DNA from: Capnocytophaga gingivalis ATCC 33624
GTDB taxonomy: Bacteria > Bacteroidota > Bacteroidia > Flavobacteriales > Flavobacteriaceae
Length of the DNA stretch: 64,000 bases
Reading direction: 5' to 3'
Assembly: GCF_000174755.1 (NCBI RefSeq)
Contig: NZ_ACLQ01000034.1
Coordinates: forward strand, 1-64,000
In this document: positions 1-64,000 of the stretch, piece by piece
Layout: each line of letters starts with the position of its first letter
Numbering within the stretch: the first letter of the stretch is position 1
Position numbers and translations under genes: made by a program
The notes under the pieces: model-generated
Seen by the model: only the letters and a program-made list of their open reading frames with translations
The model's database searches: none
Told to the model about the DNA's origin: nothing

Positions 1-292
1 AACGAATAGGAGGGAGTCCTTTTTCATCTTTTCGTATCTTATGCTGTCCAATGATATTGACCACCCATATAAGCTCTTCCACTTGTACAAACTGGACAGC
101 ACCTAAGGCGAAGCCATCTTTCTCTTGATACCACTTTCGATATTGCTCTTCAGGAGCTTTCCATCGCTTGAATAGAGCAAGGACAAAGCCTTTTCCCCAG
201 CCTCCTATATCATTGCATATATGTGTGATAATGATATTTCCCTCACTTTGAGGTAGGGTAGCATCAGCTTTTATGTATTCTATTTCAGTCAT
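1..292 (-). CDS. Macrodomain (ADP-ribose-binding) protein, partial
   Basis: The minus-strand frame opens with ATG at 292-290 and runs off the window edge, so only about the first 97 residues are visible. The segment THICNDIGGWGKGF, about residues 23-36, is the ADP-ribose-binding loop region of small macrodomain proteins (Appr-1-p processing family). Such proteins bind ADP-ribose or remove it from its derivatives in the cytoplasm. The start overlaps the menD stop as ATGA, which implies translational coupling at the end of the prfC-DUF4197-menD operon. The family assignment is from remembered motifs. Substrate and catalytic activity cannot be judged, and the C-terminal half is missing. Confidence 0.75.
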   Translation of the reverse strand, partial: MTEIEYIKADATLPQSEGNIIITHICNDIGGWGKGFVLALFKRWKAPEEQYRKWYQEKDGFALGAVQFVQVEELIWVVNIIGQHKIRKDEKGLPPIR

Positions 293-1953
293 GATAAAGT
301 GTTAAAATAATCTTTGAGTATGGTATCATTGAGCATTCGAGGAGTAAAAACCTCCAAGAGGATAGGATTTTCATGATCAGAAAAGAGTATTTTTAAGCCT
401 TCAGTAAGGGATTCTTTGTTTTCTGCTTGTAGGTAAGTAATCCCATACATACGACAGAGATACTCAGCGGTAAGAGAGTGAGTTGTTTCTTGAAAAGTCT
501 CAAAGAAAGACGTTTCCTTATCTGTTGGTAAGATGCGGAAGATGCCCCCACCCCCATTGTTTACGATGATGATTTTTAGGGTTTTAGGAATATAGTTGCA
601 CCATAAAGCATTGCTATTGTAGAAAAAACTTAAATCGCCTGTAATCAATAAAGTAGGTAAGGATTGTACCACACTAGCGCCTATGGCAGTGGAAGTACTG
701 CCATCGATTCCGCTAGTACCACGATTGCAAAAGATTTCCCATCCGTCCTTGGCGGGGAAAAGTTGCACATAGCGAATAGGGGCACTATTACTAATTTGTA
801 TATGATAGGGAGTAGGGATTTGCTCAAGAATAGCTTGATATACGGCCATATCCGAGAAAGGGATTTGAGCTAAGAAAGCAGAACGCTTGGCAAGAGTTTC
901 CTTATAGATAGGTAGCCAAACACCCTTGTAATCAAAGCTAACAAGAGGAAGCTCAGGGGTGACAGCCTCTAAGAAAGTATTAATATCCGTTTTGAAATGA
1001 TGGGTAAGGGCAAAAAAAGTATCATAGCCCACCTGCTCATCTATATAATAGTGAGCTCTGGGAGGGTACTGGCGTAAAAACTCTTTTATTTTCTTAGAAA
1101 CCACCATCCCCCCTATAGAGATAAGCACATCAGGCTGCAATAGTTCTTGGAGATTTCTCTTTTGTATAGGAGAAAGGAAAGTATCAATCATCCCAACAAA
1201 CGATTCCGCTACTACATTAGCCGTACTTTCGGTAAGGACTAAGATAGAAGGATCCTTCTGGAGCCAATCGATCCATTTTTGAGCCATAGCATCAGGAGGC
1301 AATACTCCTATGAGTACCATTTTCTTAGGGTAGATCCAGTCTTTGGTGAATTGGAGTAATTTTTCACAATTTAGGGGTATTTGTTTTTTTATTCCTATCT
1401 CATTGTGAAAAGTCACTGTAGGAGCGGGTAGGGTTCGGTATAGAGGCTCTTCAAAAGGAGCGTTGATATGTACAGGCAAGAGTTTGAGAGCAGCGGTATT
1501 CAGCGCCTCATTGAGCAGATATTCGTTGAAGGAAAGCGCCTTATTCTCCTCAGATAGATTGGCATTGTAAGCGGTATGAGCCGCTAGAGCATGAGGCTGA
1601 TGAATGGTTTGTCCATCGCCTATATCTATTTTGGAGGCAGGACGGTCGGCACTAATGACCACTAAAGGGATATTACTGTAAAAGGCCTCACTTACCGCAG
1701 GATAATAGTTGAGCAATGCTGAACCAGAGGTACAGGCCACTACTACTGGTTCTCTGAGCTGTTGGGCTAAGCCTAGGGCAAAGAAGGCCGCACAGCGCTC
1801 ATCCACTATACTATAAGTGGTGAAAAAAGCATCACTGGCAAAGCCAATAGTCAGTGGAGCATTGCGTGAACCAGGGGAGAGGACTATATGTCGGATACCT
1901 TTTGCCTTGCAGGCAAGGAGTATCTGTTGGGCTAAGGGAATCTCGGGAAACAA
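289..1953 (-). CDS. menD: MenD, SEPHCHC synthase (menaquinone biosynthesis)
   Basis: ThDP-dependent enzyme that joins isochorismate and 2-oxoglutarate to give SEPHCHC, an early cytoplasmic step of menaquinone synthesis. Visible motifs are SPGSRNAPLTIGF near the N-terminus, the DERCAAFFALGLAQQ segment with the conserved Glu, and the ThDP/metal motif from GDLSFF to NNGGGGIF near the C-terminus. The longest frame starts with ATG at 2022, but its first 23 residues are encoded by a palindromic intergenic repeat and look unlike MenD. I prefer the TTG at 1953-1951, giving MFPEIPLAQ and about 554 residues, close to flavobacterial MenD proteins as I remember them. The gene follows the DUF4197 lipoprotein and overlaps the macrodomain start by four bases. 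The product is secure; the start is inferred. Confidence 0.93.
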   Translation of the reverse strand: MFPEIPLAQQILLACKAKGIRHIVLSPGSRNAPLTIGFASDAFFTTYSIVDERCAAFFALGLAQQLREPVVVACTSGSALLNYYPAVSEAFYSNIPLVVISADRPASKIDIGDGQTIHQPHALAAHTAYNANLSEENKALSFNEYLLNEALNTAALKLLPVHINAPFEEPLYRTLPAPTVTFHNEIGIKKQIPLNCEKLLQFTKDWIYPKKMVLIGVLPPDAMAQKWIDWLQKDPSILVLTESTANVVAESFVGMIDTFLSPIQKRNLQELLQPDVLISIGGMVVSKKIKEFLRQYPPRAHYYIDEQVGYDTFFALTHHFKTDINTFLEAVTPELPLVSFDYKGVWLPIYKETLAKRSAFLAQIPFSDMAVYQAILEQIPTPYHIQISNSAPIRYVQLFPAKDGWEIFCNRGTSGIDGSTSTAIGASVVQSLPTLLITGDLSFFYNSNALWCNYIPKTLKIIIVNNGGGGIFRILPTDKETSFFETFQETTHSLTAEYLCRMYGITYLQAENKESLTEGLKILFSDHENPILLEVFTPRMLNDTILKDYFNTLS

Positions 1954-1965
1954 AACGAAAATAAA

Positions 1966-2033
1966 TTGAGTGAAAAAATCAAGAGTGAAAAATGAAGAGT
2001 GAAAAAGTGAAAATTTTTTCACTTTTCACTCTT
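1966..2033. repeat. GAGTGAAAAAT-type short repeat with hairpin
   Basis: Several degenerate copies of GAGTGAAAAAT lie between the DUF4197 gene and menD. At about 1996-2032, AGAGTGAAAAAGTGAAAA is followed by its near-perfect reverse complement, so the transcript can form a long AT-rich hairpin. The same unit appears at 56074-56110. It may act as an intercistronic terminator or processing site, but no function is shown. Confidence 0.65.
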
Positions 2034-2042
2034 TACTTGTGT

Positions 2043-2744
2043 TTATTGTTTAGCAAAAACTTTTTGTAATAAAGGTGTCGTTCTTGAGCTGATATTAGTA
2101 CGTATATCCTCCTCTTTTTGAGCAATTTGTAAGAAAAGTCCATCGATAGCCTTTTCAGTCACATAGCTTGTGAGGTTAGGTTCCACTTTGGTTACCAAAG
2201 GAATGGAGTTATACTTAGTAATGATATTGTTCCATACCTGATCAGCACCTACTTTGCTTAGAGAGGCTTCAATTTTAGGAGAGAAAGCCTGTACTAAAGA
2301 TTGAGTAGTGGTATTTTTCAGATACTCAGTAGCGGCATTTTTTCCGCCAGTAAGGATGGCTGTAGCATCGGAGAAAGAAAGATTCTTTACAGCATTAATA
2401 AAGATAGGTTTTGCCTGAGTTACTGCATCCTCAGCAGCACGGTTCAGTAGCTTTACTCCCTCATCGGCAAGGCTTCCCAGCCCAATGCTTCTTAGGGTCT
2501 TGTCCACCTTTTGGAGTGGTTCAGGGAAAAGAATTTTGGCCAAAGAACTGCCATAATAACCATCTTTTTGGCTAAGCAAATCCACTCCTTGGGAGATACC
2601 TAGTTCCAAGGCTTGTTTGAGTCCATTAGAAATATCTAAAGAGGACAAAGCTCCTGTTTGTTGAGTGTTGTTCATAATAGACTGCAAGTCAGCGCAGCTA
2701 TTGAGGCAGAAAAGACTGCTTACTAATAAAACAATTTTTTTCAT
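2043..2744 (-). CDS. DUF4197-family lipoprotein
   Basis: Protein of 233 residues with a lipoprotein signal peptide: MKKIVLLVSSLFCLNSC, with Cys17 as the likely lipidated residue. The mature part matches my memory of DUF4197, a helical family widespread in Bacteroidota and Proteobacteria with no assigned function. The segment LLSQKDGYYGSSLAKILFPE is typical of the family. It is probably anchored in the envelope, on the periplasmic side. The gene lies 40 bases after prfC and about 90 before the preferred menD start, so it is probably cotranscribed with them. Nothing in the sequence ties it mechanistically to menaquinone synthesis. Confidence 0.8.
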   Translation of the reverse strand: MKKIVLLVSSLFCLNSCADLQSIMNNTQQTGALSSLDISNGLKQALELGISQGVDLLSQKDGYYGSSLAKILFPEPLQKVDKTLRSIGLGSLADEGVKLLNRAAEDAVTQAKPIFINAVKNLSFSDATAILTGGKNAATEYLKNTTTQSLVQAFSPKIEASLSKVGADQVWNNIITKYNSIPLVTKVEPNLTSYVTEKAIDGLFLQIAQKEEDIRTNISSRTTPLLQKVFAKQ

Positions 2745-2784
2745 TTTTTTATTTTTTAAGGTTTAAGGTGTTAGAGTCCAATTA

Positions 2785-4380
2785 CTACTTATCAAACTCA
2801 CTAGTGAAGTGTAGCTTGAGTTGAGGATATTTTTGTTTGACCATTTCGATAGAGAAAGCGGAATCGGCCAAGAAGACCAATTGTCCCTGTTTATCACGAG
2901 CCAAGTACTTTTGTTTTACGCGGAGGAAGTCGAGATAATCAGGGTCTTTGGGGTTTTCAGGTTCTTCGACCCAACAAGCCTTGAAAATAGGGAAATTCTC
3001 ATAACTACACTTGGCCCCATATTCGTGTTCCAAGCGGTACTGGATCACCTCATACTGGAGCGCTCCTACGGTACCAATGACTTTTCTTCCGTTGAAGTCC
3101 AAGGTAAAGAGCTGTGCTACCCCTTCGTCCATAAGTTGGTCAATTCCTTTCTCCAACTGTTTGGACTTGAGCGGATCGGCATTGTTGATATATCGGAAAT
3201 GCTCAGGAGAGAAGCTTGGAATACCCTTGAAATGCAACACTTCCCCCTCGGTAAGGGTGTCCCCAATCTTGAAATTGCCGGTATCGTGTAGCCCAACAAT
3301 GTCTCCAGCGTAGGAAATATCCACAACCTCTTTCTTTTCAGCAAAGAAAGCATTAGGGCTGGAGAACTTGAGTTTTTTGCCCAAACGTGTATGTAGGTAA
3401 GGTTTATTGCGCTCAAAAGTACCCGATACGATTTTGACAAAAGCCAAGCGGTCACGGTGGTTGGGGTCCATATTGGCATGTATCTTGAATACAAAGCCTG
3501 TAAAACCCTTCTCATTGGGCTGTACTATCCGTACATCGCTAGCCTTGGGTAGGGGAGAGGGAGCTATTTCTACAAAACAATCCAAGAGTTCTCTTACTCC
3601 AAAGTTGTTCAGAGCAGAGCCAAAGAAAACAGGCTGTTGGGTGCCATTGAGATAGGCTTGGCGATCGAAGGAAGGGTAAACCTCATAAACCAGTTCCAAG
3701 TCTTCACGTAGGCGCTGTGCGGATTGAGAGGAGATAAGCTCCTCCAGTTCAGGGCTGGAGACGTCATCAAAAGCAATAGTTTCCTCGATATTCTTGCGGC
3801 TATCTCCAGAGAAGAGATTGATGTTCTTCTCCCATATATTATAGATTCCCTTGAAGTCGTATCCCATTCCGATAGGGAAGCTCAAGGGAGTTACACGAAG
3901 CCCTAGCTTCTGTTCCACTTCGTCCAAGAGATCAAAGGCGTCCTTACCTTCGCGGTCGAGCTTATTGATAAAAACAATCATAGGAATATTGCGCATGCGA
4001 CATACCTCTACGAGTTTTTCTGTTTGTTCCTCAACCCCTTTGGCCACATCGATCACTACGATGACACTATCCACAGCAGTAAGCGTACGGAAGGTATCCT
4101 CGGCGAAGTCCTTGTGACCGGGGGTATCCAAGATGTTTATCTTATGATCTTTGTAAGTGAAAGCCAAGACAGAGGTAGCCACAGAGATTCCCCTTTGGCG
4201 CTCTATTTCCATAAAGTCAGAAGTAGCTCCTTTCTTGATCTTGTTGGACTTGACTGCTCCCGCTTCCTGGATAGCTCCCCCGAAGAGGAGCAGCTTCTCG
4301 GTCAGGGTTGTTTTTCCCGCATCAGGGTGCGAGATGATGCCGAAAGTACGGCGCTTGCTAATTTCTTGTTCTAAGGACAC
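2785..4380 (-). CDS. prfC: Peptide chain release factor 3 (RF3)
   Basis: A translational GTPase of 531 residues that recycles RF1 and RF2 from the ribosome after termination. The G1 motif is visible as HPDAGKTTLTE (about residues 18-28), followed by DTPGHKDF (G3) and NKLDRE (G4). The C-terminal part contains FVFKIHANMDPNHRDR and GALQYEVIQYRLEHEYGA, characteristic of RF3 as opposed to EF-G. The length matches the family. It appears to be first in the operon leading to DUF4197 and menD. The upstream DNA is repeat-rich and I could not find a convincing promoter there. Confidence 0.96.
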   Translation of the reverse strand: MSLEQEISKRRTFGIISHPDAGKTTLTEKLLLFGGAIQEAGAVKSNKIKKGATSDFMEIERQRGISVATSVLAFTYKDHKINILDTPGHKDFAEDTFRTLTAVDSVIVVIDVAKGVEEQTEKLVEVCRMRNIPMIVFINKLDREGKDAFDLLDEVEQKLGLRVTPLSFPIGMGYDFKGIYNIWEKNINLFSGDSRKNIEETIAFDDVSSPELEELISSQSAQRLREDLELVYEVYPSFDRQAYLNGTQQPVFFGSALNNFGVRELLDCFVEIAPSPLPKASDVRIVQPNEKGFTGFVFKIHANMDPNHRDRLAFVKIVSGTFERNKPYLHTRLGKKLKFSSPNAFFAEKKEVVDISYAGDIVGLHDTGNFKIGDTLTEGEVLHFKGIPSFSPEHFRYINNADPLKSKQLEKGIDQLMDEGVAQLFTLDFNGRKVIGTVGALQYEVIQYRLEHEYGAKCSYENFPIFKACWVEEPENPKDPDYLDFLRVKQKYLARDKQGQLVFLADSAFSIEMVKQKYPQLKLHFTSEFDK

Positions 4381-4384
4381 TTTT

Positions 4385-4500
4385 TAATTGTCAATTATTA
4401 ATTATTAATTTTCAGTTGTCAGTTGTCAGTTGTCAGTGATCAGAGGTCAGTTGTTAGTTTTTACAAGAATTAATCATTAACCATTAATCATTAATCATTA
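4385..4500. repeat. Degenerate tandem repeats (TTGTCAG and TTAATCA units)
   Basis: The dcp-prfC gap is filled by repeated short words. TTGTCAG recurs in tandem (CAGTTGTCAGTTGTCAGT, then GTGATCAGAGGTCAG), followed by CATTAACCATTAATCATTAA-like units that run into the last codons of dcp. It belongs to the class of intergenic repeats seen at 16808, 37960, 50811, 53695 and elsewhere in the window. No coding potential is seen. Confidence 0.7.
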
Positions 4501-6430
4501 GTTTCATCATTTCTTGATAGTCCATAGTATTTCCTCTGGAGAGGATTAGTGATCGGAAGCGATCCCCATTCTGGCGCGTAAGACCTCCGTGTGACTCGAA
4601 CCAGTGATAGGTATCTTCGGCTAATATCTCTGAATACTGATATGCATAATAGCCTGCGGCATAGCCCCCACCAAAGATATGAGAGAAATAGAATGAACGA
4701 TAACGTACAGGGACTTCCTTAGGGAAACGCTTAATAGCCTCATTCTCAAAAGCAGCCACCTCGGTAACTTGAGCCGAGGCAGGAAGGGTATGCCACTGCA
4801 TATCCAAATAAGCAGAAGACAAGACCTCACAAAAAGCATACCCACGATTGAAGTCGCGAGAAGCCTTTAACTTCTCTATCAGTGAAGGGGTGATGACTTC
4901 CTGCGAAAGATAATGGCGAGCATAGTGAGGGAGTACTTCGGGGTGGAGTGCCCAATACTCATTGAACTGAGAAGGAAATTCTACAAAATCTCTAGCTACA
5001 GCAGTACCGGCAAGGGTAGCATATTGTTGCTCGGCAAAGAAAGCATGTAACGCATGGCCAAACTCATGAAAAAGTGTTTCTACCTCAGAGAAGGAAAGTA
5101 GACAAGGAAGCGCCTGAGTAGGAGGAGTATAGTTACATACGTTATATATCACAGGTTTCTGTCCAAAGAGTTTAGAGGGAGTTACTAGCTCACTCATCCA
5201 AGCACCTCCTCGCTTGCTTTCACGAGTATAGAAATCTCCATAATAGAGTCCTAAAGGAGATCCATCGGCCTCAAAGAGTTCATATACAACCACATCAGGG
5301 TGGTATACAGGAAGATCTGTGCGGTGCTTGAAGGTAATTCCATAGAGCTCAGTAGCAGCATGGAAAACCCCTTTTTCCAATACATTGAAAAGTTCAAAAT
5401 AAGGCTTGAGTTGGTTCTCATCCAAGTCGTATTGTGCTTTACGTACCTTTTCAGCATAGTAATCCCAGTTATGAGGTGCTATTTGATCTTTTCCAGAAAA
5501 GTCTTTGAGAAAAGCTACCTCCTTAGCTACTTTTTCAAAGGTAGGCTTTAGGAGTCTTTCAAAGAAATTCATAACCGTCTGGGGAGTTTTGGCTACACTT
5601 TTTTGCAAAGACCATTGCGCATAGTTATCATAACCCAAGAGCGTTGCTTTCTTCTGACGCAACGCGATGATTTCCAATACAATATTTTCAGTAGAGAAAG
5701 CCCCTTGAGAAGCCCTATTCCACGACTGTTGAAAGAGGCGGTGACGCGTTTCTTCCTTTTCCAGCTGAGAGAGCAAAGGCTGCTGAGTGGTATTGGTCAA
5801 GGCGATTTTCCAAGAACCATCTTCCTGAAGAAGCATTTTTTGCTCCTCAGGAGAAAGTCCAACTAAGTCTTCTTCTTTTTCTATAGAAAGAGCTGCCTGG
5901 TGGCGTGCTTGTAAGGTATTATAGTTAAAATCATTTTCCAGAGAAGCTAAGCGGTTATTAATCTCTTTGAGGGCTTCTTTCTTCTCAGGAGAAAGGTTAG
6001 CCCCTCGTAGGGAGAAAAGATCATAATAGTGTTCCAAGAGTTTAAGGGACTCGCTATCGAGTGACAGTGAGGCGCGTTGTTGATACAATACCTCTATACG
6101 CTCAAAAAGCTTGTCATTGAGATAGATGCTATCTTCATTGGCCGCCAATAGGGGTAAGATCTCTTTTTCGGTTTGTTGCAATACTTCATTAGTATCAGCT
6201 CCTGCAAGGGCAAAAAAAAGATTAGCTACACGTAGCAGTGCTTCTCCACTTTTTTCCAAGGAAAGGACAGTATTGTCAAAGCTTGGTGGAGCTGTTTGCT
6301 GAACAATAGCCGTAATAGCCTGCTGTTGTAGGGCCATAGCCTCAAGTAATGCAGGAGCAAAATCCTCACTTTTTATTTGAGAGAAATAAGGAGCTTGGTA
6401 AGGCAGTGCCGTTTTTTCTAATAAAGACAT
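4484..6430 (-). CDS. dcp: M3-family zinc peptidase (peptidyl-dipeptidase Dcp type)
   Basis: Metallopeptidase of 648 residues. The zinc motif HEFGH is at about residues 455-459, with the third ligand Glu in FVEFPSQ near residue 484. FYTRESKRGGAWMSELV and FSHIFGGGYAAGYYAYQYSE are further M3A signatures. The enzyme removes C-terminal dipeptides from short peptides. No signal peptide is visible, so it is probably cytoplasmic and works in peptide turnover. The length and GGAWM segment fit Dcp better than oligopeptidase A, but the split between the two is a judgement. It is transcribed alone, ahead of the repeat-filled gap before prfC. Confidence 0.9.
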   Translation of the reverse strand: MSLLEKTALPYQAPYFSQIKSEDFAPALLEAMALQQQAITAIVQQTAPPSFDNTVLSLEKSGEALLRVANLFFALAGADTNEVLQQTEKEILPLLAANEDSIYLNDKLFERIEVLYQQRASLSLDSESLKLLEHYYDLFSLRGANLSPEKKEALKEINNRLASLENDFNYNTLQARHQAALSIEKEEDLVGLSPEEQKMLLQEDGSWKIALTNTTQQPLLSQLEKEETRHRLFQQSWNRASQGAFSTENIVLEIIALRQKKATLLGYDNYAQWSLQKSVAKTPQTVMNFFERLLKPTFEKVAKEVAFLKDFSGKDQIAPHNWDYYAEKVRKAQYDLDENQLKPYFELFNVLEKGVFHAATELYGITFKHRTDLPVYHPDVVVYELFEADGSPLGLYYGDFYTRESKRGGAWMSELVTPSKLFGQKPVIYNVCNYTPPTQALPCLLSFSEVETLFHEFGHALHAFFAEQQYATLAGTAVARDFVEFPSQFNEYWALHPEVLPHYARHYLSQEVITPSLIEKLKASRDFNRGYAFCEVLSSAYLDMQWHTLPASAQVTEVAAFENEAIKRFPKEVPVRYRSFYFSHIFGGGYAAGYYAYQYSEILAEDTYHWFESHGGLTRQNGDRFRSLILSRGNTMDYQEMMKLMIND

Positions 6431-6832
6431 TTGTCAAGTTTTGAGTTATTTATTATGGAAATCAAAAAAACAAGTGAACCTTATTTCATTATTCACTATT
6501 TACTAATTTTGTTTTTTCACTTCTCATAAACCTTTTGCCATATCAAAAATTGTACCAAAAAAATAGTTATAAGGTAAATATATTTATTTAACATTTATTT
6601 TACATATATAGAAGAGAATAAGATAAAAAATATTGTTTATTTAACTAATTCAGTTTCAGCTATAATAAAAAAATATTTTAGAAAAAATGAAAAAAAGTAT
6701 TTTTCTTTTTGTGTAATCCAAGGGAAAAGTGTATCTTTGTCCTTGTTTAAGAGGATAAAATGGAGGGATTTGATGGTTGATTTTAATCATAATTATATTG
6801 ATTATCAAATAAGTAAATAATTAATATACAAG
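6431..6832. other. AT-rich intergenic region between divergent dcp and ansB
   Basis: About 400 bases, very AT-rich, with no plausible gene. It must hold promoters for both directions. Only the ansB-side promoter (6708-6739) is clear. Poly-A and poly-T stretches near 6660-6710 resemble an UP-like tract. Confidence 0.6.
6708..6739 (+). promoter_or_regulatory. Bacteroidota-type promoter of ansB
   Basis: TTTG at 6708-6711 and TATCTTTG at 6732-6739, separated by 20 bases, match the Bacteroidota consensus. This gives a leader of about 85 nt before the ATG at 6833. Confidence 0.75.
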
Positions 6833-7888
6833 ATGCGAAAAACATTTAAAAAAATTGCCCTTACATTATTGGTAATGATGTCGGTGGTAGCTTTGGCACA
6901 AAAGCCAAAGGTGCGTATTCTTGCTACAGGAGGGACTATAGCAGGAGTAAGTAAGTCAGCAACAGAAACTAACTACAAAGCAGGGGAACTTGGAATTAAT
7001 CAACTTCTGCAAGCTGTTCCTCAAGTGAGAGATTTGGCTGATGTGTCAGGAGAACAAATTGTAAAAATAGGCTCTCAAGATATGAATGATGACGTATGGC
7101 TCAAATTGGCCAAGCGTATCAATGAGTTGCTCAACAAAGAGGGATATGATGGAGTGGTAATCACCCATGGTACCGATACTATGGAAGAGACTGCTTATTT
7201 TCTGAACCTTACAGTGCACAGTGCTAAGCCAGTAGTATTGGTGGGAGCTATGCGTCCTGCAACAGGTATGAGTGCCGATGGACCTTTGAACCTATACAAT
7301 GCAGTAGCTGTAGCTGCTGATAAGAATGCTCAGGGACGTGGAGTTATGGTATGTATGAACGACCTTGTTCTGGATGCGAAGGATGTAATCAAGAGCAATA
7401 CAACTTCAGTAGACACTTTCAAAGGATCTATCTATGGACCTTTGGCTTATATCCACAATGGGAAAATATTTTTTGGTCGTACCCCTACCAACAAACATAC
7501 CACAGAGTCTCCTTTCTATGTAGACAACCTAAAAGTGCTTCCTAAAGTAGGTATCGTATACAGCTATTCCAATGCATCCGAACTTCCTATGAAAGCTTTT
7601 ATCGATGCTAAGTTCGATGGTATTGTGCATGCTGGAGTAGGAAATGGAAATTTCTATCATACTATTTTTGATTTGGCTGTCAAAGCACAACAAAAAGGTA
7701 TTCAGATAGTACGTTCTTCTCGTGTACCTACTGGAGCTACCACAGAGGATGCTGAAGTAGATGATGCTAAATATCACTTTGTAGCCTCTCAGGGACTTAA
7801 CCCTCAGAAAGCACGTGTACTCCTTATGTTGGCTCTTACCAAAACTAAGGATTGGCAACAAATACAACAGTATTTTAACCAAATGTAA
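6833..7888 (+). CDS. ansB: Type II L-asparaginase, exported
   Basis: Hydrolyses asparagine (and often glutamine) to the acid plus ammonia. A signal peptide covers about residues 1-22 (KIALTLLVMMSVVALAQ), so the enzyme should be periplasmic. The nucleophile Thr35 lies in ATGGTIAG, GSQDM follows, and the second catalytic segment is HGTDTMEET. GAMRPATGMSADGPLNLYNA is also characteristic. The length of 351 residues fits the type II family. It has its own promoter and a strong hairpin after the stop, so it is probably monocistronic. The next gene encodes a carboxylate/amino-acid symporter that could take up the aspartate released; that link is inferred from position only. Confidence 0.95.
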   Translation: MRKTFKKIALTLLVMMSVVALAQKPKVRILATGGTIAGVSKSATETNYKAGELGINQLLQAVPQVRDLADVSGEQIVKIGSQDMNDDVWLKLAKRINELLNKEGYDGVVITHGTDTMEETAYFLNLTVHSAKPVVLVGAMRPATGMSADGPLNLYNAVAVAADKNAQGRGVMVCMNDLVLDAKDVIKSNTTSVDTFKGSIYGPLAYIHNGKIFFGRTPTNKHTTESPFYVDNLKVLPKVGIVYSYSNASELPMKAFIDAKFDGIVHAGVGNGNFYHTIFDLAVKAQQKGIQIVRSSRVPTGATTEDAEVDDAKYHFVASQGLNPQKARVLLMLALTKTKDWQQIQQYFNQM

Positions 7889-7920
7889 CATGTAATAATT
7901 ATGTTTGATTGATATTTTTG

Positions 7921-7967
7921 ATAAGGTAAAAAGTGTAGAGAAAATTCTACGCCCTTTTTACCTTATT
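7921..7967 (+). terminator. Intrinsic terminator after ansB
   Basis: AAGGTAAAAAG at 7923-7933 pairs with CTTTTTACCTT at 7954-7964. An inner GTAGA/TCTAC pair extends the stem, and a T-rich tail follows. Confidence 0.8.
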
Positions 7968-8038
7968 TTATAATTAAAGAGACTTTTGCTGGTGTATAGA
8001 GATAATACAAATGTTAATAATAGCTTACTTTTACCTAA

Positions 8039-9193
8039 ATGAAAAAAATATACAAAAACTTATTATTCAGGGTATTCTGTGGAATTGTATTGGGGATACT
8101 TGTAGGAAAGATAGCCCCAGAGTGGTTCTATAGGATACTACTTACCTTCAAAGGAATCTTTGGGAATTTTTTAGGCTTTGCAATACCCCTGATCATCATG
8201 GGGCTGGTAATGCCCTCTATCAGTGCCTTGGGCAAGAGTGCTGGAAAGATGCTCTTGGTTACGGTAGCTATAGCCTATTCCTTTACCCTTTTCTCGGGTT
8301 TTTCTACCTATTTTGTCTCCGATGCGCTCTTTCCTTCTCTTTTAGAAGGGCAAAAGATGGATGATATAGGAGAAGGCATATTAGCACTTCCTTACTTTAC
8401 TGTTCCTATGCCCCCTGTGATGGATGTGATGACTGCTCTGTTGCTCTCCTTTGTTATAGGTATAGGTCTGTCTATAAGGGAACACTCCGTATTTGTAGAA
8501 GTCATCAAGGAATTTGGAGAGGTTGTCAGTTGGCTAATAGCCAAAGCGATAATCCCTGTATTACCATACTATATCATGAGTATCTTTGCCCAGATCACCT
8601 TTGAGGGTAAGGTAGTGGCTGTGATGGGAGTATTTTTCAAGCTCATAGGAATTCTTTTTGTGATGCATGTGGTGCTACTTCTCCTTCAGTTTGCTATAGC
8701 AGGGAGTATCACCAAAAAGAATCCTATAAAAGCTCTGATGACCATGTTGCCAGCCTATGCAACAGCCTTAGGCACACAGTCCTCGGCAGCGACCATTCCT
8801 ATTACGATGCGTCAGGCGATACAATTAGGCGTATCCGAGCGAGTAGCAGGGTTTGTCATCCCCCTATGTGCCACCATACACCTTTCTGGGAGTACAATGA
8901 AAATCACCGCTTGCGCTATAGCCTTGATGCTTATGGAGGGCATGCCCTTTGATATAGAACTTTTTGCAGGCTTTATTCCAATGCTTGGCATCATTATGAT
9001 CGCAGCTCCAGGAGTACCAGGAGGCGCTATCATGGCTTCCTTAGGAATTCTCTCCTCAATGTTAGGTTTCTCGGAGATACAGCAGGGACTGATGATCGCC
9101 CTATATGTAGCTATGGATAGCTTTGGTACAGCTTGTAATGTGACAGGAGATGGTGCTGTAGCACTTATTGTACAGAAAGTTATAAAAGAATAG
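8039..9193 (+). CDS. Dicarboxylate/amino acid:cation symporter (DAACS family)
   Basis: Membrane protein of 384 residues with about eight hydrophobic segments and re-entrant-loop features of the glutamate transporter fold. ATALGTQSSAATIPITMRQA is the serine-rich hairpin; PLCATIHLSGSTMKI and the late segment GTACNVTGDGAVALIV are the conserved ion/substrate-binding regions. It should move a small acidic or neutral amino acid or dicarboxylate into the cell with Na+ or H+. The substrate cannot be read from the sequence. It is shorter than GltP-type proteins, nearer the SstT/YhjX-like size. It stands alone between the ansB terminator and the kinase promoter. Confidence 0.88.
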   Translation: MKKIYKNLLFRVFCGIVLGILVGKIAPEWFYRILLTFKGIFGNFLGFAIPLIIMGLVMPSISALGKSAGKMLLVTVAIAYSFTLFSGFSTYFVSDALFPSLLEGQKMDDIGEGILALPYFTVPMPPVMDVMTALLLSFVIGIGLSIREHSVFVEVIKEFGEVVSWLIAKAIIPVLPYYIMSIFAQITFEGKVVAVMGVFFKLIGILFVMHVVLLLLQFAIAGSITKKNPIKALMTMLPAYATALGTQSSAATIPITMRQAIQLGVSERVAGFVIPLCATIHLSGSTMKITACAIALMLMEGMPFDIELFAGFIPMLGIIMIAAPGVPGGAIMASLGILSSMLGFSEIQQGLMIALYVAMDSFGTACNVTGDGAVALIVQKVIKE

Positions 9194-9250
9194 TTGTGAG
9201 TTATGAGTTGGGTAGCTGAAAATTCAAAAACTAAAAACACATTAAAAAGA

Positions 9251-9280
9251 TTGCTATTTCAAAAATAAGTAGTATCTTTG
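9251..9280 (+). promoter_or_regulatory. Promoter of the PfkB kinase-purF pair
   Basis: TTG at 9251-9253 and TATCTTTG at 9273-9280 with a 19-base spacer, about 30 bases before the kinase ATG. This is one of the best consensus matches in the window. Confidence 0.8.
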
Positions 9281-9312
9281 TACCTTATTTAGAAAATGGA
9301 TTTTTTCAGGAA

Positions 9313-10242
9313 ATGAACAATAAGCTACTTACAGTAGGAACATTGGCTTTTGATACTATAGAGACCCCTTTTGTCAGGGTAGAACGCACTATGGGAGGAG
9401 CCGCTAACTACAGCGCTTTAGCAAGTGCTATTTTCGATATAGAACAAGCCGTAGTCTCCGTGGTGGGAGAGGATTATCCAGCTTCTTTCTTGCAAATACT
9501 TTCAGAGAGAGAGATAGATATTACTCAAGTGGAGAAGAGAGTAGGGAAGAAGACTTTCTTTTGGAGCGGACGCTATTATGAAAATATGAATGAAAGGGAG
9601 ACCCTTGAGACACAGGATGGTGTTTTACAGGACTATATCCCTAAACTACCATCACACTTTTTGGATGCTTCCTTTGTCCTCTTAGGAAACCAACATCCAC
9701 AATTGCAACTAGAGGTCTTAGATCAGTTTGTTGCTCCTCCAAGTCTCATTGTTTCCGATACAATGAACTATTGGATAGACCATAGCTTTGAACAGCTCAA
9801 AGAAGTCATCCAAAAGACAGATGTGCTTACCGTAAGTGACCAAGAAGCCTTTGCCATTACCCAAGAGAAAGTCTTGCTCAAAGCTGTAGAAAAACTACAG
9901 CAAATGGGAGCTACTTACATCATCATCAAAAGAGGAGAACATGGAGCAATGCTCTTTCATGAGGATAAGAGCTTCTATACCCCCGCTTTACCATTGTGCA
10001 AAGTATGTGACCCCACAGGGGCAGGGGATACTTTTGCAGGAGGCTTTGTGGGTTATATGGCACAAACGGGAGATATTTCTTTCGAAAATATGAAAAATGG
10101 ATTGGTCTATGCCACTGTCTTGGCCTCTTTCTGTGTGGAAGAGGTGGGGGCGTCTAAGCTATTGACCATCAATAAAGAAGAAGTGCTACGCCGCCTCTTC
10201 TCCCTAAAGGAACTAACTCAATTTGATATAAAAGTTGTCTAA
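9313..10242 (+). CDS. PfkB-family carbohydrate/nucleoside kinase
   Basis: Protein of 309 residues. The N-terminal GGAANYSALASA is the PfkB signature 1 region. The C-terminal DPTGAGDTFAGGF (residues 233-245) is signature 2, with Asp239 as catalytic base and the anion hole. Such kinases phosphorylate sugars or nucleosides with ATP in the cytoplasm. The gene ends three bases before purF and shares its promoter, so a ribose or nucleoside role feeding purine metabolism is plausible but inferred. The substrate is not determined; ribokinase or adenosine-kinase-like activity is possible. Confidence 0.88.
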   Translation: MNNKLLTVGTLAFDTIETPFVRVERTMGGAANYSALASAIFDIEQAVVSVVGEDYPASFLQILSEREIDITQVEKRVGKKTFFWSGRYYENMNERETLETQDGVLQDYIPKLPSHFLDASFVLLGNQHPQLQLEVLDQFVAPPSLIVSDTMNYWIDHSFEQLKEVIQKTDVLTVSDQEAFAITQEKVLLKAVEKLQQMGATYIIIKRGEHGAMLFHEDKSFYTPALPLCKVCDPTGAGDTFAGGFVGYMAQTGDISFENMKNGLVYATVLASFCVEEVGASKLLTINKEEVLRRLFSLKELTQFDIKVV

Positions 10243-10245
10243 CCT

Positions 10246-12147
10246 ATGAGTGATGCTATCAAGCACGAGTGTGGAATCGCGCTACTTCGTTTGCTAAAAC
10301 CCTTATCCTATTACCAAGAAAAATATGGTACCCCCTTCTACGGGATACACAAAATGTACCTTCTCTTGGAGAAGCAGCATAACCGTGGGCAAGATGGGGC
10401 AGGAATTGCTACTGTCAAGCTACAAATGCAGCCAGGAGAGCGCTATATTGCACGTGTACGCTCCAATGATGCTCAACCTATACAAGATATCTTCAAGCAG
10501 ATAAACCAACATATCAACGACCTTTTAGAGAAAAACCCAACCCTTAAGGGAGATGTAGACCAACTAAAGCGGCTTGTCCCTTATCTGGGAGAAGTATATT
10601 TAGGACATGTACGCTATGGTACCTTTGGTAAGAATAGTATAGAAAATGTACATCCTTTCCTTAGAGAAAACAACTGGAACTATCGCAACCTTATCTTAGC
10701 AGGAAACTTCAACCTTACCAATGTTAATGAACTCTTTAATAAATTAGTAGAATTAGGACAACACCCTATAGCTAAGACAGATACCATTACCGTGATGGAG
10801 CGTATAGGGCACTTCCTTGATACAGAAGTAGAGGAATGTTACCAAAAGCTCAAGGCAGAAGGAATTAGTAAGAAAGAAGCTTCAGTACTGATAGCTCAGC
10901 AGCTTGATATGATCAGAGTACTCCAAAGAGCAGCCACTCGCTGGGATGGAGGATATGCCATGGCTGGGATTGTAGGACATGGAGATGCCTTTGTGATCCG
11001 AGACCCAGCAGGAATACGACCTGCTTACTATTATAAGGACGAGGAAATAGTTGTAGTAGCTTCCGAACGAGCGGTGATACAAACGGCTTTTAATGTACCT
11101 TTTGAACGAGTAGAAGAACTCTCTCCAGGGGCAGCTATCCTTATCAAGCATGATGCTACAACCCAAATAGCACAAATACTCCCAGCTACAGAACGCAAGG
11201 CATGTTCCTTTGAGCGTATATACTTTTCCCGTGGTAGTGATCAAGAAATCTACAGAGAGAGAAAGAAACTAGGAGCCCTATTGCTTCCTAAAGTACTCAA
11301 ATCTATTGAGAACGACCTTACCAATACTGTATTCTCCTATATACCCAATACTGCAGAAACCTCCTTCTATGGACTCATAGAAGCCGTATCAGAGCATCTT
11401 AACCAACAAAAAAAACAGCAAATACTCCAGGCGGGTAATACTCTTAGTGAGTCCCAGCTGACCCAAATTCTCTCTGTGCGCCCTCGTATAGAAAAAGTCG
11501 CGGTTAAGGACGTAAAGCTGCGTACCTTTATCACTGAAGATTCTGGAAGAGAGGACATGGTTGCCCATGTATACGACATTACCTATGGAGCTGTACGTCG
11601 CAATGAAGATAATTTAGTAATTATTGACGATAGTATAGTACGTGGTACCACCCTGAAGAAGAGTATTCTTAATATCCTCAGCCGCTTAGAACCTAAGAAA
11701 ATTGTAGTACTTTCTTCCGCTCCAGAGATCCGCTATCCAGACTGCTATGGAATAGATATGGCGCGTTTGGAGGACTTGATCGCCTTCGATGCTGCCTTGG
11801 AACTACACAAAGATAGAGGTACCTATGATATAGTGGCACAGATCTACCACAAATGTATAGCTCAGAAACATAAGCCTGATAGTGAGATTGTCAACTATGT
11901 AAAAGAATTATATGTGCCCTTCACCTCAGAAGAGCTCGCCCAGAAGATTGTCCAACTATTGCGCCCTGAGACTATGACTTGTCAGTTGGATATTATCTTT
12001 CAAAGTGTAGAAGACCTCCATAAGGCCTGCCCTAAGAACTTAGGAGACTGGTACTTTACAGGAAATTACCCAACTGTAGGCGGTAATCGGGTGGTCAATC
12101 AAGCCTATATCAACTTCTATGAAGGGAATAAGGAAAGGGCTTATTAA
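10246..12147 (+). CDS. purF: Amidophosphoribosyltransferase-type protein (PurF family)
   Basis: Protein of 633 residues with an N-terminal class II glutamine amidotransferase domain and a C-terminal phosphoribosyltransferase domain. Cys9 in HECGIALL is the candidate nucleophile; NRGQDGAG and the GHVRYGTFG segment follow. The PRPP-binding motif is IIDDSIVRGTT, with the Asp pair starting at residue 461. PurF makes 5-phosphoribosylamine from PRPP and glutamine, the first step of purine synthesis. The length exceeds E. coli PurF (about 505) but fits the long form I remember from Flavobacteriia. Some genomes also carry a shorter canonical PurF, so this long form might not be the only copy. Confidence 0.88.
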   Translation: MSDAIKHECGIALLRLLKPLSYYQEKYGTPFYGIHKMYLLLEKQHNRGQDGAGIATVKLQMQPGERYIARVRSNDAQPIQDIFKQINQHINDLLEKNPTLKGDVDQLKRLVPYLGEVYLGHVRYGTFGKNSIENVHPFLRENNWNYRNLILAGNFNLTNVNELFNKLVELGQHPIAKTDTITVMERIGHFLDTEVEECYQKLKAEGISKKEASVLIAQQLDMIRVLQRAATRWDGGYAMAGIVGHGDAFVIRDPAGIRPAYYYKDEEIVVVASERAVIQTAFNVPFERVEELSPGAAILIKHDATTQIAQILPATERKACSFERIYFSRGSDQEIYRERKKLGALLLPKVLKSIENDLTNTVFSYIPNTAETSFYGLIEAVSEHLNQQKKQQILQAGNTLSESQLTQILSVRPRIEKVAVKDVKLRTFITEDSGREDMVAHVYDITYGAVRRNEDNLVIIDDSIVRGTTLKKSILNILSRLEPKKIVVLSSAPEIRYPDCYGIDMARLEDLIAFDAALELHKDRGTYDIVAQIYHKCIAQKHKPDSEIVNYVKELYVPFTSEELAQKIVQLLRPETMTCQLDIIFQSVEDLHKACPKNLGDWYFTGNYPTVGGNRVVNQAYINFYEGNKERAY

Positions 12148-12199
12148 TATTTATAAAGAATTATATAACATTTTTTTACAATAATGATCCAAAAAGCAA

Positions 12200-12230
12200 T
12201 TGTTTTTTCCAAATAAAATGTGTACCTTTG
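12200..12230 (+). promoter_or_regulatory. Promoter of the ModE-like gene
   Basis: TTG at 12200-12202 and TACCTTTG at 12223-12230 with a 20-base spacer. The leader of about 75 nt contains GATAAGATAATCTTTGATTATC, a possible operator; the binding factor is unknown. Confidence 0.75.
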
Positions 12231-12309
12231 CAGTGAATTTTAACGATAAGATAATCTTTGATTATCAGCTAAAAGTAGTTATTTAAAAACCAAATTAGCA
12301 TAAGAACAT

Positions 12310-12663
12310 ATGGAAAATAATCTAAAAATAAAAGGGAACATCTGGATAGAAACCGATACAGGTCTGGAGATCAATGCTGCCAAAGCATTACTTTTGGAAC
12401 AAATAGATGTATTAGGTTCTATCTCAGAAGCGGCAAAGGTGCTCAATATGCCTTATCGCCGTGCTTGGGGAATGATACAGGAAATGAACAGAGACTCTTC
12501 TTTTGAGATAGTTGCTAAAGAAGCCGGAGGAAAAGCTGGTGGGCATAGTATACTCACTGAAGAAGGTCGTAACATTCTTCAACTTTTTAAGGATGTAAAT
12601 GAAAGCCTAAAGCAGTATAGCAAAGGTGAAAATGGCTGTTTTACAGGCTGGAAGGAAGCATAG
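12310..12663 (+). CDS. ModE-like winged-helix regulator, DNA-binding domain only
   Basis: Protein of 117 residues matching the N-terminal winged helix of ModE. GSISEAAKVLNMPYRRAWG (about residues 38-56) is the helix-turn-helix, and GGKAGGHSILTEEG forms the wing. No molybdate-binding (MOP) domain is present, as in many stand-alone ModE-like proteins of Bacteroidota. Such regulators usually control molybdate uptake or cofactor genes. No mod or moa gene is nearby: the next gene downstream is a degraded IS630. The target is therefore unknown. A weak hairpin (12682-12723, 8-bp arms) may terminate it. Confidence 0.85.
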   Translation: MENNLKIKGNIWIETDTGLEINAAKALLLEQIDVLGSISEAAKVLNMPYRRAWGMIQEMNRDSSFEIVAKEAGGKAGGHSILTEEGRNILQLFKDVNESLKQYSKGENGCFTGWKEA

Positions 12664-12681
12664 AGTTGTAGTAAACTCAGC

Positions 12682-12723
12682 TTTATCTCGAGGGGGTGTG
12701 ATTCGGAGATAAAAATCCACTCC
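12682..12723 (+). terminator. Possible terminator after the ModE-like gene
   Basis: TTTATCTC at 12682-12689 and GAGATAAA at 12716-12723 form 8-bp arms around a GC-rich loop, followed by an A-rich rather than T-rich tail. It is a weak terminator candidate; the rest of 12664-12870 shows no gene. Confidence 0.35.
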
Positions 12724-12890
12724 TTAAAAATTGTTTTGTCTTTTAAAAAAAGGTATAGTTTGTAAAATAAATACTGATATCTTCCCATTCTAAAGTAACT
12801 TTTATCTTTTTCATCATTTCTTCTTTAAAACAGGTGGTAATACACTAAATTATCTTCTATATCTTTTATCTATAGTCAAACAAATTTAGA

Positions 12891-12921
12891 TTGCGAATAA
12901 ATAAAAAATTTATTATTTTTG
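12891..12921 (+). promoter_or_regulatory. Promoter inside the IS630 left end
   Basis: TTG at 12891-12893 and TATTTTTG at 12914-12921 with a 20-base spacer, just before the degraded transposase ATG at 12930. Confidence 0.6.
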
Positions 12922-12929
12922 CACTGTCT

Positions 12930-13971
12930 ATGGAACTAAGACTGTAACCAACAGAAATAGAGGAACTTAGAAAGATCCAACGCAACTTGCAAGGTCGCTC
13001 GGATTATGCCCAAGTTACTTGTATTTTGATGCTTTCTATGGGCAATACTCCTATTTTTGTTGCTGATTGCTTAGGTATAGATATTTCTACTATTTATCGT
13101 TATCGTTCCTTATATCTTGAAGGAGGACTAGATAAACTCCTTGAGAATCGTTATAGAGGTTATCAAGGTCTGCTTAATATTTTTCAAATAGAATCCTTAA
13201 AACAAGAGTTACGCACACATCTTTATACAGATGCAAAACAAGTATCTCAATGGGTTAAAGACACTTTTGGAGTTACCTATACTTCACAAGGGATGGCTGA
13301 TTTACTTAACAGAATTGGTTTTTCTTACAAGAAAACAACCGAAGTGCCTTGTGAGGCAGATCCTTTAAAACAAAAACTATTTGTTGAAGCACTCTCTAAA
13401 ATTCTTCAAGAAAAGGAAGAAGGGGATGTGGTGTATTTTGCCGGTGGTGTTCATCCTACGCACAACAGCCGTTCCACTTATGCTTGGATAGAGAAAGGTA
13501 AAGAGTTTCAACAACCAACAGTTAGTGGGCGTGATAGATTGAATATCAATGGTTTACTTAATGCTTATGATGTTACAGATGTAATAGCTCTTGATTGTGA
13601 ATGCGTTAATGCAGAATCAACAAAAGAACTTTACGAATTAGCTCTTAAAAAGCATCCAAACGCTAAAAATATTTATATTATATCCGATAATGCTCGCTAC
13701 TATCACAATAAAGAACTTCAAAACTGGGTAGAAGATAATAGAATCAAGCAAATTTTTCTTGCCTCCATACTCTCCGAACCTCAATTTAATAGAGCGCTTG
13801 TGGAAATTCTTACGAAAAAAAGTAATCAATACGGGTTTCTATCGGAACAAGACAGAATTCCGAGATGCTATAAGGAATTTCTTTGATAATATACATACTT
13901 ATAAAAAGGAGTTAGAGTCACTTCTAACTCTCAATTTCCGTTTAATAAATTCACAAACCATTTCTTTTTGA
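12930..13971 (+). pseudogene. IS630-family transposase with nonsense, missense and frameshift lesions
   Basis: Joined conceptually from ATG at 12930. Codon 6 is TAA (12945-12947), where AAA (Lys) is likely ancestral. The frame then reads through a winged-helix N-terminal domain (GNTPIFVADCLGIDISTIYR). At about 13450 the DDE segment reads FAGGVHPTHNS, where family members have FADGVHPTHN; GGT replaces GAT at the first catalytic Asp. The second Asp is intact in IISDNARYYHNK. An extra T in the T run at 13753-13757 then shifts the frame. The remaining part, LPPYSPNLNLIERLWKFLRK with the catalytic Glu, continues in another frame to TGA at 13971. The family consensus is from memory. Confidence 0.85.
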
Positions 13972-13976
13972 CTATA

Positions 13977-14339
13977 ATAGCTTATCAACCCAAAGGCAGA
14001 TGTCTGACGAGGTTTGCCTTTGTTGACATTCAGAATCTTAGAAAGAACTATCTACAATCGTTTTTTGACGGCAACTTATGGCTTAACAAACGGTGTCAGA
14101 AGACTGACACGCTTTCAAACGTGCGACTGATAGATGCCGCTTTAAACATCATCAAAGGAGGGCAAGGGTAAAGGAGAGAATTTAGATGTGCTGAAAAAAT
14201 CTCCACCTTCACTTCGTGCGATCGCACGAAGTGAAGGTGGAGATTTTTTCAGTTCAAACTTTGTGTCGCTAAAACCCTACGGTTGGCATACTTCTGAAGA
14301 TGAGCGCATAGGCGTCTAACAAGAAAAGTTTTTTCATTG
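13977..14339. other. Unrecognised mobile-element debris between IS630 and a lipoprotein gene
   Basis: About 360 bases with somewhat higher GC than the surroundings. An open frame from about 13968 to 14171 could encode about 67 residues ending RLIDAALNIIKGGQG, but its start lies inside the IS630 right end, so it is at most the 3' remnant of a gene cut by the insertion. I do not recognise it. The stretch also holds the 62-bp perfect palindrome at 14191-14252. The part after the palindrome (14253-14339) shows no gene. Confidence 0.5.
14191..14252. repeat. Perfect 62-bp palindrome (31-bp arms, no loop)
   Basis: Read base by base, 14191-14221 is the exact reverse complement of 14222-14252. The centre is GTGCGATCGCAC and the outer ends are CTGAAAAAATCTCC and GGAGATTTTTTCAG. 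A transcript from either strand would fold into a very stable hairpin ending in six Us, so it could terminate transcription in both directions. A mobile-element end or resolution site is another possibility. Confidence 0.95.
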
Positions 14340-15401
14340 CTAATAATATACTATTTTTCTACTTTGGTGTTCGATATATTTGCCATTCCTGTAGGTTTGT
14401 TTTAGGGTCCAGTTACCTTGAGTGTCGTACTTGTAGCGGTAGGTAGTTACGGAGGTTGCTGTGGTATTGTCTTCTTTTTTGTAGCTTAATTCTCTGCGAC
14501 TTATATCGCCTTGTGGGGTGTATTGATAGCGGTATTTTTCAGCTTGATCTAGAGGGAACTTGGTGTTGTATTCAGTTTTTTCAACTACTTGATTTTTATC
14601 GTTGTATTGATATTCTGCTATAAACTGATCGTATCTTATTTCCTTGATTAATTGTCCTTTATCATTGTAGTGATATAGTTTTTCTTCTTTTAGTTCTCCT
14701 TCTTTTAGTTGGTTTTTATCGTAGTTAGTAATGCTTTTAATCTGCCTATCGGGGGTGTAGCCTATTTCTAAGCTTAAGGTATTCTTCTCACCAAAAGAAC
14801 GCAAGCGCTGCAGGTTACCTTTGTCGTCATAATCAATTTTCAGGGAGAAGACCACCTCTTCACCATTATTAAAGAAGACTTCGGTGCAGTATTGTTTACC
14901 GTTCTTGGTTTGGTAATTAAAATAAACGATTTTGCCCTCTTGATAGGCAATATGGCTTATTTGTCCGTCATCATTGCGGGTGATGATACGATTTTCAGAC
15001 AAGAAAAACACATCTAAGCTGCCTTGCAGGGGTGTATCTAAGAAATCTTTAACGTGAGTTTCGTGGTATTCCATCTGGTCTTGGCCTGTGAGGGAATCTT
15101 TCGAATAAGAGGGAGGATCCCAGATACATATAGGGAACTGATAGATGAAGGTTTCTTTAGTAAAGAACTCATCATTGAAGTGATCTTGGCGGAAGGTAAG
15201 ACGCCCTAAGGTATCGTACTCTGAGATGATAGGCAAGGTATCATTTCTGTATTGCTGATAAGTGATGAGTTGTTTTACTCTGCCGCGAAGATGCTCTTTT
15301 TCCCAATCGGAGAAAGGATTGGAAGGTTCTGGTCTTTGAGAGCAGCTTATCATCAAGCAAGACAGGAAAAGTGCTATTTGTATTTTGGATATGTATTTCA
15401 T
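14340..15401 (-). CDS. Lipoprotein with YD/RHS-like repeats
   Basis: The preferred start is ATG at 15401-15399, giving MKYISKIQIALFLSCLMISC, a lipoprotein signal with LMISC as lipobox; a longer frame adds eight unlikely residues. The mature part has repeated aromatic units such as YHYNDKGQLIKEIRY, YQYNDKNQVVEKTEY, YRYQYTPQGD and YRYKYDTQGNW. These resemble the YD repeats of RHS proteins but are short and few, suggesting a small beta-rich envelope protein. The product at 41479-42525 has the same design. Function unknown. It lies between two insertion sequences and has no operon partner. Confidence 0.7.
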   Translation of the reverse strand: MKYISKIQIALFLSCLMISCSQRPEPSNPFSDWEKEHLRGRVKQLITYQQYRNDTLPIISEYDTLGRLTFRQDHFNDEFFTKETFIYQFPICIWDPPSYSKDSLTGQDQMEYHETHVKDFLDTPLQGSLDVFFLSENRIITRNDDGQISHIAYQEGKIVYFNYQTKNGKQYCTEVFFNNGEEVVFSLKIDYDDKGNLQRLRSFGEKNTLSLEIGYTPDRQIKSITNYDKNQLKEGELKEEKLYHYNDKGQLIKEIRYDQFIAEYQYNDKNQVVEKTEYNTKFPLDQAEKYRYQYTPQGDISRRELSYKKEDNTTATSVTTYRYKYDTQGNWTLKQTYRNGKYIEHQSRKIVYY

Positions 15402-15524
15402 AGAGTGTTTTGCTATGTGCGGCAAAGGTAAGCATTTATTTTGAGAGAAGCCCCTCTTTGCTGTTTTTTATTAGGTCAAACGCATCAAAATTTAAATTAA
15501 TCATCTGATTATCATAATTATTCT

Positions 15525-15532
15525 TATCTTTG
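15525..15532 (+). promoter_or_regulatory. TATCTTTG promoter element of the ISAs1 transposase
   Basis: A consensus TAnnTTTG box 22 bases before the transposase ATG. No clear TTG lies at the usual distance upstream. Confidence 0.5.
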
Positions 15533-15554
15533 CTAAAAAAATAGGAATAAATTT

Positions 15555-16685
15555 ATGAGTGCAGAAATTTGGAATGCTATTGCAGTTGTAAAAGACCCAC
15601 GAGTTCAAGGAAGAATTGATTATCCTTTAGGGTTGATATTATTGGTAAGCTTATATGCAACTATATCAGGATGTGATGATTGGGAGCAAATTGAAGATTA
15701 TGCTAATATCCATAGCGAAGACTTAAGAAATCTATATACTAAACTTTCTGGGAAAGAATTGAAGGTTAGCAGAATGCCTACTCACGATACCTTTAATCAT
15801 GTATTTCAGGTAATTGACCCCAAAGAATTTTTAGAGGTTTACAAAAAATTTATAATATCAATTTACGAAACTCTTACAGGTAAAACTATCGCCATTGATG
15901 GAAAAACACCAAGAGGAATAAAACAAACAGCAAACTCACATCCTTCTAATATTGTTTCAGCCTATTGTACTGACCATCATTTTGTTATAGACCATATAAA
16001 TAGTGAAGTCAAAGGACACGAATTATCCTCAATACTGGATCTTATAAAGCTATTATTTCTTGAAAATAATACGGTAACTATTGATGCAGCAGGTACTTAT
16101 GTTGAAGTTATTGAGATGATTCTCTCAAAAGGAGGTAACTTTGTCTTGCCAGTAAAAGGTAATCAGAAAAAACTATTAGAGTTCATAGAAAAGGAATTTA
16201 GAGAATATCGGGGAAATACAGTATCTGCTGATACACAAGAAGATATAGGACATGGGAGGGTTGAGAAGCGAACGGTTTATTGTATTACAGAAATAAAAAC
16301 AGACGATGATATAGATGGCTGTATGCAAAAGTGGAAGGGGGTAAAAACTTTGGTGAAGATAGTTCGTGAGGTATATAAGAAAGCAGATAAAAGTACCCGC
16401 ATAGAAACCGTTTATTACATAACGAATTTGATAGATCCAAAAGAGATAAATCGCGCTATACGAGCACATTGGGGAATAGAAAATAATCTACATAGGTCAT
16501 TAGATGTGCTGCTCAATGAAGACCATAGTCAAAAAAGTAATCATAATGTGGTTGAGAACTTCCACATAATGAGCTTATTAGCACTTTTTATAATAAAAGA
16601 GATAAGTAAACAAAGAGGAATTAGTATGAACCGTACCCGAAAACTATGTGGCTATTCTTCCCCTTCTAAACTCCTTGTTAATTAA
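15555..16685 (+). CDS. ISAs1-family transposase
   Basis: A 376-residue DDE transposase with no visible lesion. The N-terminal part (KDPRVQGRIDYPLGLILLVSL) is the DDE_Tnp_1-associated domain. The catalytic core shows AIDGKTPRG (first Asp, about residue 114), TIDAAGTYVEV (second Asp) and the C-terminal RAHWGIENNLHRSLDVLLNE with the Glu. Also typical are VLPVKGNQKKL and SAYCTDHH. It resembles the E. coli H-repeat proteins. The element appears potentially active, in contrast to the IS630 copy 1.5 kb upstream. Confidence 0.93.
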   Translation: MSAEIWNAIAVVKDPRVQGRIDYPLGLILLVSLYATISGCDDWEQIEDYANIHSEDLRNLYTKLSGKELKVSRMPTHDTFNHVFQVIDPKEFLEVYKKFIISIYETLTGKTIAIDGKTPRGIKQTANSHPSNIVSAYCTDHHFVIDHINSEVKGHELSSILDLIKLLFLENNTVTIDAAGTYVEVIEMILSKGGNFVLPVKGNQKKLLEFIEKEFREYRGNTVSADTQEDIGHGRVEKRTVYCITEIKTDDDIDGCMQKWKGVKTLVKIVREVYKKADKSTRIETVYYITNLIDPKEINRAIRAHWGIENNLHRSLDVLLNEDHSQKSNHNVVENFHIMSLLALFIIKEISKQRGISMNRTRKLCGYSSPSKLLVN

Positions 16686-16807
16686 AGAATTTTGATGCGT
16701 TTACCCTGTGGTAAACCTTATTATATGTGGCTATAGAATTCTATTCAAAGAAAAAGGATATAAAAGATAAGAAAAATTAAGATACAACAACAAAAATCTA
16801 TTAAAAA

Positions 16808-16841
16808 TAATCATTAATCGTTAATCATTAATTTTCGTTCT
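16808..16841. repeat. TTAATCA-unit repeat at the 3' end of the permease gene
   Basis: AATCATTAATCGTTAATC and ATTAATTTT form a short degenerate tandem repeat that overlaps the last codons and stop of the permease gene. Confidence 0.6.
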
Positions 16842-18029
16842 ACTTGCTCCTATGGCAGAGGCCATGATTCCCAGAATCAGTATAGTAAGGAAGACCACTA
16901 CAATCTCAGACCAACGAATGTCTATAGGGTAGGGAATAGGGATCATTGCATTAGGGTTGATATATAGCATAGGATAGGCTTTTTGAAGCCAAGCGATACC
17001 CACACCTAAGCCGATCCCAAAAATGGCGCCTAATAGGGAGATAATAGCTCCTTGTAGGAAGAAAATACGCCTTATCTGACTAAGGGTCATCCCCATGGCA
17101 AAGAGAGTATATAGGTTCTTCTGTTTGTCTAAAATCATCATAATGATTGCTCCAACAAGGTTGAATAGCGCCACAATAAGTACTAAAGTAAAGATGAGGT
17201 AAGTGGCGAGGTTCTCCGTTTGGAACATTTTGTACAAGTCTTCGTTAAGCTCCATACGGTCTTTGATGACAAAATCACTCCCCAAGACTGAAAGAAGTCG
17301 TTTTTTTCCTTCTTCAGAAGAAATACCCTTGGTCAATTTTATCTCTATGGCGGATACATCATTCTCTTTTACGCCTAATAATCGCTGAGAAAGTGATAGG
17401 GTAGTAAAGACATACTTGCTGTCCAAATCCTCTGTAACTTGGTAATAGTCAGATAGTAACACTGTTTCCTCGCGATAGGGGGTGCTGGTGGAGGTGATAC
17501 TTCCTTTGCCTGCCTTAGGCACTATAATCTGTAGTGGAGTAGTGCTGGTAAAGAGGCCTAAGTTCAGTGTTTCGGCAATGATATTACCCACCACTACATA
17601 ATCATCGCTAAGTAGCCACTCTTTGGGGCTTAGTACTAAGATACTATCTACAGCATTGACTTTCGGATAGTTTTCATCTACTCCCTTGATATAAGCGATA
17701 TAGTTTTTGCCTTGGCTATTGAGGAATACACGTTCCTCCAAGATCTTGCTATAGTGAGCTACCGTCTTCTCTTGAGATAGGGCTTTCTCTTGTTGGGCGG
17801 TAAGGGAAAAGATTTTCCCACTCTTTGGGAGTACTTTCAGGTCAGGATCGAAATAATTGGAAAACGACATACTGAAAGTCCTCAGCCCTGAGAAGCCCGC
17901 CAGAACAATCATCAGGGAGGCACCACCTATGATAAGCACAAAGATGGACATCCAGTTGATAATATTAATCACGTTCTGCGAGCTTTTTGAGCGTACATAC
18001 CGCCAAGCTATAAAGAGAGAGGCTTTCAA
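16821..18029 (-). CDS. ABC transporter permease, LolC/LolE-FtsX type
   Basis: Inner-membrane protein of 402 residues. One TM segment is near the N-terminus (about residues 25-47), followed by a large periplasmic domain (about 50-270) and three C-terminal TM segments (about 280-395). The N-terminal IAWRYVRSKSSQNVINIINW is the standard opening of LolC/E-type permeases, which extract lipoproteins for transport to the outer membrane. No ATPase or partner permease is adjacent, so the complex must be completed from elsewhere. The gene starts six bases after rbfA ends, indicating one transcript. The C-terminus (ASRTKIND) runs into an intergenic repeat. Confidence 0.88.
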   Translation of the reverse strand: MKASLFIAWRYVRSKSSQNVINIINWMSIFVLIIGGASLMIVLAGFSGLRTFSMSFSNYFDPDLKVLPKSGKIFSLTAQQEKALSQEKTVAHYSKILEERVFLNSQGKNYIAYIKGVDENYPKVNAVDSILVLSPKEWLLSDDYVVVGNIIAETLNLGLFTSTTPLQIIVPKAGKGSITSTSTPYREETVLLSDYYQVTEDLDSKYVFTTLSLSQRLLGVKENDVSAIEIKLTKGISSEEGKKRLLSVLGSDFVIKDRMELNEDLYKMFQTENLATYLIFTLVLIVALFNLVGAIIMMILDKQKNLYTLFAMGMTLSQIRRIFFLQGAIISLLGAIFGIGLGVGIAWLQKAYPMLYINPNAMIPIPYPIDIRWSEIVVVFLTILILGIMASAIGASRTKIND

Positions 18030-18035
18030 GAGGGG

Positions 18036-18428
18036 TTAAGATTTTTTACGTTTGATAAGCAATTCAGGATTCTCTATAGGGTTTTCTTCTCCCTTGAGAG
18101 AGTGCTCTATCTGGGAGAGGTATTCTAGGGAATCGTCCAAGAAAAAACTCAAATCTGGCATTTTTCTCAGTTGATGTCTCACTCGCTGTGCCACTTCATG
18201 CTTTATCTGGAAGCTGTTGGACTGTATGGCCTTAAGGATTTCTTTGCCTTGCTCACTGGGAAATACACTGATGTATACTTTAGCCAGGGTTAGATCGACC
18301 GTGATGGCTACTTTTGTCACCGATAGGATAAGGTTGGTGAGTCCACCATTTTGTACGGCACGGCCTAAAATATCTCCCAGATCTTGTTGCAGAAGTCCTG
18401 CTATTTTCTTTTGTCGATTGGTCTCCAT
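18036..18428 (-). CDS. rbfA: Ribosome-binding factor A
   Basis: A KH-type protein of 130 residues needed for late maturation of the 30S subunit and 16S rRNA 5'-end processing. METNRQKKIAGLLQQDLGDIL at the start and the central VTKVAITVDLTLAKVYISVFP match RbfA. The length is usual, with a Lys-rich C-terminus. It is divergent from the DUF2461 gene and cotranscribed with the permease gene downstream. Pairing of rbfA with a LolE-type permease is common in Flavobacteriia as far as I remember. Confidence 0.92.
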   Translation of the reverse strand: METNRQKKIAGLLQQDLGDILGRAVQNGGLTNLILSVTKVAITVDLTLAKVYISVFPSEQGKEILKAIQSNSFQIKHEVAQRVRHQLRKMPDLSFFLDDSLEYLSQIEHSLKGEENPIENPELLIKRKKS

Positions 18429-18546
18429 AAATGCTATAAATACATAAAACGATGCAAAGATAAAAATAATTTGCGAATAATTGTAGGTTTGTATTATAAA
18501 AATTGTATCTTTGCACTTTCATAAATAAATTCACGTATACACTATA

Positions 18547-19239
18547 ATGAATATGGAGAAATTAACAAAATTAACAAATAGTATCTTTTCTTTTCTTTCT
18601 TCTTTGTCTCAGAACAATAATCGAGAATGGTTTTCTGATAACAAAAAAGATTATGAAAAAGCAAAAAGTCAAGCAGATAGCTTCTTTAGGGCAGTATATG
18701 CGGCTATCCAAGAGAAAGATCACTTAGGAGCAATCAAGATATATCGTATATATAATGACTTGCGTTTTGCCAAGGATAAGCCACCTTATAAGACGCATTT
18801 TGGTCTGTATTTTGGTAGATTGCAGCCTAAGTATAGGGGAGGTTATTACCTTCATTTAAGTCCTGAACAGAGTTTTGTAGGTGGGGGATTTTTCAATCCT
18901 GAGCCTAAGGATCTCTTGCGTATTCGTCAGGAAATAGCTCAGGAAGGGGAACACTTTTCTCAGATAATGAATTCAGAGCCTATCAGGAGTTATTTCTCAG
19001 GGCAGTTATGGGGTCAGGAGGTAAAGACCACTCCCAAGGGATTCGATAAGGACGATCCTATGATTGATTTCTTGCGTAAGAAACAGTTTTTGCTCAAGCG
19101 GGATTTCACCTTGGATCAAGTGCTTGCAGACTCCTTTTTCCAAGAAGTGGTAGATACTTTTGTAGCCATGCGACCTTTTTATGACTTTATGACCCAAGCA
19201 CTCACCACAGATGCTAATGGGGAACCTTTGTATAATTAA
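18547..19239 (+). CDS. DUF2461 (TIGR02453) family protein
   Basis: Protein of 230 residues. FLSSLSQNNNREWFSDNKKDYEKA and the motif RIYNDLRFAKDKPPYKTHFG are the signature of TIGR02453/DUF2461, a conserved cytoplasmic family of unknown function. YYLHLSPEQSFVGGGFF follows. The start is ATG at 18547; a second ATG two codons later is equally possible. A TATCTTTG box at 18506-18513 is a likely promoter element. The gene ends two bases before brnQ, so the two are cotranscribed. No function is inferred from that. Confidence 0.88.
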   Translation: MNMEKLTKLTNSIFSFLSSLSQNNNREWFSDNKKDYEKAKSQADSFFRAVYAAIQEKDHLGAIKIYRIYNDLRFAKDKPPYKTHFGLYFGRLQPKYRGGYYLHLSPEQSFVGGGFFNPEPKDLLRIRQEIAQEGEHFSQIMNSEPIRSYFSGQLWGQEVKTTPKGFDKDDPMIDFLRKKQFLLKRDFTLDQVLADSFFQEVVDTFVAMRPFYDFMTQALTTDANGEPLYN

Positions 19240-19241
19240 AA

Positions 19242-20540
19242 ATGAATATAATGAAAAAGAAAATTACCCTTTTGCGAGTTATCGTTACTTCGTTTGCGAT
19301 GTTTTCCATCTTTTTTGGAGCAGGAAACTTTATACTTCCTCCGCGCTTGGGGCAGCAAGCAGGGGATCACTGGTTATTAGTGGCGATTGGTTTCTGTCTT
19401 TCGGCGGTATTGATTCCTATTGCAGGAATTTTAGTACAAGCACGCTTGCAGGGCTCAGTATTAGATTTTGGTAAAAAAGTAAGCCCCGCGGTGGCACTTA
19501 TCTTAGGTTGTTTGCTCTATGGGATGTGCCTAGCTTTCCCTATGCCACGTACTGCTTCGGTAAGTTATGAGATGGTATCCACTTCTTTTACAGGTACCAT
19601 TCCTGCTTGGGCTAAGTACTTTTTTTACATAGTTTATTTTCTTTTAGTAGGATATTTGTGCTATCAGCGCAACAAGGTCTTGGATGTATTGGGCAAGTAT
19701 CTGACTCCTATTATGGTAGGAATTATCTTTCTTCTTATCCTAAAAGCTATTTTTTCTATAAGTGATATAGAGATATCCTCTTTCCAAAAGCCTTTAGCAG
19801 AGGGGCTTAAGGAAGGATATCAGACCTATGATGCTATGTCCTCTATCATCATAGGAGGGGTAATTAGTGCTTCTTTGTTTATGGATAATTCATTAGATAA
19901 GAGCCAAGTGAAGCGCTTGACTATCTATTCAGGGATAGGGAGTGGAATCTTGCTTTTTATCACCTATACAGGCTTTATCTATGCAGGAGCTTCTCAGGGA
20001 GGGTATTTCCCAGCTATTGTTGAGCGAGTACCTCTATTGGTGGCTATTACCAAGCATGTATTGGGAGGGGTAGGAGGATTGCTCCTAAGTATAGCCGTGG
20101 GTATTTCTTGTTTTACTACAGCAGTAGGTATTATCACTGGAGGAGCTGATTTTTTCAAAGAAATTACCAAAGGAAATGAGCGTACTTATAGAATATTTGT
20201 AACTATTCTCTGTGTATATTGTGTGATTGTAGCCCCTTATGGAGTGGAGTATATCATTAAGATAGCCTATCCTGTACTGGTATTATTCTATCCAGTGGTA
20301 ATCGTTTTGGTCTTTTTACATCTGTTGCCTTCTTATTTGGCTTCCAAAACGGTCTTCAAAGTGGTTTCATTGGTTACTTTTGTTACTACTATCCCTTTGT
20401 TCTTAGAACAATTGGGTTACCACTTCTTCGAAGTGCCTTTCCCCCTACACGAATATGGAGTTTCGTGGTTGTTTCCTGCTTTCTGGGCATGGATTACGAC
20501 TGTACTAATAGAAAAAACAATTGTTAAATCAAAAAAATAA
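19242..20540 (+). CDS. brnQ: Branched-chain amino acid:cation symporter BrnQ
   Basis: Inner-membrane carrier of 432 residues with about twelve TM segments. FSIFFGAGNFILPPRLGQQAG close to the N-terminus is the hallmark of the LIVCS family, which imports leucine, isoleucine and valine with Na+ or H+. AFPMPRTASVSYEM is also typical. The start may be ATG at 19242 or the fourth codon (MKKK); the difference is minor. It lies two bases after the DUF2461 gene, and its TAA stop overlaps the next ATG by one base (TAATG), so bioF translation is probably coupled. Confidence 0.93.
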   Translation: MNIMKKKITLLRVIVTSFAMFSIFFGAGNFILPPRLGQQAGDHWLLVAIGFCLSAVLIPIAGILVQARLQGSVLDFGKKVSPAVALILGCLLYGMCLAFPMPRTASVSYEMVSTSFTGTIPAWAKYFFYIVYFLLVGYLCYQRNKVLDVLGKYLTPIMVGIIFLLILKAIFSISDIEISSFQKPLAEGLKEGYQTYDAMSSIIIGGVISASLFMDNSLDKSQVKRLTIYSGIGSGILLFITYTGFIYAGASQGGYFPAIVERVPLLVAITKHVLGGVGGLLLSIAVGISCFTTAVGIITGGADFFKEITKGNERTYRIFVTILCVYCVIVAPYGVEYIIKIAYPVLVLFYPVVIVLVFLHLLPSYLASKTVFKVVSLVTFVTTIPLFLEQLGYHFFEVPFPLHEYGVSWLFPAFWAWITTVLIEKTIVKSKK

Positions 20541-21694
20541 TGTCTCTTATACTTCCTTCTTCTTTGCTCAAGGCAATAGACCAGAGAAAAAAAGAAGATG
20601 CTTTTCGTAGTCTCTCACTTAAAAATTATATAGTAGACTTTTATTCAAATGATTACTTAGGGCTTGCGCATAATCCCCAACAAAGGGAGTATGCGCAGGC
20701 TTTGCTATCCCGAGAGCCTCAGCATAATGGGAGTACAGGTTCTCGCCTGCTATCAGGGAACTACCCTTTGATAGAGCAAGCAGAGGAGCAGTTGGCTGCC
20801 TTTCATCAGGCTCCTAAGGGATTGATATTCAACTCGGGTTATGATGCCAATGTGGGGATTTTCTCCTCAATCCCTCTCAAGGGAGATGTGGTGCTATATG
20901 ACCAATATATACATGCCTCCATCCGAGATGGGTTACAATTGACAAATGCTCAGAGCTTTAAGTTCAAACACAATTCTTTGGAGGATCTTAGGGAAAAATT
21001 GGAAAGATTTTCAGGGAAGTATACCACCATTTATATAGCTACCGAAGCGGTTTTCTCCATGGATGGAGACATACCTAACCTGAAGGAGATGGTTGCCTTG
21101 GCTAAACAATATCATGCCTATCTGATAGTAGATGAGGCACACTCAGTAGGAGTATTTGGAGAGAGGGGAGAGGGGCTCTGCCAGCAGTTAGGTATAGCTG
21201 ATGAGGTCTTTCTTCGCTTGATTACCTTTGGTAAAGGGATTGGAGCACATGGAGCTATTGCGCTGGCTCAGGAGCCAGTAATAGACTATTTGATAAATTT
21301 TGCTCGTTCGTTCATCTATACCACAGCCCCTTCGCCAGAGAGTATAGCCTCAGTAATGGCTTCCTACAAGCTTTTGCCTGAGCTGAAGGAAAGGAAAATG
21401 TTACAAGAGCGTATCACTTTCTTTAGGGAGAAGATACCCTTTTTTCCTTCAACAGAACAGGTTTATTTTATGGATTCTCAATCTTCTATACAAGGACTCA
21501 TAGTAAAGGATACACAAAGGCTGAGAAATCTTTCCTCCTTGCTACAAACTCAGGGATTGGGTATCAAGCCTATTTATGCACCTACAGTACCCAAAGGAGA
21601 AGAGCGCCTAAGGATTTGCCTGCACAGTTTCAATAGTCAGGCAGATATAGAACAACTCTTTTCATTGATTACTCAATGGCTTGAATCGCAGTAG
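20540..21694 (+). CDS. bioF: 8-amino-7-oxononanoate synthase-like (BioF/KBL family)
   Basis: PLP-dependent alpha-oxoamine synthase of 384 residues. GSTGSRLLSGNY, the His in YDQYIHASIRDG, the cofactor Asp segment VDEAHSVGVFG and the PLP lysine Lys232 in TFGKGIGAHG are all visible. BioF condenses pimeloyl-thioester with alanine in biotin synthesis; relatives make 2-amino-3-ketobutyrate or serine palmitoyl intermediates. The short sequence and RSFIYTTAPSP favour BioF, but no other bio gene is nearby. The 3' end overlaps the convergent CapA gene by 26 bases, with no terminator between them. Confidence 0.82.
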   Translation: MSLILPSSLLKAIDQRKKEDAFRSLSLKNYIVDFYSNDYLGLAHNPQQREYAQALLSREPQHNGSTGSRLLSGNYPLIEQAEEQLAAFHQAPKGLIFNSGYDANVGIFSSIPLKGDVVLYDQYIHASIRDGLQLTNAQSFKFKHNSLEDLREKLERFSGKYTTIYIATEAVFSMDGDIPNLKEMVALAKQYHAYLIVDEAHSVGVFGERGEGLCQQLGIADEVFLRLITFGKGIGAHGAIALAQEPVIDYLINFARSFIYTTAPSPESIASVMASYKLLPELKERKMLQERITFFREKIPFFPSTEQVYFMDSQSSIQGLIVKDTQRLRNLSSLLQTQGLGIKPIYAPTVPKGEERLRICLHSFNSQADIEQLFSLITQWLESQ

Positions 21695-22814
21695 TGGGTA
21701 CTACTTCTTTTAGGTAGATGCCATCTTGCTCAAAGCATAAGGGTGTCTCAGGAAAATCCAATTGGGTAAGTCTTTTGAGCTCTTCGTATACCTTACAATT
21801 GTTGTCCAATTCCAACCCTTTGGCTTTGGTCTGCTTTACAGAAAGAACATTGGCGAAGAGAAAATCGCCTTTGCGATTGATTTTTATATCCAATAAGGGA
21901 GCAATTCCGTTAGGCCCGGCCAAGCTAAAGCGCCCATAAGTATTGAAATTTCCCATACTATAGGCAATGAATTTTCCTTTGTATACCTCTACGGCACGTG
22001 TCACGTGGGGGCCATGTCCCAGTACTATATCGGCTCCATTGTCGATAGCTGTGTGGGCAAACTCATACACGTTGCCTCGGTTCTCCCCATAGAAAGTTTC
22101 CTTTTGGCGTGTTACTCTGGTATAAGAAGCCCCCTCGGCGCCACCATGGAAGGAGACGATTAGAATATCGACCTGAGGTCGAAGCTCTTGGATGAGATTT
22201 ATTACCTTTTCTGTTGCATTGATAGAGATCATGTGGCTATTGGGGGAAAAGGCACAAAAACCATACTTGATACCTTCTTTCTCAAATACAACCGACTTAT
22301 TCTCCACAGGCCCTGCATGATAGATGCCTACTTCATTGAGTACTCGAGCAGTATTGAGTCGACCTTTTTCTCCAAAGTCATTGGCATGGTTGTTGGCAGT
22401 GCTCATCAGGTTGAAGCCTGCTTCCTTTAAGATAGTCCCATAGCGATCAGGCATGCGAAAGGCATAGCAAGAACCTTCTTCCTTATCCTTGCACTTATCA
22501 GAATCTCCTTCGTTCAGGATAGCCCCTTCTAAATTGCCAAAAACAATGTCTCCCTTTAGGTAAGGCTTTACCTGCTTGAAACTCTCTATAGCATCGTCCT
22601 TGGGAAGATACCCAAGGGGAAAGGCCGATCCTATCATCACATCACCTACTGCTACTATAGAAAGGGTGTCCTTGGTAGGGGAGAGGGCAAGGGGGGCTTT
22701 AGATAGAGAAGAAGCAAGGGTGTCCCGCTGGACAGGAATAAGGGTAGGTCTTATCTGTCCGTAAGATAAATTACAGAAAATCAGCGATATAAATAGAAAA
22801 TATTTGTAAGACAT
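21669..22814 (-). CDS. CapA-family metallophosphatase-like protein, exported
   Basis: Protein of 381 residues with an N-terminal signal peptide (MSYKYFLFISLIFCNLSYGQ). The PGA_cap fold motifs are all visible: VGDVMIGSAFP, FGNLEGAI, STANNHANDFG, SFHGGAEG and LGHGPHVTRAVE. The calcineurin-like fold suggests a metal-dependent phosphoesterase or ligase-associated role at the cell surface. CapA proteins act in poly-gamma-glutamate capsule export, but the family is broad and no capB or capC is present, so the real substrate is unknown. It lies 30 bases after the second SH3-domain gene in the cysS gene string. Confidence 0.88.
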   Translation of the reverse strand: MSYKYFLFISLIFCNLSYGQIRPTLIPVQRDTLASSLSKAPLALSPTKDTLSIVAVGDVMIGSAFPLGYLPKDDAIESFKQVKPYLKGDIVFGNLEGAILNEGDSDKCKDKEEGSCYAFRMPDRYGTILKEAGFNLMSTANNHANDFGEKGRLNTARVLNEVGIYHAGPVENKSVVFEKEGIKYGFCAFSPNSHMISINATEKVINLIQELRPQVDILIVSFHGGAEGASYTRVTRQKETFYGENRGNVYEFAHTAIDNGADIVLGHGPHVTRAVEVYKGKFIAYSMGNFNTYGRFSLAGPNGIAPLLDIKINRKGDFLFANVLSVKQTKAKGLELDNNCKVYEELKRLTQLDFPETPLCFEQDGIYLKEVVPTTAIQAIE

Positions 22815-22844
22815 AGACTTGTATTACATTCAAAAAATAATGGA

Positions 22845-23543
22845 TTAGTAGACCAAATCACCTACTTTTCTTTCTTTGTAGACCCCTTTTTCGATCTGCC
22901 AACATACTTTATAAGGACGTTCAGCATAATTATTATTTGCTACTATATAAAGTATATCGTTTTCCTTGTCATAATGGACAGAATTATGGTCTATAGAAAA
23001 AGTAGGTTCATACAAATCGCTATAAGCATCCTTGGGGAGGGACACTTGTTTTCCATGAATGTTTATCACAATACTTTTATATTCTGTAGTTGGCATTTTT
23101 CCATCAGTACCATAGGGAAGCTTATCATCTATTACTTCTACTCCACTTGGTGAGTCTTTGTAGTATTCAAAAGAATGTTTACTCTTGTCGAACTTTCCAG
23201 AAGTAAGAACAACTTGAATTTCTTTTCCTTCAAAGACAATAGTATTTCCTTTGGCAATGCCTTTGGCTATTATAGGGAATTCATGTATCCACTTGACCCT
23301 ATCATTATAAATAAACCCCTCCTCATCGGTGTAAATCCAATTACCATCGATTGCCTTATCGTAGTTATACGCAAAAACAATGGTCTTGTTATTGAGCCTT
23401 TTGAGCACTTTGCTTTGGGCACTTTTTCCTTTTCGTACATTTACATAACCATCTTTGTCATAGATTACCCCAAAGGCTTCTTCTTGAGCATGAACAAAAG
23501 CAAACTGACAAAAAAACAGAAAAGTTAAGAATAGTTTCTTCAT
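22845..23543 (-). CDS. Exported SH3-domain protein, copy A
   Basis: Protein of 232 residues with a signal peptide (MKKLFLTFLFFCQFAFVHAQ). The first mature domain, KDGYVNVRKGKSAQSKVLKRL to NWIYTDEEGFIYNDRVK, is a bacterial SH3-type domain (SH3b), common in proteins that bind cell wall or other envelope targets. The C-terminal half, with KGNTIVFEGKEIQVVLTSGKFDKSKHSFEY, is unassigned. It is closely related to the neighbouring 23602-24300 protein along the whole length, so the pair arose by tandem duplication. Transcription probably continues into CapA. Confidence 0.75.
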   Translation of the reverse strand: MKKLFLTFLFFCQFAFVHAQEEAFGVIYDKDGYVNVRKGKSAQSKVLKRLNNKTIVFAYNYDKAIDGNWIYTDEEGFIYNDRVKWIHEFPIIAKGIAKGNTIVFEGKEIQVVLTSGKFDKSKHSFEYYKDSPSGVEVIDDKLPYGTDGKMPTTEYKSIVINIHGKQVSLPKDAYSDLYEPTFSIDHNSVHYDKENDILYIVANNNYAERPYKVCWQIEKGVYKERKVGDLVY

Positions 23544-23601
23544 AATAATAGGTTTTTAGTTAGGACTATAAAAGTATAGTCTAAGAGATGTGATCTATAT
23601 T

Positions 23602-24300
23602 TTAGAAAGGAATACCTACTTTTCTTCCTTTGTAGACACCCTTTTCTATCTGCCAACAAACCATATAAGCCCCTGCACCGTCACCATTATCTGCTACTAT
23701 ATAGAGAATATCATTGTCTTTATCATAATAGACAGAATTGAATTCTGTATATAAATAAGATTCATACAAATCGCTATAGGCGCTTTTGGGAATGGAGACT
23801 TGTTTTCCTCGAATCTTTACCTCAATACTCTTATATTCCTTCTTTGGTATATTACCATCTGTTCCCCAGAAAGGTTTTCCATCTATTTTTTCTATTATAT
23901 CACGATATTCTTTGTGATATTTGAAGGAATGTTTGTCCTTATCAAACTTTTCAGTAGCGAGAGTTACCTGAATCTCTTTTCCTTCAAAAACAATAGTATT
24001 TCCTCTGGCAATACCCTTAGCTATTTTGGGTAATTTTTCTATCCATTTGACCCTATCGTTGTAAATGTATCCTTCATTATCAGCATAAATCCAATTGCCT
24101 TCTTGAGCCTTATCATATTCAAAAACAAAAATAAGGGTATTGTTATCAAGTTTTTTAAGCACTTTGCTGTGGACACTCTTTTCTTTTCGCACATTTACAT
24201 AACCATCTTTGTCATTGATTACAGCAAAGCCTCCTTCTATAGCTTGAGCCACAACAAATTGACAAAATAGTAGCAGAAAGGGGACTACTAACTTTTTCAT
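23602..24300 (-). CDS. Exported SH3-domain protein, copy B
   Basis: The start is taken at ATG 24300-24298 (MKKLVVPFLLLFCQFVVAQ, a signal peptide); an in-frame ATG three codons earlier is possible. The SH3b-like segment KDGYVNVRKEKSVHSKVLKKL to GYIYNDRVKWIEKLPKI matches copy A closely, and so does the C-terminal half (IARGNTIVFEGKEIQVTLATEKFDKDKHSF). About 233 residues. It follows cysS by 15 bases and so is probably read from the cysS promoter. Function unknown; an envelope location is expected. Confidence 0.75.
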   Translation of the reverse strand: MKKLVVPFLLLFCQFVVAQAIEGGFAVINDKDGYVNVRKEKSVHSKVLKKLDNNTLIFVFEYDKAQEGNWIYADNEGYIYNDRVKWIEKLPKIAKGIARGNTIVFEGKEIQVTLATEKFDKDKHSFKYHKEYRDIIEKIDGKPFWGTDGNIPKKEYKSIEVKIRGKQVSIPKSAYSDLYESYLYTEFNSVYYDKDNDILYIVADNGDGAGAYMVCWQIEKGVYKGRKVGIPF

Positions 24301-24315
24301 AGTAAGCAAATTTTC

Positions 24316-25800
24316 TTAGTTAAGGCTATAAGAGGTTCCTTCCTTGCCGTCCTTGAGCTGGATACCGAGTGCTAAGAGTTCATCGCGAATCTTGTCGGAG
24401 AGGGCAAAATCCTTGTTGGCACGAGCTTCCATACGCATATTGATCAGCAGCTGGAGTACGCCATCGAGTCTGTCATTATTTGCGGCATTTAGCTCTTCAT
24501 TTTTTAGTCCTAAGACATCAAAAACAAAGGCATTGACAAGGCTGCGAAGCTCTTCAAGTTCTTGGATGGAGATTTTTTCTTCCCCGCTTTTCACTTGGAA
24601 GATCCACTTAACCGCCTCAAAGAGGTGAGCAATGAGAATAGGCGCATTGAAATCGTCCAAGAGGGCATCGTAACACTTTTGTTTCCATTGTTCTATCTCA
24701 GAGGAAAGAGGTCCTGGGTGTTCTATCTCAGAGGTTAGCTCATTGAGGATTTTTACAGCCTCCATCAGTCTATTGAAGCCCTTTTCAGCGGCGAGCATAG
24801 CCTCGTTGGAGATATCCAATACGCTACGGTAGTGTGCTTGCATAAAGCAAAAACGAATCACCGCAGGAGCGAATGGTTTTTCAAAGAAAGTGTTATCCCC
24901 AGAGATAAGCTGCATCGGGAGGATATAGTTTCCGGTAGATTTGCTCATACGCTGTCCGTTCATGGTAAGCATATTGGCATGCATCCAGTAGCGTACAGGG
25001 CTCTGGCCATGTCCGGCCTTGCCTTGAGCTATTTCACATTCGTGGTGAGGGAATTTCAGATCCATCCCCCCTCCGTGGATATCGAATTGGTCACCGAGGT
25101 ATTTAGTACTCATCACAGTACACTCCAAGTGCCAGCCGGGGAAGCCATCCCCCCAAGGAGAAGCCCAACGCATGATATGAGCAGGAGAAGCTTTCTTCCA
25201 CAGGGCAAAATCCTGAGGATTGCGCTTTTCTCCCTGTCCGTCGAGGTCACGGGTATTGGCAAAGAGCTCTTCTATATTGCGACGAGAAAGTTCCCCATAG
25301 TTCAGTCCTCGCCTGTTGTATTCGAGTACGTCAAAATATACAGAACCGTTGCTTTCGTAAGCAAAACCATCTTTTAAGAGTTTTTCAGTTAGCTGTATCT
25401 GTTCCAAGATATGTCCTGTAGCAGTAGGCTCGATAGTAGGGGGGAGTAGGTTGAAGATTTCCAAAACCTTGTGGAAATCCACAGTATATTTCTGAACAAT
25501 CTCCATAGGTTCGAGCTTTTCGAGGCGAGATTGCTTTACGAAACGATCGTTGTTCACATCGCCATCATCGGTGAGGTGACCGGCATCAGTGATATTGCGC
25601 ACATAGCGTACTTTGTAACCTAAGAATCTGAGTGCGCGATAGATAAAGTCAAAAGACATAAAGGTACGTACATTGCCCAAGTGTACATTACTATACACTG
25701 TAGGGCCACATACATACATACCTACATTATTAGCATGTAGGGGAACAAAGATTTCTTTTTCTCCTGTAAGGGAGTTGAATATTTTTAGTTGATGATTCAT
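24316..25800 (-). CDS. cysS: Cysteinyl-tRNA synthetase
   Basis: Class I synthetase of 494 residues that charges tRNA-Cys. [17 protein letters not shown] near residue 31 contains the HIGH-like HLGN and the zinc Cys. WHLECTVMS and HHECEIAQ supply further zinc ligands. MSKSTGNYI is the KMSKS loop. The C-terminal DALR-type region ends [16 protein letters not shown], typical of CysS. The length is slightly above the E. coli protein. A minus-strand TACCTTTG box at 25834-25827 probably drives it. Downstream come the two SH3-domain genes. Confidence 0.97.
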
Positions 25801-25826
25801 AATTGTATTTCTAATTAAAATTAGGA

Positions 25827-25834
25827 CAAAGGTA
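25827..25834 (-). promoter_or_regulatory. TACCTTTG promoter element of cysS
   Basis: TACCTTTG on the minus strand about 27 bases before the cysS ATG. No good TTG stands at the usual upstream distance. Confidence 0.5.
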
Positions 25835-25877
25835 AGAAAAATATTTTATAGATAAACTGTTTTTATAAAATAAATTT

Positions 25878-27506
25878 TTACTCTTCAGGTTCGAGACCTA
25901 ATTCACGTGCAGCAATCTCACGCATTTCCACTTTGCGGATTTTTCCAGAAATGGTCATAGGGAATTCGCTAACGAATTTCCAATATTTGGGTATTTTATA
26001 GTGAGCAATTCTATCCTTACAGAAGTCACGGATTTCTTCTTCGGTGATGGTAACCCCTTCCTTGGGCTTGATCCATGCCATGATTTCCTCTCCATATTTC
26101 TCACTGGGTACCCCTATCACTTGGGCATCCATCACCCCTTTGTACGTATAGAGGAAGTCCTCGATTTCTTTTGGAGAGATATTTTCCCCGCCACGTATGA
26201 TAAGGTCTTTGATACGACCAGAGATGTGCAAATATCCCTCTTCATCCATCATAGCCAAGTCGCCAGTGTGCATCCAGCGCTGCTCGTCCAATACCTGATG
26301 GGTAGCATCGGGACTGTTCCAGTACTTGAGCATCACCGAATAGCCACGAGTACAGAGTTCCCCACTTTCTCCACGCTTGAGAGTGGCTTTGGTCTCTGGA
26401 TCTATAATCTTGATTTCCAAGTGGTCATGTATAGTCCCTACCGAGTAGATTTGTTTTTCGAAAGGTACGCCAATCTTCGTTTGGGTAGAGACAGGTGAAG
26501 TCTCTGTCATTCCATAACAGATGGTAATCTCGTGCATATTCATCTGTTCCTTGACCTTCTTCATGATTTCAGGTGGGCACAAGGAGCCAGCCATTACCCC
26601 AGTACGGAGGGAAGAAAGGTCATAGGTCTTCTGTTCCATTTCTTGCAGTTCGGCTATGAACATGGTAGGCACTCCATAGAGAGAAGTACAGCGCTCACGC
26701 TCTACCGTCTCCAAGGTTTTTACAGGATCAAAGCTATCGTTGGGGATTACCATAGTTGCCCCATGAACAGTACAAGCTAAATTGCCTATGACCATACCGA
26801 AACAATGGTAAAAAGGCACAGGAATACAAACTCTATCCACATGACTATAGTTCATACGTATTCCTATGAAATAGGCATTGTTCAATATATTATGGTGAGA
26901 GAGAGTTACTCCCTTGGGATTACCTGTAGTACCAGAAGTGTATTGGATATTGACAGGATCATCAAACTGAACCTTTCCCTCACGCTTGCGCAGGGTCTCA
27001 TCGGAGATACGTTCCCCTTCCTTGAGAAAATGATCCCAACTTTTATCCCAAAAAATAGTCTTTCGGATCGTATCTGTGAACTCACGTGCATCGTCCATCA
27101 TCTTCTTGTAGTTGCTGCTCTTGAACTGGAGTGCGGAGAACATGACCGATAAGCCTGATTGATTGATTACATAGATCAGCTCACTGGTACGATAGGCAGG
27201 GTTGATATTTACCAAAATTGCTCCAATCTTGGCCGTAGCATACTGCAAGAGTGTCCATTGGTAGCAGTTGGGTGACCATACCCCTACACGGTCGCCACGC
27301 TTTACGCCTAAGGCGATTAGTCCTTTGGCCACTTGTATGACCTGCTCATAGAACTCCCTATAGGTAGCCCTATAGTTCTGGTGAGCACAGATAAGTGCCT
27401 CTTGGTCAGGGTATTTCTCAACCGTTTTTTTCAAATTTTCATCGATGGTTTCTCCTAACAAAGGGATAGAAGAAGCCCCATGGGTGTAAGCATAATTAGT
27501 ACTCAT
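25878..27506 (-). CDS. Fatty acyl-CoA synthetase (AMP-binding, FadD-like)
   Basis: Adenylate-forming enzyme of 542 residues that activates a carboxylic acid with ATP and CoA. The P-loop motif YTSGTTGNPKGVTLSH (about residue 190), the YGMTETSP segment and the C-terminal WMHTGDLAMMDEEGYLHISGRIKDLIIRGGENISP are all present. The catalytic Lys lies in ISGKIRKVEMRE near the end. The opening IPLLGETIDENLKKTVEKYPDQEAL resembles medium- to long-chain fatty acyl-CoA synthetases of Bacteroidota. No signal or TM segment is seen. The TerC gene ends 19 bases upstream, so they may share a transcript. Chain-length preference is unknown. Confidence 0.9.
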   Translation of the reverse strand: MSTNYAYTHGASSIPLLGETIDENLKKTVEKYPDQEALICAHQNYRATYREFYEQVIQVAKGLIALGVKRGDRVGVWSPNCYQWTLLQYATAKIGAILVNINPAYRTSELIYVINQSGLSVMFSALQFKSSNYKKMMDDAREFTDTIRKTIFWDKSWDHFLKEGERISDETLRKREGKVQFDDPVNIQYTSGTTGNPKGVTLSHHNILNNAYFIGIRMNYSHVDRVCIPVPFYHCFGMVIGNLACTVHGATMVIPNDSFDPVKTLETVERERCTSLYGVPTMFIAELQEMEQKTYDLSSLRTGVMAGSLCPPEIMKKVKEQMNMHEITICYGMTETSPVSTQTKIGVPFEKQIYSVGTIHDHLEIKIIDPETKATLKRGESGELCTRGYSVMLKYWNSPDATHQVLDEQRWMHTGDLAMMDEEGYLHISGRIKDLIIRGGENISPKEIEDFLYTYKGVMDAQVIGVPSEKYGEEIMAWIKPKEGVTITEEEIRDFCKDRIAHYKIPKYWKFVSEFPMTISGKIRKVEMREIAARELGLEPEE

Positions 27507-27525
27507 AGTATAAAAGTTTTTGAGG

Positions 27526-28305
27526 TTATGATTTTTTTCGCATGCGCATATTGAGGAACTCTATGCCCAAAGAAAAAGCAATAGCAAAGTATAAATATCC
27601 TTTAGGAATGGCGCCTACCTCTTTGCCAAAGATAACCGCATGAGATAAGTGCATACTTTCGGTTAGAAGCATGAACCCAATAAGGATCAAAAAGGATAGA
27701 GCTAAGATCTGGATAGAAGGGTTACGATTGACAAAGTTGCCCACAGGAACCGCAAAGAGCATCATAATGCCTACCGAGAGGATAACCGCGATGATCATTA
27801 TCAGTAGGGCACCTTCTAAGCCATTGGTCATCCCCACAGCTGTAAGGATACTGTCCAAAGAGAAAATGATATCAATCATAAGAATCTGAACAATAGTTCC
27901 CCAGAAAGAACTCCTACGAGATTTCTCCGCTTGGGATGAATCGGTAATGTGTTCTATATGGTTTACCTTGGAGTGAATCTCGTGAGTGGACTTGTAGAGA
28001 AGAAAGATTCCTCCCACCAGTAGGATAAGTGCTTGTCCATTAAAGTCCGCTCGGCACCAACCATAATCAAAACTGATCCAAGGCTCCTTAAGCTGAACTA
28101 GCCAAGAGATACATAAGAGCAGAAGGATACGGATGAACATAGCCAAGAAGAGCCCTACACGAGTAGCTTTCTTTCGTTGTTGCTCAGGGAGCTTGCCGGT
28201 GACAATAGAGATGAATATAACATTGTCAATCCCTAATACGATTTCCAAAAATGTAAGGGTCAGCAAAGCGATCATAGCATCGGCGGTGAATAAGTGTTCT
28301 ATCAT
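27526..28305 (-). CDS. TerC-family integral membrane protein
   Basis: Inner-membrane protein of 259 residues with about seven TM segments. The family's acidic motifs are visible: LEIVLGIDNVIFISI in TM1-2 and DIIFSLDSILTAVGM in the middle. A charged cytoplasmic loop (HEIHSKVNHIEHITDSSQAEKSRR) separates the halves. TerC proteins are linked to metal-ion (manganese) export during protein secretion or to tellurite resistance; here no ter gene cluster is near, so a metal-homeostasis role is more likely. The protein may share a transcript with the acyl-CoA synthetase downstream. Confidence 0.88.
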   Translation of the reverse strand: MIEHLFTADAMIALLTLTFLEIVLGIDNVIFISIVTGKLPEQQRKKATRVGLFLAMFIRILLLLCISWLVQLKEPWISFDYGWCRADFNGQALILLVGGIFLLYKSTHEIHSKVNHIEHITDSSQAEKSRRSSFWGTIVQILMIDIIFSLDSILTAVGMTNGLEGALLIMIIAVILSVGIMMLFAVPVGNFVNRNPSIQILALSFLILIGFMLLTESMHLSHAVIFGKEVGAIPKGYLYFAIAFSLGIEFLNMRMRKKS

Positions 28306-28368
28306 AAACCAAATAATATTTATTTCACAAATGTAAACTATCTTATACTTTATTAAAAAGCAAATATA

Positions 28369-28803
28369 CTACAAATTTTCAAATATCTCAAAAGAATTAT
28401 CTTTATAGAAGAAAATAATTTTCTGTACTTCTTTTTTAGGAATATCTTTCAGAGGAACGTTTTTTTCTATAGGCTTTTCTTGAGCGGGTTCTATAGGAGG
28501 AAAAGGAATCTCAGGAGGCGTAATAGGAGTTACTTTTTTAGGAGGTAATTTCTCTTTAGGCTCTTCACGAGGTTCTTCTTTGGGGAAAGAGCCCTTTCCA
28601 TAAAGTAACCAATAGAGGTCTATTTCTGGATATTTTTCTGTAATCTTGAGTACAAAATCCAAACTAGGCTTGTTCCTCTCGGATAATAAATGTGAAATGC
28701 TGGAGCGCAAAACCCCTAAACTATCAGCCAAAGTAGAAGCGTTGATTTCATAATAATTCATGATCTTCTGTAGACGGGCTATGAATTTCTGTTGGTCGAA
28801 CAT
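28369..28803 (-). CDS. XRE-family transcriptional regulator with Pro-rich linker
   Basis: The start is taken at ATG 28803-28801 (MFDQQKFIARLQKIMNYY), because the longer frame adds 20 hydrophobic residues encoded by the promoter region. Residues 1-67 form a helix-turn-helix domain: NASTLADSLGVLRSSISHLLSERNKPSLDFVLKI. Then comes a linker rich in Pro, Glu and Lys (about residues 70-120), and a short conserved-looking tail (KKEVQKIIFFYKDNSFEIFENL). This architecture is common in Flavobacteriia. The target is unknown; the divergent M14 peptidase gene shares a duplicated promoter-operator motif with it, which suggests autoregulation plus control of that gene. Confidence 0.85.
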   Translation of the reverse strand: MFDQQKFIARLQKIMNYYEINASTLADSLGVLRSSISHLLSERNKPSLDFVLKITEKYPEIDLYWLLYGKGSFPKEEPREEPKEKLPPKKVTPITPPEIPFPPIEPAQEKPIEKNVPLKDIPKKEVQKIIFFYKDNSFEIFENL

Positions 28804-28832
28804 AAGTAAAATGTGTAAAAGTTTTAAGGTTA

Positions 28833-28863
28833 CAAAAGTAATTATTATTTTAATAATCGCCAA
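28833..28863 (-). promoter_or_regulatory. Promoter of the XRE regulator
   Basis: Minus strand: TTG at 28863-28861 and TACTTTTG at 28840-28833 with a 20-base spacer. The -7 element lies in TTACTTTTGTAA, a word that is repeated at the divergent promoter. Confidence 0.7.
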
Positions 28864-28917
28864 ATTATTTTACAGAAATAAATTTACAATATTTTACAAA
28901 CATAAATTATATTATAT

Positions 28918-28929
28918 TTACTTTTGTAA
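28918..28929 (+). promoter_or_regulatory. Promoter/operator of the M14 peptidase gene
   Basis: TACTTTTG at 28919-28926 lies in TTACTTTTGTAA, the same 12-base imperfect dyad as at the divergent XRE promoter. Several TTTACA words lie between the two copies. Confidence 0.55.
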
Positions 28930-28942
28930 AAAATATATAGAT

Positions 28943-30022
28943 ATGAATTTCGTATATACAACCGATACAAGAATCAAAGGGAAATATCTCTATAGTGGGA
29001 AGCTCCATCAGATACTCCACAATTATAATCTATGGAAATACCAAGAAGGAACCTCAGAGGAAGGGCAGCCTATCCCCTTGTATAGAATAGGTGAGGGGAG
29101 TAAGCGGATACTACTATGGTCACAGATGCATGGCAATGAAAGTACTACTACTCGGGCGCTCATAGATCTCTTTAAGCTCTTTGCTACTGAGGGCTATCCC
29201 TTTGACAACTGTCAATTGTATATCATCCCGATGCTCAATCCCGATGGAGCTGACCTATATACCAGAGAGAATGCCCGAGGAGTAGACCTTAATCGAGATG
29301 CTGTAAATCTCTCTCAAAAAGAAAGTATTTTTTTACGAAAAATATACCAAGAAGTAAAGCCAGATTTTTGTTTTAACCTACACGACCAACGTACTATTTT
29401 TGGAGTAGGGCAGAAGCCTGCTACAGTATCTTTCTTAGCCCCTTCGGTAGATGTGACCAGAAGTATTACTCCTGTAAGAAAGAAAGCTATGCAAATTGTT
29501 ATAAAAATAAACAACTGTTTACAATTGTTAATACCTGAGCAAATAGGTCGATTTGATGATAGTTTTAATCCCAACTGTACTGGAGATCAGTATTCACTAT
29601 TAGGGACTCCTACTATTCTAATAGAATCTGGGTTTTATCCTGAGGATTACATACGTGAGCAGACCCGCAGGTATGTAGCAGAGGCGATTTTCAGAGGGAT
29701 AGAATATATCAATGATACAGAAGTAACAGGCGAAGGATATGCTCCTTATTTTGATATTCCTGAGAATAAGAAATCTTTCAGAGATTACTGTATTGTAGAT
29801 GATAAAGAACCTACTCGAAGGGTGTATGTACAATTGGAAGAACAGCTATCAGAAGGGAAGATTGTTTTTGTTCCTAAAGTAGTGGACAAGAGTGAGGGAG
29901 AGGAATTTTATGCCCATACGACCTATAAATTCTCAGAAATTTGTCGATACCCCAATAATGATATATATACAATGATTCCTGATATTTTGGAGTATATTCG
30001 AAAAGAAGTAGAGAAAATATAA
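28943..30022 (+). CDS. M14-family zinc carboxypeptidase-like protein
   Basis: The start is taken at ATG 28943 (MNFVYTTDTRIKG), downstream of the promoter; the longer frame reads through it. About 359 residues. The zinc site is MHGNES (His and Glu) followed by the His in FNLHDQRT; ARGVDLNRD supplies the substrate Arg region, and IESGFYPEDY the catalytic Glu. This is a complete M14 active site. No signal peptide is seen, so it should be cytoplasmic. The C-terminal 80 residues after the catalytic Glu are unassigned. The substrate is unknown; peptidoglycan peptides or tails of modified proteins are options. Confidence 0.85.
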   Translation: MNFVYTTDTRIKGKYLYSGKLHQILHNYNLWKYQEGTSEEGQPIPLYRIGEGSKRILLWSQMHGNESTTTRALIDLFKLFATEGYPFDNCQLYIIPMLNPDGADLYTRENARGVDLNRDAVNLSQKESIFLRKIYQEVKPDFCFNLHDQRTIFGVGQKPATVSFLAPSVDVTRSITPVRKKAMQIVIKINNCLQLLIPEQIGRFDDSFNPNCTGDQYSLLGTPTILIESGFYPEDYIREQTRRYVAEAIFRGIEYINDTEVTGEGYAPYFDIPENKKSFRDYCIVDDKEPTRRVYVQLEEQLSEGKIVFVPKVVDKSEGEEFYAHTTYKFSEICRYPNNDIYTMIPDILEYIRKEVEKI

Positions 30023-30063
30023 TTTTTTTGCTGTTTTTCTTATTTTTATTGCAAAAAAAGTTA

Positions 30064-30071
30064 TACCTTTG
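30064..30071 (+). promoter_or_regulatory. TACCTTTG promoter element of the Lrp regulator
   Basis: A consensus -7 box 18 bases before the ATG, so the transcript has a very short leader. No TTG at the usual distance upstream. Confidence 0.5.
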
Positions 30072-30088
30072 CGCACAAAAATAAAAGT

Positions 30089-30571
30089 ATGGCTTCACGA
30101 TTTAAATTAGACGAAATTGACCACAAAATTCTCGATATGCTTATCGAAAATACTCGTATGCCCTTTACAGATATAGCCAAGGCTTTGGATGTATCAGCAG
30201 GGACTATTCATATACGAGTGAGAAAAATGGAGGAATCAGGGATTATCAAAAGCTCCACCCTTACGGTAGATTATGATAAGATAGGGTATACTTTTGTAGC
30301 TTATGTAGGTATTTTCTTGGAGAAGAACCATCAAACTCAGTTTGTTATAGAGCGACTCACTGAGATTCCATACATTACCCAAGCCAGTATCATCAGTGGG
30401 AAGTATAATATCCTTTGTAAGATAAGAGCCCGTGATACCAAGCATGCTAAGGAAATTATCTTTATGATTGATGACATTCAGGGAGTCTACCGTACAGAGA
30501 GTATGATTTCTATGGAGGAGAGTATCAGTGATAAGAAACGCTTGTTACACACCGTATTTAAAGAGTTGTAG
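30089..30571 (+). CDS. Lrp/AsnC-family transcriptional regulator
   Basis: Protein of 160 residues. An N-terminal winged-helix domain (LDEIDHKILDMLIENTRMPFTDIAKALDVSAGTIHIRVRKM) is followed by an RAM ligand-binding domain (about residues 68-150). The family regulates amino-acid metabolism in response to an effector amino acid. The protein resembles the AsnC-like regulators found in Bacteroidota. It is followed after 24 bases by a small membrane ORF, and then by a bidirectional terminator, so the two form a transcript. No obvious metabolic neighbour gives the target. Confidence 0.92.
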   Translation: MASRFKLDEIDHKILDMLIENTRMPFTDIAKALDVSAGTIHIRVRKMEESGIIKSSTLTVDYDKIGYTFVAYVGIFLEKNHQTQFVIERLTEIPYITQASIISGKYNILCKIRARDTKHAKEIIFMIDDIQGVYRTESMISMEESISDKKRLLHTVFKEL

Positions 30572-30595
30572 AAAGAATTTTGTAAAAAAAAGAAT

Positions 30596-30733
30596 ATGAA
30601 TATGTTATCCTTTATCCCATTGTACAATCATACCAATGGAACCATGATGATTCTGCTTTTTGCTTTGGTTTGTCTTATGCTTACCTATGCAGTGGCTTCT
30701 ATCATTAATAAAAACCAAAAGAGAAAGCAATAA
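30596..30733 (+). CDS. Small membrane protein (45 residues)
   Basis: ATG at 30596 to TAA at 30733. It reads MNMLSFIPLYNHTNGT, then a single hydrophobic segment (MMILLFALVCLMLTYAVASII, about residues 17-37), then a basic tail NKNQKRKQ. This positive-inside layout is typical of a one-span inner-membrane peptide. It sits between the Lrp gene (24 bases) and a strong terminator. An in-frame ATG at 30602 is an alternative start. Function unknown; no database family is recalled. Confidence 0.65.
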   Translation: MNMLSFIPLYNHTNGTMMILLFALVCLMLTYAVASIINKNQKRKQ

Positions 30734-30753
30734 TTTTAGGATTAAAGAAAAAT

Positions 30754-30793
30754 AAAGGGCTATAGGTTTTTTGCAAAAAACCTATAGCCCTTT
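30754..30793. terminator. Bidirectional terminator between lrp and hemA
   Basis: AAAGGGCTATAGGTTTTTTG followed by CAAAAAACCTATAGCCCTTT is a near-perfect 40-base inverted repeat in the convergent gap. It has U-rich tails in both directions. Confidence 0.9.
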
Positions 30794-30818
30794 ATTTCTT
30801 CATTCTCCCCTTAAATAA

Positions 30819-32069
30819 CTATAACTCAAAGACCTGTTTCATAAAGAGAAGGCTTTCCTCGGGGGTGCTGCTTTCCTTTAGGTGATTGATGAATTTGGTA
30901 GTGATTTTTTGAATGATTCTATCACTAATGATACTGGCTTGAAGTTCGTTGAAGTCAGTTGTTTTTTTGCGTTGGAAATCGATTTCTCCTTCTTTGAGAG
31001 TTTCTAAGGATTGCTTGAGTGCTTGTATGGCAGGGGCAAAACGTCGGTTCTGTAGCCATTGGTCGAACTCTTCCTTTATTTCTTCTATAATTTGCTGAGC
31101 TTGAGGTATAAAAGCCTTTCTACGCTCCAGAGTATCATCTGTCATTTGGGAGAGATAGTCCATATGGATAAGCCTTACCTTACTAAGTTCTTCTACATCT
31201 GTGGCAACATTCTTAGGAATGGATAGATCGAGGATAAGCATTTCTTTGTCAGAAGGCAGCATTTCCTTGGTAATCGTAGGAGTCTTGCTACCTGTAGCCA
31301 CTACTAAAACATCTGTTTGGGTAAGTTCTTCTTCGAGCAGCGCAAAATCTTTTACCAAAACATTGAACCTTCCGGCAATCTCTTGAGCTTTCTCCTTAGT
31401 GCGATTGATCAAGGTGATATGCTCATTTTGGGTATGCTTGATGAGGTTTTCACAGGTATTGCGACCAATCTTCCCCGTACCGAAAAGGAGAATATTTTTC
31501 TGAGAAATATCCACTACATTTTGTAGTATATACTGTACCGAAGCGAAAGAGACAGAAGTAGCGCCAGAGGAAAGTTCTGTTTCGTTTTTGATGCGTTTGC
31601 TTGCTTGGATTACAGAGTTTAGCAAGCGGTCCATGAAGGCGTTGATTAGGTTGTATTTTTTGGCTAAGGAGAAAGATTTCTTTAGCTGGCTAATCACCTC
31701 AAAGTCACCCAGAATCTGGCTATCCAATCCTGTACCCACATTGAAGAGGTGGTTAATAGCCTCCTTATTTTTGTAGATATATCCTACCTTTTCAAAGTCT
31801 TCAAGAGTTGCCTTGGAGTGGGCACATAGTTTCTGAATCAGCTGGAAAGGATGCTGGGCAAAGCCATAGAGTTCTGTTCGATTACAAGTAGAGAGGATCG
31901 CCAGTCCCTCCATTCCCTCCTGCTGAGAGAGGGAGAGAATACGCTCTTGATGCTCAGCATCAAGGCTAAAAAGCCCACGCATATCTGCATCTGCCTTTTT
32001 GTAGCTAATTCCAATAGTATAAAAATGAGTTTCTTTTTGAGTTGTATTTTGAGTCATCTCCATATCCAT
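30819..32069 (-). CDS. hemA: Glutamyl-tRNA reductase
   Basis: NADPH-dependent reductase of 416 residues that converts Glu-tRNA to glutamate-1-semialdehyde, the first committed step of the C5 tetrapyrrole pathway. The catalytic Cys62 lies in ILSTCNRTELYG. LDSQILGDFEVISQLK and the Rossmann segment ILLFGTGKIGRNTCENL follow. The C-terminal dimerisation helices end KQVFEL. The starts MDMEM and MTQN (fourth codon) are alternatives. A TATTTTTG box at 32087-32080 may be its promoter. It is divergent from an AraC-type regulator, an arrangement I remember from other Flavobacteriia. Other hem genes are not in the window. Confidence 0.95.
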   Translation of the reverse strand: MDMEMTQNTTQKETHFYTIGISYKKADADMRGLFSLDAEHQERILSLSQQEGMEGLAILSTCNRTELYGFAQHPFQLIQKLCAHSKATLEDFEKVGYIYKNKEAINHLFNVGTGLDSQILGDFEVISQLKKSFSLAKKYNLINAFMDRLLNSVIQASKRIKNETELSSGATSVSFASVQYILQNVVDISQKNILLFGTGKIGRNTCENLIKHTQNEHITLINRTKEKAQEIAGRFNVLVKDFALLEEELTQTDVLVVATGSKTPTITKEMLPSDKEMLILDLSIPKNVATDVEELSKVRLIHMDYLSQMTDDTLERRKAFIPQAQQIIEEIKEEFDQWLQNRRFAPAIQALKQSLETLKEGEIDFQRKKTTDFNELQASIISDRIIQKITTKFINHLKESSTPEESLLFMKQVFEL

Positions 32070-32144
32070 AAAACGAATGCAAAAATACAGCTATATTATG
32101 AAAAAAAATATCGCTAAAAGTTCTTTTTTTTACTCTAAAAGTAC

Positions 32145-32152
32145 TATCTTTG
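32145..32152 (+). promoter_or_regulatory. TATCTTTG promoter element of the AraC regulator
   Basis: A consensus -7 box about 100 bases before the chosen ATG at 32252. It shows that the in-frame stretch from 32150 belongs to the leader and is not coding. Confidence 0.55.
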
Positions 32153-32251
32153 CACTCAGATTTATTTTTTATTGAAAACCAATATTTTACTATATCTATT
32201 TATGTAAAATATAGAAAAAGTCTAAATAAGAAATGTAAGATATATTCGATT

Positions 32252-33151
32252 ATGAGAGAAGAAAATATCGCCCGAAGTGCCTCCCTTTTTCAGGAAGTAG
32301 AAGAGGGAGTTTTTATCCTACACAAGGAGAATGAAAGTAATGATTATAAGATAGTTAGTCAAGAGATTAAGCAACATTTTATCCAGTTTCATTTCTGCGA
32401 TAGGGCAGAGGTAGCCTTTGTATTCCATGGAGGAAACTACTCTTTGCCGCTGAAGGAGATGGAGAGTCTTCTGCTGTATAATCCCAAAGAAATATTGCCC
32501 TTGCAGGTAAGATTAGCACCAGGAGCGGCTCTATTTTCGTTATTTATTACCATAGGAAAGTTCCATTCACTATTTTTGGAAGAGTCCGGTTTGATAGATT
32601 TTCTCTCTCCAGGGCGCCAGCATGAGAAGTACTATACCACAGGAACTATATCGCCCCATCTGTCGGTGATTCTGCATCAGATACGTACAGTACACCTACC
32701 TAAAAGCCTTCATTTACTATATCTTAAGGCAAAGGTTTATGAACTGCTGAGCTTATATTTTAATAAGAATCAAGATAATGAGGGAGAGGCTTGTCCATTT
32801 CTTTCCAATGAAGATAATGTACAAAAAATTCGTCAGGCTAAGGAGCTTCTTCTTAGTCGTATGACCTCGCCCCCTTCTTTACAGGAACTCTCCGAAGAGG
32901 TGGGATTACCCCTGAAGAAGCTCAAGAGTGGTTTTAAGCAGATCTATGGAGAGTCCGTCTATGGCTTTCTCTTTGATTACAAGATGGAGCTGGCGCGTAA
33001 GTGGCTGACCACCGAGCAGTACAATGTCAATGAGCTCTCTCTAAAGCTCGGCTATAGTATGCCCAGCCACTTTATAGCTGCCTTTAAAAAGAAGTTTGGC
33101 ACTACTCCCAAGAGATATATCCTTACGAAAAATACCCTAATAAAGCAATGA
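32252..33151 (+). CDS. AraC-family transcriptional regulator
   Basis: The start is taken at ATG 32252 (MREENIARSASLFQEVEEGV), giving 299 residues. The C-terminal 100 residues are the AraC double helix-turn-helix: MTSPPSLQELSEEVGLPLKKLKSGFKQIYGESVYGFLFDYKMELARKWL, then LGYSMPSHFIAAFKKKFGTTPKRY. The N-terminal 190 residues form an effector domain like PchR-type regulators. It is divergent from hemA, so control of haem synthesis is plausible but only inferred. Its stop overlaps the next gene as ATGA (33148-33151). Confidence 0.88.
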   Translation: MREENIARSASLFQEVEEGVFILHKENESNDYKIVSQEIKQHFIQFHFCDRAEVAFVFHGGNYSLPLKEMESLLLYNPKEILPLQVRLAPGAALFSLFITIGKFHSLFLEESGLIDFLSPGRQHEKYYTTGTISPHLSVILHQIRTVHLPKSLHLLYLKAKVYELLSLYFNKNQDNEGEACPFLSNEDNVQKIRQAKELLLSRMTSPPSLQELSEEVGLPLKKLKSGFKQIYGESVYGFLFDYKMELARKWLTTEQYNVNELSLKLGYSMPSHFIAAFKKKFGTTPKRYILTKNTLIKQ

Positions 33152-33774
33152 TAAACTACAAAGCTTTTCTCACTTATTTGGCGGCTATTTTTTGCTTTGC
33201 TCCCAGTTTCTTTGTGTTTTACAAAACAATCACCACCTATCAGAGAATAGATACTTTGGAGAAGAAAACCATTTGGGTAAAGGAAGTATTCTATCCTAAG
33301 AAAAGAAGGAAAGGAAGTATAAAGCCGATTGAAATTCATATAGGAAATGAAAAAGAGGTTAAAGCAATGACCATTTATGACAAAGTAGAGAAAAGAGAAG
33401 CTGATATTTTTATAAGTAGAGAAGGATGGCTTAGGAGAAGCCCTAAAATACACTGGAAGGACAAAGTAACTTACTATGTACTGAATGATCCTTATCTGAA
33501 ATACACCTCCCTAACTCAAATAATAGGAACTTATAGTATGGGAGGTACTCCCAATATCGTAGGAGTTTGCACAACACATTACACGAGAAGTTCTTTTCAA
33601 TTATTTTTGGATATACTTCATCACTATGTGAATATTGGGTATCTAATTTTAGTAGTGGCACTTTTTTCTTTTATTAAAGAATCTATTGTTGATTTGGATC
33701 ATTATAATTGGGCAAAGATTATTTGGATGTTTTCCCTATCTATTCAGATATTGATTTATTTCTTGGTGGGCTAA
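33148..33774 (+). CDS. Membrane protein of unknown function, paralogue of 38632-39159
   Basis: Protein of 208 residues with an N-terminal TM (about 7-28), a soluble middle part and two C-terminal TM segments (about 162-180, 187-207). I do not recognise a family. The N-terminal FVFYKTITTYQRIDTLEKK matches FVFYKTIAIYSQIDTMKK in the 38632-39159 product, and YTRSSFQLFLDILHHY matches YQRSDFQLFLDIFSYY there. Both genes lie next to copies of the same large cytoplasmic protein. It starts inside the araC stop codon (ATGA), so translation is coupled to araC, although no functional link to hemA is implied. Confidence 0.65.
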   Translation: MINYKAFLTYLAAIFCFAPSFFVFYKTITTYQRIDTLEKKTIWVKEVFYPKKRRKGSIKPIEIHIGNEKEVKAMTIYDKVEKREADIFISREGWLRRSPKIHWKDKVTYYVLNDPYLKYTSLTQIIGTYSMGGTPNIVGVCTTHYTRSSFQLFLDILHHYVNIGYLILVVALFSFIKESIVDLDHYNWAKIIWMFSLSIQILIYFLVG

Positions 33775-33864
33775 AAAAAGGAAGGTGGGTAATAGTCCAA
33801 AAATATAAATAGTTTGTGATATTCTTAGAAAAATATTACTTTTGTCTCTTAAAAATACACGATA

Positions 33865-34701
33865 ATGAAACCTACATTTGAACTTATGGCACCGCTGTGG
33901 ATTGCGTTCCCTGCTTATACTGAATTTACGATAGGCTGGCGTATGGGCGCTGGCGAAGATTATAAATCCAAGTTTTGGGACTGGTATGAGTCCCTTACCC
34001 CAGCACAACAAAAAGAGTACCAAGCACTTTTTCCGTATCCTTGTTTTTGGCATTACAACAGATGGGAAGAGGATGACCAAGATATAGATGACGAGGAGGA
34101 TTATTACTACGAAGGAATTCCGGTTTGGCAGCCCAAAGGCGCTTATAAATATTCTAAAGCAACCTTTATCCATTCGGCAAAGAAGCTCAAGTTTGTTTTC
34201 TTTTGGAAACCCAATGCAGAGGTAGTAGATGAATCTTGTTTTTCGCAATGGCAACCCTCACCTTTTTGTGTAGATGGTGATGAGTATTACTGTGCTGAAC
34301 AGTATATGATGGCTGAAAAAGCGCGTTTGTTTGGTGATGAAGAAGTAGAAAAGGAGATAATGAACACTTCTGACCCTAAACTGATGAAAGCCTTGGGAAG
34401 GAAAGTGCGCAACTTTGACCCTCAGGTGTGGGACAAACTCAAATACAGTATTGTACTGAATGGAAATTACTACAAATTCACTCAAAATAAGGAAATGATG
34501 GACTTTTTGCTCTCTACTGGTGATAAAATACTAGTAGAAGCGAGTCCGCTCGATACCATTTGGGGGATAGGCTTGGGAAAAGACAACGAGAAAGCACATA
34601 ATATCGCTTCGTGGCGTGGCAAGAACCTCTTGGGCTTTGCGCTCATGGAAGTAAGAGACGAGATAAGAAAGGTATATCAAAATGTACATTTGCTAAAATA
34701 A
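33865..34701 (+). CDS. NADAR-domain protein (YbiA/DUF1768 type)
   Basis: Protein of 278 residues. The C-terminal two thirds carry the NADAR signature: SQWQPSPFCVDGDEYYCAEQYMMAEKARLFGD, KALGRKVRNFD, and SPLDTIWGIGLG. The N-terminal 90 residues, rich in aromatic and acidic residues (a DDEEDYYYE run), are not typical of E. coli YbiA. NADAR proteins cleave N-glycosidic bonds in ADP-ribose-type or riboflavin-pathway metabolites, and some remove ADP-ribose from guanine in DNA. The gene ends five bases before a large unknown protein, forming a pair. Which activity this one has cannot be read from the sequence. Confidence 0.85.
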   Translation: MKPTFELMAPLWIAFPAYTEFTIGWRMGAGEDYKSKFWDWYESLTPAQQKEYQALFPYPCFWHYNRWEEDDQDIDDEEDYYYEGIPVWQPKGAYKYSKATFIHSAKKLKFVFFWKPNAEVVDESCFSQWQPSPFCVDGDEYYCAEQYMMAEKARLFGDEEVEKEIMNTSDPKLMKALGRKVRNFDPQVWDKLKYSIVLNGNYYKFTQNKEMMDFLLSTGDKILVEASPLDTIWGIGLGKDNEKAHNIASWRGKNLLGFALMEVRDEIRKVYQNVHLLK

Positions 34702-34706
34702 AAGAA

Positions 34707-36290
34707 ATGAATACAACAGAAAAATACGCTGAAGAAATCCTACAAGGGATAGCAAAAGGGTTTGGTAAATATATTGTGAAACCTCCTTATCAGAAGTGGT
34801 ATCTTGATGAAGGGCTGGCTGATTATATTGTTGTGAAACAAAACAATAATAGAATTGAAGTGGCTTTAGATAGAGATGGTTTTGGATCTGTAGCTACTAA
34901 AATAGAAGGTATAGAAAGGCTCTCGGGGGAGGAAATAGAGGAAATTCTCAGTATTGTACAAGAGAAAATTACTGAAATGTTCTTTGATGAGGTACATTTT
35001 GGGAAGTTTCAGTACCAACTGACAGTTGTACTAAACTTTAAGCAGGCTAATAAGGAGTTTTATTTGGTGAATGAACCTCGCAAAGTGGAACTTAGAGAGC
35101 GCTTTGATAGTTATGTGCAGGAAACTACTATTGATGGTAGTAGGAAGGTGATAGAAAATGAATGGATTAGTTTTTTAGACAAGTTATTCGACACAAATCT
35201 TACTCAATACACTGAAAGCCAAATTATAGCAGTGGCTGAAAAGTATATGAAAAGTATAGAGGCTATGCAGAATAGAAACTTTCTTAAAGAGTATCGGAGT
35301 TCATTGATTCATCGGGCTGGAAAGTGGAAAAAGGCGGTGTTTATGCCACTTTATTACCAAGTGAAAGGGAATGAAAAATGCGATAAAGAATACATTCTGA
35401 AGGCAGAAATTGCCCCTGAAAAGGTTGATGCGGAGAAATTAAAACTATTTGTACAGCAGGCTCTTTGGAAAATTAAATACAAACAATACAGTTGGGATGT
35501 GAAGTTTGCTTGTGAAGACTTGGAACGAGCTGCCAATGAACTGGCTTCCGGGAAAGCTAAGCAATACCTTAAAAAAGGTACGGGCGAGCTACCCGATAAC
35601 CTAATTCACTACAAAGATAGCGACTTGGAAGCTGATGCTAATGATGTATTTGCTACTATTAGCCTTAAAATCAAGCAAGAGACTGCTGAGGCTTATGGCA
35701 AAGCATTGGATTTTATCATTGCGCTGCTTAAAGCAGGTTTCTCACATAGTTATCAGATAAAATTCAGTTCTAAAGCCCCTAAACACTTTTTGGATATAAA
35801 AGGTCTTGCAAAATCAAGCACTCATCGCTTTTTTGCACAAGCATTGCAATATGAAACCTTACATCCTAAATTAGAGAAATATGCAAAGGTAGCGATGAAA
35901 GAGTTTGAATGGTATACCGATGTGGAAGAAGGGGAGAAGAGCTGTATGCCAGGGAGCTATGCTGTATTTGGCTTGGGACTCACTGACAAGAAGTATTTTC
36001 CTTTGGTTATAGAATACTTTAAGTTAGTAGATGATGAGCACCAGATGGTACACAAAAACTTTGTGAGTGCACTGATAGAGCAGTATGGATTTAGTGCAGA
36101 GACCTTGCCTGTGATATATGAGGGAGTGATTTCTTCACAAGATGAGGTGATATTCAAATCGCTTACAGAGTCGATGAAAAATCCTGAAAACAAAGCACTG
36201 CTCAACGACTTTTTGAAAGACAAAGAGGATTACTATCAAGAAGCGATATATTATGCCGTGTATGGCAAAAATTGGGAGAAGAAAAAATAG
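34707..36290 (+). CDS. Large uncharacterised protein next to NADAR (possible DUF6138), copy 1
   Basis: The start is taken at ATG 34707 (MNTTEKYAEEILQGIAKGFG), five bases after the NADAR stop; a longer frame overlaps the NADAR gene. About 527 residues, no signal or TM segment, so cytoplasmic. The C-terminal 330 residues are closely related to the 39167-40804 product; shared segments include QYSWDVKFACEDLERAA, KAPKHFLDIKGLAKSSTHRF and EEGEKSCMPGSYAVFGLGL. The N-terminal 200 residues are more divergent. I tentatively recall this as the DUF6138 family, not verified. Function unknown; immunity or conflict-system proteins can evolve in this pattern. Confidence 0.6.
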   Translation: MNTTEKYAEEILQGIAKGFGKYIVKPPYQKWYLDEGLADYIVVKQNNNRIEVALDRDGFGSVATKIEGIERLSGEEIEEILSIVQEKITEMFFDEVHFGKFQYQLTVVLNFKQANKEFYLVNEPRKVELRERFDSYVQETTIDGSRKVIENEWISFLDKLFDTNLTQYTESQIIAVAEKYMKSIEAMQNRNFLKEYRSSLIHRAGKWKKAVFMPLYYQVKGNEKCDKEYILKAEIAPEKVDAEKLKLFVQQALWKIKYKQYSWDVKFACEDLERAANELASGKAKQYLKKGTGELPDNLIHYKDSDLEADANDVFATISLKIKQETAEAYGKALDFIIALLKAGFSHSYQIKFSSKAPKHFLDIKGLAKSSTHRFFAQALQYETLHPKLEKYAKVAMKEFEWYTDVEEGEKSCMPGSYAVFGLGLTDKKYFPLVIEYFKLVDDEHQMVHKNFVSALIEQYGFSAETLPVIYEGVISSQDEVIFKSLTESMKNPENKALLNDFLKDKEDYYQEAIYYAVYGKNWEKKK

Positions 36291-36331
36291 GGGAGAGTTA
36301 CCAGTGTATCTTAGATGATAAGAAAAATGAT

Positions 36332-36339
36332 TATCTTTG
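36332..36339 (+). promoter_or_regulatory. TATCTTTG promoter element of the DinB-like gene
   Basis: A consensus -7 box about 25 bases before the chosen ATG at 36364. No clear TTG at -33. Confidence 0.5.
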
Positions 36340-36363
36340 CACCAAATTTTAAATATAACAACA

Positions 36364-36834
36364 ATGAAAGAATTACTTACACCAGAGGCACTACTGACCA
36401 ATTTCAAGGATGTACGTGCCCTTACTCGCAAAGTTATTGAGGCTTTTCCAGAGAAAGACCTTTTTGAGTTTAGCATCGCTAATCTACGTCCTTTTTCAGA
36501 GATGGTAGAGGAGTTTCTAATGATAACCAATTATATCTTTAGAGAAACCTTACACGAGAAACATACACCCTTTTATACTGAAGGAGAATTTCCTACTACC
36601 AAAGAAGGGGTATTGGCCTTGTGGGACAAGGTTACAGAAATCATTGAGCGTGAATGGAAAGAAATAGTAGACTACACCCAGTCACTTACTATTTATCAAA
36701 TGACCTTTACTTTTGCTCAATGGATACTCTATGCCATAGAAAACGAAAGTCATCATAGGGGACAGGGGTATACTTACCTTAGAGCCTTACATATAGATCC
36801 ACCTTTCTTTTGGGGTAGAGAAAGCTTTCAATAA
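36364..36834 (+). CDS. DinB/DUF664-type four-helix protein
   Basis: The start is taken at ATG 36364 (MKELLTPEALLTNFKDVRAL) after the promoter box; 156 residues. The family shape is a four-helix bundle with metal-binding His residues, here IENESHHRGQGYTYLRAL near the C-terminus and the NLRPFSEMVEEFLMI helix. DinB-like proteins are often thiol-dependent transferases for detoxification, but here only one conserved His pair is clear, so activity is uncertain. It stands alone with its own promoter between the NADAR cluster and sucD. Confidence 0.8.
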   Translation: MKELLTPEALLTNFKDVRALTRKVIEAFPEKDLFEFSIANLRPFSEMVEEFLMITNYIFRETLHEKHTPFYTEGEFPTTKEGVLALWDKVTEIIEREWKEIVDYTQSLTIYQMTFTFAQWILYAIENESHHRGQGYTYLRALHIDPPFFWGRESFQ

Positions 36835-36920
36835 AGATTAATGTCAACAATGATTAATACCTGATGCCAGTATGATTTGTGATATTAATCATTAATAAGT
36901 GAACATTATTTTGTTTTTTC

Positions 36921-36951
36921 TTTGAAAATTAAAAATAAATGATTAACTTTG
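36921..36951 (+). promoter_or_regulatory. Promoter of sucD
   Basis: TTTG at 36921-36924 and TAACTTTG at 36944-36951, spacer 19. It excludes an in-frame start at 36949 and supports ATG at 36973. Confidence 0.78.
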
Positions 36952-36972
36952 TGCTCTAAAAAATTCAAACCA

Positions 36973-37845
36973 ATGAGTGTATTAGTAAATAAAAATTCAA
37001 AAATCCTTGTACAAGGTTTTACAGGGAGTGAAGGGACTTTCCATGCAGAGCAGATGATTCAATATGGAACCAACGTAGTAGGAGGGGTAACTCCGAACAA
37101 AGGAGGACAAACACACTTAGGAAAACCTGTTTTCAACTCTGTTAAGGAAGCGGTAGAAAAAGTAGGAGCGGATACTTCTATTATCTTTGTTCCGCCTGCA
37201 TTTGCTGCGGATGCCATTATGGAAGCTGCCGAAGCAGGAATTAAGGTGATTATTACCATTACCGAAGGGATTCCTGTGGCTGATATGGTAAAGGTAGCCG
37301 CTTATATCAAAGATAAAGATTGTCGCCTCATAGGACCTAACTGTCCAGGGGTGATCACTCCAGAAGAGGCGAAAGTAGGGATCATGCCTGGTTTCGTATT
37401 CAAAAAAGGAAAAGTAGGTATCGTCTCCAAGTCAGGTACTTTGACTTATGAAGCGGCGGATCAAGTAGTACGCCAAGGATTAGGTATTTCTACTGCGATA
37501 GGTATTGGAGGAGATCCTATCATAGGAACTACTACCAAGGAGGCGGTAGAACTCTTCATGAATGATCCTGAAACAGAACTTATCGTGATGATAGGTGAAA
37601 TTGGTGGTCAGTTAGAAGTAGAAGCTGCTCGCTGGATTAAGGAAACAGGTAACAAGAAACCAGTAGTAGGCTTTATTGCTGGAGAAACAGCACCTAAGGG
37701 GCGTACTATGGGACATGCTGGAGCTATTGTAGGTGGTAGTGAGGATACTGCTGAGGCCAAAAAACGTATTATGCGCGAATGTGGTATCCATGTAGTAGAT
37801 TCACCAGCAAAGATTGGTGAGAAAGTAAAAGAAGTATTGAAATAA
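36973..37845 (+). CDS. sucD: Succinyl-CoA ligase, alpha subunit
   Basis: Protein of 290 residues ([18 protein letters not shown]). CoA-binding Rossmann motif [13 protein letters not shown], segments [10 protein letters not shown] and [10 protein letters not shown], and the phosphohistidine His248 in [13 protein letters not shown] are present. It forms a complex with SucB-type beta chains (SucC) to make ATP or GTP from succinyl-CoA in the TCA cycle. The sucC gene is not adjacent, which is common in Flavobacteriia. It has its own promoter and a terminator after it. Confidence 0.97.
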
Positions 37846-37875
37846 CCTCCACATAATACTTAGAATTAACGTGTT

Positions 37876-37912
37876 GAGAGGCGACCATAAAACAGTGGTT
37901 AGCCTCTTTTCT
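37876..37912 (+). terminator. Terminator after sucD
   Basis: GAGAGGCGACCA and TGGTTAGCCTCTTTT form an imperfect stem followed by a U-rich tail, about 30 bases after the stop. Confidence 0.7.
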
Positions 37913-37959
37913 TTTGACGGTTTTAAAATACCTATAATTTATATTATGTAAAATAGAAT

Positions 37960-38040
37960 AATAATGATTAATGCCAATAATGATCTATGATGATATTTCT
38001 CTTGTTCATTAATCATTATTGGCATTCTGTCTTAATCATT
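37960..38040. repeat. TTAATCA-type repeat with a 15-bp inverted repeat
   Basis: AATGCCAATAATGAT at 37970-37984 is the exact reverse complement of ATCATTATTGGCATT at 38012-38026, with a 27-base loop. It lies immediately after the stop of the glutathione peroxidase gene. It could terminate that gene, though a U tract is missing. The words match the dispersed TTAATCA repeats. Confidence 0.65.
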
Positions 38041-38596
38041 ACTTATTGATCCATTCTATGACTTCGGCATCATTAGGTAAGGTTTTCGGTGCGATGACTT
38101 TCTCTAAGTGACCATCCTTACCAATGAGATATTTTTGAAAGTTCCAGCTCACTTTTGAATCCATGACACCATTCTTGGACTTCTGTGTAAGAAACTGATA
38201 CAGAGGGTGCATATCCTTGCCCTTGACAGAGATTTTACTCATCATAGGAAAACTTACCCCATAATTCACCTGGCAGAATGAGGCAATCTCTTCATTGGTT
38301 CCTGGTTCTTGTTTGAGAAAATTATTGGCTGGAAAGCCTATAATGACAAAATCCTTATCCTTATACTGTTGGTACAGTGCTTCTAACTCCTTATACTGAG
38401 GGGTCAGTCCGCACTTGGAGGCGGTATTGACAATCATTACTTTCTTGCCTTGTAGACTTGACAATGGGAACGCTTTTCCTGTAATGTCCTCTACTTCAAA
38501 TTGGTAAATGGTTTGGTCGTTCATTTGTTTTTTGGTTTGTGCTTTTCCTAACATGATTCCTATGAGGAAAAGGAAGATTAATTTACTTACTTTCAT
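38039..38596 (-). CDS. Glutathione peroxidase-family protein, exported
   Basis: The start is taken at ATG 38596-38594 (MKVSKLIFLFLIGIMLGKAQ, a signal peptide); the longer frame adds 13 unlikely residues. About 185 residues. The peroxidatic Cys62 lies in NTASKCGLTPQY. The next conserved segment reads GFPANNFLKQEPGTNEEI, where plant-like members have FPCNQF, so the usual second Cys and the Gln of the catalytic site are replaced. SWNFQKYLIGKDG supplies the Trp-Asn. These peroxidases use thioredoxin more often than glutathione. It belongs to the envelope or periplasm. Confidence 0.88.
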   Translation of the reverse strand: MKVSKLIFLFLIGIMLGKAQTKKQMNDQTIYQFEVEDITGKAFPLSSLQGKKVMIVNTASKCGLTPQYKELEALYQQYKDKDFVIIGFPANNFLKQEPGTNEEIASFCQVNYGVSFPMMSKISVKGKDMHPLYQFLTQKSKNGVMDSKVSWNFQKYLIGKDGHLEKVIAPKTLPNDAEVIEWINK

Positions 38597-38631
38597 TTTA
38601 ATTATTAATGGTTTATTATTAATGGTGTTTC

Positions 38632-39159
38632 TCAAATAAATAGAAAAATAATCGTATAAATGATACAGAAAAGTTTTATACTCTTATCACTACTATCTAC
38701 ATAACAGTAAAAGGCGCAATTAAGAAAAAATAAGGCATAGAACAGTACATTTTTATAGTAACTAAAAATATCCAAAAACAATTGAAAATCACTTCTTTGG
38801 TATTTTTCAGTGGAAATCCCTACTTTGTTGGTAGTACTAAAAACATCATCTTTATTAAAATAGCATTTTTCTATCTCATAATAAGTAATTTCTTCCTTAT
38901 CCTTTATTTGAGGAACTTGTCTGATAGAAAACAATCCAGTAGCTCTGTATAAAAATGTAATTTTATATTTTTGTTTTATATCATCTATTTTTTCAAGATA
39001 TGCCCTTAGTTTAAGTCCTTGCTTATAACAAGCATTTACCAAAGCTGTTGTCTTTTTCATTGTATCTATTTGGCTATAAATAGCTATTGTTTTATAAAAA
39101 ACAAAAGAAATATAAACAGCACTTGCTATAATGAGTATATGAATAAGGATTTTTTTCAT
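38632..39159 (-). CDS. Membrane protein of unknown function, paralogue of 33148-33774
   Basis: Protein of 175 residues with one N-terminal TM (about 5-24) and two C-terminal TM segments (about 134-152, 158-175). No family recognised. The segments VFYKTIAIYSQIDTMKKT and YQRSDFQLFLDIFSYY match the 33148 product, so the two share ancestry. It starts eight bases after the large unknown gene ends, whereas in the other cluster it precedes that gene. Sequence resemblance is clear at the two ends and weak in the middle. Confidence 0.6.
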   Translation of the reverse strand: MKKILIHILIIASAVYISFVFYKTIAIYSQIDTMKKTTALVNACYKQGLKLRAYLEKIDDIKQKYKITFLYRATGLFSIRQVPQIKDKEEITYYEIEKCYFNKDDVFSTTNKVGISTEKYQRSDFQLFLDIFSYYKNVLFYALFFLNCAFYCYVDSSDKSIKLFCIIYTIIFLFI

Positions 39160-39166
39160 CTCAGAG

Positions 39167-40804
39167 CTAATCTTTTATCTTTTTCTTCCATTGCTTGCCG
39201 TAGATCGCGTAATAGATATCTTCTTCGTAATATTTGTAGAAACCGGGTTCTTTGTTGGCAATAAAGAAGGCTTCTTTTTCCTTAAGGAATTTTGCGAGTA
39301 ACTGCTTGTTCTCTGGCTTTTCCATTTCTTTTTCCAAATTCTTAAACACCATATCAAACTGTGCCGAGGTGATTCCTTGGCAGATAAGCGGTAAGGATTT
39401 TTCATTCACTCCATAACGATCGATAAGGGCGCTCACAAAGTATTTGTGTATCATTTGGTGTTCGTCATCCAACAGCGAAAAGTATTGGCTCACCAAAGGA
39501 AAGTACTCCTCCCCTATCAAGCCCAAACCAAAGACCGCATAACTGCCCGGCATACAGCTTTTCTCGCCTTCTTCTACATCATTATACCACTGAAATTCTT
39601 TCATAGCCACCTCAGCATAAGCTACCAATTTAGGACGCAACTCCTCGTATTGCAGTGCTTGGGCAAAAAAGCGATGAGTAGGCGATTTGGCAATGCCTTT
39701 GATATCTAAAAACTGTTTAGGGGCTTTACTGCTGAACTTGATATAGTAACTCGCAGGGAAATCGGCTTTGAGCAGAGCAATGATAAAATCTAAAGCCTTG
39801 TCATAAGCCGTGGCTGACTCTTGTTTGATTTTCACACTGATCTGAGCAAAAACATCATTGGCATCACATTCCACTTCACTATCCTTGTAATGGATAAGTT
39901 CGTTAGGCAAGATACCTGTCCCCTCTTTGAGGTACATCGCTGCTTTTTTAGAGCCTAATTCCTTAGCGGCACGCTCTAAATCCTCACAAGCAAACTCTAC
40001 ATCCCAACTATATTTTTTGTATTTGATACGCCAAAGGGCTTGTGCCACAAATAGGTTTAGTTTGGTGTTATCTATATCTTTTTCTTTCAAACCTTCCTTA
40101 AGTGTATATTTCTTTGACCAATCACTTCCTTCTACTTTGTAATATAGTTTCATAAAAACCTTTTCTTTCCACTCTCGTGTATGGTAAAGCAAGCTCCATT
40201 GATATTCTTCTAAAGTCTTTTTCCACTTAGGATCTATGAGGGTAATCCCTTTATCGAGGATTTCAATTACCTTGTCCTCACTATAACCTGTGAGTTCAAA
40301 ATCAAAGAGCTTATCAAAGAAGCTATGCACTTCCTTCTCTTTCATTTTCTCAGTAGCCTCATAGATTACCTTTTGCACATAGGTATCCAAGCGCTCTTTG
40401 AGTTCTGCCTTGCGCTCGGGGTGTTCCAATCGCACTTGTTTGCGGGCGTGATGCCCAGTGGCGGTAAGAAAATCAAGTACTAAGGCAAGTTTGTACTGAA
40501 AGCGATAATACAACTCAGGATTGAAGAACATTTGAGTAAATTGTTCTTCCAAAGCAGGAAGCAACTCATTGTCTATAAAATCGTCTGGAAGCTGCTCAAA
40601 GTCTTTAATGGTAATAGAAGGACAAGTATATTCTTCCTCATTATTATGAAACTCTATTTTGTTCTTTCTCTGTTTTATTTTGAAATAATCGGTGATACCT
40701 TCCCAGAGTTCATTTCTGCCATAGGGCTTTTTAGGAAGGTCTAATTCGTCAAAAGCAGTAGTTACCCCTGTTAGGATTTCATGGATGATGTTTTCCTTAT
40801 TCAT
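39167..40804 (-). CDS. Large uncharacterised protein, copy 2 (paralogue of 34707-36290)
   Basis: Protein of 545 residues without a signal or TM segment. The C-terminal 330 residues match copy 1 closely: KYSWDVEFACEDLERAA, KAPKQFLDIKGIAKSPTHRF, EEGEKSCMPGSYAVFGLGL and QLLAKFLKEKEAFF near the end. The N-terminal 210 residues (start MNKENIIHEILTGVTTAFDEL) share the same general pattern but diverge. It is followed by a paralogue of the membrane gene at 33148. Copy 1 and copy 2 are on opposite strands, 3 kb apart, so an inverted duplication is likely. Function unknown. Confidence 0.6.
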   Translation of the reverse strand: MNKENIIHEILTGVTTAFDELDLPKKPYGRNELWEGITDYFKIKQRKNKIEFHNNEEEYTCPSITIKDFEQLPDDFIDNELLPALEEQFTQMFFNPELYYRFQYKLALVLDFLTATGHHARKQVRLEHPERKAELKERLDTYVQKVIYEATEKMKEKEVHSFFDKLFDFELTGYSEDKVIEILDKGITLIDPKWKKTLEEYQWSLLYHTREWKEKVFMKLYYKVEGSDWSKKYTLKEGLKEKDIDNTKLNLFVAQALWRIKYKKYSWDVEFACEDLERAAKELGSKKAAMYLKEGTGILPNELIHYKDSEVECDANDVFAQISVKIKQESATAYDKALDFIIALLKADFPASYYIKFSSKAPKQFLDIKGIAKSPTHRFFAQALQYEELRPKLVAYAEVAMKEFQWYNDVEEGEKSCMPGSYAVFGLGLIGEEYFPLVSQYFSLLDDEHQMIHKYFVSALIDRYGVNEKSLPLICQGITSAQFDMVFKNLEKEMEKPENKQLLAKFLKEKEAFFIANKEPGFYKYYEEDIYYAIYGKQWKKKIKD

Positions 40805-40845
40805 TATTTTTTAGTTTTAAATTTTGAGTATAAGCTTTTCATAAA

Positions 40846-40970
40846 TAAAGAGCTGCAAGCTCTATCCATAGTAGGCACGAGCTAAAGTCGTTGAATACTT
40901 GGAAGCGATCATGTGACTCGCGCCAGCTTAGGAATTGCCTTAGTTATAGGGCGAATTGCAATTCGCCCCT
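40846..40970. repeat. GC-richer dispersed repeat element with palindromes
   Basis: This stretch contains AGAGCTGCAAGCTCT (40849-40863, inverted repeat), ACTCGCGCCAGC (40916-40927), and the perfect 20-base palindrome GGGCGAATTGCAATTCGCCC (40949-40968). Its composition differs from the AT-rich neighbours. ACTCGCGCCAGC recurs as its reverse complement at 60965-60976. The palindrome reaches into the last codons of the YqiA-like gene. Confidence 0.7.
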
Positions 40971-41459
40971 ACATACCCTGTCAAAGAAAAATTTCAATTC
41001 TTGAGAGAAAATCTCGATAGGATAACTATGCGCCATATTTTGTATAAGATGTATATCCACTTGTTGTTCAGGGGCTTTGTCTGTTAAAGCTATAGGCAGA
41101 CTCTCCTTATAGGGGATCACCTCATCCTGCATACCTATGACAAGGAGCATATACTCCTTATAATGCTTATCCCAAAAAGGGGCAAAGGGCATTTCGTGCT
41201 GATAATTCAGTGCAGGATTGAACAAAGCACAGGGTTTTTGTAACTTTTGAGCCAAGAAATAACCGATAAGTCCCCCTGCACTGGAGCCGATAATCACATC
41301 AATATTTTGGTATTCCTCACATAAATGAGTGAATAACTCAGGGTTATTTTTGTAATCAAAGACAGGTGCAAGTATTTCCCCATAAGGTGCAAGTACCTCT
41401 TCCCTATCGGCGTGTAGATAGCTATCTAAGCCATGCAAATATAAGATTTTTCTCATCAC
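40944..41459 (-). CDS. YqiA-like alpha/beta hydrolase
   Basis: Protein of 171 residues. The opening ILYLHGLDSYL, nucleophile elbow IIGSSAGGLIGYFLA (Ser nucleophile), the Asp in GMQDEVIPY and the C-terminal His in NMAHSYP form a complete catalytic triad. It resembles YqiA/YcfP-type small esterases of unknown substrate. The last ten residues (VCRGELQFAL) are encoded by the intergenic GC-rich repeat and palindrome, so the C-terminus has been extended by the repeat. It is last in the YfhO operon, 19 bases after the YD-repeat lipoprotein gene. Confidence 0.8.
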   Translation of the reverse strand: MMRKILYLHGLDSYLHADREEVLAPYGEILAPVFDYKNNPELFTHLCEEYQNIDVIIGSSAGGLIGYFLAQKLQKPCALFNPALNYQHEMPFAPFWDKHYKEYMLLVIGMQDEVIPYKESLPIALTDKAPEQQVDIHLIQNMAHSYPIEIFSQELKFFFDRVCRGELQFAL

Positions 41460-41478
41460 ACTATGTGGACAGTTAAGG

Positions 41479-42525
41479 TTATTTTACAGGAGGTATTGCC
41501 TCATAATAGGTATATTTCACCTCTGTTTTCGAGGTGATTTTTTGATCTCGATAGGTTATTTTCTCGGTAAGATTTCCCTTGACATCATATCGGTAGAGGG
41601 TACGTTCGTCTTCGGTATTGTTCTTGTAAGTGACATCCTCCAAACGCTCTCTGAAGGGAGTATATAGGTGAAATATACGTTTTTTTTCGAATCCTTCAGG
41701 GGTATACTCTACATACTTGGTGATTTCCCCTTGGGGATTGTACTCAAAAGAGACCATGGAGGTGATACTATCCTTAGGGTTGATATAGGTTACTTCCTGT
41801 AATAGTCCTTTGTAGCGATAGAGCACACGACTGGGTAGGTTGTGTAGCTTATAGTTATAGAAGAGTTTTTCTACCAATAAGCTATCTTTTTCATATCGAG
41901 AAATCTTTTTTTCCTGCAGCATCCATAGGGCTCTATAATAATAGTAAGATTCTTTTTCCTGTTCGTATCCCTTGGTATTGTATTTGTATACCTCCCTATC
42001 GGAGAGTTGCCAATCGTTTTGTTCGAAAACAGACTTGACTACACTTTGTATATTTCCATCCTTGTCATACTCGGTATCGAAGCGAGTAACCTTAGGTAAG
42101 GAATCAGAGTAATCATACCGAAGGCGAGAGACCTCATACCCTAAGGTATCATACTGATAGTGGGTAAGAGTCATTTTTATTTCGTTATTTTTCAGTGACT
42201 TATGCATATAGTTTTCGACAATCACTCTGTGTTCTTCATCATAGTAGAAGCGTGTTTGTTCCTGTAGAGAGTCGTCCTGATAGGAGTTTTCTATCAGATA
42301 TCCCTGAGGGTCGTAAGTGATGGAGAGCTCATAGGCTTTTTGCTGAAGAGTCTTCTTAGTAAGGGTGTCTTCTATAAAAATATAGTTCACTTGTGTCTGT
42401 GTTCTGATACTTCCCTGTAGGGTATCCCTTTTTAGGTCAGGATGTGGTTTTTTCGCCTTAGGTTTCTCAGGCGTAGAAGTACAAGAAAGTAGGAATAAAA
42501 GTGAAAAAAAATATAGTAATCTCAT
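41479..42525 (-). CDS. Lipoprotein with YD/RHS-like repeats, second copy type
   Basis: The start is taken at ATG 42525-42523 (MRLLYFFSLLFLLSC, a lipobox LLSC); a longer frame adds nine residues. About 348 residues. Many repeated aromatic-rich units are visible, such as TRFYYDEEHRVIVENYM, THYQYDTLGYEVSRLRY, TEYDKDGNIQSVVK and LYRYDVKGNLTEKITYRD. The design equals that of the 14340-15401 product. Such units form beta strands in RHS/YD proteins. It is preceded by the M14-like lipoprotein gene (30 bases) and followed by the YqiA-like gene. Envelope function unknown. Confidence 0.7.
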   Translation of the reverse strand: MRLLYFFSLLFLLSCTSTPEKPKAKKPHPDLKRDTLQGSIRTQTQVNYIFIEDTLTKKTLQQKAYELSITYDPQGYLIENSYQDDSLQEQTRFYYDEEHRVIVENYMHKSLKNNEIKMTLTHYQYDTLGYEVSRLRYDYSDSLPKVTRFDTEYDKDGNIQSVVKSVFEQNDWQLSDREVYKYNTKGYEQEKESYYYYRALWMLQEKKISRYEKDSLLVEKLFYNYKLHNLPSRVLYRYKGLLQEVTYINPKDSITSMVSFEYNPQGEITKYVEYTPEGFEKKRIFHLYTPFRERLEDVTYKNNTEDERTLYRYDVKGNLTEKITYRDQKITSKTEVKYTYYEAIPPVK

Positions 42526-42555
42526 GAGGTGGTTTAGGTCTGAAGGAAACAATGT

Positions 42556-43998
42556 TTATTTTTCTATACTAAATATGGGATATATCCAAAGACTATCCTT
42601 AGGGGTTGGGAGCAAAGGGAGCATATTGGTCTTCATAAATCCATTTTCTGAATAAGGTTCGAGGGTTTCCAACAAGTATTTTCTTCCTTTCTGCCCAGTA
42701 GGCACCCATATATCTCCTTTGCGAATAGCTATTTTTTGTTTTTTTAGGGTCATTTTTTTCTCCATAGCTTCCTTAGTAAGGAAAGATAAGCTATCTTTGG
42801 GAGCTTTTAGGGTATAGGCATATACACTTAGTAGCGAATCTTTCTCAAAACGATGCAATTCTATATGATTTCGTTTGAGATTGTCGATAATTTTTGTCAG
42901 CAGCTGAGGAATTACATAGCTTTTTGCAATAGCAATAGTATCCTTAGGCTCATAGAGTGTTTTCTCTATAGGCAAGCTGTCTTTGGCAGAGACAAGCCTA
43001 TAGGATAGGATATACTTTTGTTGCTTGAGCATTTCCTTACCTTCCAAATCCTGTAGATTCTCTATCAGTTCTTTGTGAGAATCGACAAGTAAGAGGATGT
43101 TTTTCAGTGCATTGTACATATCTTCCACACGGTTTTTATAAGGGTTTTTCATGCGGCTGGCCACTTGTATTCCTATAGTGTTCCATAGGGATGCATACCC
43201 AACGATGGAGGCTGTAGAGGCAAAAGACTGAGGTGAAGGATAAGCCAGTAGTTTTCTGGAGGCTCTACCAAGGGTATCCTCCGCAGGGTGCTTGGCCAAA
43301 GAATCACTAAGCTGGGGTATGAAATTCTCTTCCAAATAGTACTTTACTTTGCCTAATTTTTCAGGAATAATGGTCTGGTAAAAAAGGCTTTGTGAGGGCA
43401 CATCTCCAGCCAAGGAATATGTATCCACCAAAAAGTGTGGGTTTACCTGATGGAAAATCTCCACAAATGAGCGGGTATTGAGACTTTTATTTTCTATGAA
43501 ATCCTCGTTGAGATTTCGCTCCAAAAAGGTGTTGATCTGCCCCTTGAAAAGAGCCTCCTGCTCCATCTGTCCTAAGTAGTTCATGATGGGAATTGTTACG
43601 ACTACTGTATGAGCGGGAATTTCTATTTGTTTCTGCGCTAAGTTTCTCATCAGCTGCATAGTAGCATCAACCCCTTCACGTGCTTTTTCATTCATTCCGT
43701 TGGTGATGAAAAGAATCATCTTGTTTTTTCGAATACGGTTGAAGTCAAAAATACCATCGCTGTTGAAGATGACCAAGTACAATGGTAAACCGCTATCGGT
43801 AGTGGACATAGTTTTCAGAGAAACAGAACTGTAATTGGTAGCTAATTTCTTATAAAAATCGATAGTCTCCTCATAGGATGTCCCCCCTCCCCCATCAGTA
43901 AGCTCAAAAGGAGTGATAAAGTCCTCCTCAGGAGTGAAAAGTGGAGTGTCACAGCTGGCAAAGAGAGTTACTAAGGATAATATCTTGATGATTCTCAT
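42556..43998 (-). CDS. M14-like lipoprotein lacking zinc ligands
   Basis: Protein of 480 residues with a lipoprotein signal (MRIIKILSLVTLFASC). The fold resembles exported M14 peptidases of Bacteroidota: LYLVIFNSDG, ILFITNGMNEKAREGVDATM and IPIMNYLG occur in order. In active relatives the first ligand motif is HPGEPDG-like; here it reads NEKAREG, so His and Glu are lost. The later NRNF-like and DTH-like sites read ERNLNEDF and VDTYSL. The enzyme should therefore be inactive and may bind a ligand instead. Its start overlaps the YfhO gene stop by four bases (ATGA), which ties its expression to that membrane protein. Confidence 0.65.
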   Translation of the reverse strand: MRIIKILSLVTLFASCDTPLFTPEEDFITPFELTDGGGGTSYEETIDFYKKLATNYSSVSLKTMSTTDSGLPLYLVIFNSDGIFDFNRIRKNKMILFITNGMNEKAREGVDATMQLMRNLAQKQIEIPAHTVVVTIPIMNYLGQMEQEALFKGQINTFLERNLNEDFIENKSLNTRSFVEIFHQVNPHFLVDTYSLAGDVPSQSLFYQTIIPEKLGKVKYYLEENFIPQLSDSLAKHPAEDTLGRASRKLLAYPSPQSFASTASIVGYASLWNTIGIQVASRMKNPYKNRVEDMYNALKNILLLVDSHKELIENLQDLEGKEMLKQQKYILSYRLVSAKDSLPIEKTLYEPKDTIAIAKSYVIPQLLTKIIDNLKRNHIELHRFEKDSLLSVYAYTLKAPKDSLSFLTKEAMEKKMTLKKQKIAIRKGDIWVPTGQKGRKYLLETLEPYSENGFMKTNMLPLLPTPKDSLWIYPIFSIEK

Positions 43999-46403
43999 GC
44001 TTTTTCTTTTTTTCTATGTACAAAAACACTCCCTACAGCGATCACAACAAAGGCTAAGGATGCCGAAAGGCTGATCCACCCGCCTGTTTTTACGATTGTA
44101 GGAGCAAAGACAAACTCAATGGTATGCTTACCAGCGGGAATCTCAACTCCTCTGAAGGTATAGTCTACCTGATGAATAGTGAGTTCTTGGGAACCATCAA
44201 GTATAGCTTTCCAGCCATGTGGGTAATAGATTTCGGAGAAGACCGCCAAGCCCTCCTGAGGGTTGTCAGTGGAGTAAACGAGCCTGTCCGGCTCATAACT
44301 TCTGAGCTCGATAGTAGCTGTGCTATCTACCTGATATGTCTTATTGCTAAGTGACGAATCATAGGTGATAGCCTCAGCCTTAGGATCAAGAGTACTCATT
44401 CCTTGCATTGCCTGATCAGCATTGCTCACTTTAGAAAGTTTTTTGACAAACCATGCATTGCCCAGAGCATCAGGATTCTCCATCACAACCATCCCATTCT
44501 TGTCATTCTGGAGTATATACTTGACATTCAGTAGGTTAAGTACTTGTGCATTTTTATTTCTATAAAACTGATAATCAAAGAGTTCCTGTATTCTTCTGGG
44601 TTTGGCTGCATGATACCCCCCAGGAGAGTGGAAGAAGTAGGAGGTACGAGCACCATTGAGTGCTTCGCTTAGCGAGAATACACGGAAATACCCTTTGTCC
44701 TCGAGAATTTTAGTTTCTTCTTTAGAAGGGAGGAAGTAGTCTGCGGTCTGAGAAGGAAGCCAATAGTTGTCTTCACTTAAATAACGATAAGTAACATTTC
44801 CTGTATCGGTTACCAAAGTCAATGAGACTAAGGCAAAAGCAATCTTTTCGTTGATTTTTCCTATAGAAAAGAGGTATACTATAGCGAAAGTAGCCACTAC
44901 ATAGAGCAAGCTCCTTAGGATATCAGTTGTATACATACTTTCCCTATCCTGGCGGATAAGGCGGATAAGATCTTCCCCATACGCTTGTGCATAGTAGGCA
45001 TCATTAGGAGCTTCAAAGGAAAGACCTCCCTTAGCAAGCCATAAAAGTAAAAGTGTTCCTCCCACAATACCTGCGGTGTAATACAGATAGCGAGAGTAAA
45101 TTTCTTTCTTATAGTGGACTAAGTATTGGTAAAGCCCCAAAATAGCCAAGGCAGGCATACAGAATTCCAAGATAGTCTGTACAGAAGAGACCGCACGGAA
45201 CTTGTTGTACAAAGGGAAATAGTCGATCATAAGGTCAGTGAGCAGGGCAAAATTCTTTCCCCACGAGAGTAGTAAGGAGAGGATTACCCCAGATAGGAGC
45301 CACCACTTGATGCGTCGTTTGACCACGAAAAGTGCTAATACAAAGAAAAAGAAGACTACTACCCCTATGTAAGCAGGAGCTGCTACAATAGGCTGATCGC
45401 CCCAGTAGGTAGGTAGCTGACGGGTGAATTGTCCTACGACAATAGGGTCATATCCCTGTGCCACTAAGAAGCTATAAGTAGCGGATTTTTCTCCTATATT
45501 TTCGTGGTTAGAGCCTCCCAACAGGCGAGGAACAATTAGGTTTAGGCTCTCATAGACTCCATAGCTATACTCAGTAATATATTCCTTAGAAAGCCCATGA
45601 GTATTAGTCTTGGGTGTACCTTCAGCAGTGAGGGTTAGTTCCGAGTTGCCTCGGGTACTAAAGCGTTCATACTCTTTGGTAGTCAAAAGTAGGGTAGCAT
45701 TCATCAGTACAGCCAAAAGAGCCGCTACTGAGAGGACACCTACCCCCTTGAAGAAAGGTCTTAGTGTCCCTCCCTTCCAAGCATGATAGAGTTTGATTCC
45801 TCCCAGAAGTAAGACTAATAGGAGGAGATAGTAAGTCATTTGGAAGTGGTTGGCATTGATCTCCAACGCTAAAGCCAAGGTAGTGAGCAGAAAACCCCAT
45901 AAGTACTTTCGCTGGAAGGCCATAAGTATACCTGCTAAGACAAACCCAAAATAACCTATAGCATGTGCTTTGGCATTGTGACCTACTGTGAGTATGATGA
46001 TCAGATAAGTGGAGAACCCAAAAGCCAAAGACCCTAAGAAGGCATATCGGTAAGGGACTTTTACCACCAACAGAAAGAGGTAAAAGCCAACAAAATAAAG
46101 AAATAGATAATCGGCAGGGCGAGGTAAGAAGCGTATGACCTTATCTAACTTCTTTATATAGTTATGAGGATATTCAGCGCCTAACTGATAAGTAGGCATT
46201 CCCCCAAAGGCACTATTAGTCCAATAACTCTCCCTAACGGATCTGAAGTCATTGCGCTCTTTGGACATGCCTATGTACTGTATAATATCACTCTGTTGCA
46301 TTTCCTTGCCCTGTAAGAGAGGGTAAAAGAAAGCCATTGCAATCCCCATGAAAAGGAGCAAGCACACCCCATGAGGGAGTAGCTGTTGGATTTTTATCTT
46401 CAT
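43995..46403 (-). CDS. YfhO-like multi-span membrane protein
   Basis: Protein of 802 residues with about twelve TM segments in the first 540 residues and a large extracytoplasmic C-terminal domain. The N-terminal MQQSDIIQYIGMSKERNDFR and the loop TNSAFGGMPTYQLGAEYPH are typical of the YfhO family of GT-C-like membrane proteins in Bacteroidota. Some relatives glycosylate lipoteichoic acid in Firmicutes. Activity here is unknown, but an envelope-sugar transfer role is plausible. It starts one base after the DUF4834 gene ends, and its stop overlaps the M14-like lipoprotein gene. Confidence 0.82.
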   Translation of the reverse strand: MKIKIQQLLPHGVCLLLFMGIAMAFFYPLLQGKEMQQSDIIQYIGMSKERNDFRSVRESYWTNSAFGGMPTYQLGAEYPHNYIKKLDKVIRFLPRPADYLFLYFVGFYLFLLVVKVPYRYAFLGSLAFGFSTYLIIILTVGHNAKAHAIGYFGFVLAGILMAFQRKYLWGFLLTTLALALEINANHFQMTYYLLLLVLLLGGIKLYHAWKGGTLRPFFKGVGVLSVAALLAVLMNATLLLTTKEYERFSTRGNSELTLTAEGTPKTNTHGLSKEYITEYSYGVYESLNLIVPRLLGGSNHENIGEKSATYSFLVAQGYDPIVVGQFTRQLPTYWGDQPIVAAPAYIGVVVFFFFVLALFVVKRRIKWWLLSGVILSLLLSWGKNFALLTDLMIDYFPLYNKFRAVSSVQTILEFCMPALAILGLYQYLVHYKKEIYSRYLYYTAGIVGGTLLLLWLAKGGLSFEAPNDAYYAQAYGEDLIRLIRQDRESMYTTDILRSLLYVVATFAIVYLFSIGKINEKIAFALVSLTLVTDTGNVTYRYLSEDNYWLPSQTADYFLPSKEETKILEDKGYFRVFSLSEALNGARTSYFFHSPGGYHAAKPRRIQELFDYQFYRNKNAQVLNLLNVKYILQNDKNGMVVMENPDALGNAWFVKKLSKVSNADQAMQGMSTLDPKAEAITYDSSLSNKTYQVDSTATIELRSYEPDRLVYSTDNPQEGLAVFSEIYYPHGWKAILDGSQELTIHQVDYTFRGVEIPAGKHTIEFVFAPTIVKTGGWISLSASLAFVVIAVGSVFVHRKKEKA

Positions 46404-46404
46404 A

Positions 46405-46713
46405 CTATTCTATTTCTTCGTAATCTATGTATTCTCCTACAATTTTTTTCTCTTTGGATTGTTTGGATTGTTGAGAATGACCTGTTTGCCCAGTATAATT
46501 GGTAGAGGAGTTGTAATATCTCTGCTGGGTATTTCTCTGTTCTTCTTTCATCTCTTGGTTGAATTGCTTTTGAAAGGCATCTACTTTTCTACCTATCCAA
46601 AAGCGCAAAAAGGTAGGTACTAAGAGAGCAAGGAGCCAAAAACCAATAACAAATACAATAAGGACAGTGAAGAGTCCTCCTAAAAAGTCCATAAAAGAGG
46701 CTTGTTGTATCAT
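46405..46713 (-). CDS. DUF4834-family small membrane protein
   Basis: Protein of 102 residues with one TM segment (about 10-36), then a polar tail rich in Gln, Asn, Tyr and Ser, ending GEYIDYEEIE. As I remember, this family commonly precedes the YfhO gene in Bacteroidota. Its job is unknown. It is the first gene of the five-gene operon and has a clear promoter. It starts at ATG 46713. Confidence 0.78.
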   Translation of the reverse strand: MIQQASFMDFLGGLFTVLIVFVIGFWLLALLVPTFLRFWIGRKVDAFQKQFNQEMKEEQRNTQQRYYNSSTNYTGQTGHSQQSKQSKEKKIVGEYIDYEEIE

Positions 46714-46729
46714 AATTCAAAATTTTCGT

Positions 46730-46760
46730 CAAAAGTACATTTTTTCTGATAACCTACCAA
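46730..46760 (-). promoter_or_regulatory. Promoter of the DUF4834-yfhO operon
   Basis: Minus strand: TTG at 46760-46758 and TACTTTTG at 46737-46730, with a 20-base spacer, 17 bases before the ATG. Confidence 0.75.
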
Positions 46761-46853
46761 ATTTTCTAATGAAAAACTTTTGCTAAATAAAAAAATCATC
46801 TCAAAAGAAATTTTTTGAGATGATAAAATTAAAAATGTAATAAATATGAAAAA

Positions 46854-47396
46854 TTAATTTTTAAAGGTGCCTTTGAAGGTTTTTAGATACTTATCATAAG
46901 CCTCCTGAGTGGTTACTGTAAGATAAGTATTGTTGCCTACGAACTTGATATGAGGTTCCAGCTGGGTGGCAGTAAGGTAGCCTGTGATAGGAAATACAGG
47001 AGTACCTTTCTCATCGAAAATGAGCATCGTAGGGTAAGCACTTACGCCCAAAGCTCCTGCAAAATCATGCATACCATTGCGAGTGTTGGCCTTGGCCGGA
47101 TCATAGTTGTTGTTTTTATAAGTAGTTCCATTGTATACTACCTCCTCGTTGCCTTCAGCATTGAACTTTACAGCATAGAAATTATCATTGATGTATTTTA
47201 CCAAGTCTTTGTTCTTGAAAGTTTTTTCAGAGAGCAATCTACAAGGACCACACCATGTAGTGTATACATCCATAAATATCTTTTTAGGAGTTTTCTTTTG
47301 AGCAGCTAAAGCATCATTCATGCTCATCCACTTGATCTCCTGAGCGGAAGCCACTACAGCTACCAACATAAGGAATATCGAAAAAATTTTTTTCAT
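46854..47396 (-). CDS. Secreted thioredoxin-family protein
   Basis: Protein of 180 residues with a signal peptide (MKKIFSIFLMLVAVVASA). The active site is TTWCGPCRLL at about residues 48-57, a CGPC thioredoxin motif. The segment FAGALGVSAYPTMLIFDEKG contains the cis-Pro. It should be a periplasmic thiol-disulfide protein with a reducing or isomerising role. An insertion (GNEEVVYNGTTYKNNNYDPAKA) before the cis-Pro region is common in Bacteroidota forms. It is monocistronic, with a candidate promoter box TATTTTTG at 47441-47434. Confidence 0.9.
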   Translation of the reverse strand: MKKIFSIFLMLVAVVASAQEIKWMSMNDALAAQKKTPKKIFMDVYTTWCGPCRLLSEKTFKNKDLVKYINDNFYAVKFNAEGNEEVVYNGTTYKNNNYDPAKANTRNGMHDFAGALGVSAYPTMLIFDEKGTPVFPITGYLTATQLEPHIKFVGNNTYLTVTTQEAYDKYLKTFKGTFKN

Positions 47397-47850
47397 TGAA
47401 AATTTCTTTTTTTAATTACAGAACGATATCCATCAAAAATAATGCCAAACTTTTTAATTACCATTTTTAGTATTTTTCTCAAGAGTAAAAAACTCCTCCA
47501 GCTCAATGGTATATTTTACTTTCTTATCATGATTAATTATTTAATAATATATTGAATATCAATTATTTAAATTACTTTATATAAAGTAAAACATGAAATA
47601 ATTTCAAATAATTTTTTTATAAATACTTGATAATCAAATGATTATATTGATAGTAATGTATTAAATACCATATATTTATATTTTAATTAATTGTAAAATA
47701 TATTTGTTTTTTAGTTTATATATTATTTTATAATTATATGATAATCATATTTTTATACAATAAATATAATTAATGCTATGAGAATAGTATTTTTTTGTGT
47801 AATTTTGCGTGTAAATAAAAATAACTCTAAGCAGAAAAATTTATTCTCTG
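47397..47850. other. Very AT-rich intergenic region between the thioredoxin and CDF genes
   Basis: About 450 bases of strongly AT-rich DNA with short dyads (TTGATAATCAA, ATGATAATCAT) and no coding potential. It separates divergent genes and must carry both promoters; TAATTTTG at 47800-47807 is the best plus-strand candidate. Nothing else is recognised. Confidence 0.5.
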
Positions 47851-48750
47851 ATGGAAAAAAATCTTCCTTATAGAACCATTGGTTTTAGCATTTTTGGAAA
47901 TATACTCTTGGCTATAGTCAAAATAGCCGCAGGTATTTTAGGAAATTCGTATGCCTTGGTAGCTGATGGGATAGAATCCGTATCTGATGTTTTTTCCTCT
48001 ATATTGGTACTGGTAGGGCTCAGGTATGCACAAGAGCCAGCTGATAAGAACCATCCTTATGGTCATGGGAAGATAGAACCCTTGGTAACCTTTGTCATTG
48101 TGGGCTTTCTTATCGCCTCTTCCCTACTGATTGCCTACCAGAGTTACCAAAATATCCTCACTCCCCACCAAGCACCTAAGGCTTGGACATTATTGCTATT
48201 GGGTGGGATTATTCTGTGGAAGGAGTTGAGCTACCGTATCGTACTTAGAAATAGCAAACTCACAGGGAGTTCTTCTCTCAAGGCTGATGCTTGGCACCAT
48301 CGAGCAGATGCGATTACCTCTGTAGCCGCATTTATAGGAATTGGTATTGCTCTGTGTATGGGTGAAGGCTATGAGACAGCTGATGATTGGGCAGCGCTGT
48401 TAGCCTCTGGGATTATTCTATACAATGCTTATAAAATCTTCCGTCCAGCATTGGGAGAAATATTGGATGAGGATATGTATGAAGATATATCACTAAAAAT
48501 CAAAGAAGTAGCGAGAGAAGTTCCTGGCGTTATGGCTATAGAGAAGTGCCATATTCGCAAGACGGGTATGTCCTATTGTGTGGATATTCACCTGATTGTC
48601 AATGGTAATATCACAGTGAAGGAAGGCCATGATATTGCCCATAAGCTCAAGGATACCCTACAGCGGCAGTTCCCTTCAATCGCTTCTGTACTGATACATG
48701 TGGAGCCTGACTATAAAGAAATTCGTTTTAGAGAATGTTTACAAAACTAA
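47851..48750 (+). CDS. Cation diffusion facilitator (CDF) transporter
   Basis: Membrane protein of 299 residues with six TM segments in the first 200 residues and a cytoplasmic C-terminal domain. The metal-site motifs are visible: ADGIESVSDVFSS in TM2 and KADAWHHRADAITS in TM5, with the interdomain sequence HPYGHGKIEPLV. CDF pumps export Zn, Fe, Co or Mn in exchange for protons. The HHRAD motif (HxxxD) fits divalent metals such as Zn or Fe. The gene overlaps the 3' end of the convergent menE by 12 bases. Confidence 0.92.
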   Translation: MEKNLPYRTIGFSIFGNILLAIVKIAAGILGNSYALVADGIESVSDVFSSILVLVGLRYAQEPADKNHPYGHGKIEPLVTFVIVGFLIASSLLIAYQSYQNILTPHQAPKAWTLLLLGGIILWKELSYRIVLRNSKLTGSSSLKADAWHHRADAITSVAAFIGIGIALCMGEGYETADDWAALLASGIILYNAYKIFRPALGEILDEDMYEDISLKIKEVAREVPGVMAIEKCHIRKTGMSYCVDIHLIVNGNITVKEGHDIAHKLKDTLQRQFPSIASVLIHVEPDYKEIRFRECLQN

Positions 48751-49818
48751 CTTTGCTGTAATCTCTCTTTGTATTTTTCCGGATTCAGTAGTCTTAAAAT
48801 GAGGTAGATAGTATATTTTTTTAGGGAGTTCGTACTTAGAGAAAACTGTTTCTTTTTGTAAATTCATAAGTAAATCTCTGTAAGCCTCTTCCCTACCCTC
48901 TATCAGAAGGATTACTTTTTCTCCTAAAAGGGTATCGGGTTCTTTCCAAATAAAAAAACGATCAGTAATGAATGCTGCAAGCCTCTCCTCAACCGATTCA
49001 GGGAATATTTTCACTCCTGCTGAATTGATGATATTGTCCAGACGTCCCTGCCATTGGAAGCTCCTATCATTATAGAGAGTAACCACATCATGGGTATATA
49101 TAGGCATATCAGCCACTTCAGGACAATCAATGACCAAACAACCTTGTGGGTCTTGCCTTACAGTAATTGCTCCTATAGTAGTGTAACGAAGGCTGTGCTG
49201 TTTCTTAGGAGCGATGGGTCGTAGGGCTATATGAGAGACGGTCTCAGTCATGCCATAGGTGGCATAGATCTGTGAAGGAACCTCTTGAAAAGCCGTTTCC
49301 ATAGATAGAGAGATAGGGGCACCCCCCAAGATAATTTTTCGAGCTCGGTGTAGCTGCTCTAAGGACTTGAAGGCTTGCATAGGAGTGAGGGCAACAAAGT
49401 CCACTTCTCCATCTATAGAGGCAAAAGGCGTGCTACTGGGAGCTACTACCTCAAGGGAAAGGCCTAAGACCAAGGTGCGAACAAGCATCATCTTCCCAGC
49501 TATATAGTTGGTAGGCAGTGCACAGAGGGCACGATCACCTACTTGGAGTTGTAAAAAAGCTCCAGTGAGCTGAGCCGAATGGATCATGTGCTCTTTCTTC
49601 ACTGAAATCTCCTTTGGCACTCCTGTAGTTCCTGAAGTATGCAAGGTGAGGGTATTACTCTCATCGAGCCATTGAGAGAGAAAGGCAGCTGTTTTTTGCA
49701 AATGTACTTCATTGCTTTCTGCCCATAGCGTAATAAGAGATATAAGCCCCTTGCTATCGCAAGAGTATCCGTTGATTTTCGCTAATGGATGGCAATGTGT
49801 CGCCACAAGTGGATGCAT
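48739..49818 (-). CDS. menE: MenE-type O-succinylbenzoate-CoA ligase (menaquinone biosynthesis)
   Basis: AMP-forming ligase of 359 residues, shorter than typical MenE (about 450) because the N-terminal region is reduced. Motifs: HTSGTTGVPKEISV, ILGGAPISLSME, YATYGMTETVSHI, and WQGRLDNIINSAGVKIFPE, with the Lys in TESGKIQREI. MenE makes O-succinylbenzoyl-CoA. The pattern GTTGVPKEI with RLDNIINSAGVK is typical of MenE in Bacteroidota. menD lies elsewhere in the window, so the menaquinone genes are scattered. The CPBP gene ends one base before its start, implying cotranscription. The 3' end overlaps the CDF gene by 12 bases. Confidence 0.85.
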   Translation of the reverse strand: MHPLVATHCHPLAKINGYSCDSKGLISLITLWAESNEVHLQKTAAFLSQWLDESNTLTLHTSGTTGVPKEISVKKEHMIHSAQLTGAFLQLQVGDRALCALPTNYIAGKMMLVRTLVLGLSLEVVAPSSTPFASIDGEVDFVALTPMQAFKSLEQLHRARKIILGGAPISLSMETAFQEVPSQIYATYGMTETVSHIALRPIAPKKQHSLRYTTIGAITVRQDPQGCLVIDCPEVADMPIYTHDVVTLYNDRSFQWQGRLDNIINSAGVKIFPESVEERLAAFITDRFFIWKEPDTLLGEKVILLIEGREEAYRDLLMNLQKETVFSKYELPKKIYYLPHFKTTESGKIQREITAKLVL

Positions 49819-49819
49819 G

Positions 49820-50698
49820 TTATATATCTTTTTCTTCTATCTTACCCAAAAGTTTTTCCTTCCAGTTGCTCCATTGGTATTTCTTAGCAAAAATAAAGAG
49901 TAGGACTACCAAAGGCAGGTAGAAAAGCAGAATATACGAAGGAGTAATAGCCGGTTCGCTCACCTCTTTGAGCAGAGAAGGTGTCTGAAAGACACTCCAA
50001 GAAGAGGAAGAGAGAAAGGCTATAAAAAAGTTATTGGCAATATGAAAACCCATAGAAAGCTCTAAACCATTGTCCATTAGGGTGATTATTCCTAAAAAAA
50101 GTCCTAAACTGATATAAAAGAAAAGGAACCCGTAGCCCAGCTTAGCAATCTCTGGGTTGGCAACATGTACCAAGCCAAAGAACACAGAGCTCAGTACCAA
50201 GGGAATCCATTTGTACTTACAGACCAAGGCCGTAGCTTGTAGGAAGTAGCCACGGAAGAAATATTCTTCGAAACTTGCCTGAAAAGGAATGAGTAATAAG
50301 GCAATTAATACCAGGAGAAAGAAAGGAACAGGATCAAAATTCCACAAGTAATCAGAAGGAGTTAGCCAATAACTCACTAAGGTCTGTAGCGAGATAATAC
50401 TTCCCCATAGGAAGAAGCTAAAGAAGATACGCTTATAGTCGATTTTCTTTCTTCCAGTGGTAAGAGCTCTTATAGGTTGGGCATGTACAGCCATAACAAT
50501 AAGGAGCAAAACCCCTAAGAGGAATAAGAAAACCAGCAGATTGAAAGTGAAAAAAGGCAACTCTCCGATATGCGCTACCAAAGCAGAATAATCCTGTGAT
50601 GGAGAGAAAAATGCATTGAGGTTCAGTAAGATAAATAGTGAAATAGGAAGGCAGTAAAACCATTTGTTCTTGACTGAGAAACCATTTTTGATATACAT
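49820..50698 (-). CDS. CPBP-family intramembrane protease
   Basis: Protein of 292 residues with about eight TM segments. The CAAX-protease motifs are FEEYFFRGYFLQ (Glu-Glu and Arg) and FFGLVHVANPE (His), then GFHIANNFFIAFL. Such proteins may cleave prenylated substrates or membrane peptides, or act in self-immunity to bacteriocins. The substrate is unknown. The stop lies one base from the menE start, so the two genes are probably cotranscribed. A minus-strand TAACTTTG box at 50737-50730 is a likely promoter. Confidence 0.85.
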   Translation of the reverse strand: MYIKNGFSVKNKWFYCLPISLFILLNLNAFFSPSQDYSALVAHIGELPFFTFNLLVFLFLLGVLLLIVMAVHAQPIRALTTGRKKIDYKRIFFSFFLWGSIISLQTLVSYWLTPSDYLWNFDPVPFFLLVLIALLLIPFQASFEEYFFRGYFLQATALVCKYKWIPLVLSSVFFGLVHVANPEIAKLGYGFLFFYISLGLFLGIITLMDNGLELSMGFHIANNFFIAFLSSSSWSVFQTPSLLKEVSEPAITPSYILLFYLPLVVLLFIFAKKYQWSNWKEKLLGKIEEKDI

Positions 50699-50810
50699 GT
50701 TTTTCTGGGATTCTTAAAAATTAAGGTGACAAAGTTACAACTTTTTCTTTATAAAGAAAAAAATAGATGAAAAATTTTATTATATCCTATAAAATTTATA
50801 CTTTTGCAAA

Positions 50811-50893
50811 TGATTAATGATCAATGCTCAATCTGTTCATTGACCTCTGTTCACTGTTCACAGATCATTGATCACTATTACCTAATTACCTAA
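50811..50893. repeat. Short repeat tract before mutS2
   Basis: Degenerate copies such as ATGATTAATGATCAATG, TGTTCATTGACCTC, TGTTCACTGTTCAC and GATCATTGATCAC, then CCTAATTACCTAA, lie just upstream of the start. Another member of the dispersed intergenic repeats. Confidence 0.6.
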
Positions 50894-53068
50894 ATGAAAA
50901 AAACTTTAGAGGACTTAGAGTTTCCTGCCCTTTTATCCTTAGTAGCTGCTCACACCCACACTCCCAAAGGGAAGGAAAGGGTGCTGGCGCTAAAACCTTT
51001 GACACATAGGGAAACCATCACCTCTCTCCTATTCCAGACTAATGAGTACTTGACCTCTTTGGAGACACAGAACTATATTCCTTCCCATACTTTTGATGAG
51101 GTAGATCACGAAATACGTTTTCTGGGGATAGAAAATAGTCTCTTGGAACCACATTCGTTTGCTAAAATACGTACATTGAGCCAAACAGTCAATGCACATC
51201 TGTTGTTTTTTAAGAAATTCCATGACTATTATCCTACTATTGCCGTACTTTCTCAGGATATTCCCTATACAGAAGAGATTGTCAGGGCTATAGACAGTGT
51301 CTTGGACAAGTTCGGTGAGATCAAGTCAGAAGCCTCAGAGAAACTCTCCCAAGTACGAACTGAGATAGGTACCCTTAAAGGAAAAATCAATCAGAGTTTC
51401 TCTCGAGCCCTTTCTGAGTACAATGCTTTAGACTATTTGGATGACATTCGTGAGACAGTTGTCGAAAATAGGCGTGTGCTGGCGGTTAAGGCTACCTATA
51501 AGCGCAAGGTAAGAGGTACAGTACTGGGCAGCTCTAAGACAGGAAGTATCATCTATATAGAGCCATTGGTGACTGAGCAATATTCCCGAGAACTCTCTCA
51601 CCTACTCCATGAGGAAAGAGAGGAGATCAGGCGTATCTTGCTGAGACTCACCAATACCTTACGTCCCTTTGCAGCGCTACTCTCCCAAGAACAGGACTAC
51701 TTAGTAGCCATAGATGTGATTGCCGCCAAGGCCTACTTTGCCAAAGAAACCCATGCACTCCTGCCAGAGCTGACCCAAGAGCGGGTATTGGAGCTTCGGG
51801 ATGCCTACCATCCATTGCTCTATCTGAGCAATACTAAAAAAGGCAAACAAACCTTCCCACAGACCATTCGCTTGGACGATGAGCAACGGATTATTGTTAT
51901 CTCAGGACCTAATGCAGGAGGGAAAAGTATTACCCTTAAGACCATTGGTCTGCTGCAACTGATGTTCCAAACGGGACTACTTCTTCCGGTACATCGCCTG
52001 AGTAAAGTGCCTATTTTCTCTCAGATTCTTACTGATATAGGCGATAACCAATCTATTGAAAATCACTTGAGTACCTATAGCTATCGCCTCAAGAACATGA
52101 ACTATTTTCTAAGAAAATGCAATGAGACAACTCTTTTTCTCATTGATGAGTTTGGAACAGGAAGTGATCCAGAGCTTGGGGGTGCCTTAGCGGAAATTTT
52201 TTTAGAAGAGTTCTATCATCGTAAGGCTTTTGGAGTGATTACCACTCACTATGCTAATCTAAAAATATTGGCCAATGAGCTCCCTTATGCGACCAATGCT
52301 AATATGCTCTTCAATGATAAGACCTTGGAGCCTATCTACAAGCTCATTGTGGGAGAAGCTGGTAGCTCTTTTACCTTTGAGGTTGCACAGAAAAATGGTA
52401 TTCCTTACAGCCTGATTAATCGTGCCAAGAAACGTATAGAAAAAGGCAAGGTACGCTTCGATGCTACCATAGCTAAGCTCCAGAAAGAACGTTCTCAGAT
52501 GGAAAAAACTACTTCATCACTCAAGGAGGAAGAGGAGAAAACCAGAGAAGAAGCCAAGAGACTGGAGACACTTAACAATAAGATACAAAGTAAACTTACT
52601 TCCTATCAGGAACTCTATGACCAAAATCAGAAGTTTATCTATCTCGGTAACAAGATCAATGAAATAGCTGAGCGCTATTTCGAGGACAAGAAGCGTCGCC
52701 CACTCATTTCAGAATTTCTCAAAATTGTAGAGACGGAAAATAGTAAGAGAAAAGCCAAGAGCAAAAAAGAAAAGCAGGCCGAAGAAGCCCAAAAGAAAAT
52801 TGCCCAAGAGCAGCTACACAAGGAGATAGAGGCTGTACGCCAACAGAAAAAAATAGAAAAGAAAGCGCGCGAACATTCTGAAATACAGGAAAAACTCACT
52901 CTGATACAATCACTAAAAGTGGGAGATCGGGTACGCATAAAAGATAGTAAATCAGTAGGGGTTATTGATAAAATAGAAAAAGATAAGGCGCTGATTAATT
53001 ATGGTGTTTTTACTACACTCACTGCATTAGCACAATTGGAATTGGTAGAAAAAGTAAAGAAAAAATAA
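50894..53068 (+). CDS. MutS2-family ATPase without Smr domain
   Basis: Protein of 724 residues. The MutS ATPase core is complete: Walker A GPNAGGKS at 338-345, LTDIGDNQSIENHLSTYS, and Walker B LIDEFGTGSDPE. The N-terminal half is helical, as in MutS2. Long coiled coils fill residues 530-660. The C-terminus ends in a small SH3/KOW-like segment (VGDRVRIKDSKSVGVIDKIEKD) without the Smr nuclease domain of B. subtilis MutS2. The short form is normal in Bacteroidota as far as I remember. MutS2 acts on recombination intermediates or rescues collided ribosomes. TACTTTTG at 50799-50806 is its likely promoter. Confidence 0.9.
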   Translation: MKKTLEDLEFPALLSLVAAHTHTPKGKERVLALKPLTHRETITSLLFQTNEYLTSLETQNYIPSHTFDEVDHEIRFLGIENSLLEPHSFAKIRTLSQTVNAHLLFFKKFHDYYPTIAVLSQDIPYTEEIVRAIDSVLDKFGEIKSEASEKLSQVRTEIGTLKGKINQSFSRALSEYNALDYLDDIRETVVENRRVLAVKATYKRKVRGTVLGSSKTGSIIYIEPLVTEQYSRELSHLLHEEREEIRRILLRLTNTLRPFAALLSQEQDYLVAIDVIAAKAYFAKETHALLPELTQERVLELRDAYHPLLYLSNTKKGKQTFPQTIRLDDEQRIIVISGPNAGGKSITLKTIGLLQLMFQTGLLLPVHRLSKVPIFSQILTDIGDNQSIENHLSTYSYRLKNMNYFLRKCNETTLFLIDEFGTGSDPELGGALAEIFLEEFYHRKAFGVITTHYANLKILANELPYATNANMLFNDKTLEPIYKLIVGEAGSSFTFEVAQKNGIPYSLINRAKKRIEKGKVRFDATIAKLQKERSQMEKTTSSLKEEEEKTREEAKRLETLNNKIQSKLTSYQELYDQNQKFIYLGNKINEIAERYFEDKKRRPLISEFLKIVETENSKRKAKSKKEKQAEEAQKKIAQEQLHKEIEAVRQQKKIEKKAREHSEIQEKLTLIQSLKVGDRVRIKDSKSVGVIDKIEKDKALINYGVFTTLTALAQLELVEKVKKK

Positions 53069-53073
53069 TTAGT

Positions 53074-53694
53074 ATGAATCGGTATATCATTACTATAATG
53101 GCATTGTTACTTTGGGGATGTCAGAAAAAGCAAATGCAACTTCCACAGGTAGAGGATACTAAAATTATCTCTGTGGAGGATTATTCTCAAGTATACCTCC
53201 CTTATGACCCTGAGACAGGTCAGGGAAAGCTCAATGCCAATGGTCTTATCAGTTCCACCAATTGGATTTTTCATATTGATAAAAGAAACAAATTGAGTGG
53301 GGTAGCCCAGCATTTTAATAGGCTACAAGAGAAGCGGACAAATCCTCGTAACCCTCATAGCAACCCCGATGCTCATCTTTATATTTCTTTGGCGGATATA
53401 CCCCATAAGCGCTTAGGTTTTATGGATGTAACAAACCTCATCCTTCTCTCCTACGACCCTTTAAAGATGTCCGAATATGGGAATACACCTATATATGTAT
53501 ATCCTGATGGTTTTCGCCTTAAGGAAGACAAAGGAGAAAAAACACCTTGGAATAAGTTTGGAATGTATAAAAATGTATTTTATGTTTGGATCTTTAGCGG
53601 TTCTATGACTTTTCAGCAATTTGTAGATATTTATTATACAAGGTTACATCAGCAGGATGATGGGATTATCTCAAGAATAATGATTAACGACTAA
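53074..53694 (+). CDS. Lipoprotein of unknown function
   Basis: Protein of 206 residues with a lipoprotein signal (MNRYIITIMALLLWGC). Mature features include a conserved-looking YLPYDPETGQGKLNANGLIS, HFNRLQEKRTNPRNPHSNPDAHLYI and YPDGFRLKEDKGEKTPWNKFG. I do not recognise a family. It begins five bases after mutS2, so the two are cotranscribed, but an envelope lipoprotein has no clear link with MutS2. The C-terminus (RIMIND) overlaps the start of an intergenic repeat. Confidence 0.6.
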   Translation: MNRYIITIMALLLWGCQKKQMQLPQVEDTKIISVEDYSQVYLPYDPETGQGKLNANGLISSTNWIFHIDKRNKLSGVAQHFNRLQEKRTNPRNPHSNPDAHLYISLADIPHKRLGFMDVTNLILLSYDPLKMSEYGNTPIYVYPDGFRLKEDKGEKTPWNKFGMYKNVFYVWIFSGSMTFQQFVDIYYTRLHQQDDGIISRIMIND

Positions 53695-53779
53695 TATTTA
53701 ATGTTCAATCCCTATATGATAGTACTTTTCTATTAGCCATTAATCATTGACCATTGTTCATTAACCATTAACCATTATA
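53695..53779. repeat. TTAACCATTAATCATTA-type repeat before cdaA
   Basis: The gap is filled with CCATTAATCATTGACC, ATTGTTCATTAACC and ATTAACCATTATAAA. It ends immediately before the GTG start of cdaA, and no promoter box is apparent in it. Confidence 0.6.
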
Positions 53780-53782
53780 AAA

Positions 53783-54568
53783 GTGTTTGACTTTCTAAAT
53801 TTCAAATTTGTAGATTTCTTAGACATCGTTCTGGTAGGACTGATGTTATACTACATATATCGCCTGCTCAAGGGAACGGTGGCCATTAGTATCTTTTCGG
53901 GTATCGTGATCATCTTTCTCTTTTGGAAGCTCACAGTAATTGTCAAGATGGAGCTGGTTAGCAGTATCTTAGGTCAGTTTATCAATGTGGGATTCTTTGC
54001 TCTTATTGTCGTTTTCCAGCAGGAGATTCGAAAGTTCCTTTTGGTGTTGGGTTCTACCAATGTACTTAATAGCAAAAACCTACTAAGGAAGCTATCCTTA
54101 AAGAAAACCTCGGAGGATACCGCCATTGTCCAGATGTGTGAGACCCTTGTCTCGGCTTGTCGTAAGATGGGAGCCGAGCGTACTGGAGCCCTTATTATTT
54201 TGGAGCGCAACCAGTCTTTGGAGTTTGTTCGTGCCACGGGCGACAAGATGAATATTGAACTGAACCAACCTATTTTAGAGAGTATTTTCTATAAAAACAG
54301 CCCTTTGCACGATGGGGCTATAGTTGTTCAGGACGGTTTTATTGTCGCTACTCGTGTGATTCTCCCCGTGGTAGGACAAAGTGTGATCCCTAAGGAATAT
54401 GGACTAAGACACCGTGCAGCAGTTTCCATTACCGAGAAAACCGATGCTTTGGCCTTAGTAGTTTCCGAGGAGACAGGAAAAGTATCCTATATCAACAATA
54501 GTGAGTTTGTCCCTTATAATACTGATAGTGAACTAGTGGCACTCTTAGCAGAAGAACTATCCAAATGA
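53783..54568 (+). CDS. cdaA: Diadenylate cyclase (CdaA type)
   Basis: Makes cyclic di-AMP from two ATP molecules at the membrane. The start is GTG at 53783. Three N-terminal TM segments (about residues 14-80) precede the DAC domain, which shows DGA at residues 177-179 (SPLHDGAIVV) and RHRAA at 209-213. The length of 261 residues fits CdaA. Cyclic di-AMP controls potassium and osmotic balance in other bacteria. The stop overlaps the DUF2851 start by four bases (ATGA), so the two are coupled. As I recall, Bacteroidota keep cdaA next to DUF2851. Confidence 0.93.
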   Translation: MFDFLNFKFVDFLDIVLVGLMLYYIYRLLKGTVAISIFSGIVIIFLFWKLTVIVKMELVSSILGQFINVGFFALIVVFQQEIRKFLLVLGSTNVLNSKNLLRKLSLKKTSEDTAIVQMCETLVSACRKMGAERTGALIILERNQSLEFVRATGDKMNIELNQPILESIFYKNSPLHDGAIVVQDGFIVATRVILPVVGQSVIPKEYGLRHRAAVSITEKTDALALVVSEETGKVSYINNSEFVPYNTDSELVALLAEELSK

Positions 54569-55842
54569 TACGTGAAGATTTCATACAATACCTCTGGGGA
54601 GCGCACCTTATTCCTACAGCTCCCTTAGAGCTCTCCACTGGAGAAGTCTTGGATATCCTTTCCTATGGGGAGGTCAATCCCTACGGAGGACCGGATTTCT
54701 TCAATGCACGCCTGCGTATCGGATCCCTTCAGTGGGCTGGCAATGTAGAGGTACACACCGCTTCGTCCTTATGGTATGCCCATCATCATGAGCAGGATCC
54801 TGCTTATGGCAATGTAATTCTCCATGTAGTCTGGGAACATGATGTAGAAGTATTTGATTTTCAACAAAATATTATTCCTACTTTAGAGCTCAAATCATTG
54901 ATTTCTAATGATTTGGTAGAGAAATACACTCAGTTACAGCAAGCTAAGTCTACTTTTATACCTTGTGAGAGAGAAATTTCTTCTCTTTCTGAAGGGCTCA
55001 TTACCAATTGGTTGGATAGGCTTTATACAGAGCGGCTTGAGGAGAAGACGCAGACTATTGTAGCACTTTTGCAAGAAAGTCAGCAGGATTGGGAAGCCGT
55101 TTTTTTCTTGAAGATACTGGGTAGCTTTGGTGGCAATATCAATGGAGAAGCTTTTGAGCAGGCCGCCAAGCAGCTTTCTTTTTCGGTTATCCGTAAGCAG
55201 ATGCAGGATCTTTCTCAGCTCGAAGCCTTGCTTATGGGACAGTTGAGCCTTTTGGAAGCAACCGATTTGAGCTGTCCTTACTATCGTTCCCTACAGCAGG
55301 AATATCAGTATTTAGCCCATAAGTACGCTCTTGTGAAACCCTGTTTTAGAGTACAGTTTTCCAAACTACGTCCGCCCAACTTTCCCACTATTCGCTTGGC
55401 ACAGATAGCCGCACTATACCACCAAGAGCAGTCACTTTTTGACCGATGTATGACCTTAGCCTCCTATGACCAAGCTTTGGAATTTTTTGGGAAAGTGATC
55501 CCGTCGCCATATTGGAAAAATCATTTTTCTTTTGGCAAGGAGAGCAAGGAGAGCCACAAGTACCTCTCCCCTATGCTGATAGCCAACCTTTGGATCAACA
55601 CCATTGTTCCTATGCAGTATGCTTATGCTCGTTCTCGAGGCAAGGATACCTTGGCCGAGTGCAAAGCGAAGCTACGTGCTACCCCAGCCGAACACAACAG
55701 TATATTGGAGCGTTGGGAAGGACTTCTTCTACCTAATACCAATGCCATGGAGAGTCAAGCTATTCTCCAATTGTATAAAAAATATTGTAACAAACATGCT
55801 TGTATGGCTTGCCAAGTAGGGCAAGTCCTCCTAAAAAAGTAA
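54565..55842 (+). CDS. DUF2851-family protein
   Basis: Protein of 425 residues, no TM or signal. MIREDFIQYLWGAHLI and EVNPYGGPDFFNARLRIGSLQWAGNVEVHTASSLWYAHHHEQDPAYGNVILHVVW match the DUF2851 family, whose members occur mostly in Bacteroidota. YARSRGKDTLAECKAKLRATPAEHNSI and the C-terminal Cys cluster CNKHACMACQVG (possible metal site) are further features. Function unknown. It lies between cdaA and a PspC-like gene in an operon. Confidence 0.85.
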   Translation: MIREDFIQYLWGAHLIPTAPLELSTGEVLDILSYGEVNPYGGPDFFNARLRIGSLQWAGNVEVHTASSLWYAHHHEQDPAYGNVILHVVWEHDVEVFDFQQNIIPTLELKSLISNDLVEKYTQLQQAKSTFIPCEREISSLSEGLITNWLDRLYTERLEEKTQTIVALLQESQQDWEAVFFLKILGSFGGNINGEAFEQAAKQLSFSVIRKQMQDLSQLEALLMGQLSLLEATDLSCPYYRSLQQEYQYLAHKYALVKPCFRVQFSKLRPPNFPTIRLAQIAALYHQEQSLFDRCMTLASYDQALEFFGKVIPSPYWKNHFSFGKESKESHKYLSPMLIANLWINTIVPMQYAYARSRGKDTLAECKAKLRATPAEHNSILERWEGLLLPNTNAMESQAILQLYKKYCNKHACMACQVGQVLLKK

Positions 55843-55845
55843 CCT

Positions 55846-56073
55846 ATGAACATGACCTTTACTAAAATACGTATTTTCTTTGAGCGCAATGGTTTCAATG
55901 TTTCCACTCGCTTGGCCGAACGTCTGGGCTTAAGAGTCAAGTATGTCCGCTTGTTTTTTATCTATATAAGTTTTATCTTTGGCGCGGGCTTTGGCCTATA
56001 TTTTGCTTTTGCCTTTGCCCTAAAGATCAAAGACCTTATTCGCAGAAAGCGTAGCTCTGTGTTTGACCTTTAA
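55846..56073 (+). CDS. PspC-domain small membrane protein
   Basis: Protein of 75 residues. The N-terminal RIFFERNGFNVSTRLAERLGLRVKYVRLFFIYISFI is a compact PspC domain: a positively charged amphipathic start, then a TM segment (about residues 34-57). PspC proteins sense or stabilise envelope stress. Start ATG 55846 follows DUF2851 by three bases. Here a single domain is retained without PspA or PspB. An effect on membrane c-di-AMP signalling is possible but speculative. Confidence 0.8.
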   Translation: MNMTFTKIRIFFERNGFNVSTRLAERLGLRVKYVRLFFIYISFIFGAGFGLYFAFAFALKIKDLIRRKRSSVFDL

Positions 56074-56110
56074 TAGTGAAGAGTGAAAAATGAAGAGTGA
56101 AGAATCTAAT
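56074..56110. repeat. GAGTGAAAAATGAA repeat tract
   Basis: AGTGAAGAGTGAAAAATGAA and GAGTGAAGAATC repeat the unit found before menD (1966-2033). No hairpin arm is seen here. Confidence 0.6.
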
Positions 56111-56123
56111 ACCTGTTACTTAA

Positions 56124-57125
56124 ATGAAGCGTTACACTGAAAAATATATTCCTATTTGGAAAGAACCCCTATGGGTAACTTGCCCTGAATGTCAGGCAGT
56201 AGCACATATTACCTATACCCAAGAAGGAGCCGTTGTACAATGCTCATGCTGCTCTTTTCATTCTTCTCAAGAAGATTTGCAATATTTTGAAGCAATTACT
56301 GTCCTTAATTGCCCCAATTGTGGTACCCCTATTAGGCACTCACAGAAAGGACTTAAAGAAAAAAGTGAACTTATCAAGGTCTCATGTCCTCATTGCCATG
56401 AAGTGTATGAGGTAAAGCCACGTTATGAAACCTATTATGAATCTTTCCCAACCCAAGATAGTGGGCTTCAGTGCGATGATGTCTTTGGCTTGCCCTACTA
56501 CTTCCAAGAAAATGTACGGGGACACCTCTTTTGGGCTAAGAATATCAGCCACCTACTGCTAATGGAGGACTATATAGCCTCTGACCTACGTGAGCGAGAA
56601 GGTATGACTATGGTAGCTAAACTACCTACTTTTATCAAACTCAGAAAGAACAGAGCACTACTACTCAAAATCTTACGCAGATGGAAAGAACAGCTACAAC
56701 TCCCACAGAGGGATACCCCTTTAAAACCTTCAATCATGCTCTTCTTTCAAGAGAAAGAAATCAGTATTACTTCCTATTTTGAAGAGCTTGATTTTTATGG
56801 GAATTATCGCCATATTACCATCCATACATTTCTCAAAAAAGAAACTCGCCAGTGGACACAATTTGTCAGAAACAATCGTCTTTTAAGAGCTCTCTCCAAG
56901 GAAGAGCGTGCAGATATTCCCTTGGAGAATCCCGAATGTTTCTTAGTAGAATATAGTAATGCCGATTTTGGCAAAGAGGTACTTACCCATTTCCTCCAGC
57001 GTTATCTACAAACAAACCCATCTCATTCCCTCTATATAGATATGGGGGATACTCTTTATAGTGATCAAGAACTTTATGATCATTTGCTTAAAAATCCTAA
57101 TTGGGATTGGAATGAGGATAGGTAA
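56124..57125 (+). CDS. Zinc-ribbon protein of unknown function
   Basis: Protein of 333 residues. Three CxxC pairs appear in the first 100 residues: VTCPECQAVAH with QCSCCSFH, LNCPNCGTPI, and VSCPHCHEVYE, which look like two or three zinc ribbons. The remaining 230 residues have no recognised domain; they contain RKNRALLLKILRRWKEQLQL and end LLKNPNWDWNEDR. No signal or TM segment. It may bind nucleic acid or act in a transcription-associated role. It follows the PspC-like gene by 50 bases and a repeat tract, so membership in that operon is unclear. Confidence 0.65.
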   Translation: MKRYTEKYIPIWKEPLWVTCPECQAVAHITYTQEGAVVQCSCCSFHSSQEDLQYFEAITVLNCPNCGTPIRHSQKGLKEKSELIKVSCPHCHEVYEVKPRYETYYESFPTQDSGLQCDDVFGLPYYFQENVRGHLFWAKNISHLLLMEDYIASDLREREGMTMVAKLPTFIKLRKNRALLLKILRRWKEQLQLPQRDTPLKPSIMLFFQEKEISITSYFEELDFYGNYRHITIHTFLKKETRQWTQFVRNNRLLRALSKEERADIPLENPECFLVEYSNADFGKEVLTHFLQRYLQTNPSHSLYIDMGDTLYSDQELYDHLLKNPNWDWNEDR

Positions 57126-57524
57126 TAATCTGCTTACTTTCAAAAAATTGTCATTAATCTCTTGACATTTGTTATTAAAAAGTTGTATCTTTGCCCTCAA
57201 AATATGTTATTCTAAAAAAAGAAAAAACCAAAGAAAATTTTAAGGTGGAGGGCATTGTGAAAGTATCACCTGAACTTATTTCATTGAAAAAGATGGATTT
57301 TGGGAATAGTGATTAAAATATTTAAAAATCTATTCTTTGGAGGAAAAGATTTTTTAAGTCTATTATAGCCCATCAGAAATAATTTGCGAAAAATTAGTAT
57401 GAGCAGCTGTAGGGGCAAAGTCGCATAAGCAAGCATGTGAGGCAATTCGTCCTTGAAAGTGATTTCACTCGTTTTGTAAAGAAAAAAGCAACCAATCAAT
57501 AAAAAATTATACCAAGATAAATAT
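57126..57524 (+). promoter_or_regulatory. Long leader region of thrA
   Basis: The promoter is at 57162-57193, so about 320 nt of leader precede thrA. Short frames occur (VKVSPELISLKKMDFGNSD from a GTG at about 57258; MSSCRGKVA from about 57398) but none is Thr- or Ile-rich, so classical attenuation is not shown. An AGTGA/TCACT hairpin at about 57459-57470 is weak. I recognise no riboswitch. The length is unusual for the window and suggests post-initiation control. Confidence 0.4.
57162..57193 (+). promoter_or_regulatory. Promoter of thrA-thrB
   Basis: TTG at 57162-57164 and TATCTTTG at 57186-57193 with a 21-base spacer. Confidence 0.72.
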
Positions 57525-59960
57525 ATGTTACTAATTAAGTTTGGAGGCTCCTCGGTGGGGTCAGTAGAGAATTTGCAACGTGTGGTGCAGATTGTAAAAA
57601 AGCAGATAGAGCCTTTTATCATGGTGGTCTCTGCCTTTTCTGGGGTAACCAATACCTTGCAATCCTTAGGAGAGAATGCTTTGAAGAACACGCATCAGCC
57701 TATCCTTGAGGCACTTAAAGAAAGGCATTTCACGATGGCTAAATCCCTCTTACCTATCCATAGACAAACCAATGCATTAGTACATATTGGTAAGACGACA
57801 CTTGCTCTTGAGAATCTGTGTAATAGTATCAGTACGTTGGGGGAACTCTCCGAGCGTACTCAGGCACGTATCATGGCTCAGGGGGAGCTGCTTTCTTCCT
57901 TTATCATTGGTGAATACCTCAACCAAGAAGGGGTAAATGTCAGCTACTTGCCTTCTGAGGACTATATTGTAGCTCAGGGAGACCCGCTGAATGCCGTAGT
58001 GGATTTCTCTCAGACACAGTTGCGTATACAACAGATTGATACAGCAGCTTCTTATATTGCTCCTGGTTATATTGCAGCTAACCCTGCGGGGGAATTGGTC
58101 GTATTGGGTAGAGGCGGATCGGACTATACCGCTTCTATCTATGCTTATTGCTTAGGAGCTAAACAGGTGGAGCTCTGGAGTGATGTCAATGGTATGCAGA
58201 ATGCCAACCCTAAGTTGGTCAAGAATACCAAGGTGATCTCTCAAATGAGCTACGAAGAGGCTTTCGAGATGGCTTATTTTGGAGCTAAGGTAATCTACCC
58301 TCCTGCCATTCGTCCGGCTATGGAAAAGAAAATTCCAGTACTACTACTCAATACCTTAGCACCTGAGGAAAAAGGTACCCGCATTCATGTGGCTACCCAA
58401 GGGCATACAGATAAGGTGTTGGGAGTTTCTACCCTAAGTGATATCAGTATGATCACCATTTCGGGAATAGGTCTGGCAGGCACTAAGGGTAGTGCTCGGC
58501 GTGTTTTCCAAGCGCTGGAGCAGGCCGATGTCAATGTAATTCTTATCACTCAAAGTTGTTCCGAGCAGAGTATCTGTTTTGGGATCAAAACCAGTGATGC
58601 CCAGAATGCTAAAGAGGCCTTGGAACGTGAATTTGCTCAAGAGATAGGATCACTTATTAATCCTATAGAGCGCACGGACAATCATGTGATCTTAGCCCTT
58701 ATTGGGGACAATATGAATCACCAAACGGGTCTTAGCGGTAAGGTGTTCAGTGCCTTAGGAGCCAATGGGGTCAATATCCAAGCCATCGCACAGGGAGCAT
58801 CTGAACGCAATATCTCAGTGGTGATTGATGCCCATGACGAGCATAAGGCGGTCAATGTGGTACATGAGCGCCTCTTCCAAGAAGTTATCAAGCGGGTGCA
58901 CCTCTTTATCATTGGTGCAGGTAATGTAGGGGGGCAGTTTATTGATATTGTCTACAAACAACAAGAATATTTCCGCCAACAGTACAAGGTAGATCTCAAG
59001 GTGGTGATGGTGGCCAATTCTCGCCAATATGTATTTGCTGATGAAGGTTTATCCCAAGAGGCACTTTCTCTACTTTCTACAGCAGAGGCGACTCCTTATG
59101 CTTCAGCAGAAGCTTTGGCCGAACTAATTATCGCTACCAACAGGCGCAATAGTATCGTGGTGGACAATACCGCTTCAGCTCAGGTGGCAGCGATCTACCC
59201 GCAGCTGATACGCAAGTCCATATCGGTGGTTACCTGTAACAAGATTGCTGGTAGTGCCCCTTTGGAACAATACACTGCTCTGATGGAATTGGTTAAGAAT
59301 CAAAACTGTGATTTCCAATATGAAACCTCGGTAGGAGCAGCACTCCCTATTATCAAGACCCTGCAGAACCTGCGTCTCAGTGGGGATACTATCCACCGTA
59401 TTGATGCAGTAGTCTCTGGAAGTCTGAATTTTATCTTCAACCACTACAATGCCACTACACCTTTTGTGGAGATTGTCAAGCAGGCGCAAAAAGAAGGATA
59501 TACCGAACCTGATCCACGTATAGACCTCAGTGGCTTGGATGTGATCCGAAAGATCCTAATTCTCTCCCGAGAGGCGGGTTATCGCAAAGAGATGAGCGAA
59601 GTGGTTTTTGAAAGTTTCCTCCCTGAGAAATCCTTGGAGACTCCATCGGTGGAGGCCTTTTATAAAGTATTGGAAGAAAATGAAGCCTTTTTCCAAGACC
59701 TATATCACCGAGCACAACACAAAGGTGCCAAACTCAATGTAGTTGCTCAACTCTTAGAGGGAGATATCAAGGTTTCTCTACAAGAAATCCCTGCTTCTTC
59801 TCCGTTCTACCAGCTGGATGGCAAGGACAATATTGTGGCCTTCTATACCGATATGTATCCTACCGAACCCCTTGTAATCAAAGGAGCAGGAGCAGGAGCC
59901 AAGGTAACTGCCAGTGGTGTTCTCTCCGATGTCATGTATGTTGCTAACAAACAGAAATAA
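57525..59960 (+). CDS. thrA: Bifunctional aspartokinase/homoserine dehydrogenase
   Basis: Fusion enzyme of 811 residues. Residues 1-290 form the aspartokinase (LLIKFGGSSVGS at the start; GRGGSDYTASIYAYCLGA). Residues 300-455 hold two ACT domains for feedback control (SMITISGIGLAG and ILALIGDNMNHQTGLSG). From about residue 463 the homoserine dehydrogenase follows (LFIIGAGNVGGQF, then NKIAGSAPLEQY, and VSGSLNFIFNHY with the catalytic Lys region at EGYTEPDPRIDLSG). It makes homoserine from aspartate via aspartyl phosphate and the semialdehyde (with Asd). It leads the thrA-thrB operon after a long leader. Confidence 0.97.
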   Translation: MLLIKFGGSSVGSVENLQRVVQIVKKQIEPFIMVVSAFSGVTNTLQSLGENALKNTHQPILEALKERHFTMAKSLLPIHRQTNALVHIGKTTLALENLCNSISTLGELSERTQARIMAQGELLSSFIIGEYLNQEGVNVSYLPSEDYIVAQGDPLNAVVDFSQTQLRIQQIDTAASYIAPGYIAANPAGELVVLGRGGSDYTASIYAYCLGAKQVELWSDVNGMQNANPKLVKNTKVISQMSYEEAFEMAYFGAKVIYPPAIRPAMEKKIPVLLLNTLAPEEKGTRIHVATQGHTDKVLGVSTLSDISMITISGIGLAGTKGSARRVFQALEQADVNVILITQSCSEQSICFGIKTSDAQNAKEALEREFAQEIGSLINPIERTDNHVILALIGDNMNHQTGLSGKVFSALGANGVNIQAIAQGASERNISVVIDAHDEHKAVNVVHERLFQEVIKRVHLFIIGAGNVGGQFIDIVYKQQEYFRQQYKVDLKVVMVANSRQYVFADEGLSQEALSLLSTAEATPYASAEALAELIIATNRRNSIVVDNTASAQVAAIYPQLIRKSISVVTCNKIAGSAPLEQYTALMELVKNQNCDFQYETSVGAALPIIKTLQNLRLSGDTIHRIDAVVSGSLNFIFNHYNATTPFVEIVKQAQKEGYTEPDPRIDLSGLDVIRKILILSREAGYRKEMSEVVFESFLPEKSLETPSVEAFYKVLEENEAFFQDLYHRAQHKGAKLNVVAQLLEGDIKVSLQEIPASSPFYQLDGKDNIVAFYTDMYPTEPLVIKGAGAGAKVTASGVLSDVMYVANKQK

Positions 59961-59971
59961 TACAAAAAACT

Positions 59972-60934
59972 ATGAATCAATCGCTTAGAAAAGCAAACCC
60001 TATACAAGAAACCATTTGTGGTTTTGCCCCTGCTACCATTGCCAATGTCAATGTAGGTTTTGATGTCTTAGGAATCTCTCTTTCCTCAGTAGGAGATCGA
60101 GTGGAAGTGACCCCCAATGGCAGTGGGGAGAATAAAATTACTTTCATTGAGAGTGCCACTCCCCTACCCTATGCAGCTGAGAAAAACTCTTGTACAGTGG
60201 TGATAAGTGCCATGCAAGCACAGCTGGAAAACCCTTTGTATGTCGACGTACGTATTCGCAAAGGCTTTGCTTCAGGTAGTGGCTTGGGCTCCAGTAGTGC
60301 TAGTAGTGCAGCCGCCGCCTTTGCCTACAATACCCTGATGGGTAATCCTTTTACCTTGGAGGAACTTCTCCCTTTTGCTGCAGAAGGTGAAAGAGCCGCT
60401 TGTGGTTCCGCTCATTATGACAATGTATCTCCTGCAATTCTGGGGGGGATTGTACTTTTGTATCAGAACAAACCTATCCGTTTGCCATTGCCTAAGGGGT
60501 TACACGCTGTTTCCTTTTTTCCAAATATAGAAGTCAATACTGCTTCGGCTCGCAGCATCGTCTCTCGACATGTGTCTTTGGACATTGTCTCCAAACAGGT
60601 ATCAGCCATGGGTGCTTTTGTAAGTGGTTTATACCAAGAGGATTATGACTTGCTAAGAAAAGCAGCAAAGGATTTTTTAGTGGAGCCTTCCCGTAAGATT
60701 CTCATTCCTTATTTTGATGAGATGAAAGAGGCTACTCTCTCTGTAGGAGGGATTACCTTTGGGATCTCAGGCTCAGGACCTTCTGTTTTTGCACTGGCTG
60801 AATCCCGTACAGTAGCCGAACGTATTCTCACGGAGCTGCATAAGATTTATGCTGGGCAAGGTATAGAGACGCTTTCCTTTATAGAAGATTTGGCCAATGG
60901 CAAAGGCTGTCGTCTTTCACAATTCGATGAATAA
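59972..60934 (+). CDS. thrB: Homoserine kinase
   Basis: GHMP-family kinase of 320 residues that phosphorylates homoserine for threonine synthesis. FAPATIANVNVGFDVLG is the N-terminal motif 1; the ATP loop GSGLGSSSASSAAAAFA is near residue 100; GISGSGPSVFAL is motif 3 near the C-terminus. It begins 11 bases after thrA. The usual thrC is not next: the tract ends in a repeat and then a tRNA-Thr gene, so threonine synthase must be elsewhere or unlinked. Confidence 0.95.
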   Translation: MNQSLRKANPIQETICGFAPATIANVNVGFDVLGISLSSVGDRVEVTPNGSGENKITFIESATPLPYAAEKNSCTVVISAMQAQLENPLYVDVRIRKGFASGSGLGSSSASSAAAAFAYNTLMGNPFTLEELLPFAAEGERAACGSAHYDNVSPAILGGIVLLYQNKPIRLPLPKGLHAVSFFPNIEVNTASARSIVSRHVSLDIVSKQVSAMGAFVSGLYQEDYDLLRKAAKDFLVEPSRKILIPYFDEMKEATLSVGGITFGISGSGPSVFALAESRTVAERILTELHKIYAGQGIETLSFIEDLANGKGCRLSQFDE

Positions 60935-60958
60935 TGATTAATGATCAACGATTAATAT
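60934..60958. repeat. TTAATGATCAACGATTAAT repeat after thrB
   Basis: ATAATGATTAATGATCAACG and ATTAATATTC belong to the dispersed repeats, starting inside the thrB stop region. Confidence 0.55.
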
Positions 60959-60964
60959 TCTTAT

Positions 60965-60976
60965 GCTGGCGCGAGT
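60965..60976. repeat. GCTGGCGCGAGT word shared with 40916-40927
   Basis: This 12-mer is the exact reverse complement of ACTCGCGCCAGC at 40916-40927. Its GC content (about 75%) is unusual for an intergenic word here. Confidence 0.6.
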
Positions 60977-61020
60977 TTGTAGCTTATGTCTCTAAAATCT
61001 AAAAAAAACAAAAGAAATCT

Positions 61021-61051
61021 TTTGTAGGTTTAGAAAAAAGTTGTAACTTTG
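61021..61051 (+). promoter_or_regulatory. Promoter of tRNA-Thr
   Basis: TTTG at 61021-61024 and TAACTTTG at 61044-61051, spacer 19, just before the tRNA. Confidence 0.75.
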
Positions 61052-61064
61052 CACCCGCAAAATC

Positions 61065-61138
61065 GCCGGTATAGCTCAGTTGGCCAGAGCACGTGATTTG
61101 TAATCTCGGGGTCGTGGGTTCGAATCCCTCTACCGGCT
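61065..61138 (+). tRNA. tRNA-Thr (anticodon UGU)
   Basis: 74 bases, no encoded CCA. The acceptor arms GCCGGTA and TACCGGC pair perfectly, with T as discriminator. The D stem is GCTC/GAGC. The anticodon loop TTTGTAA gives TGT. The anticodon stem CGTGA/TCTCG and the T stem GTGGG/CCCTC each contain one T-T mismatch. The TTCGAAT loop is normal. It follows thrB and has its own promoter and terminator. Confidence 0.95.
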
Positions 61139-61140
61139 CT

Positions 61141-61176
61141 AAAGCTGTCAGCACTCTGGCAGCTTTTTCTTTTTTT
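61141..61176 (+). terminator. Terminator of tRNA-Thr
   Basis: AAAGCTGTCAG and CTGGCAGCTTT pair, followed by a long T run. Confidence 0.88.
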
Positions 61177-61189
61177 CCTAACCCCGAAG

Positions 61190-61224
61190 GGAGGAAACTA
61201 AAAACTAAGAACTAAAAACTAAAG
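61190..61224. repeat. AACTAAAAACTAAG tandem repeat before panB
   Basis: AAACTAAAAACTAAGAACTA and AAAACTAAAG form a short degenerate tandem repeat directly before the panB ATG. Confidence 0.6.
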
Positions 61225-61226
61225 AA

Positions 61227-62045
61227 ATGTCCATTTCAAAAAAAGAAACCAAGCGTGTAACGGTACAAACGCTACAGGCTATGAAGGCCCAAGGAGAGAA
61301 AATCACTATGCTTACGGCCTATGATTATACCATGGCTAAAATCATTGATGGAGCGGGTATCGACATCATTTTGGTAGGTGATTCTGCTGCCAATGTCATG
61401 GCTGGGTATGAGACAACACTTCCTATGACATTAGAGGCTATGATATACCACGCTTCGGCGGTGGTACGAGCCTGCTCTCGTGCTTTGGTAGTGGCAGATT
61501 TGCCCTTTGGGACTTACCAGTCCGACCCTCAGCGTGCTTTAGATTCAGCTATCCGTATGATGAAGGAAAGTGGAGCGCAGGCCGTGAAGCTTGAAGGTGG
61601 GCGAGAAATCGGTGAGGGAATCCGCCGTATCTTGGAAGCAGGAATCCCTGTGATAGGTCATTTAGGACTTACTCCTCAGTCGATCAATAAGTTTGGAGGA
61701 TACGGTCTCCGTGCCAAAGAACAATCTGAAGCCCAAAAGCTCAAGGACGATGCTCGCTACTTACAGGAATTAGGATGCTCGGCTATCGTTTTGGAGAAAA
61801 TCCCTTCGGCTTTGGCCAAAGAGGTGACTCAAAACCTATCAGTGCCGACTATTGGTATAGGAGCAGGTCATGAGGTAGACGGACAAGTACTTGTTTCCCA
61901 AGACTTTTTCGGTATGTTTGTGGATTACAAACCTAAGTTTGTACGCCAGTACCTCAACCTGCACGAGCTAATGACAGGGGCAGTAAGCCAATATATCACT
62001 GATGTAAAAGCACAAACCTTCCCCAACGAGAGCGAACAGTACTAA
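61227..62045 (+). CDS. panB: Ketopantoate hydroxymethyltransferase
   Basis: Protein of 272 residues that transfers a hydroxymethyl group from methylene-THF to 2-oxoisovalerate, the first pantothenate step. MLTAYDYTMAKIIDGAGIDIILVGDSAANV (with the Mg-binding Asp), VKLEGG, and PVIGHLGLTPQSINKFGGY with IGIGAGHEVDGQVLV are the PanB signatures. The C-terminus is normal. It lies after the repeat tract and three bases before the RluA-type gene, so the two are cotranscribed. Confidence 0.96.
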   Translation: MSISKKETKRVTVQTLQAMKAQGEKITMLTAYDYTMAKIIDGAGIDIILVGDSAANVMAGYETTLPMTLEAMIYHASAVVRACSRALVVADLPFGTYQSDPQRALDSAIRMMKESGAQAVKLEGGREIGEGIRRILEAGIPVIGHLGLTPQSINKFGGYGLRAKEQSEAQKLKDDARYLQELGCSAIVLEKIPSALAKEVTQNLSVPTIGIGAGHEVDGQVLVSQDFFGMFVDYKPKFVRQYLNLHELMTGAVSQYITDVKAQTFPNESEQY

Positions 62046-62048
62046 GGG

Positions 62049-62756
62049 ATGAAGACAAACGCCCAGAACCTACAAGTGCTCTATGAAGATAATCACTTGA
62101 TAGCTATCAACAAACGAGCAGGGGATATAGTTCAAGGAGATAAAACAGGCGATATTCCCCTGAGTGAGATCGTCAAATCCTATTTGGTGGAGAAGTACCA
62201 TAAGCCAGGAGAAGCCTACCTTGGGGTAGTACACCGCTTGGACAGACCCACCACAGGAGTCGTTGTCTTTGCCAAGACCTCCAAGGCACTCCCCCGCTTG
62301 AATGCAGCCTTTGCCACCAAGGAAGAGGTAAGCAAACAGTATTGGGCTTTGGTAGAGAAAAAAGCGATTCCTCATCAAGGCACTCTGACCCACTTTTTGG
62401 TACGTAATACCTCGCAGAATAAGTCCTATGCTTATCCCGAAGAGAAGCCACAGTCTCAGAAGGCGGTGCTTACCTATAAAGTATTGGCGACACTTACCCA
62501 CTACTTGTTGGTAGAAATCACCCTACTTACAGGTCGTCATCACCAGATACGTGCTCAGTTTGCCGCCTTAGGATGTCCTCTTAAGGGGGATCTAAAGTAT
62601 GGAGCCAAGCGTAGCAATCCCGATGGGAGCATTTCCCTACATGCACGCGCTTTGGAACTATTGCACCCTGTAAGAAAAGAACCCCTGCATATTGTTGCGC
62701 CTCTACCAGAATCATTTTGTAAACTACTGAAAGATATACAGTTAGAAAACTCCTGA
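62049..62756 (+). CDS. RluA-family pseudouridine synthase
   Basis: Protein of 235 residues. The catalytic Asp65 lies in VVHRLDRPTTGVVVFAKTSKA. LLTGRHHQIRAQFA and PLKGDLKYGA are further conserved segments. No S4 domain precedes the catalytic domain. It should modify uridine in tRNA or rRNA; the exact site is undetermined. The gene follows panB by three bases and ends in a strong terminator. Confidence 0.92.
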   Translation: MKTNAQNLQVLYEDNHLIAINKRAGDIVQGDKTGDIPLSEIVKSYLVEKYHKPGEAYLGVVHRLDRPTTGVVVFAKTSKALPRLNAAFATKEEVSKQYWALVEKKAIPHQGTLTHFLVRNTSQNKSYAYPEEKPQSQKAVLTYKVLATLTHYLLVEITLLTGRHHQIRAQFAALGCPLKGDLKYGAKRSNPDGSISLHARALELLHPVRKEPLHIVAPLPESFCKLLKDIQLENS

Positions 62757-62795
62757 TAAAAAACTCATTTTTTATTGGGAGTTTCATTTTTTTTT
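62747..62795 (+). terminator. Terminator after the RluA-type gene
   Basis: AAAACTCC and GGGAGTTT, with an inner ATAAAAA/TTTTTAT pair, then a T-rich tail. It overlaps the sucB promoter TTG. Confidence 0.75.
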
Positions 62796-62805
62796 ACTAT
62801 CTTTG
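62775..62805 (+). promoter_or_regulatory. Promoter of sucB
   Basis: TTG at 62775-62777 and TATCTTTG at 62798-62805, spacer 20. The 70-nt leader before the ATG at 62876 shows no clear structure. Confidence 0.78.
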
Positions 62806-62875
62806 TGCATGTGTTTCACTGAGTCAGTGAGCATGGGTTATAATATAATTTAGTTAGATAAAAAATAAAAAATTT

Positions 62876-64000
62876 ATGATCTTAGAAATGAAAGTCCCTT
62901 CGCCAGGGGAATCAATCACCGAAGTAGAAATCGCCACTTGGCTTGTGAAGGATGGCGATTATGTAAAGAAAGATCAAGCCATAGCTGAAGTGGATTCCGA
63001 CAAAGCTACTCTTGAGCTACCAGCGGAAGCCAGTGGGGTGATTACCCTCAAAGCAAAAGAAGGAGATTCTGTAGCAGTAGGACAAGTAGTCTGTCTTATT
63101 GATACCGATGCTGCAGCTCCAGCCCAAAGTGCAGCTCCAGTGGCTGAAGTTCCTAAAGCAGAAGCTCCTGCTGCTGTAGTGGCTCCTGTAGCCCCAGCCC
63201 CTGTAGCTACTCCTGCTGCCCCAGTGGCACCAGCAGCTTCTAATAGCTATGCTACTGGAGAAGCCTCCCCAGCGGCGAAGAAAATTCTTGCTGAAAAAGA
63301 AATCCCTGCTAATGAAGTTAAGGGTACTGGCAAAGGCGGACGTATCACTAAGGAAGATGCTCTCAATGCACAGCCTGCTCGCCATAGTATGGGAACTCCT
63401 ACCTTTGGCAAGAGAGGAGAAAAACGTACCAAACTCTCTATGCTACGACGTAAAGTAGCTGAGCGATTGGTATCTGTAAAGAACGAAACAGCTATGCTTA
63501 CCACCTTCAATGAAGTGGATATGTCGGCCATCTATGAGATTCGCAACGAATATAAGGATGCCTTCAAAGAGCGCCACAATGTAAACTTAGGATTCATGTC
63601 CTTCTTCACTTTGGCTGTAGTGCGCGCCCTCAAGCTCTTCCCTGATGTCAACTCTATGATCGATGATAAGGAAAAAATCACTTACGAATATTGTGATATC
63701 TCTATTGCCGTTTCTGGACCTAAAGGACTGATGGTACCAGTGATCCGCAATGCAGAAAACCTATCCTTCCGTGGCGTAGAAGCTGAAGTAAAGCGCTTGG
63801 CTATCCGTGCTCGTGAAGGTCAAATCACTGTAGATGAGATGACTGGAGGAACCTTCACTATTACCAATGGAGGGGTATTCGGTAGTATGCTCTCTACTCC
63901 TATCATCAACCCTCCACAATCTGCTATCTTGGGTATGCACAATGTGGTAGACCGTGCTATCGTACGCAATGGGCAGATCGTTGTCGCTCCTGTGATGTAT
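62876..64000 (+). CDS. sucB: 2-Oxoglutarate dehydrogenase E2 (dihydrolipoyl succinyltransferase), partial
   Basis: The frame is open to the window end, giving 375 residues of about 405. The N-terminal lipoyl domain (MILEMKVPSPGESITEVEIA) carries the lipoyl Lys43 in EVDSDKATLE. A long Ala-Pro-Val linker (about residues 82-120) is followed by a peripheral E1/E3-binding domain (SPAAKKILAEKEI, GKGGRITKEDAL) and the acyltransferase core, ending in SAILGMHNVVDRAIV. The catalytic His and Asp near the C-terminus lie beyond the edge. No sucA precedes it: the gene has its own promoter behind the RluA-type gene, so E1 must be elsewhere. Confidence 0.95.
   Translation, partial: MILEMKVPSPGESITEVEIATWLVKDGDYVKKDQAIAEVDSDKATLELPAEASGVITLKAKEGDSVAVGQVVCLIDTDAAAPAQSAAPVAEVPKAEAPAAVVAPVAPAPVATPAAPVAPAASNSYATGEASPAAKKILAEKEIPANEVKGTGKGGRITKEDALNAQPARHSMGTPTFGKRGEKRTKLSMLRRKVAERLVSVKNETAMLTTFNEVDMSAIYEIRNEYKDAFKERHNVNLGFMSFFTLAVVRALKLFPDVNSMIDDKEKITYEYCDISIAVSGPKGLMVPVIRNAENLSFRGVEAEVKRLAIRAREGQITVDEMTGGTFTITNGGVFGSMLSTPIINPPQSAILGMHNVVDRAIVRNGQIVVAPVMY

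Follow-up and report, generated by a model that had tools for sequence, protein, structure and literature searches.

A perfect palindrome in Capnocytophaga gingivalis: probable template-switch relic of a hairpin family proposed to act as a single-stranded-DNA promoter in Bacteroidota

Introduction

A 62-bp palindrome without a loop in Capnocytophaga gingivalis ATCC 33624 is an explained relic, and the explanation has two layers which, taken together, we consider quite probable: a template switch that made the palindrome perfect, and an older hairpin, belonging to a family of single-stranded-DNA (ssDNA) promoters, in which that switch took place. On comparison with its relatives, the perfection of the palindrome stems from the local rewriting of one arm. 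The hairpin family itself probably works as an ssDNA promoter, with or without a part in replication priming. On balance it also seems likely that conjugative plasmids, ICEs and mobilizable elements of the Bacteroidota carry phylum-specific promoters of this kind, which would fire establishment genes only while the DNA is single-stranded. The features that we propose for the class, with about the same measure of confidence, are a core that is fixed and asymmetric (AAAATCTCCA / GGTAGTATTTT), an apex that varies and a sigmaABfr -7 box that is half open.

A perfect palindrome in the remains of a mobile element

The window, by which we mean the whole stretch of 64,000 nucleotides that was analysed (positions 1 to 64,000 of contig NZ_ACLQ01000034.1), was scanned throughout for perfect inverted repeats with loops of 0-12. 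At 14191-14252, bases 14191-14221 are the reverse complement of 14222-14252 at 31/31 positions with a loop of zero; pairing then stops, the next two positions outward being unpaired on both sides. A sequence-only reading of this DNA had reported a loop-less perfect palindrome ending in a T6 run, and it was right on both points, a run of six standing at either end (CTGAAAAAAT / ATTTTTTCAG). The genome-wide search that it had proposed, as run with up to three mismatches allowed, returned a single copy. A palindrome of 31+31 is far beyond chance; the only other repeat in the scan with arms longer than 12 is at 30750-30797 (24+24). This second palindrome, likewise perfect and loop-less, lies between the converging ends of an AsnC-like and a hemA-like gene (names given by eye); an ordinary bidirectional terminator is the most likely reading of it. 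Only parts of its region find a match in related genomes.

The surroundings had been described as unrecognised debris between two insertion sequences. Mobile-element debris is what they are, and they can be recognised. The open reading frame at 13968-14171 (+ strand), which has no Pfam match of its own, is a tyrosine recombinase remnant, truncated at both ends and with an internal gap of 12 residues. It corresponds to the middle part of the enzyme, 39 of 77 aligned positions being identical to the intact gene of C. sputigena (locus L007; E 6e-25). Its left end is abutted by an insertion sequence at 12871-13976 (+ strand; HTH_33, HTH_29 and DDE_3 domains), which we take to be of the IS630 family and whose limits are set by imperfect terminal inverted repeats (12871-12906 and 13941-13976, 72%). 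To the right, a lipoprotein-like gene with weak RHS-repeat similarity (below the Pfam cut-off) occupies 14340-15425 on the minus strand, its 3′ end facing the palindrome. Near that gene, at 15555-16685, is a transposase with DDE_Tnp_1_assoc and DDE_Tnp_1 domains, presumably ISAs1-like.

Rewriting of one arm

The same-genus genome G011 carries the same locus at 98% identity over 3 kb, which speaks against the recent arrival that had been suggested, and its hairpin there is imperfect (CTGAAAAAATCTCCACCTTCACTTCGTGCGATCGCACGCTGCGTTCGTTCAGGTAGTATTTTTTCAG). The two sequences are identical over 14187-14228 and again from 14243; between these limits, 19 nt of the right arm (CTGCGTTCGTTCAGGTAGT) are represented in the window by 14 nt (AAGTGAAGGTGGAG), and this new tract, 14229-14242, is the exact reverse complement of 14201-14214 (14/14 nt). 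Read along the + strand, the element consists of a left arm and apex in the ancestral state, as judged by identity to G011 (14191-14228, with the family core AAAAAATCTCCA at 14194-14205), the rewritten tract in place of an ancestral right arm that had GGTAGT (14229-14242), and the remaining ancestral right arm with its flank (14243-14287). This last segment is homologous to the intact C. sputigena element, both by alignment with the C. sputigena genome (G018) and by a covariance-model match; with 13978-14345 of the window as query, positions 210-310 match that genome at 77%.

The polarity of the change follows from the relatives. Because the C. sputigena copy (G018, L007) also has the right arm GGTAGTATTTTTT seen in G011, G011 represents the ancestral state; and because G011, C. 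sputigena and 9/15 family members found without selecting for it keep this arm, in the last case in the form GGTAGTATTTT, the right arm of the window is the derived one. The ancestor was an imperfect inverted repeat, as it is in G011, C. sputigena and other Bacteroidota, and the derived tract is an exact complement of the other arm with its limits inside the repeat, just as in quasipalindrome template-switch mutation, where one arm is made identical to the other. We therefore hold it very likely, from these alignments, that the palindrome is what remains of a mobile-element hairpin, now decayed, and that a single event replaced its right arm with a copy of the left. The comparison documents the change of arm; the mechanism behind it we infer to be a template switch, in which a polymerase would stall in the quasipalindrome, fold back, copy the other arm and then return, leaving both arms identical. 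Arm correction is described as a known outcome of template switching in quasipalindromes (PMC7202029, PMC3820800, PMC8604942). Unlike the mutations described there, the present one is a natural event in a mobile-element relic, visible between two species, and it extended arm identity to 31/31. The window copy is a clean natural example of quasipalindrome correction.

Perfect palindromes can also be artefacts, and a fold-back chimera in the reads or the assembly could have produced perfect arms. Such an origin is highly improbable here: fold-back chimeras are expected to continue as inverted copies, whereas here the altered tract spans 14 nt of a 96.8-kb contig and gives way to the ancestral right flank at 14243. 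The same return of the flank speaks against the fusion point of an inverted duplication, one of the origins offered from sequence alone. Nor is a mobile-element end, which had also been offered, supported by the Capnocytophaga relatives compared: their shared boundary lies beyond the other end of the recombinase and their alignments run on for about 180 nt past the hairpin. A bidirectional terminator, the remaining suggestion, has more to recommend it. A G+C-bearing stem followed by a T run is present on both strands, and the palindrome scores as terminator-like on both, a predicted function; it may terminate transcription on either strand, and could do so for the lipoprotein-like gene at 14340-15425. 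It lies 87 nt beyond the 3′ end of this minus-strand gene, and the other long palindrome of the window is also found between convergent genes. That the palindrome was kept as a terminator between the recombinase remnant and the convergent gene is nevertheless a tentative idea, which we think rather less probable than not, given that the family is mostly found upstream of operons and that the ancestral arms are imperfect; it would cover a possible present side-use, and neither the origin nor the perfection of the palindrome.

As a member of its family the window copy is much reduced. The covariance-model match covers 14168-14264 on the + strand, the correct strand, at 23.2 bits (E 0.004); the same model gives 37.8 bits for G011, 51.6 for C. 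sputigena, 57.9 for plasmid p5482, and 59.1 and 87.7 for two ICE copies. Like the G011 copy, that of the window is without the outer left arm and its boxes; no establishment operon accompanies it and its recombinase is broken. Because outer arm, boxes, operon and intact recombinase are all missing, the window copy is, to judge from what is left of it, dead as a promoter.

A conserved hairpin family

The ancestral layout of the hairpin is AAAAAATCTCCA-apex-GGTAGTATTTTTT. In C. sputigena it stands just downstream of the intact tyrosine recombinase, where a stretch of 261 nt folds as a single long hairpin (-98 kcal/mol with RNA parameters, z -7.8); a low-complexity tract rich in ACGT/GTAC (L007, 1260-1430) lies beside it. 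Related recombinases followed by the hairpin occur in same-genus genomes, and the 10 loci examined beyond L007 all have AAAAAATCTCCA...GGTAGTATTTTT. No match to the window locus or to the C. sputigena element was obtained in the plasmid and phage collections searched, and a family-level DNA search of 149 genomes gave two, the window's own genome and one match of about 25 bases.

The wider family was gathered with the pattern AAAATCTCCN{12,42}GGTAGTATTTT, which matches at least 119 stretches of genome contigs and 9 viral contigs. Among the 131 core matches listed, 9 were too near a sequence end and 122 had enough flank; setting aside 36 below an arm-complementarity z of 3 left 86, and removal of 9 near-duplicates left 77 elements. 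Among the matches listed, there is one per locus in 125/128 loci. Of the 80 loci with titles listed, 52 pass z 3, and by title 51 of these are Bacteroidota and one is Ignavibacteria; the Ruminococcus, Lentibacillus, Patescibacteria, Sedimentisphaerales and Pseudomonadota records listed fail it, as do some Bacteroidota. The strict core pattern is rare (2/395 genomes). A looser core occurs in 9/20 genomes of the window's genus and is absent from the window's own genome.

The family is almost certainly a real conserved structure. Across 47 aligned elements (46 distinct), a 23-pair stem has 91% standard pairs, with a covariation score of 0.298 as against 0.094 in shuffled alignments (0/500 reach it) and at most 0.109 when slid; stem cells changed on both sides number 131, the shuffled mean being 40 (0/500). 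These elements come from the 54/77 whose core match does not exceed 52 nt and whose left and right anchors are of the CAAG and CTTG type, respectively; seven of the 54 were removed by hand as ill-fitting. The trimming anchors favour part of the outermost helix, an effect of which the variable pairs of the inner two helices are free, and nine core pairs are invariant by selection, their letters being fixed by the search pattern. The same pattern fixes the letters of an asymmetric conserved bulge, CT opposite TAGT. In an earlier alignment of 40 sequences (the 40/77 elements with a promoter box 40-56 nt out), 10/21 pairs showed compensatory change. At the element itself Rfam gave no family in the 17 loci searched at gathering score and none in 2 loci at E <=1, where one sub-threshold match sits in repetitive flank.

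Several variations on this architecture were observed. Loci L082 (4223-4644), L092 (5537-6763) and L078 (7432-7956) each have two direct-oriented elements, 387-1169 bp apart, and in two of them, L082 and L092, the second copy is followed by a DUF6943-like gene, which suggests that the hairpin was duplicated in the manner of a cassette. L184-L188 and L192 have a much longer apex (about 55-75 nt) and are mostly followed by DUF6943-like genes, the apices of L184-L186 having GTTTCAAAACA and CCGATTTC in common. A different hairpin, recognised by eye upstream of ardC in CP103173.1 (L173, 42440-42560), reads TTTTTCCACC...CCTACAAAAA with long outer arms and possibly represents a second family of the same kind.

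Promoter boxes on the folded strand

Bacteroidota sigmaABfr promoters are described as having TAnnTTTG at -7 and TTTG near -33 (PMC7366714). On the reverse strand of the 100-nt left arm, TAnnTTTG is present in 54/77 elements, where 200 mononucleotide shuffles gave a mean of 2.9 and a highest count of 7; the other positions have it in 1 (left forward), 1 (right forward) and 2 (right reverse) of the 77. The shuffles used here, as those for arm complementarity and folding, keep base composition and not dinucleotides. The exact box is absent from the left arm in 23/77 elements, which counts against an ssDNA promoter. In duplex DNA the box points away from the co-oriented genes; in the folded reverse strand it points into them and is half open. 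With that strand folded, the left arm is the non-template and the right arm the template, so that transcription would leave the base of the hairpin into the co-oriented genes.

Where the box stands 28-70 nt out (51 elements), the minus strand folds as DNA at z < -3 in 51/51 (median -5.8; 30 mononucleotide shuffles each), and folds and covariation both point to a stable hairpin of the single strand. Within the 51 folds, the six leading bases of the box pair with the opposite arm in 33-49% of cases; between -26 and -20 the figure is 65-80%, and at positions 7-18 past the box start it is 71-90%. In 37/51 elements, by raw count, a TTG precedes the box at a distance of 20-27 nt, with a peak at 22-25; for 302 ordinary promoters in the same loci the TTG-to-box distance peaks at 22-23, more narrowly than in the hairpin elements. 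The -33 spacing thus fits sigmaABfr promoters approximately. Of the 31 elements for which a box and 1.2 kb on both sides were available, 22 have a right-hand gene placed as the folded reading requires, and 7 have a left-hand gene placed as the duplex reading requires; 6 belong to both groups and 8 to neither.

An out-of-sample set was obtained with a covariance model that ends short of the box. In 148 Bacteroidota genomes it gave 16 matches in 9 genomes, of which 15, from 8 genomes, were used (the G294 match was left out, and two pairs are near-identical); 0/15 match the original search pattern. The box is on the left-arm reverse strand in 10/15 and at each other position in 0/15; by eye, four of the five elements without the exact box have something close to it. 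Downstream, the first ORF of >=90 aa runs in the same direction in 10/15 and is opposed in 5/15, and by eye SSB-like and DUF6943-like proteins recur downstream. The exact box is also found in the C. sputigena copy and one ICE copy, and not in the other ICE copy or in the p5482 copy, where the sequence (GACCTTTG) departs from it by one base.

Genes downstream and the strand of transfer

The nearest downstream ORF (>=100 aa, within 2 kb) is co-oriented in 53/65 elements; it is opposed in the other 12, by mechanically called ORFs, which counts against an ssDNA promoter. Upstream, the nearest ORF is on the plus strand in 39 and on the minus strand in 27 (n=66), and ordinary leftward transcription may serve some elements. 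The co-oriented downstream proteins, 104 distinct ones of 108 from 55/77 elements, match Pfam as DUF6266 (7), DUF932, PcfK, DUF6943 and PcfJ (5 each), SSB (3), and RadC, ArdA and ArdC (2 each). We take ArdC, RadC, PcfK, PcfJ and DUF932 to be leading-region or establishment genes, and know of no function for DUF6266 and DUF6943. SSB and ArdA are described as leading-region genes (PMC11541004, PMC9849209). These downstream genes place the family upstream of early establishment and anti-defence genes. PADLOC, for the 25 of 80 families of downstream proteins listed, gave one member each, mostly from methyltransferase models, and a DUF932 search of plasmids had no Bacteroidota among the matches listed.

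Plasmid p5482 of B. thetaiotaomicron VPI-5482, which is typed as conjugative (MOBB), has the element at 31379-31460 with ardC next, at 31850; both are on the + strand, as is the bfmA/btgA mobilization gene. The circular NZ_OR675140.1 of B. fragilis, which PLSDB types as non-mobilizable, we read as a CTnDOT-like ICE from its tet(Q), rte, mob and tra genes. One of its hairpins stands before a series of genes that includes PcfK and PcfJ, on the mobABC strand; the other is on the same strand as the bfmA/DUF5712 genes of its element, which we read as a nested mobilizable element. A match in NZ_OY725924 was left out, annotation showing chromosomal-type genes alongside. In pBFY46 and CP103173, ardC precedes rep and mob genes, but there is no exact core and no model match at E <=1. 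Relaxase orientation (PF03432) was compared in 40/128 hand-chosen loci from 39 genomes, in which 57 hairpins were found; the comparison kept the 12 that have a relaxase match on their own contig at up to 30 kb and set aside the other 45. The hairpin is on the strand of the nearest relaxase in 11/12 cases (10 contigs), one relaxase match scoring under the Pfam threshold. G179:C22:469598 is the exception; in G172 a pair 64 kb apart is likewise opposed.

A proposed mechanism and its relation to Frpo

The transferred strand would be the reverse strand as oriented here. On entering the recipient it would fold, and pairing of its arms would restore duplex in two places, at the -33 region (CCTTG) close to the loop and in a stretch further down; the TAnnTTTG -7 box between the two would often be unpaired. 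Using the transferred strand as its template, RNA polymerase would then leave the hairpin at its base and transcribe the co-oriented establishment genes. Upon conversion to double strand, the same boxes would point away from these genes, and the burst would end.

Frpo is described as a stem-loop that reconstitutes -10 and -35 boxes (PMC9849209). Like Frpo/ssi of F and ColIb-P9, as described in PMC9849209 and PMC11541004, our hairpin lies upstream of SSB- or anti-restriction-type genes, and, going by the described geometry, its boxes too are rebuilt when the strand folds; that geometry would also have the box-bearing arm read out of the hairpin into the template, as in Frpo. The family differs in its boxes (sigmaABfr TAnnTTTG and CCTTG, as against TTGACA/TATAAT) and in its hosts, Bacteroidota with one Ignavibacteria record rather than enterobacteria, and its core AAAATCTCCA...GGTAGTATTTT is absent from the descriptions of Frpo/ssi consulted in those two papers. 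By analogy, and with roughly the confidence that we place in the promoter function itself, the family would be the Bacteroidota counterpart of Frpo.

Other functions deserve consideration. The hairpin could act in the 5′ untranslated RNA of the operon, as an attenuator, riboregulator or protein-binding site, in keeping with its place upstream of co-oriented genes, its strong covariation and its asymmetric bulge, whose letters the search pattern fixed. An RNA leader would, however, leave unexplained both the reverse-strand sigmaABfr box of the outer left arm (54/77) and why pairing within the outer stem is lowest at this box; wobble pairs, 12 on the would-be RNA strand and 27 on the other, are suggestive only, and no Rfam family was found at the loci searched. 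We regard this as unlikely, and as no less unlikely a site of the ssi/sso type, where recruitment of RNA polymerase or primase by the folded strand would serve mainly in priming complementary-strand synthesis. Its geometry would be the same as that of an ssDNA promoter, and Masai and Arai reportedly found in 1997 that Frpo both promotes and primes. A review likewise has Frpo serving as promoter and primer (PMC9024699). Pure priming does not predict a position upstream of co-oriented establishment genes.

More improbable still is a folded, attC-like att site of the neighbouring tyrosine recombinase. Such an enzyme lies within 3 kb in at least 18/128 loci (a lower bound from clustering), and GCAAAGGTA / TACCTTTGC presumably resembles the core of CTnDOT-type att sites. 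In the remaining loci no recombinase was recognised, however, the p5482 element adjoins ardC, and 13 Capnocytophaga copies share a boundary beyond the recombinase 5′ end, with alignments that run about 180 nt or more past the hairpin. Integron attC sites have a conserved stem, extrahelical bases and a variable terminal loop, and form cassette arrays. The family shares the first three of these features; unlike attC, it occurs once per locus in 125/128 loci rather than in cassette arrays, is not tied to a recombinase and carries promoter boxes. Att-site and attC readings were rejected as the main role.

Conclusion

Among gut bacteria, conjugative elements of the Bacteroidota play a major part in carrying resistance and fitness genes, and promoters of the kind proposed here would let them express defence-evading genes before becoming double-stranded. 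In the open-access papers searched we found no report of a Bacteroidota ssDNA promoter. The accessible parts of PMC9024699 and PMC3969726 describe none, and a broad leading-region study sought new candidates, in the part of it available, by the E. coli -35/-10 consensus (PMC11541004); its main text has no word starting with "bacteroid". The hairpin family can serve as a marker for leading regions and points to DUF6266, DUF6943 and DUF932 as candidate establishment genes. If the ssDNA promoter proposed here is real, it would account for zygotic expression in the Bacteroidota, a phylum in which a search built on the E. coli promoter consensus could find nothing.
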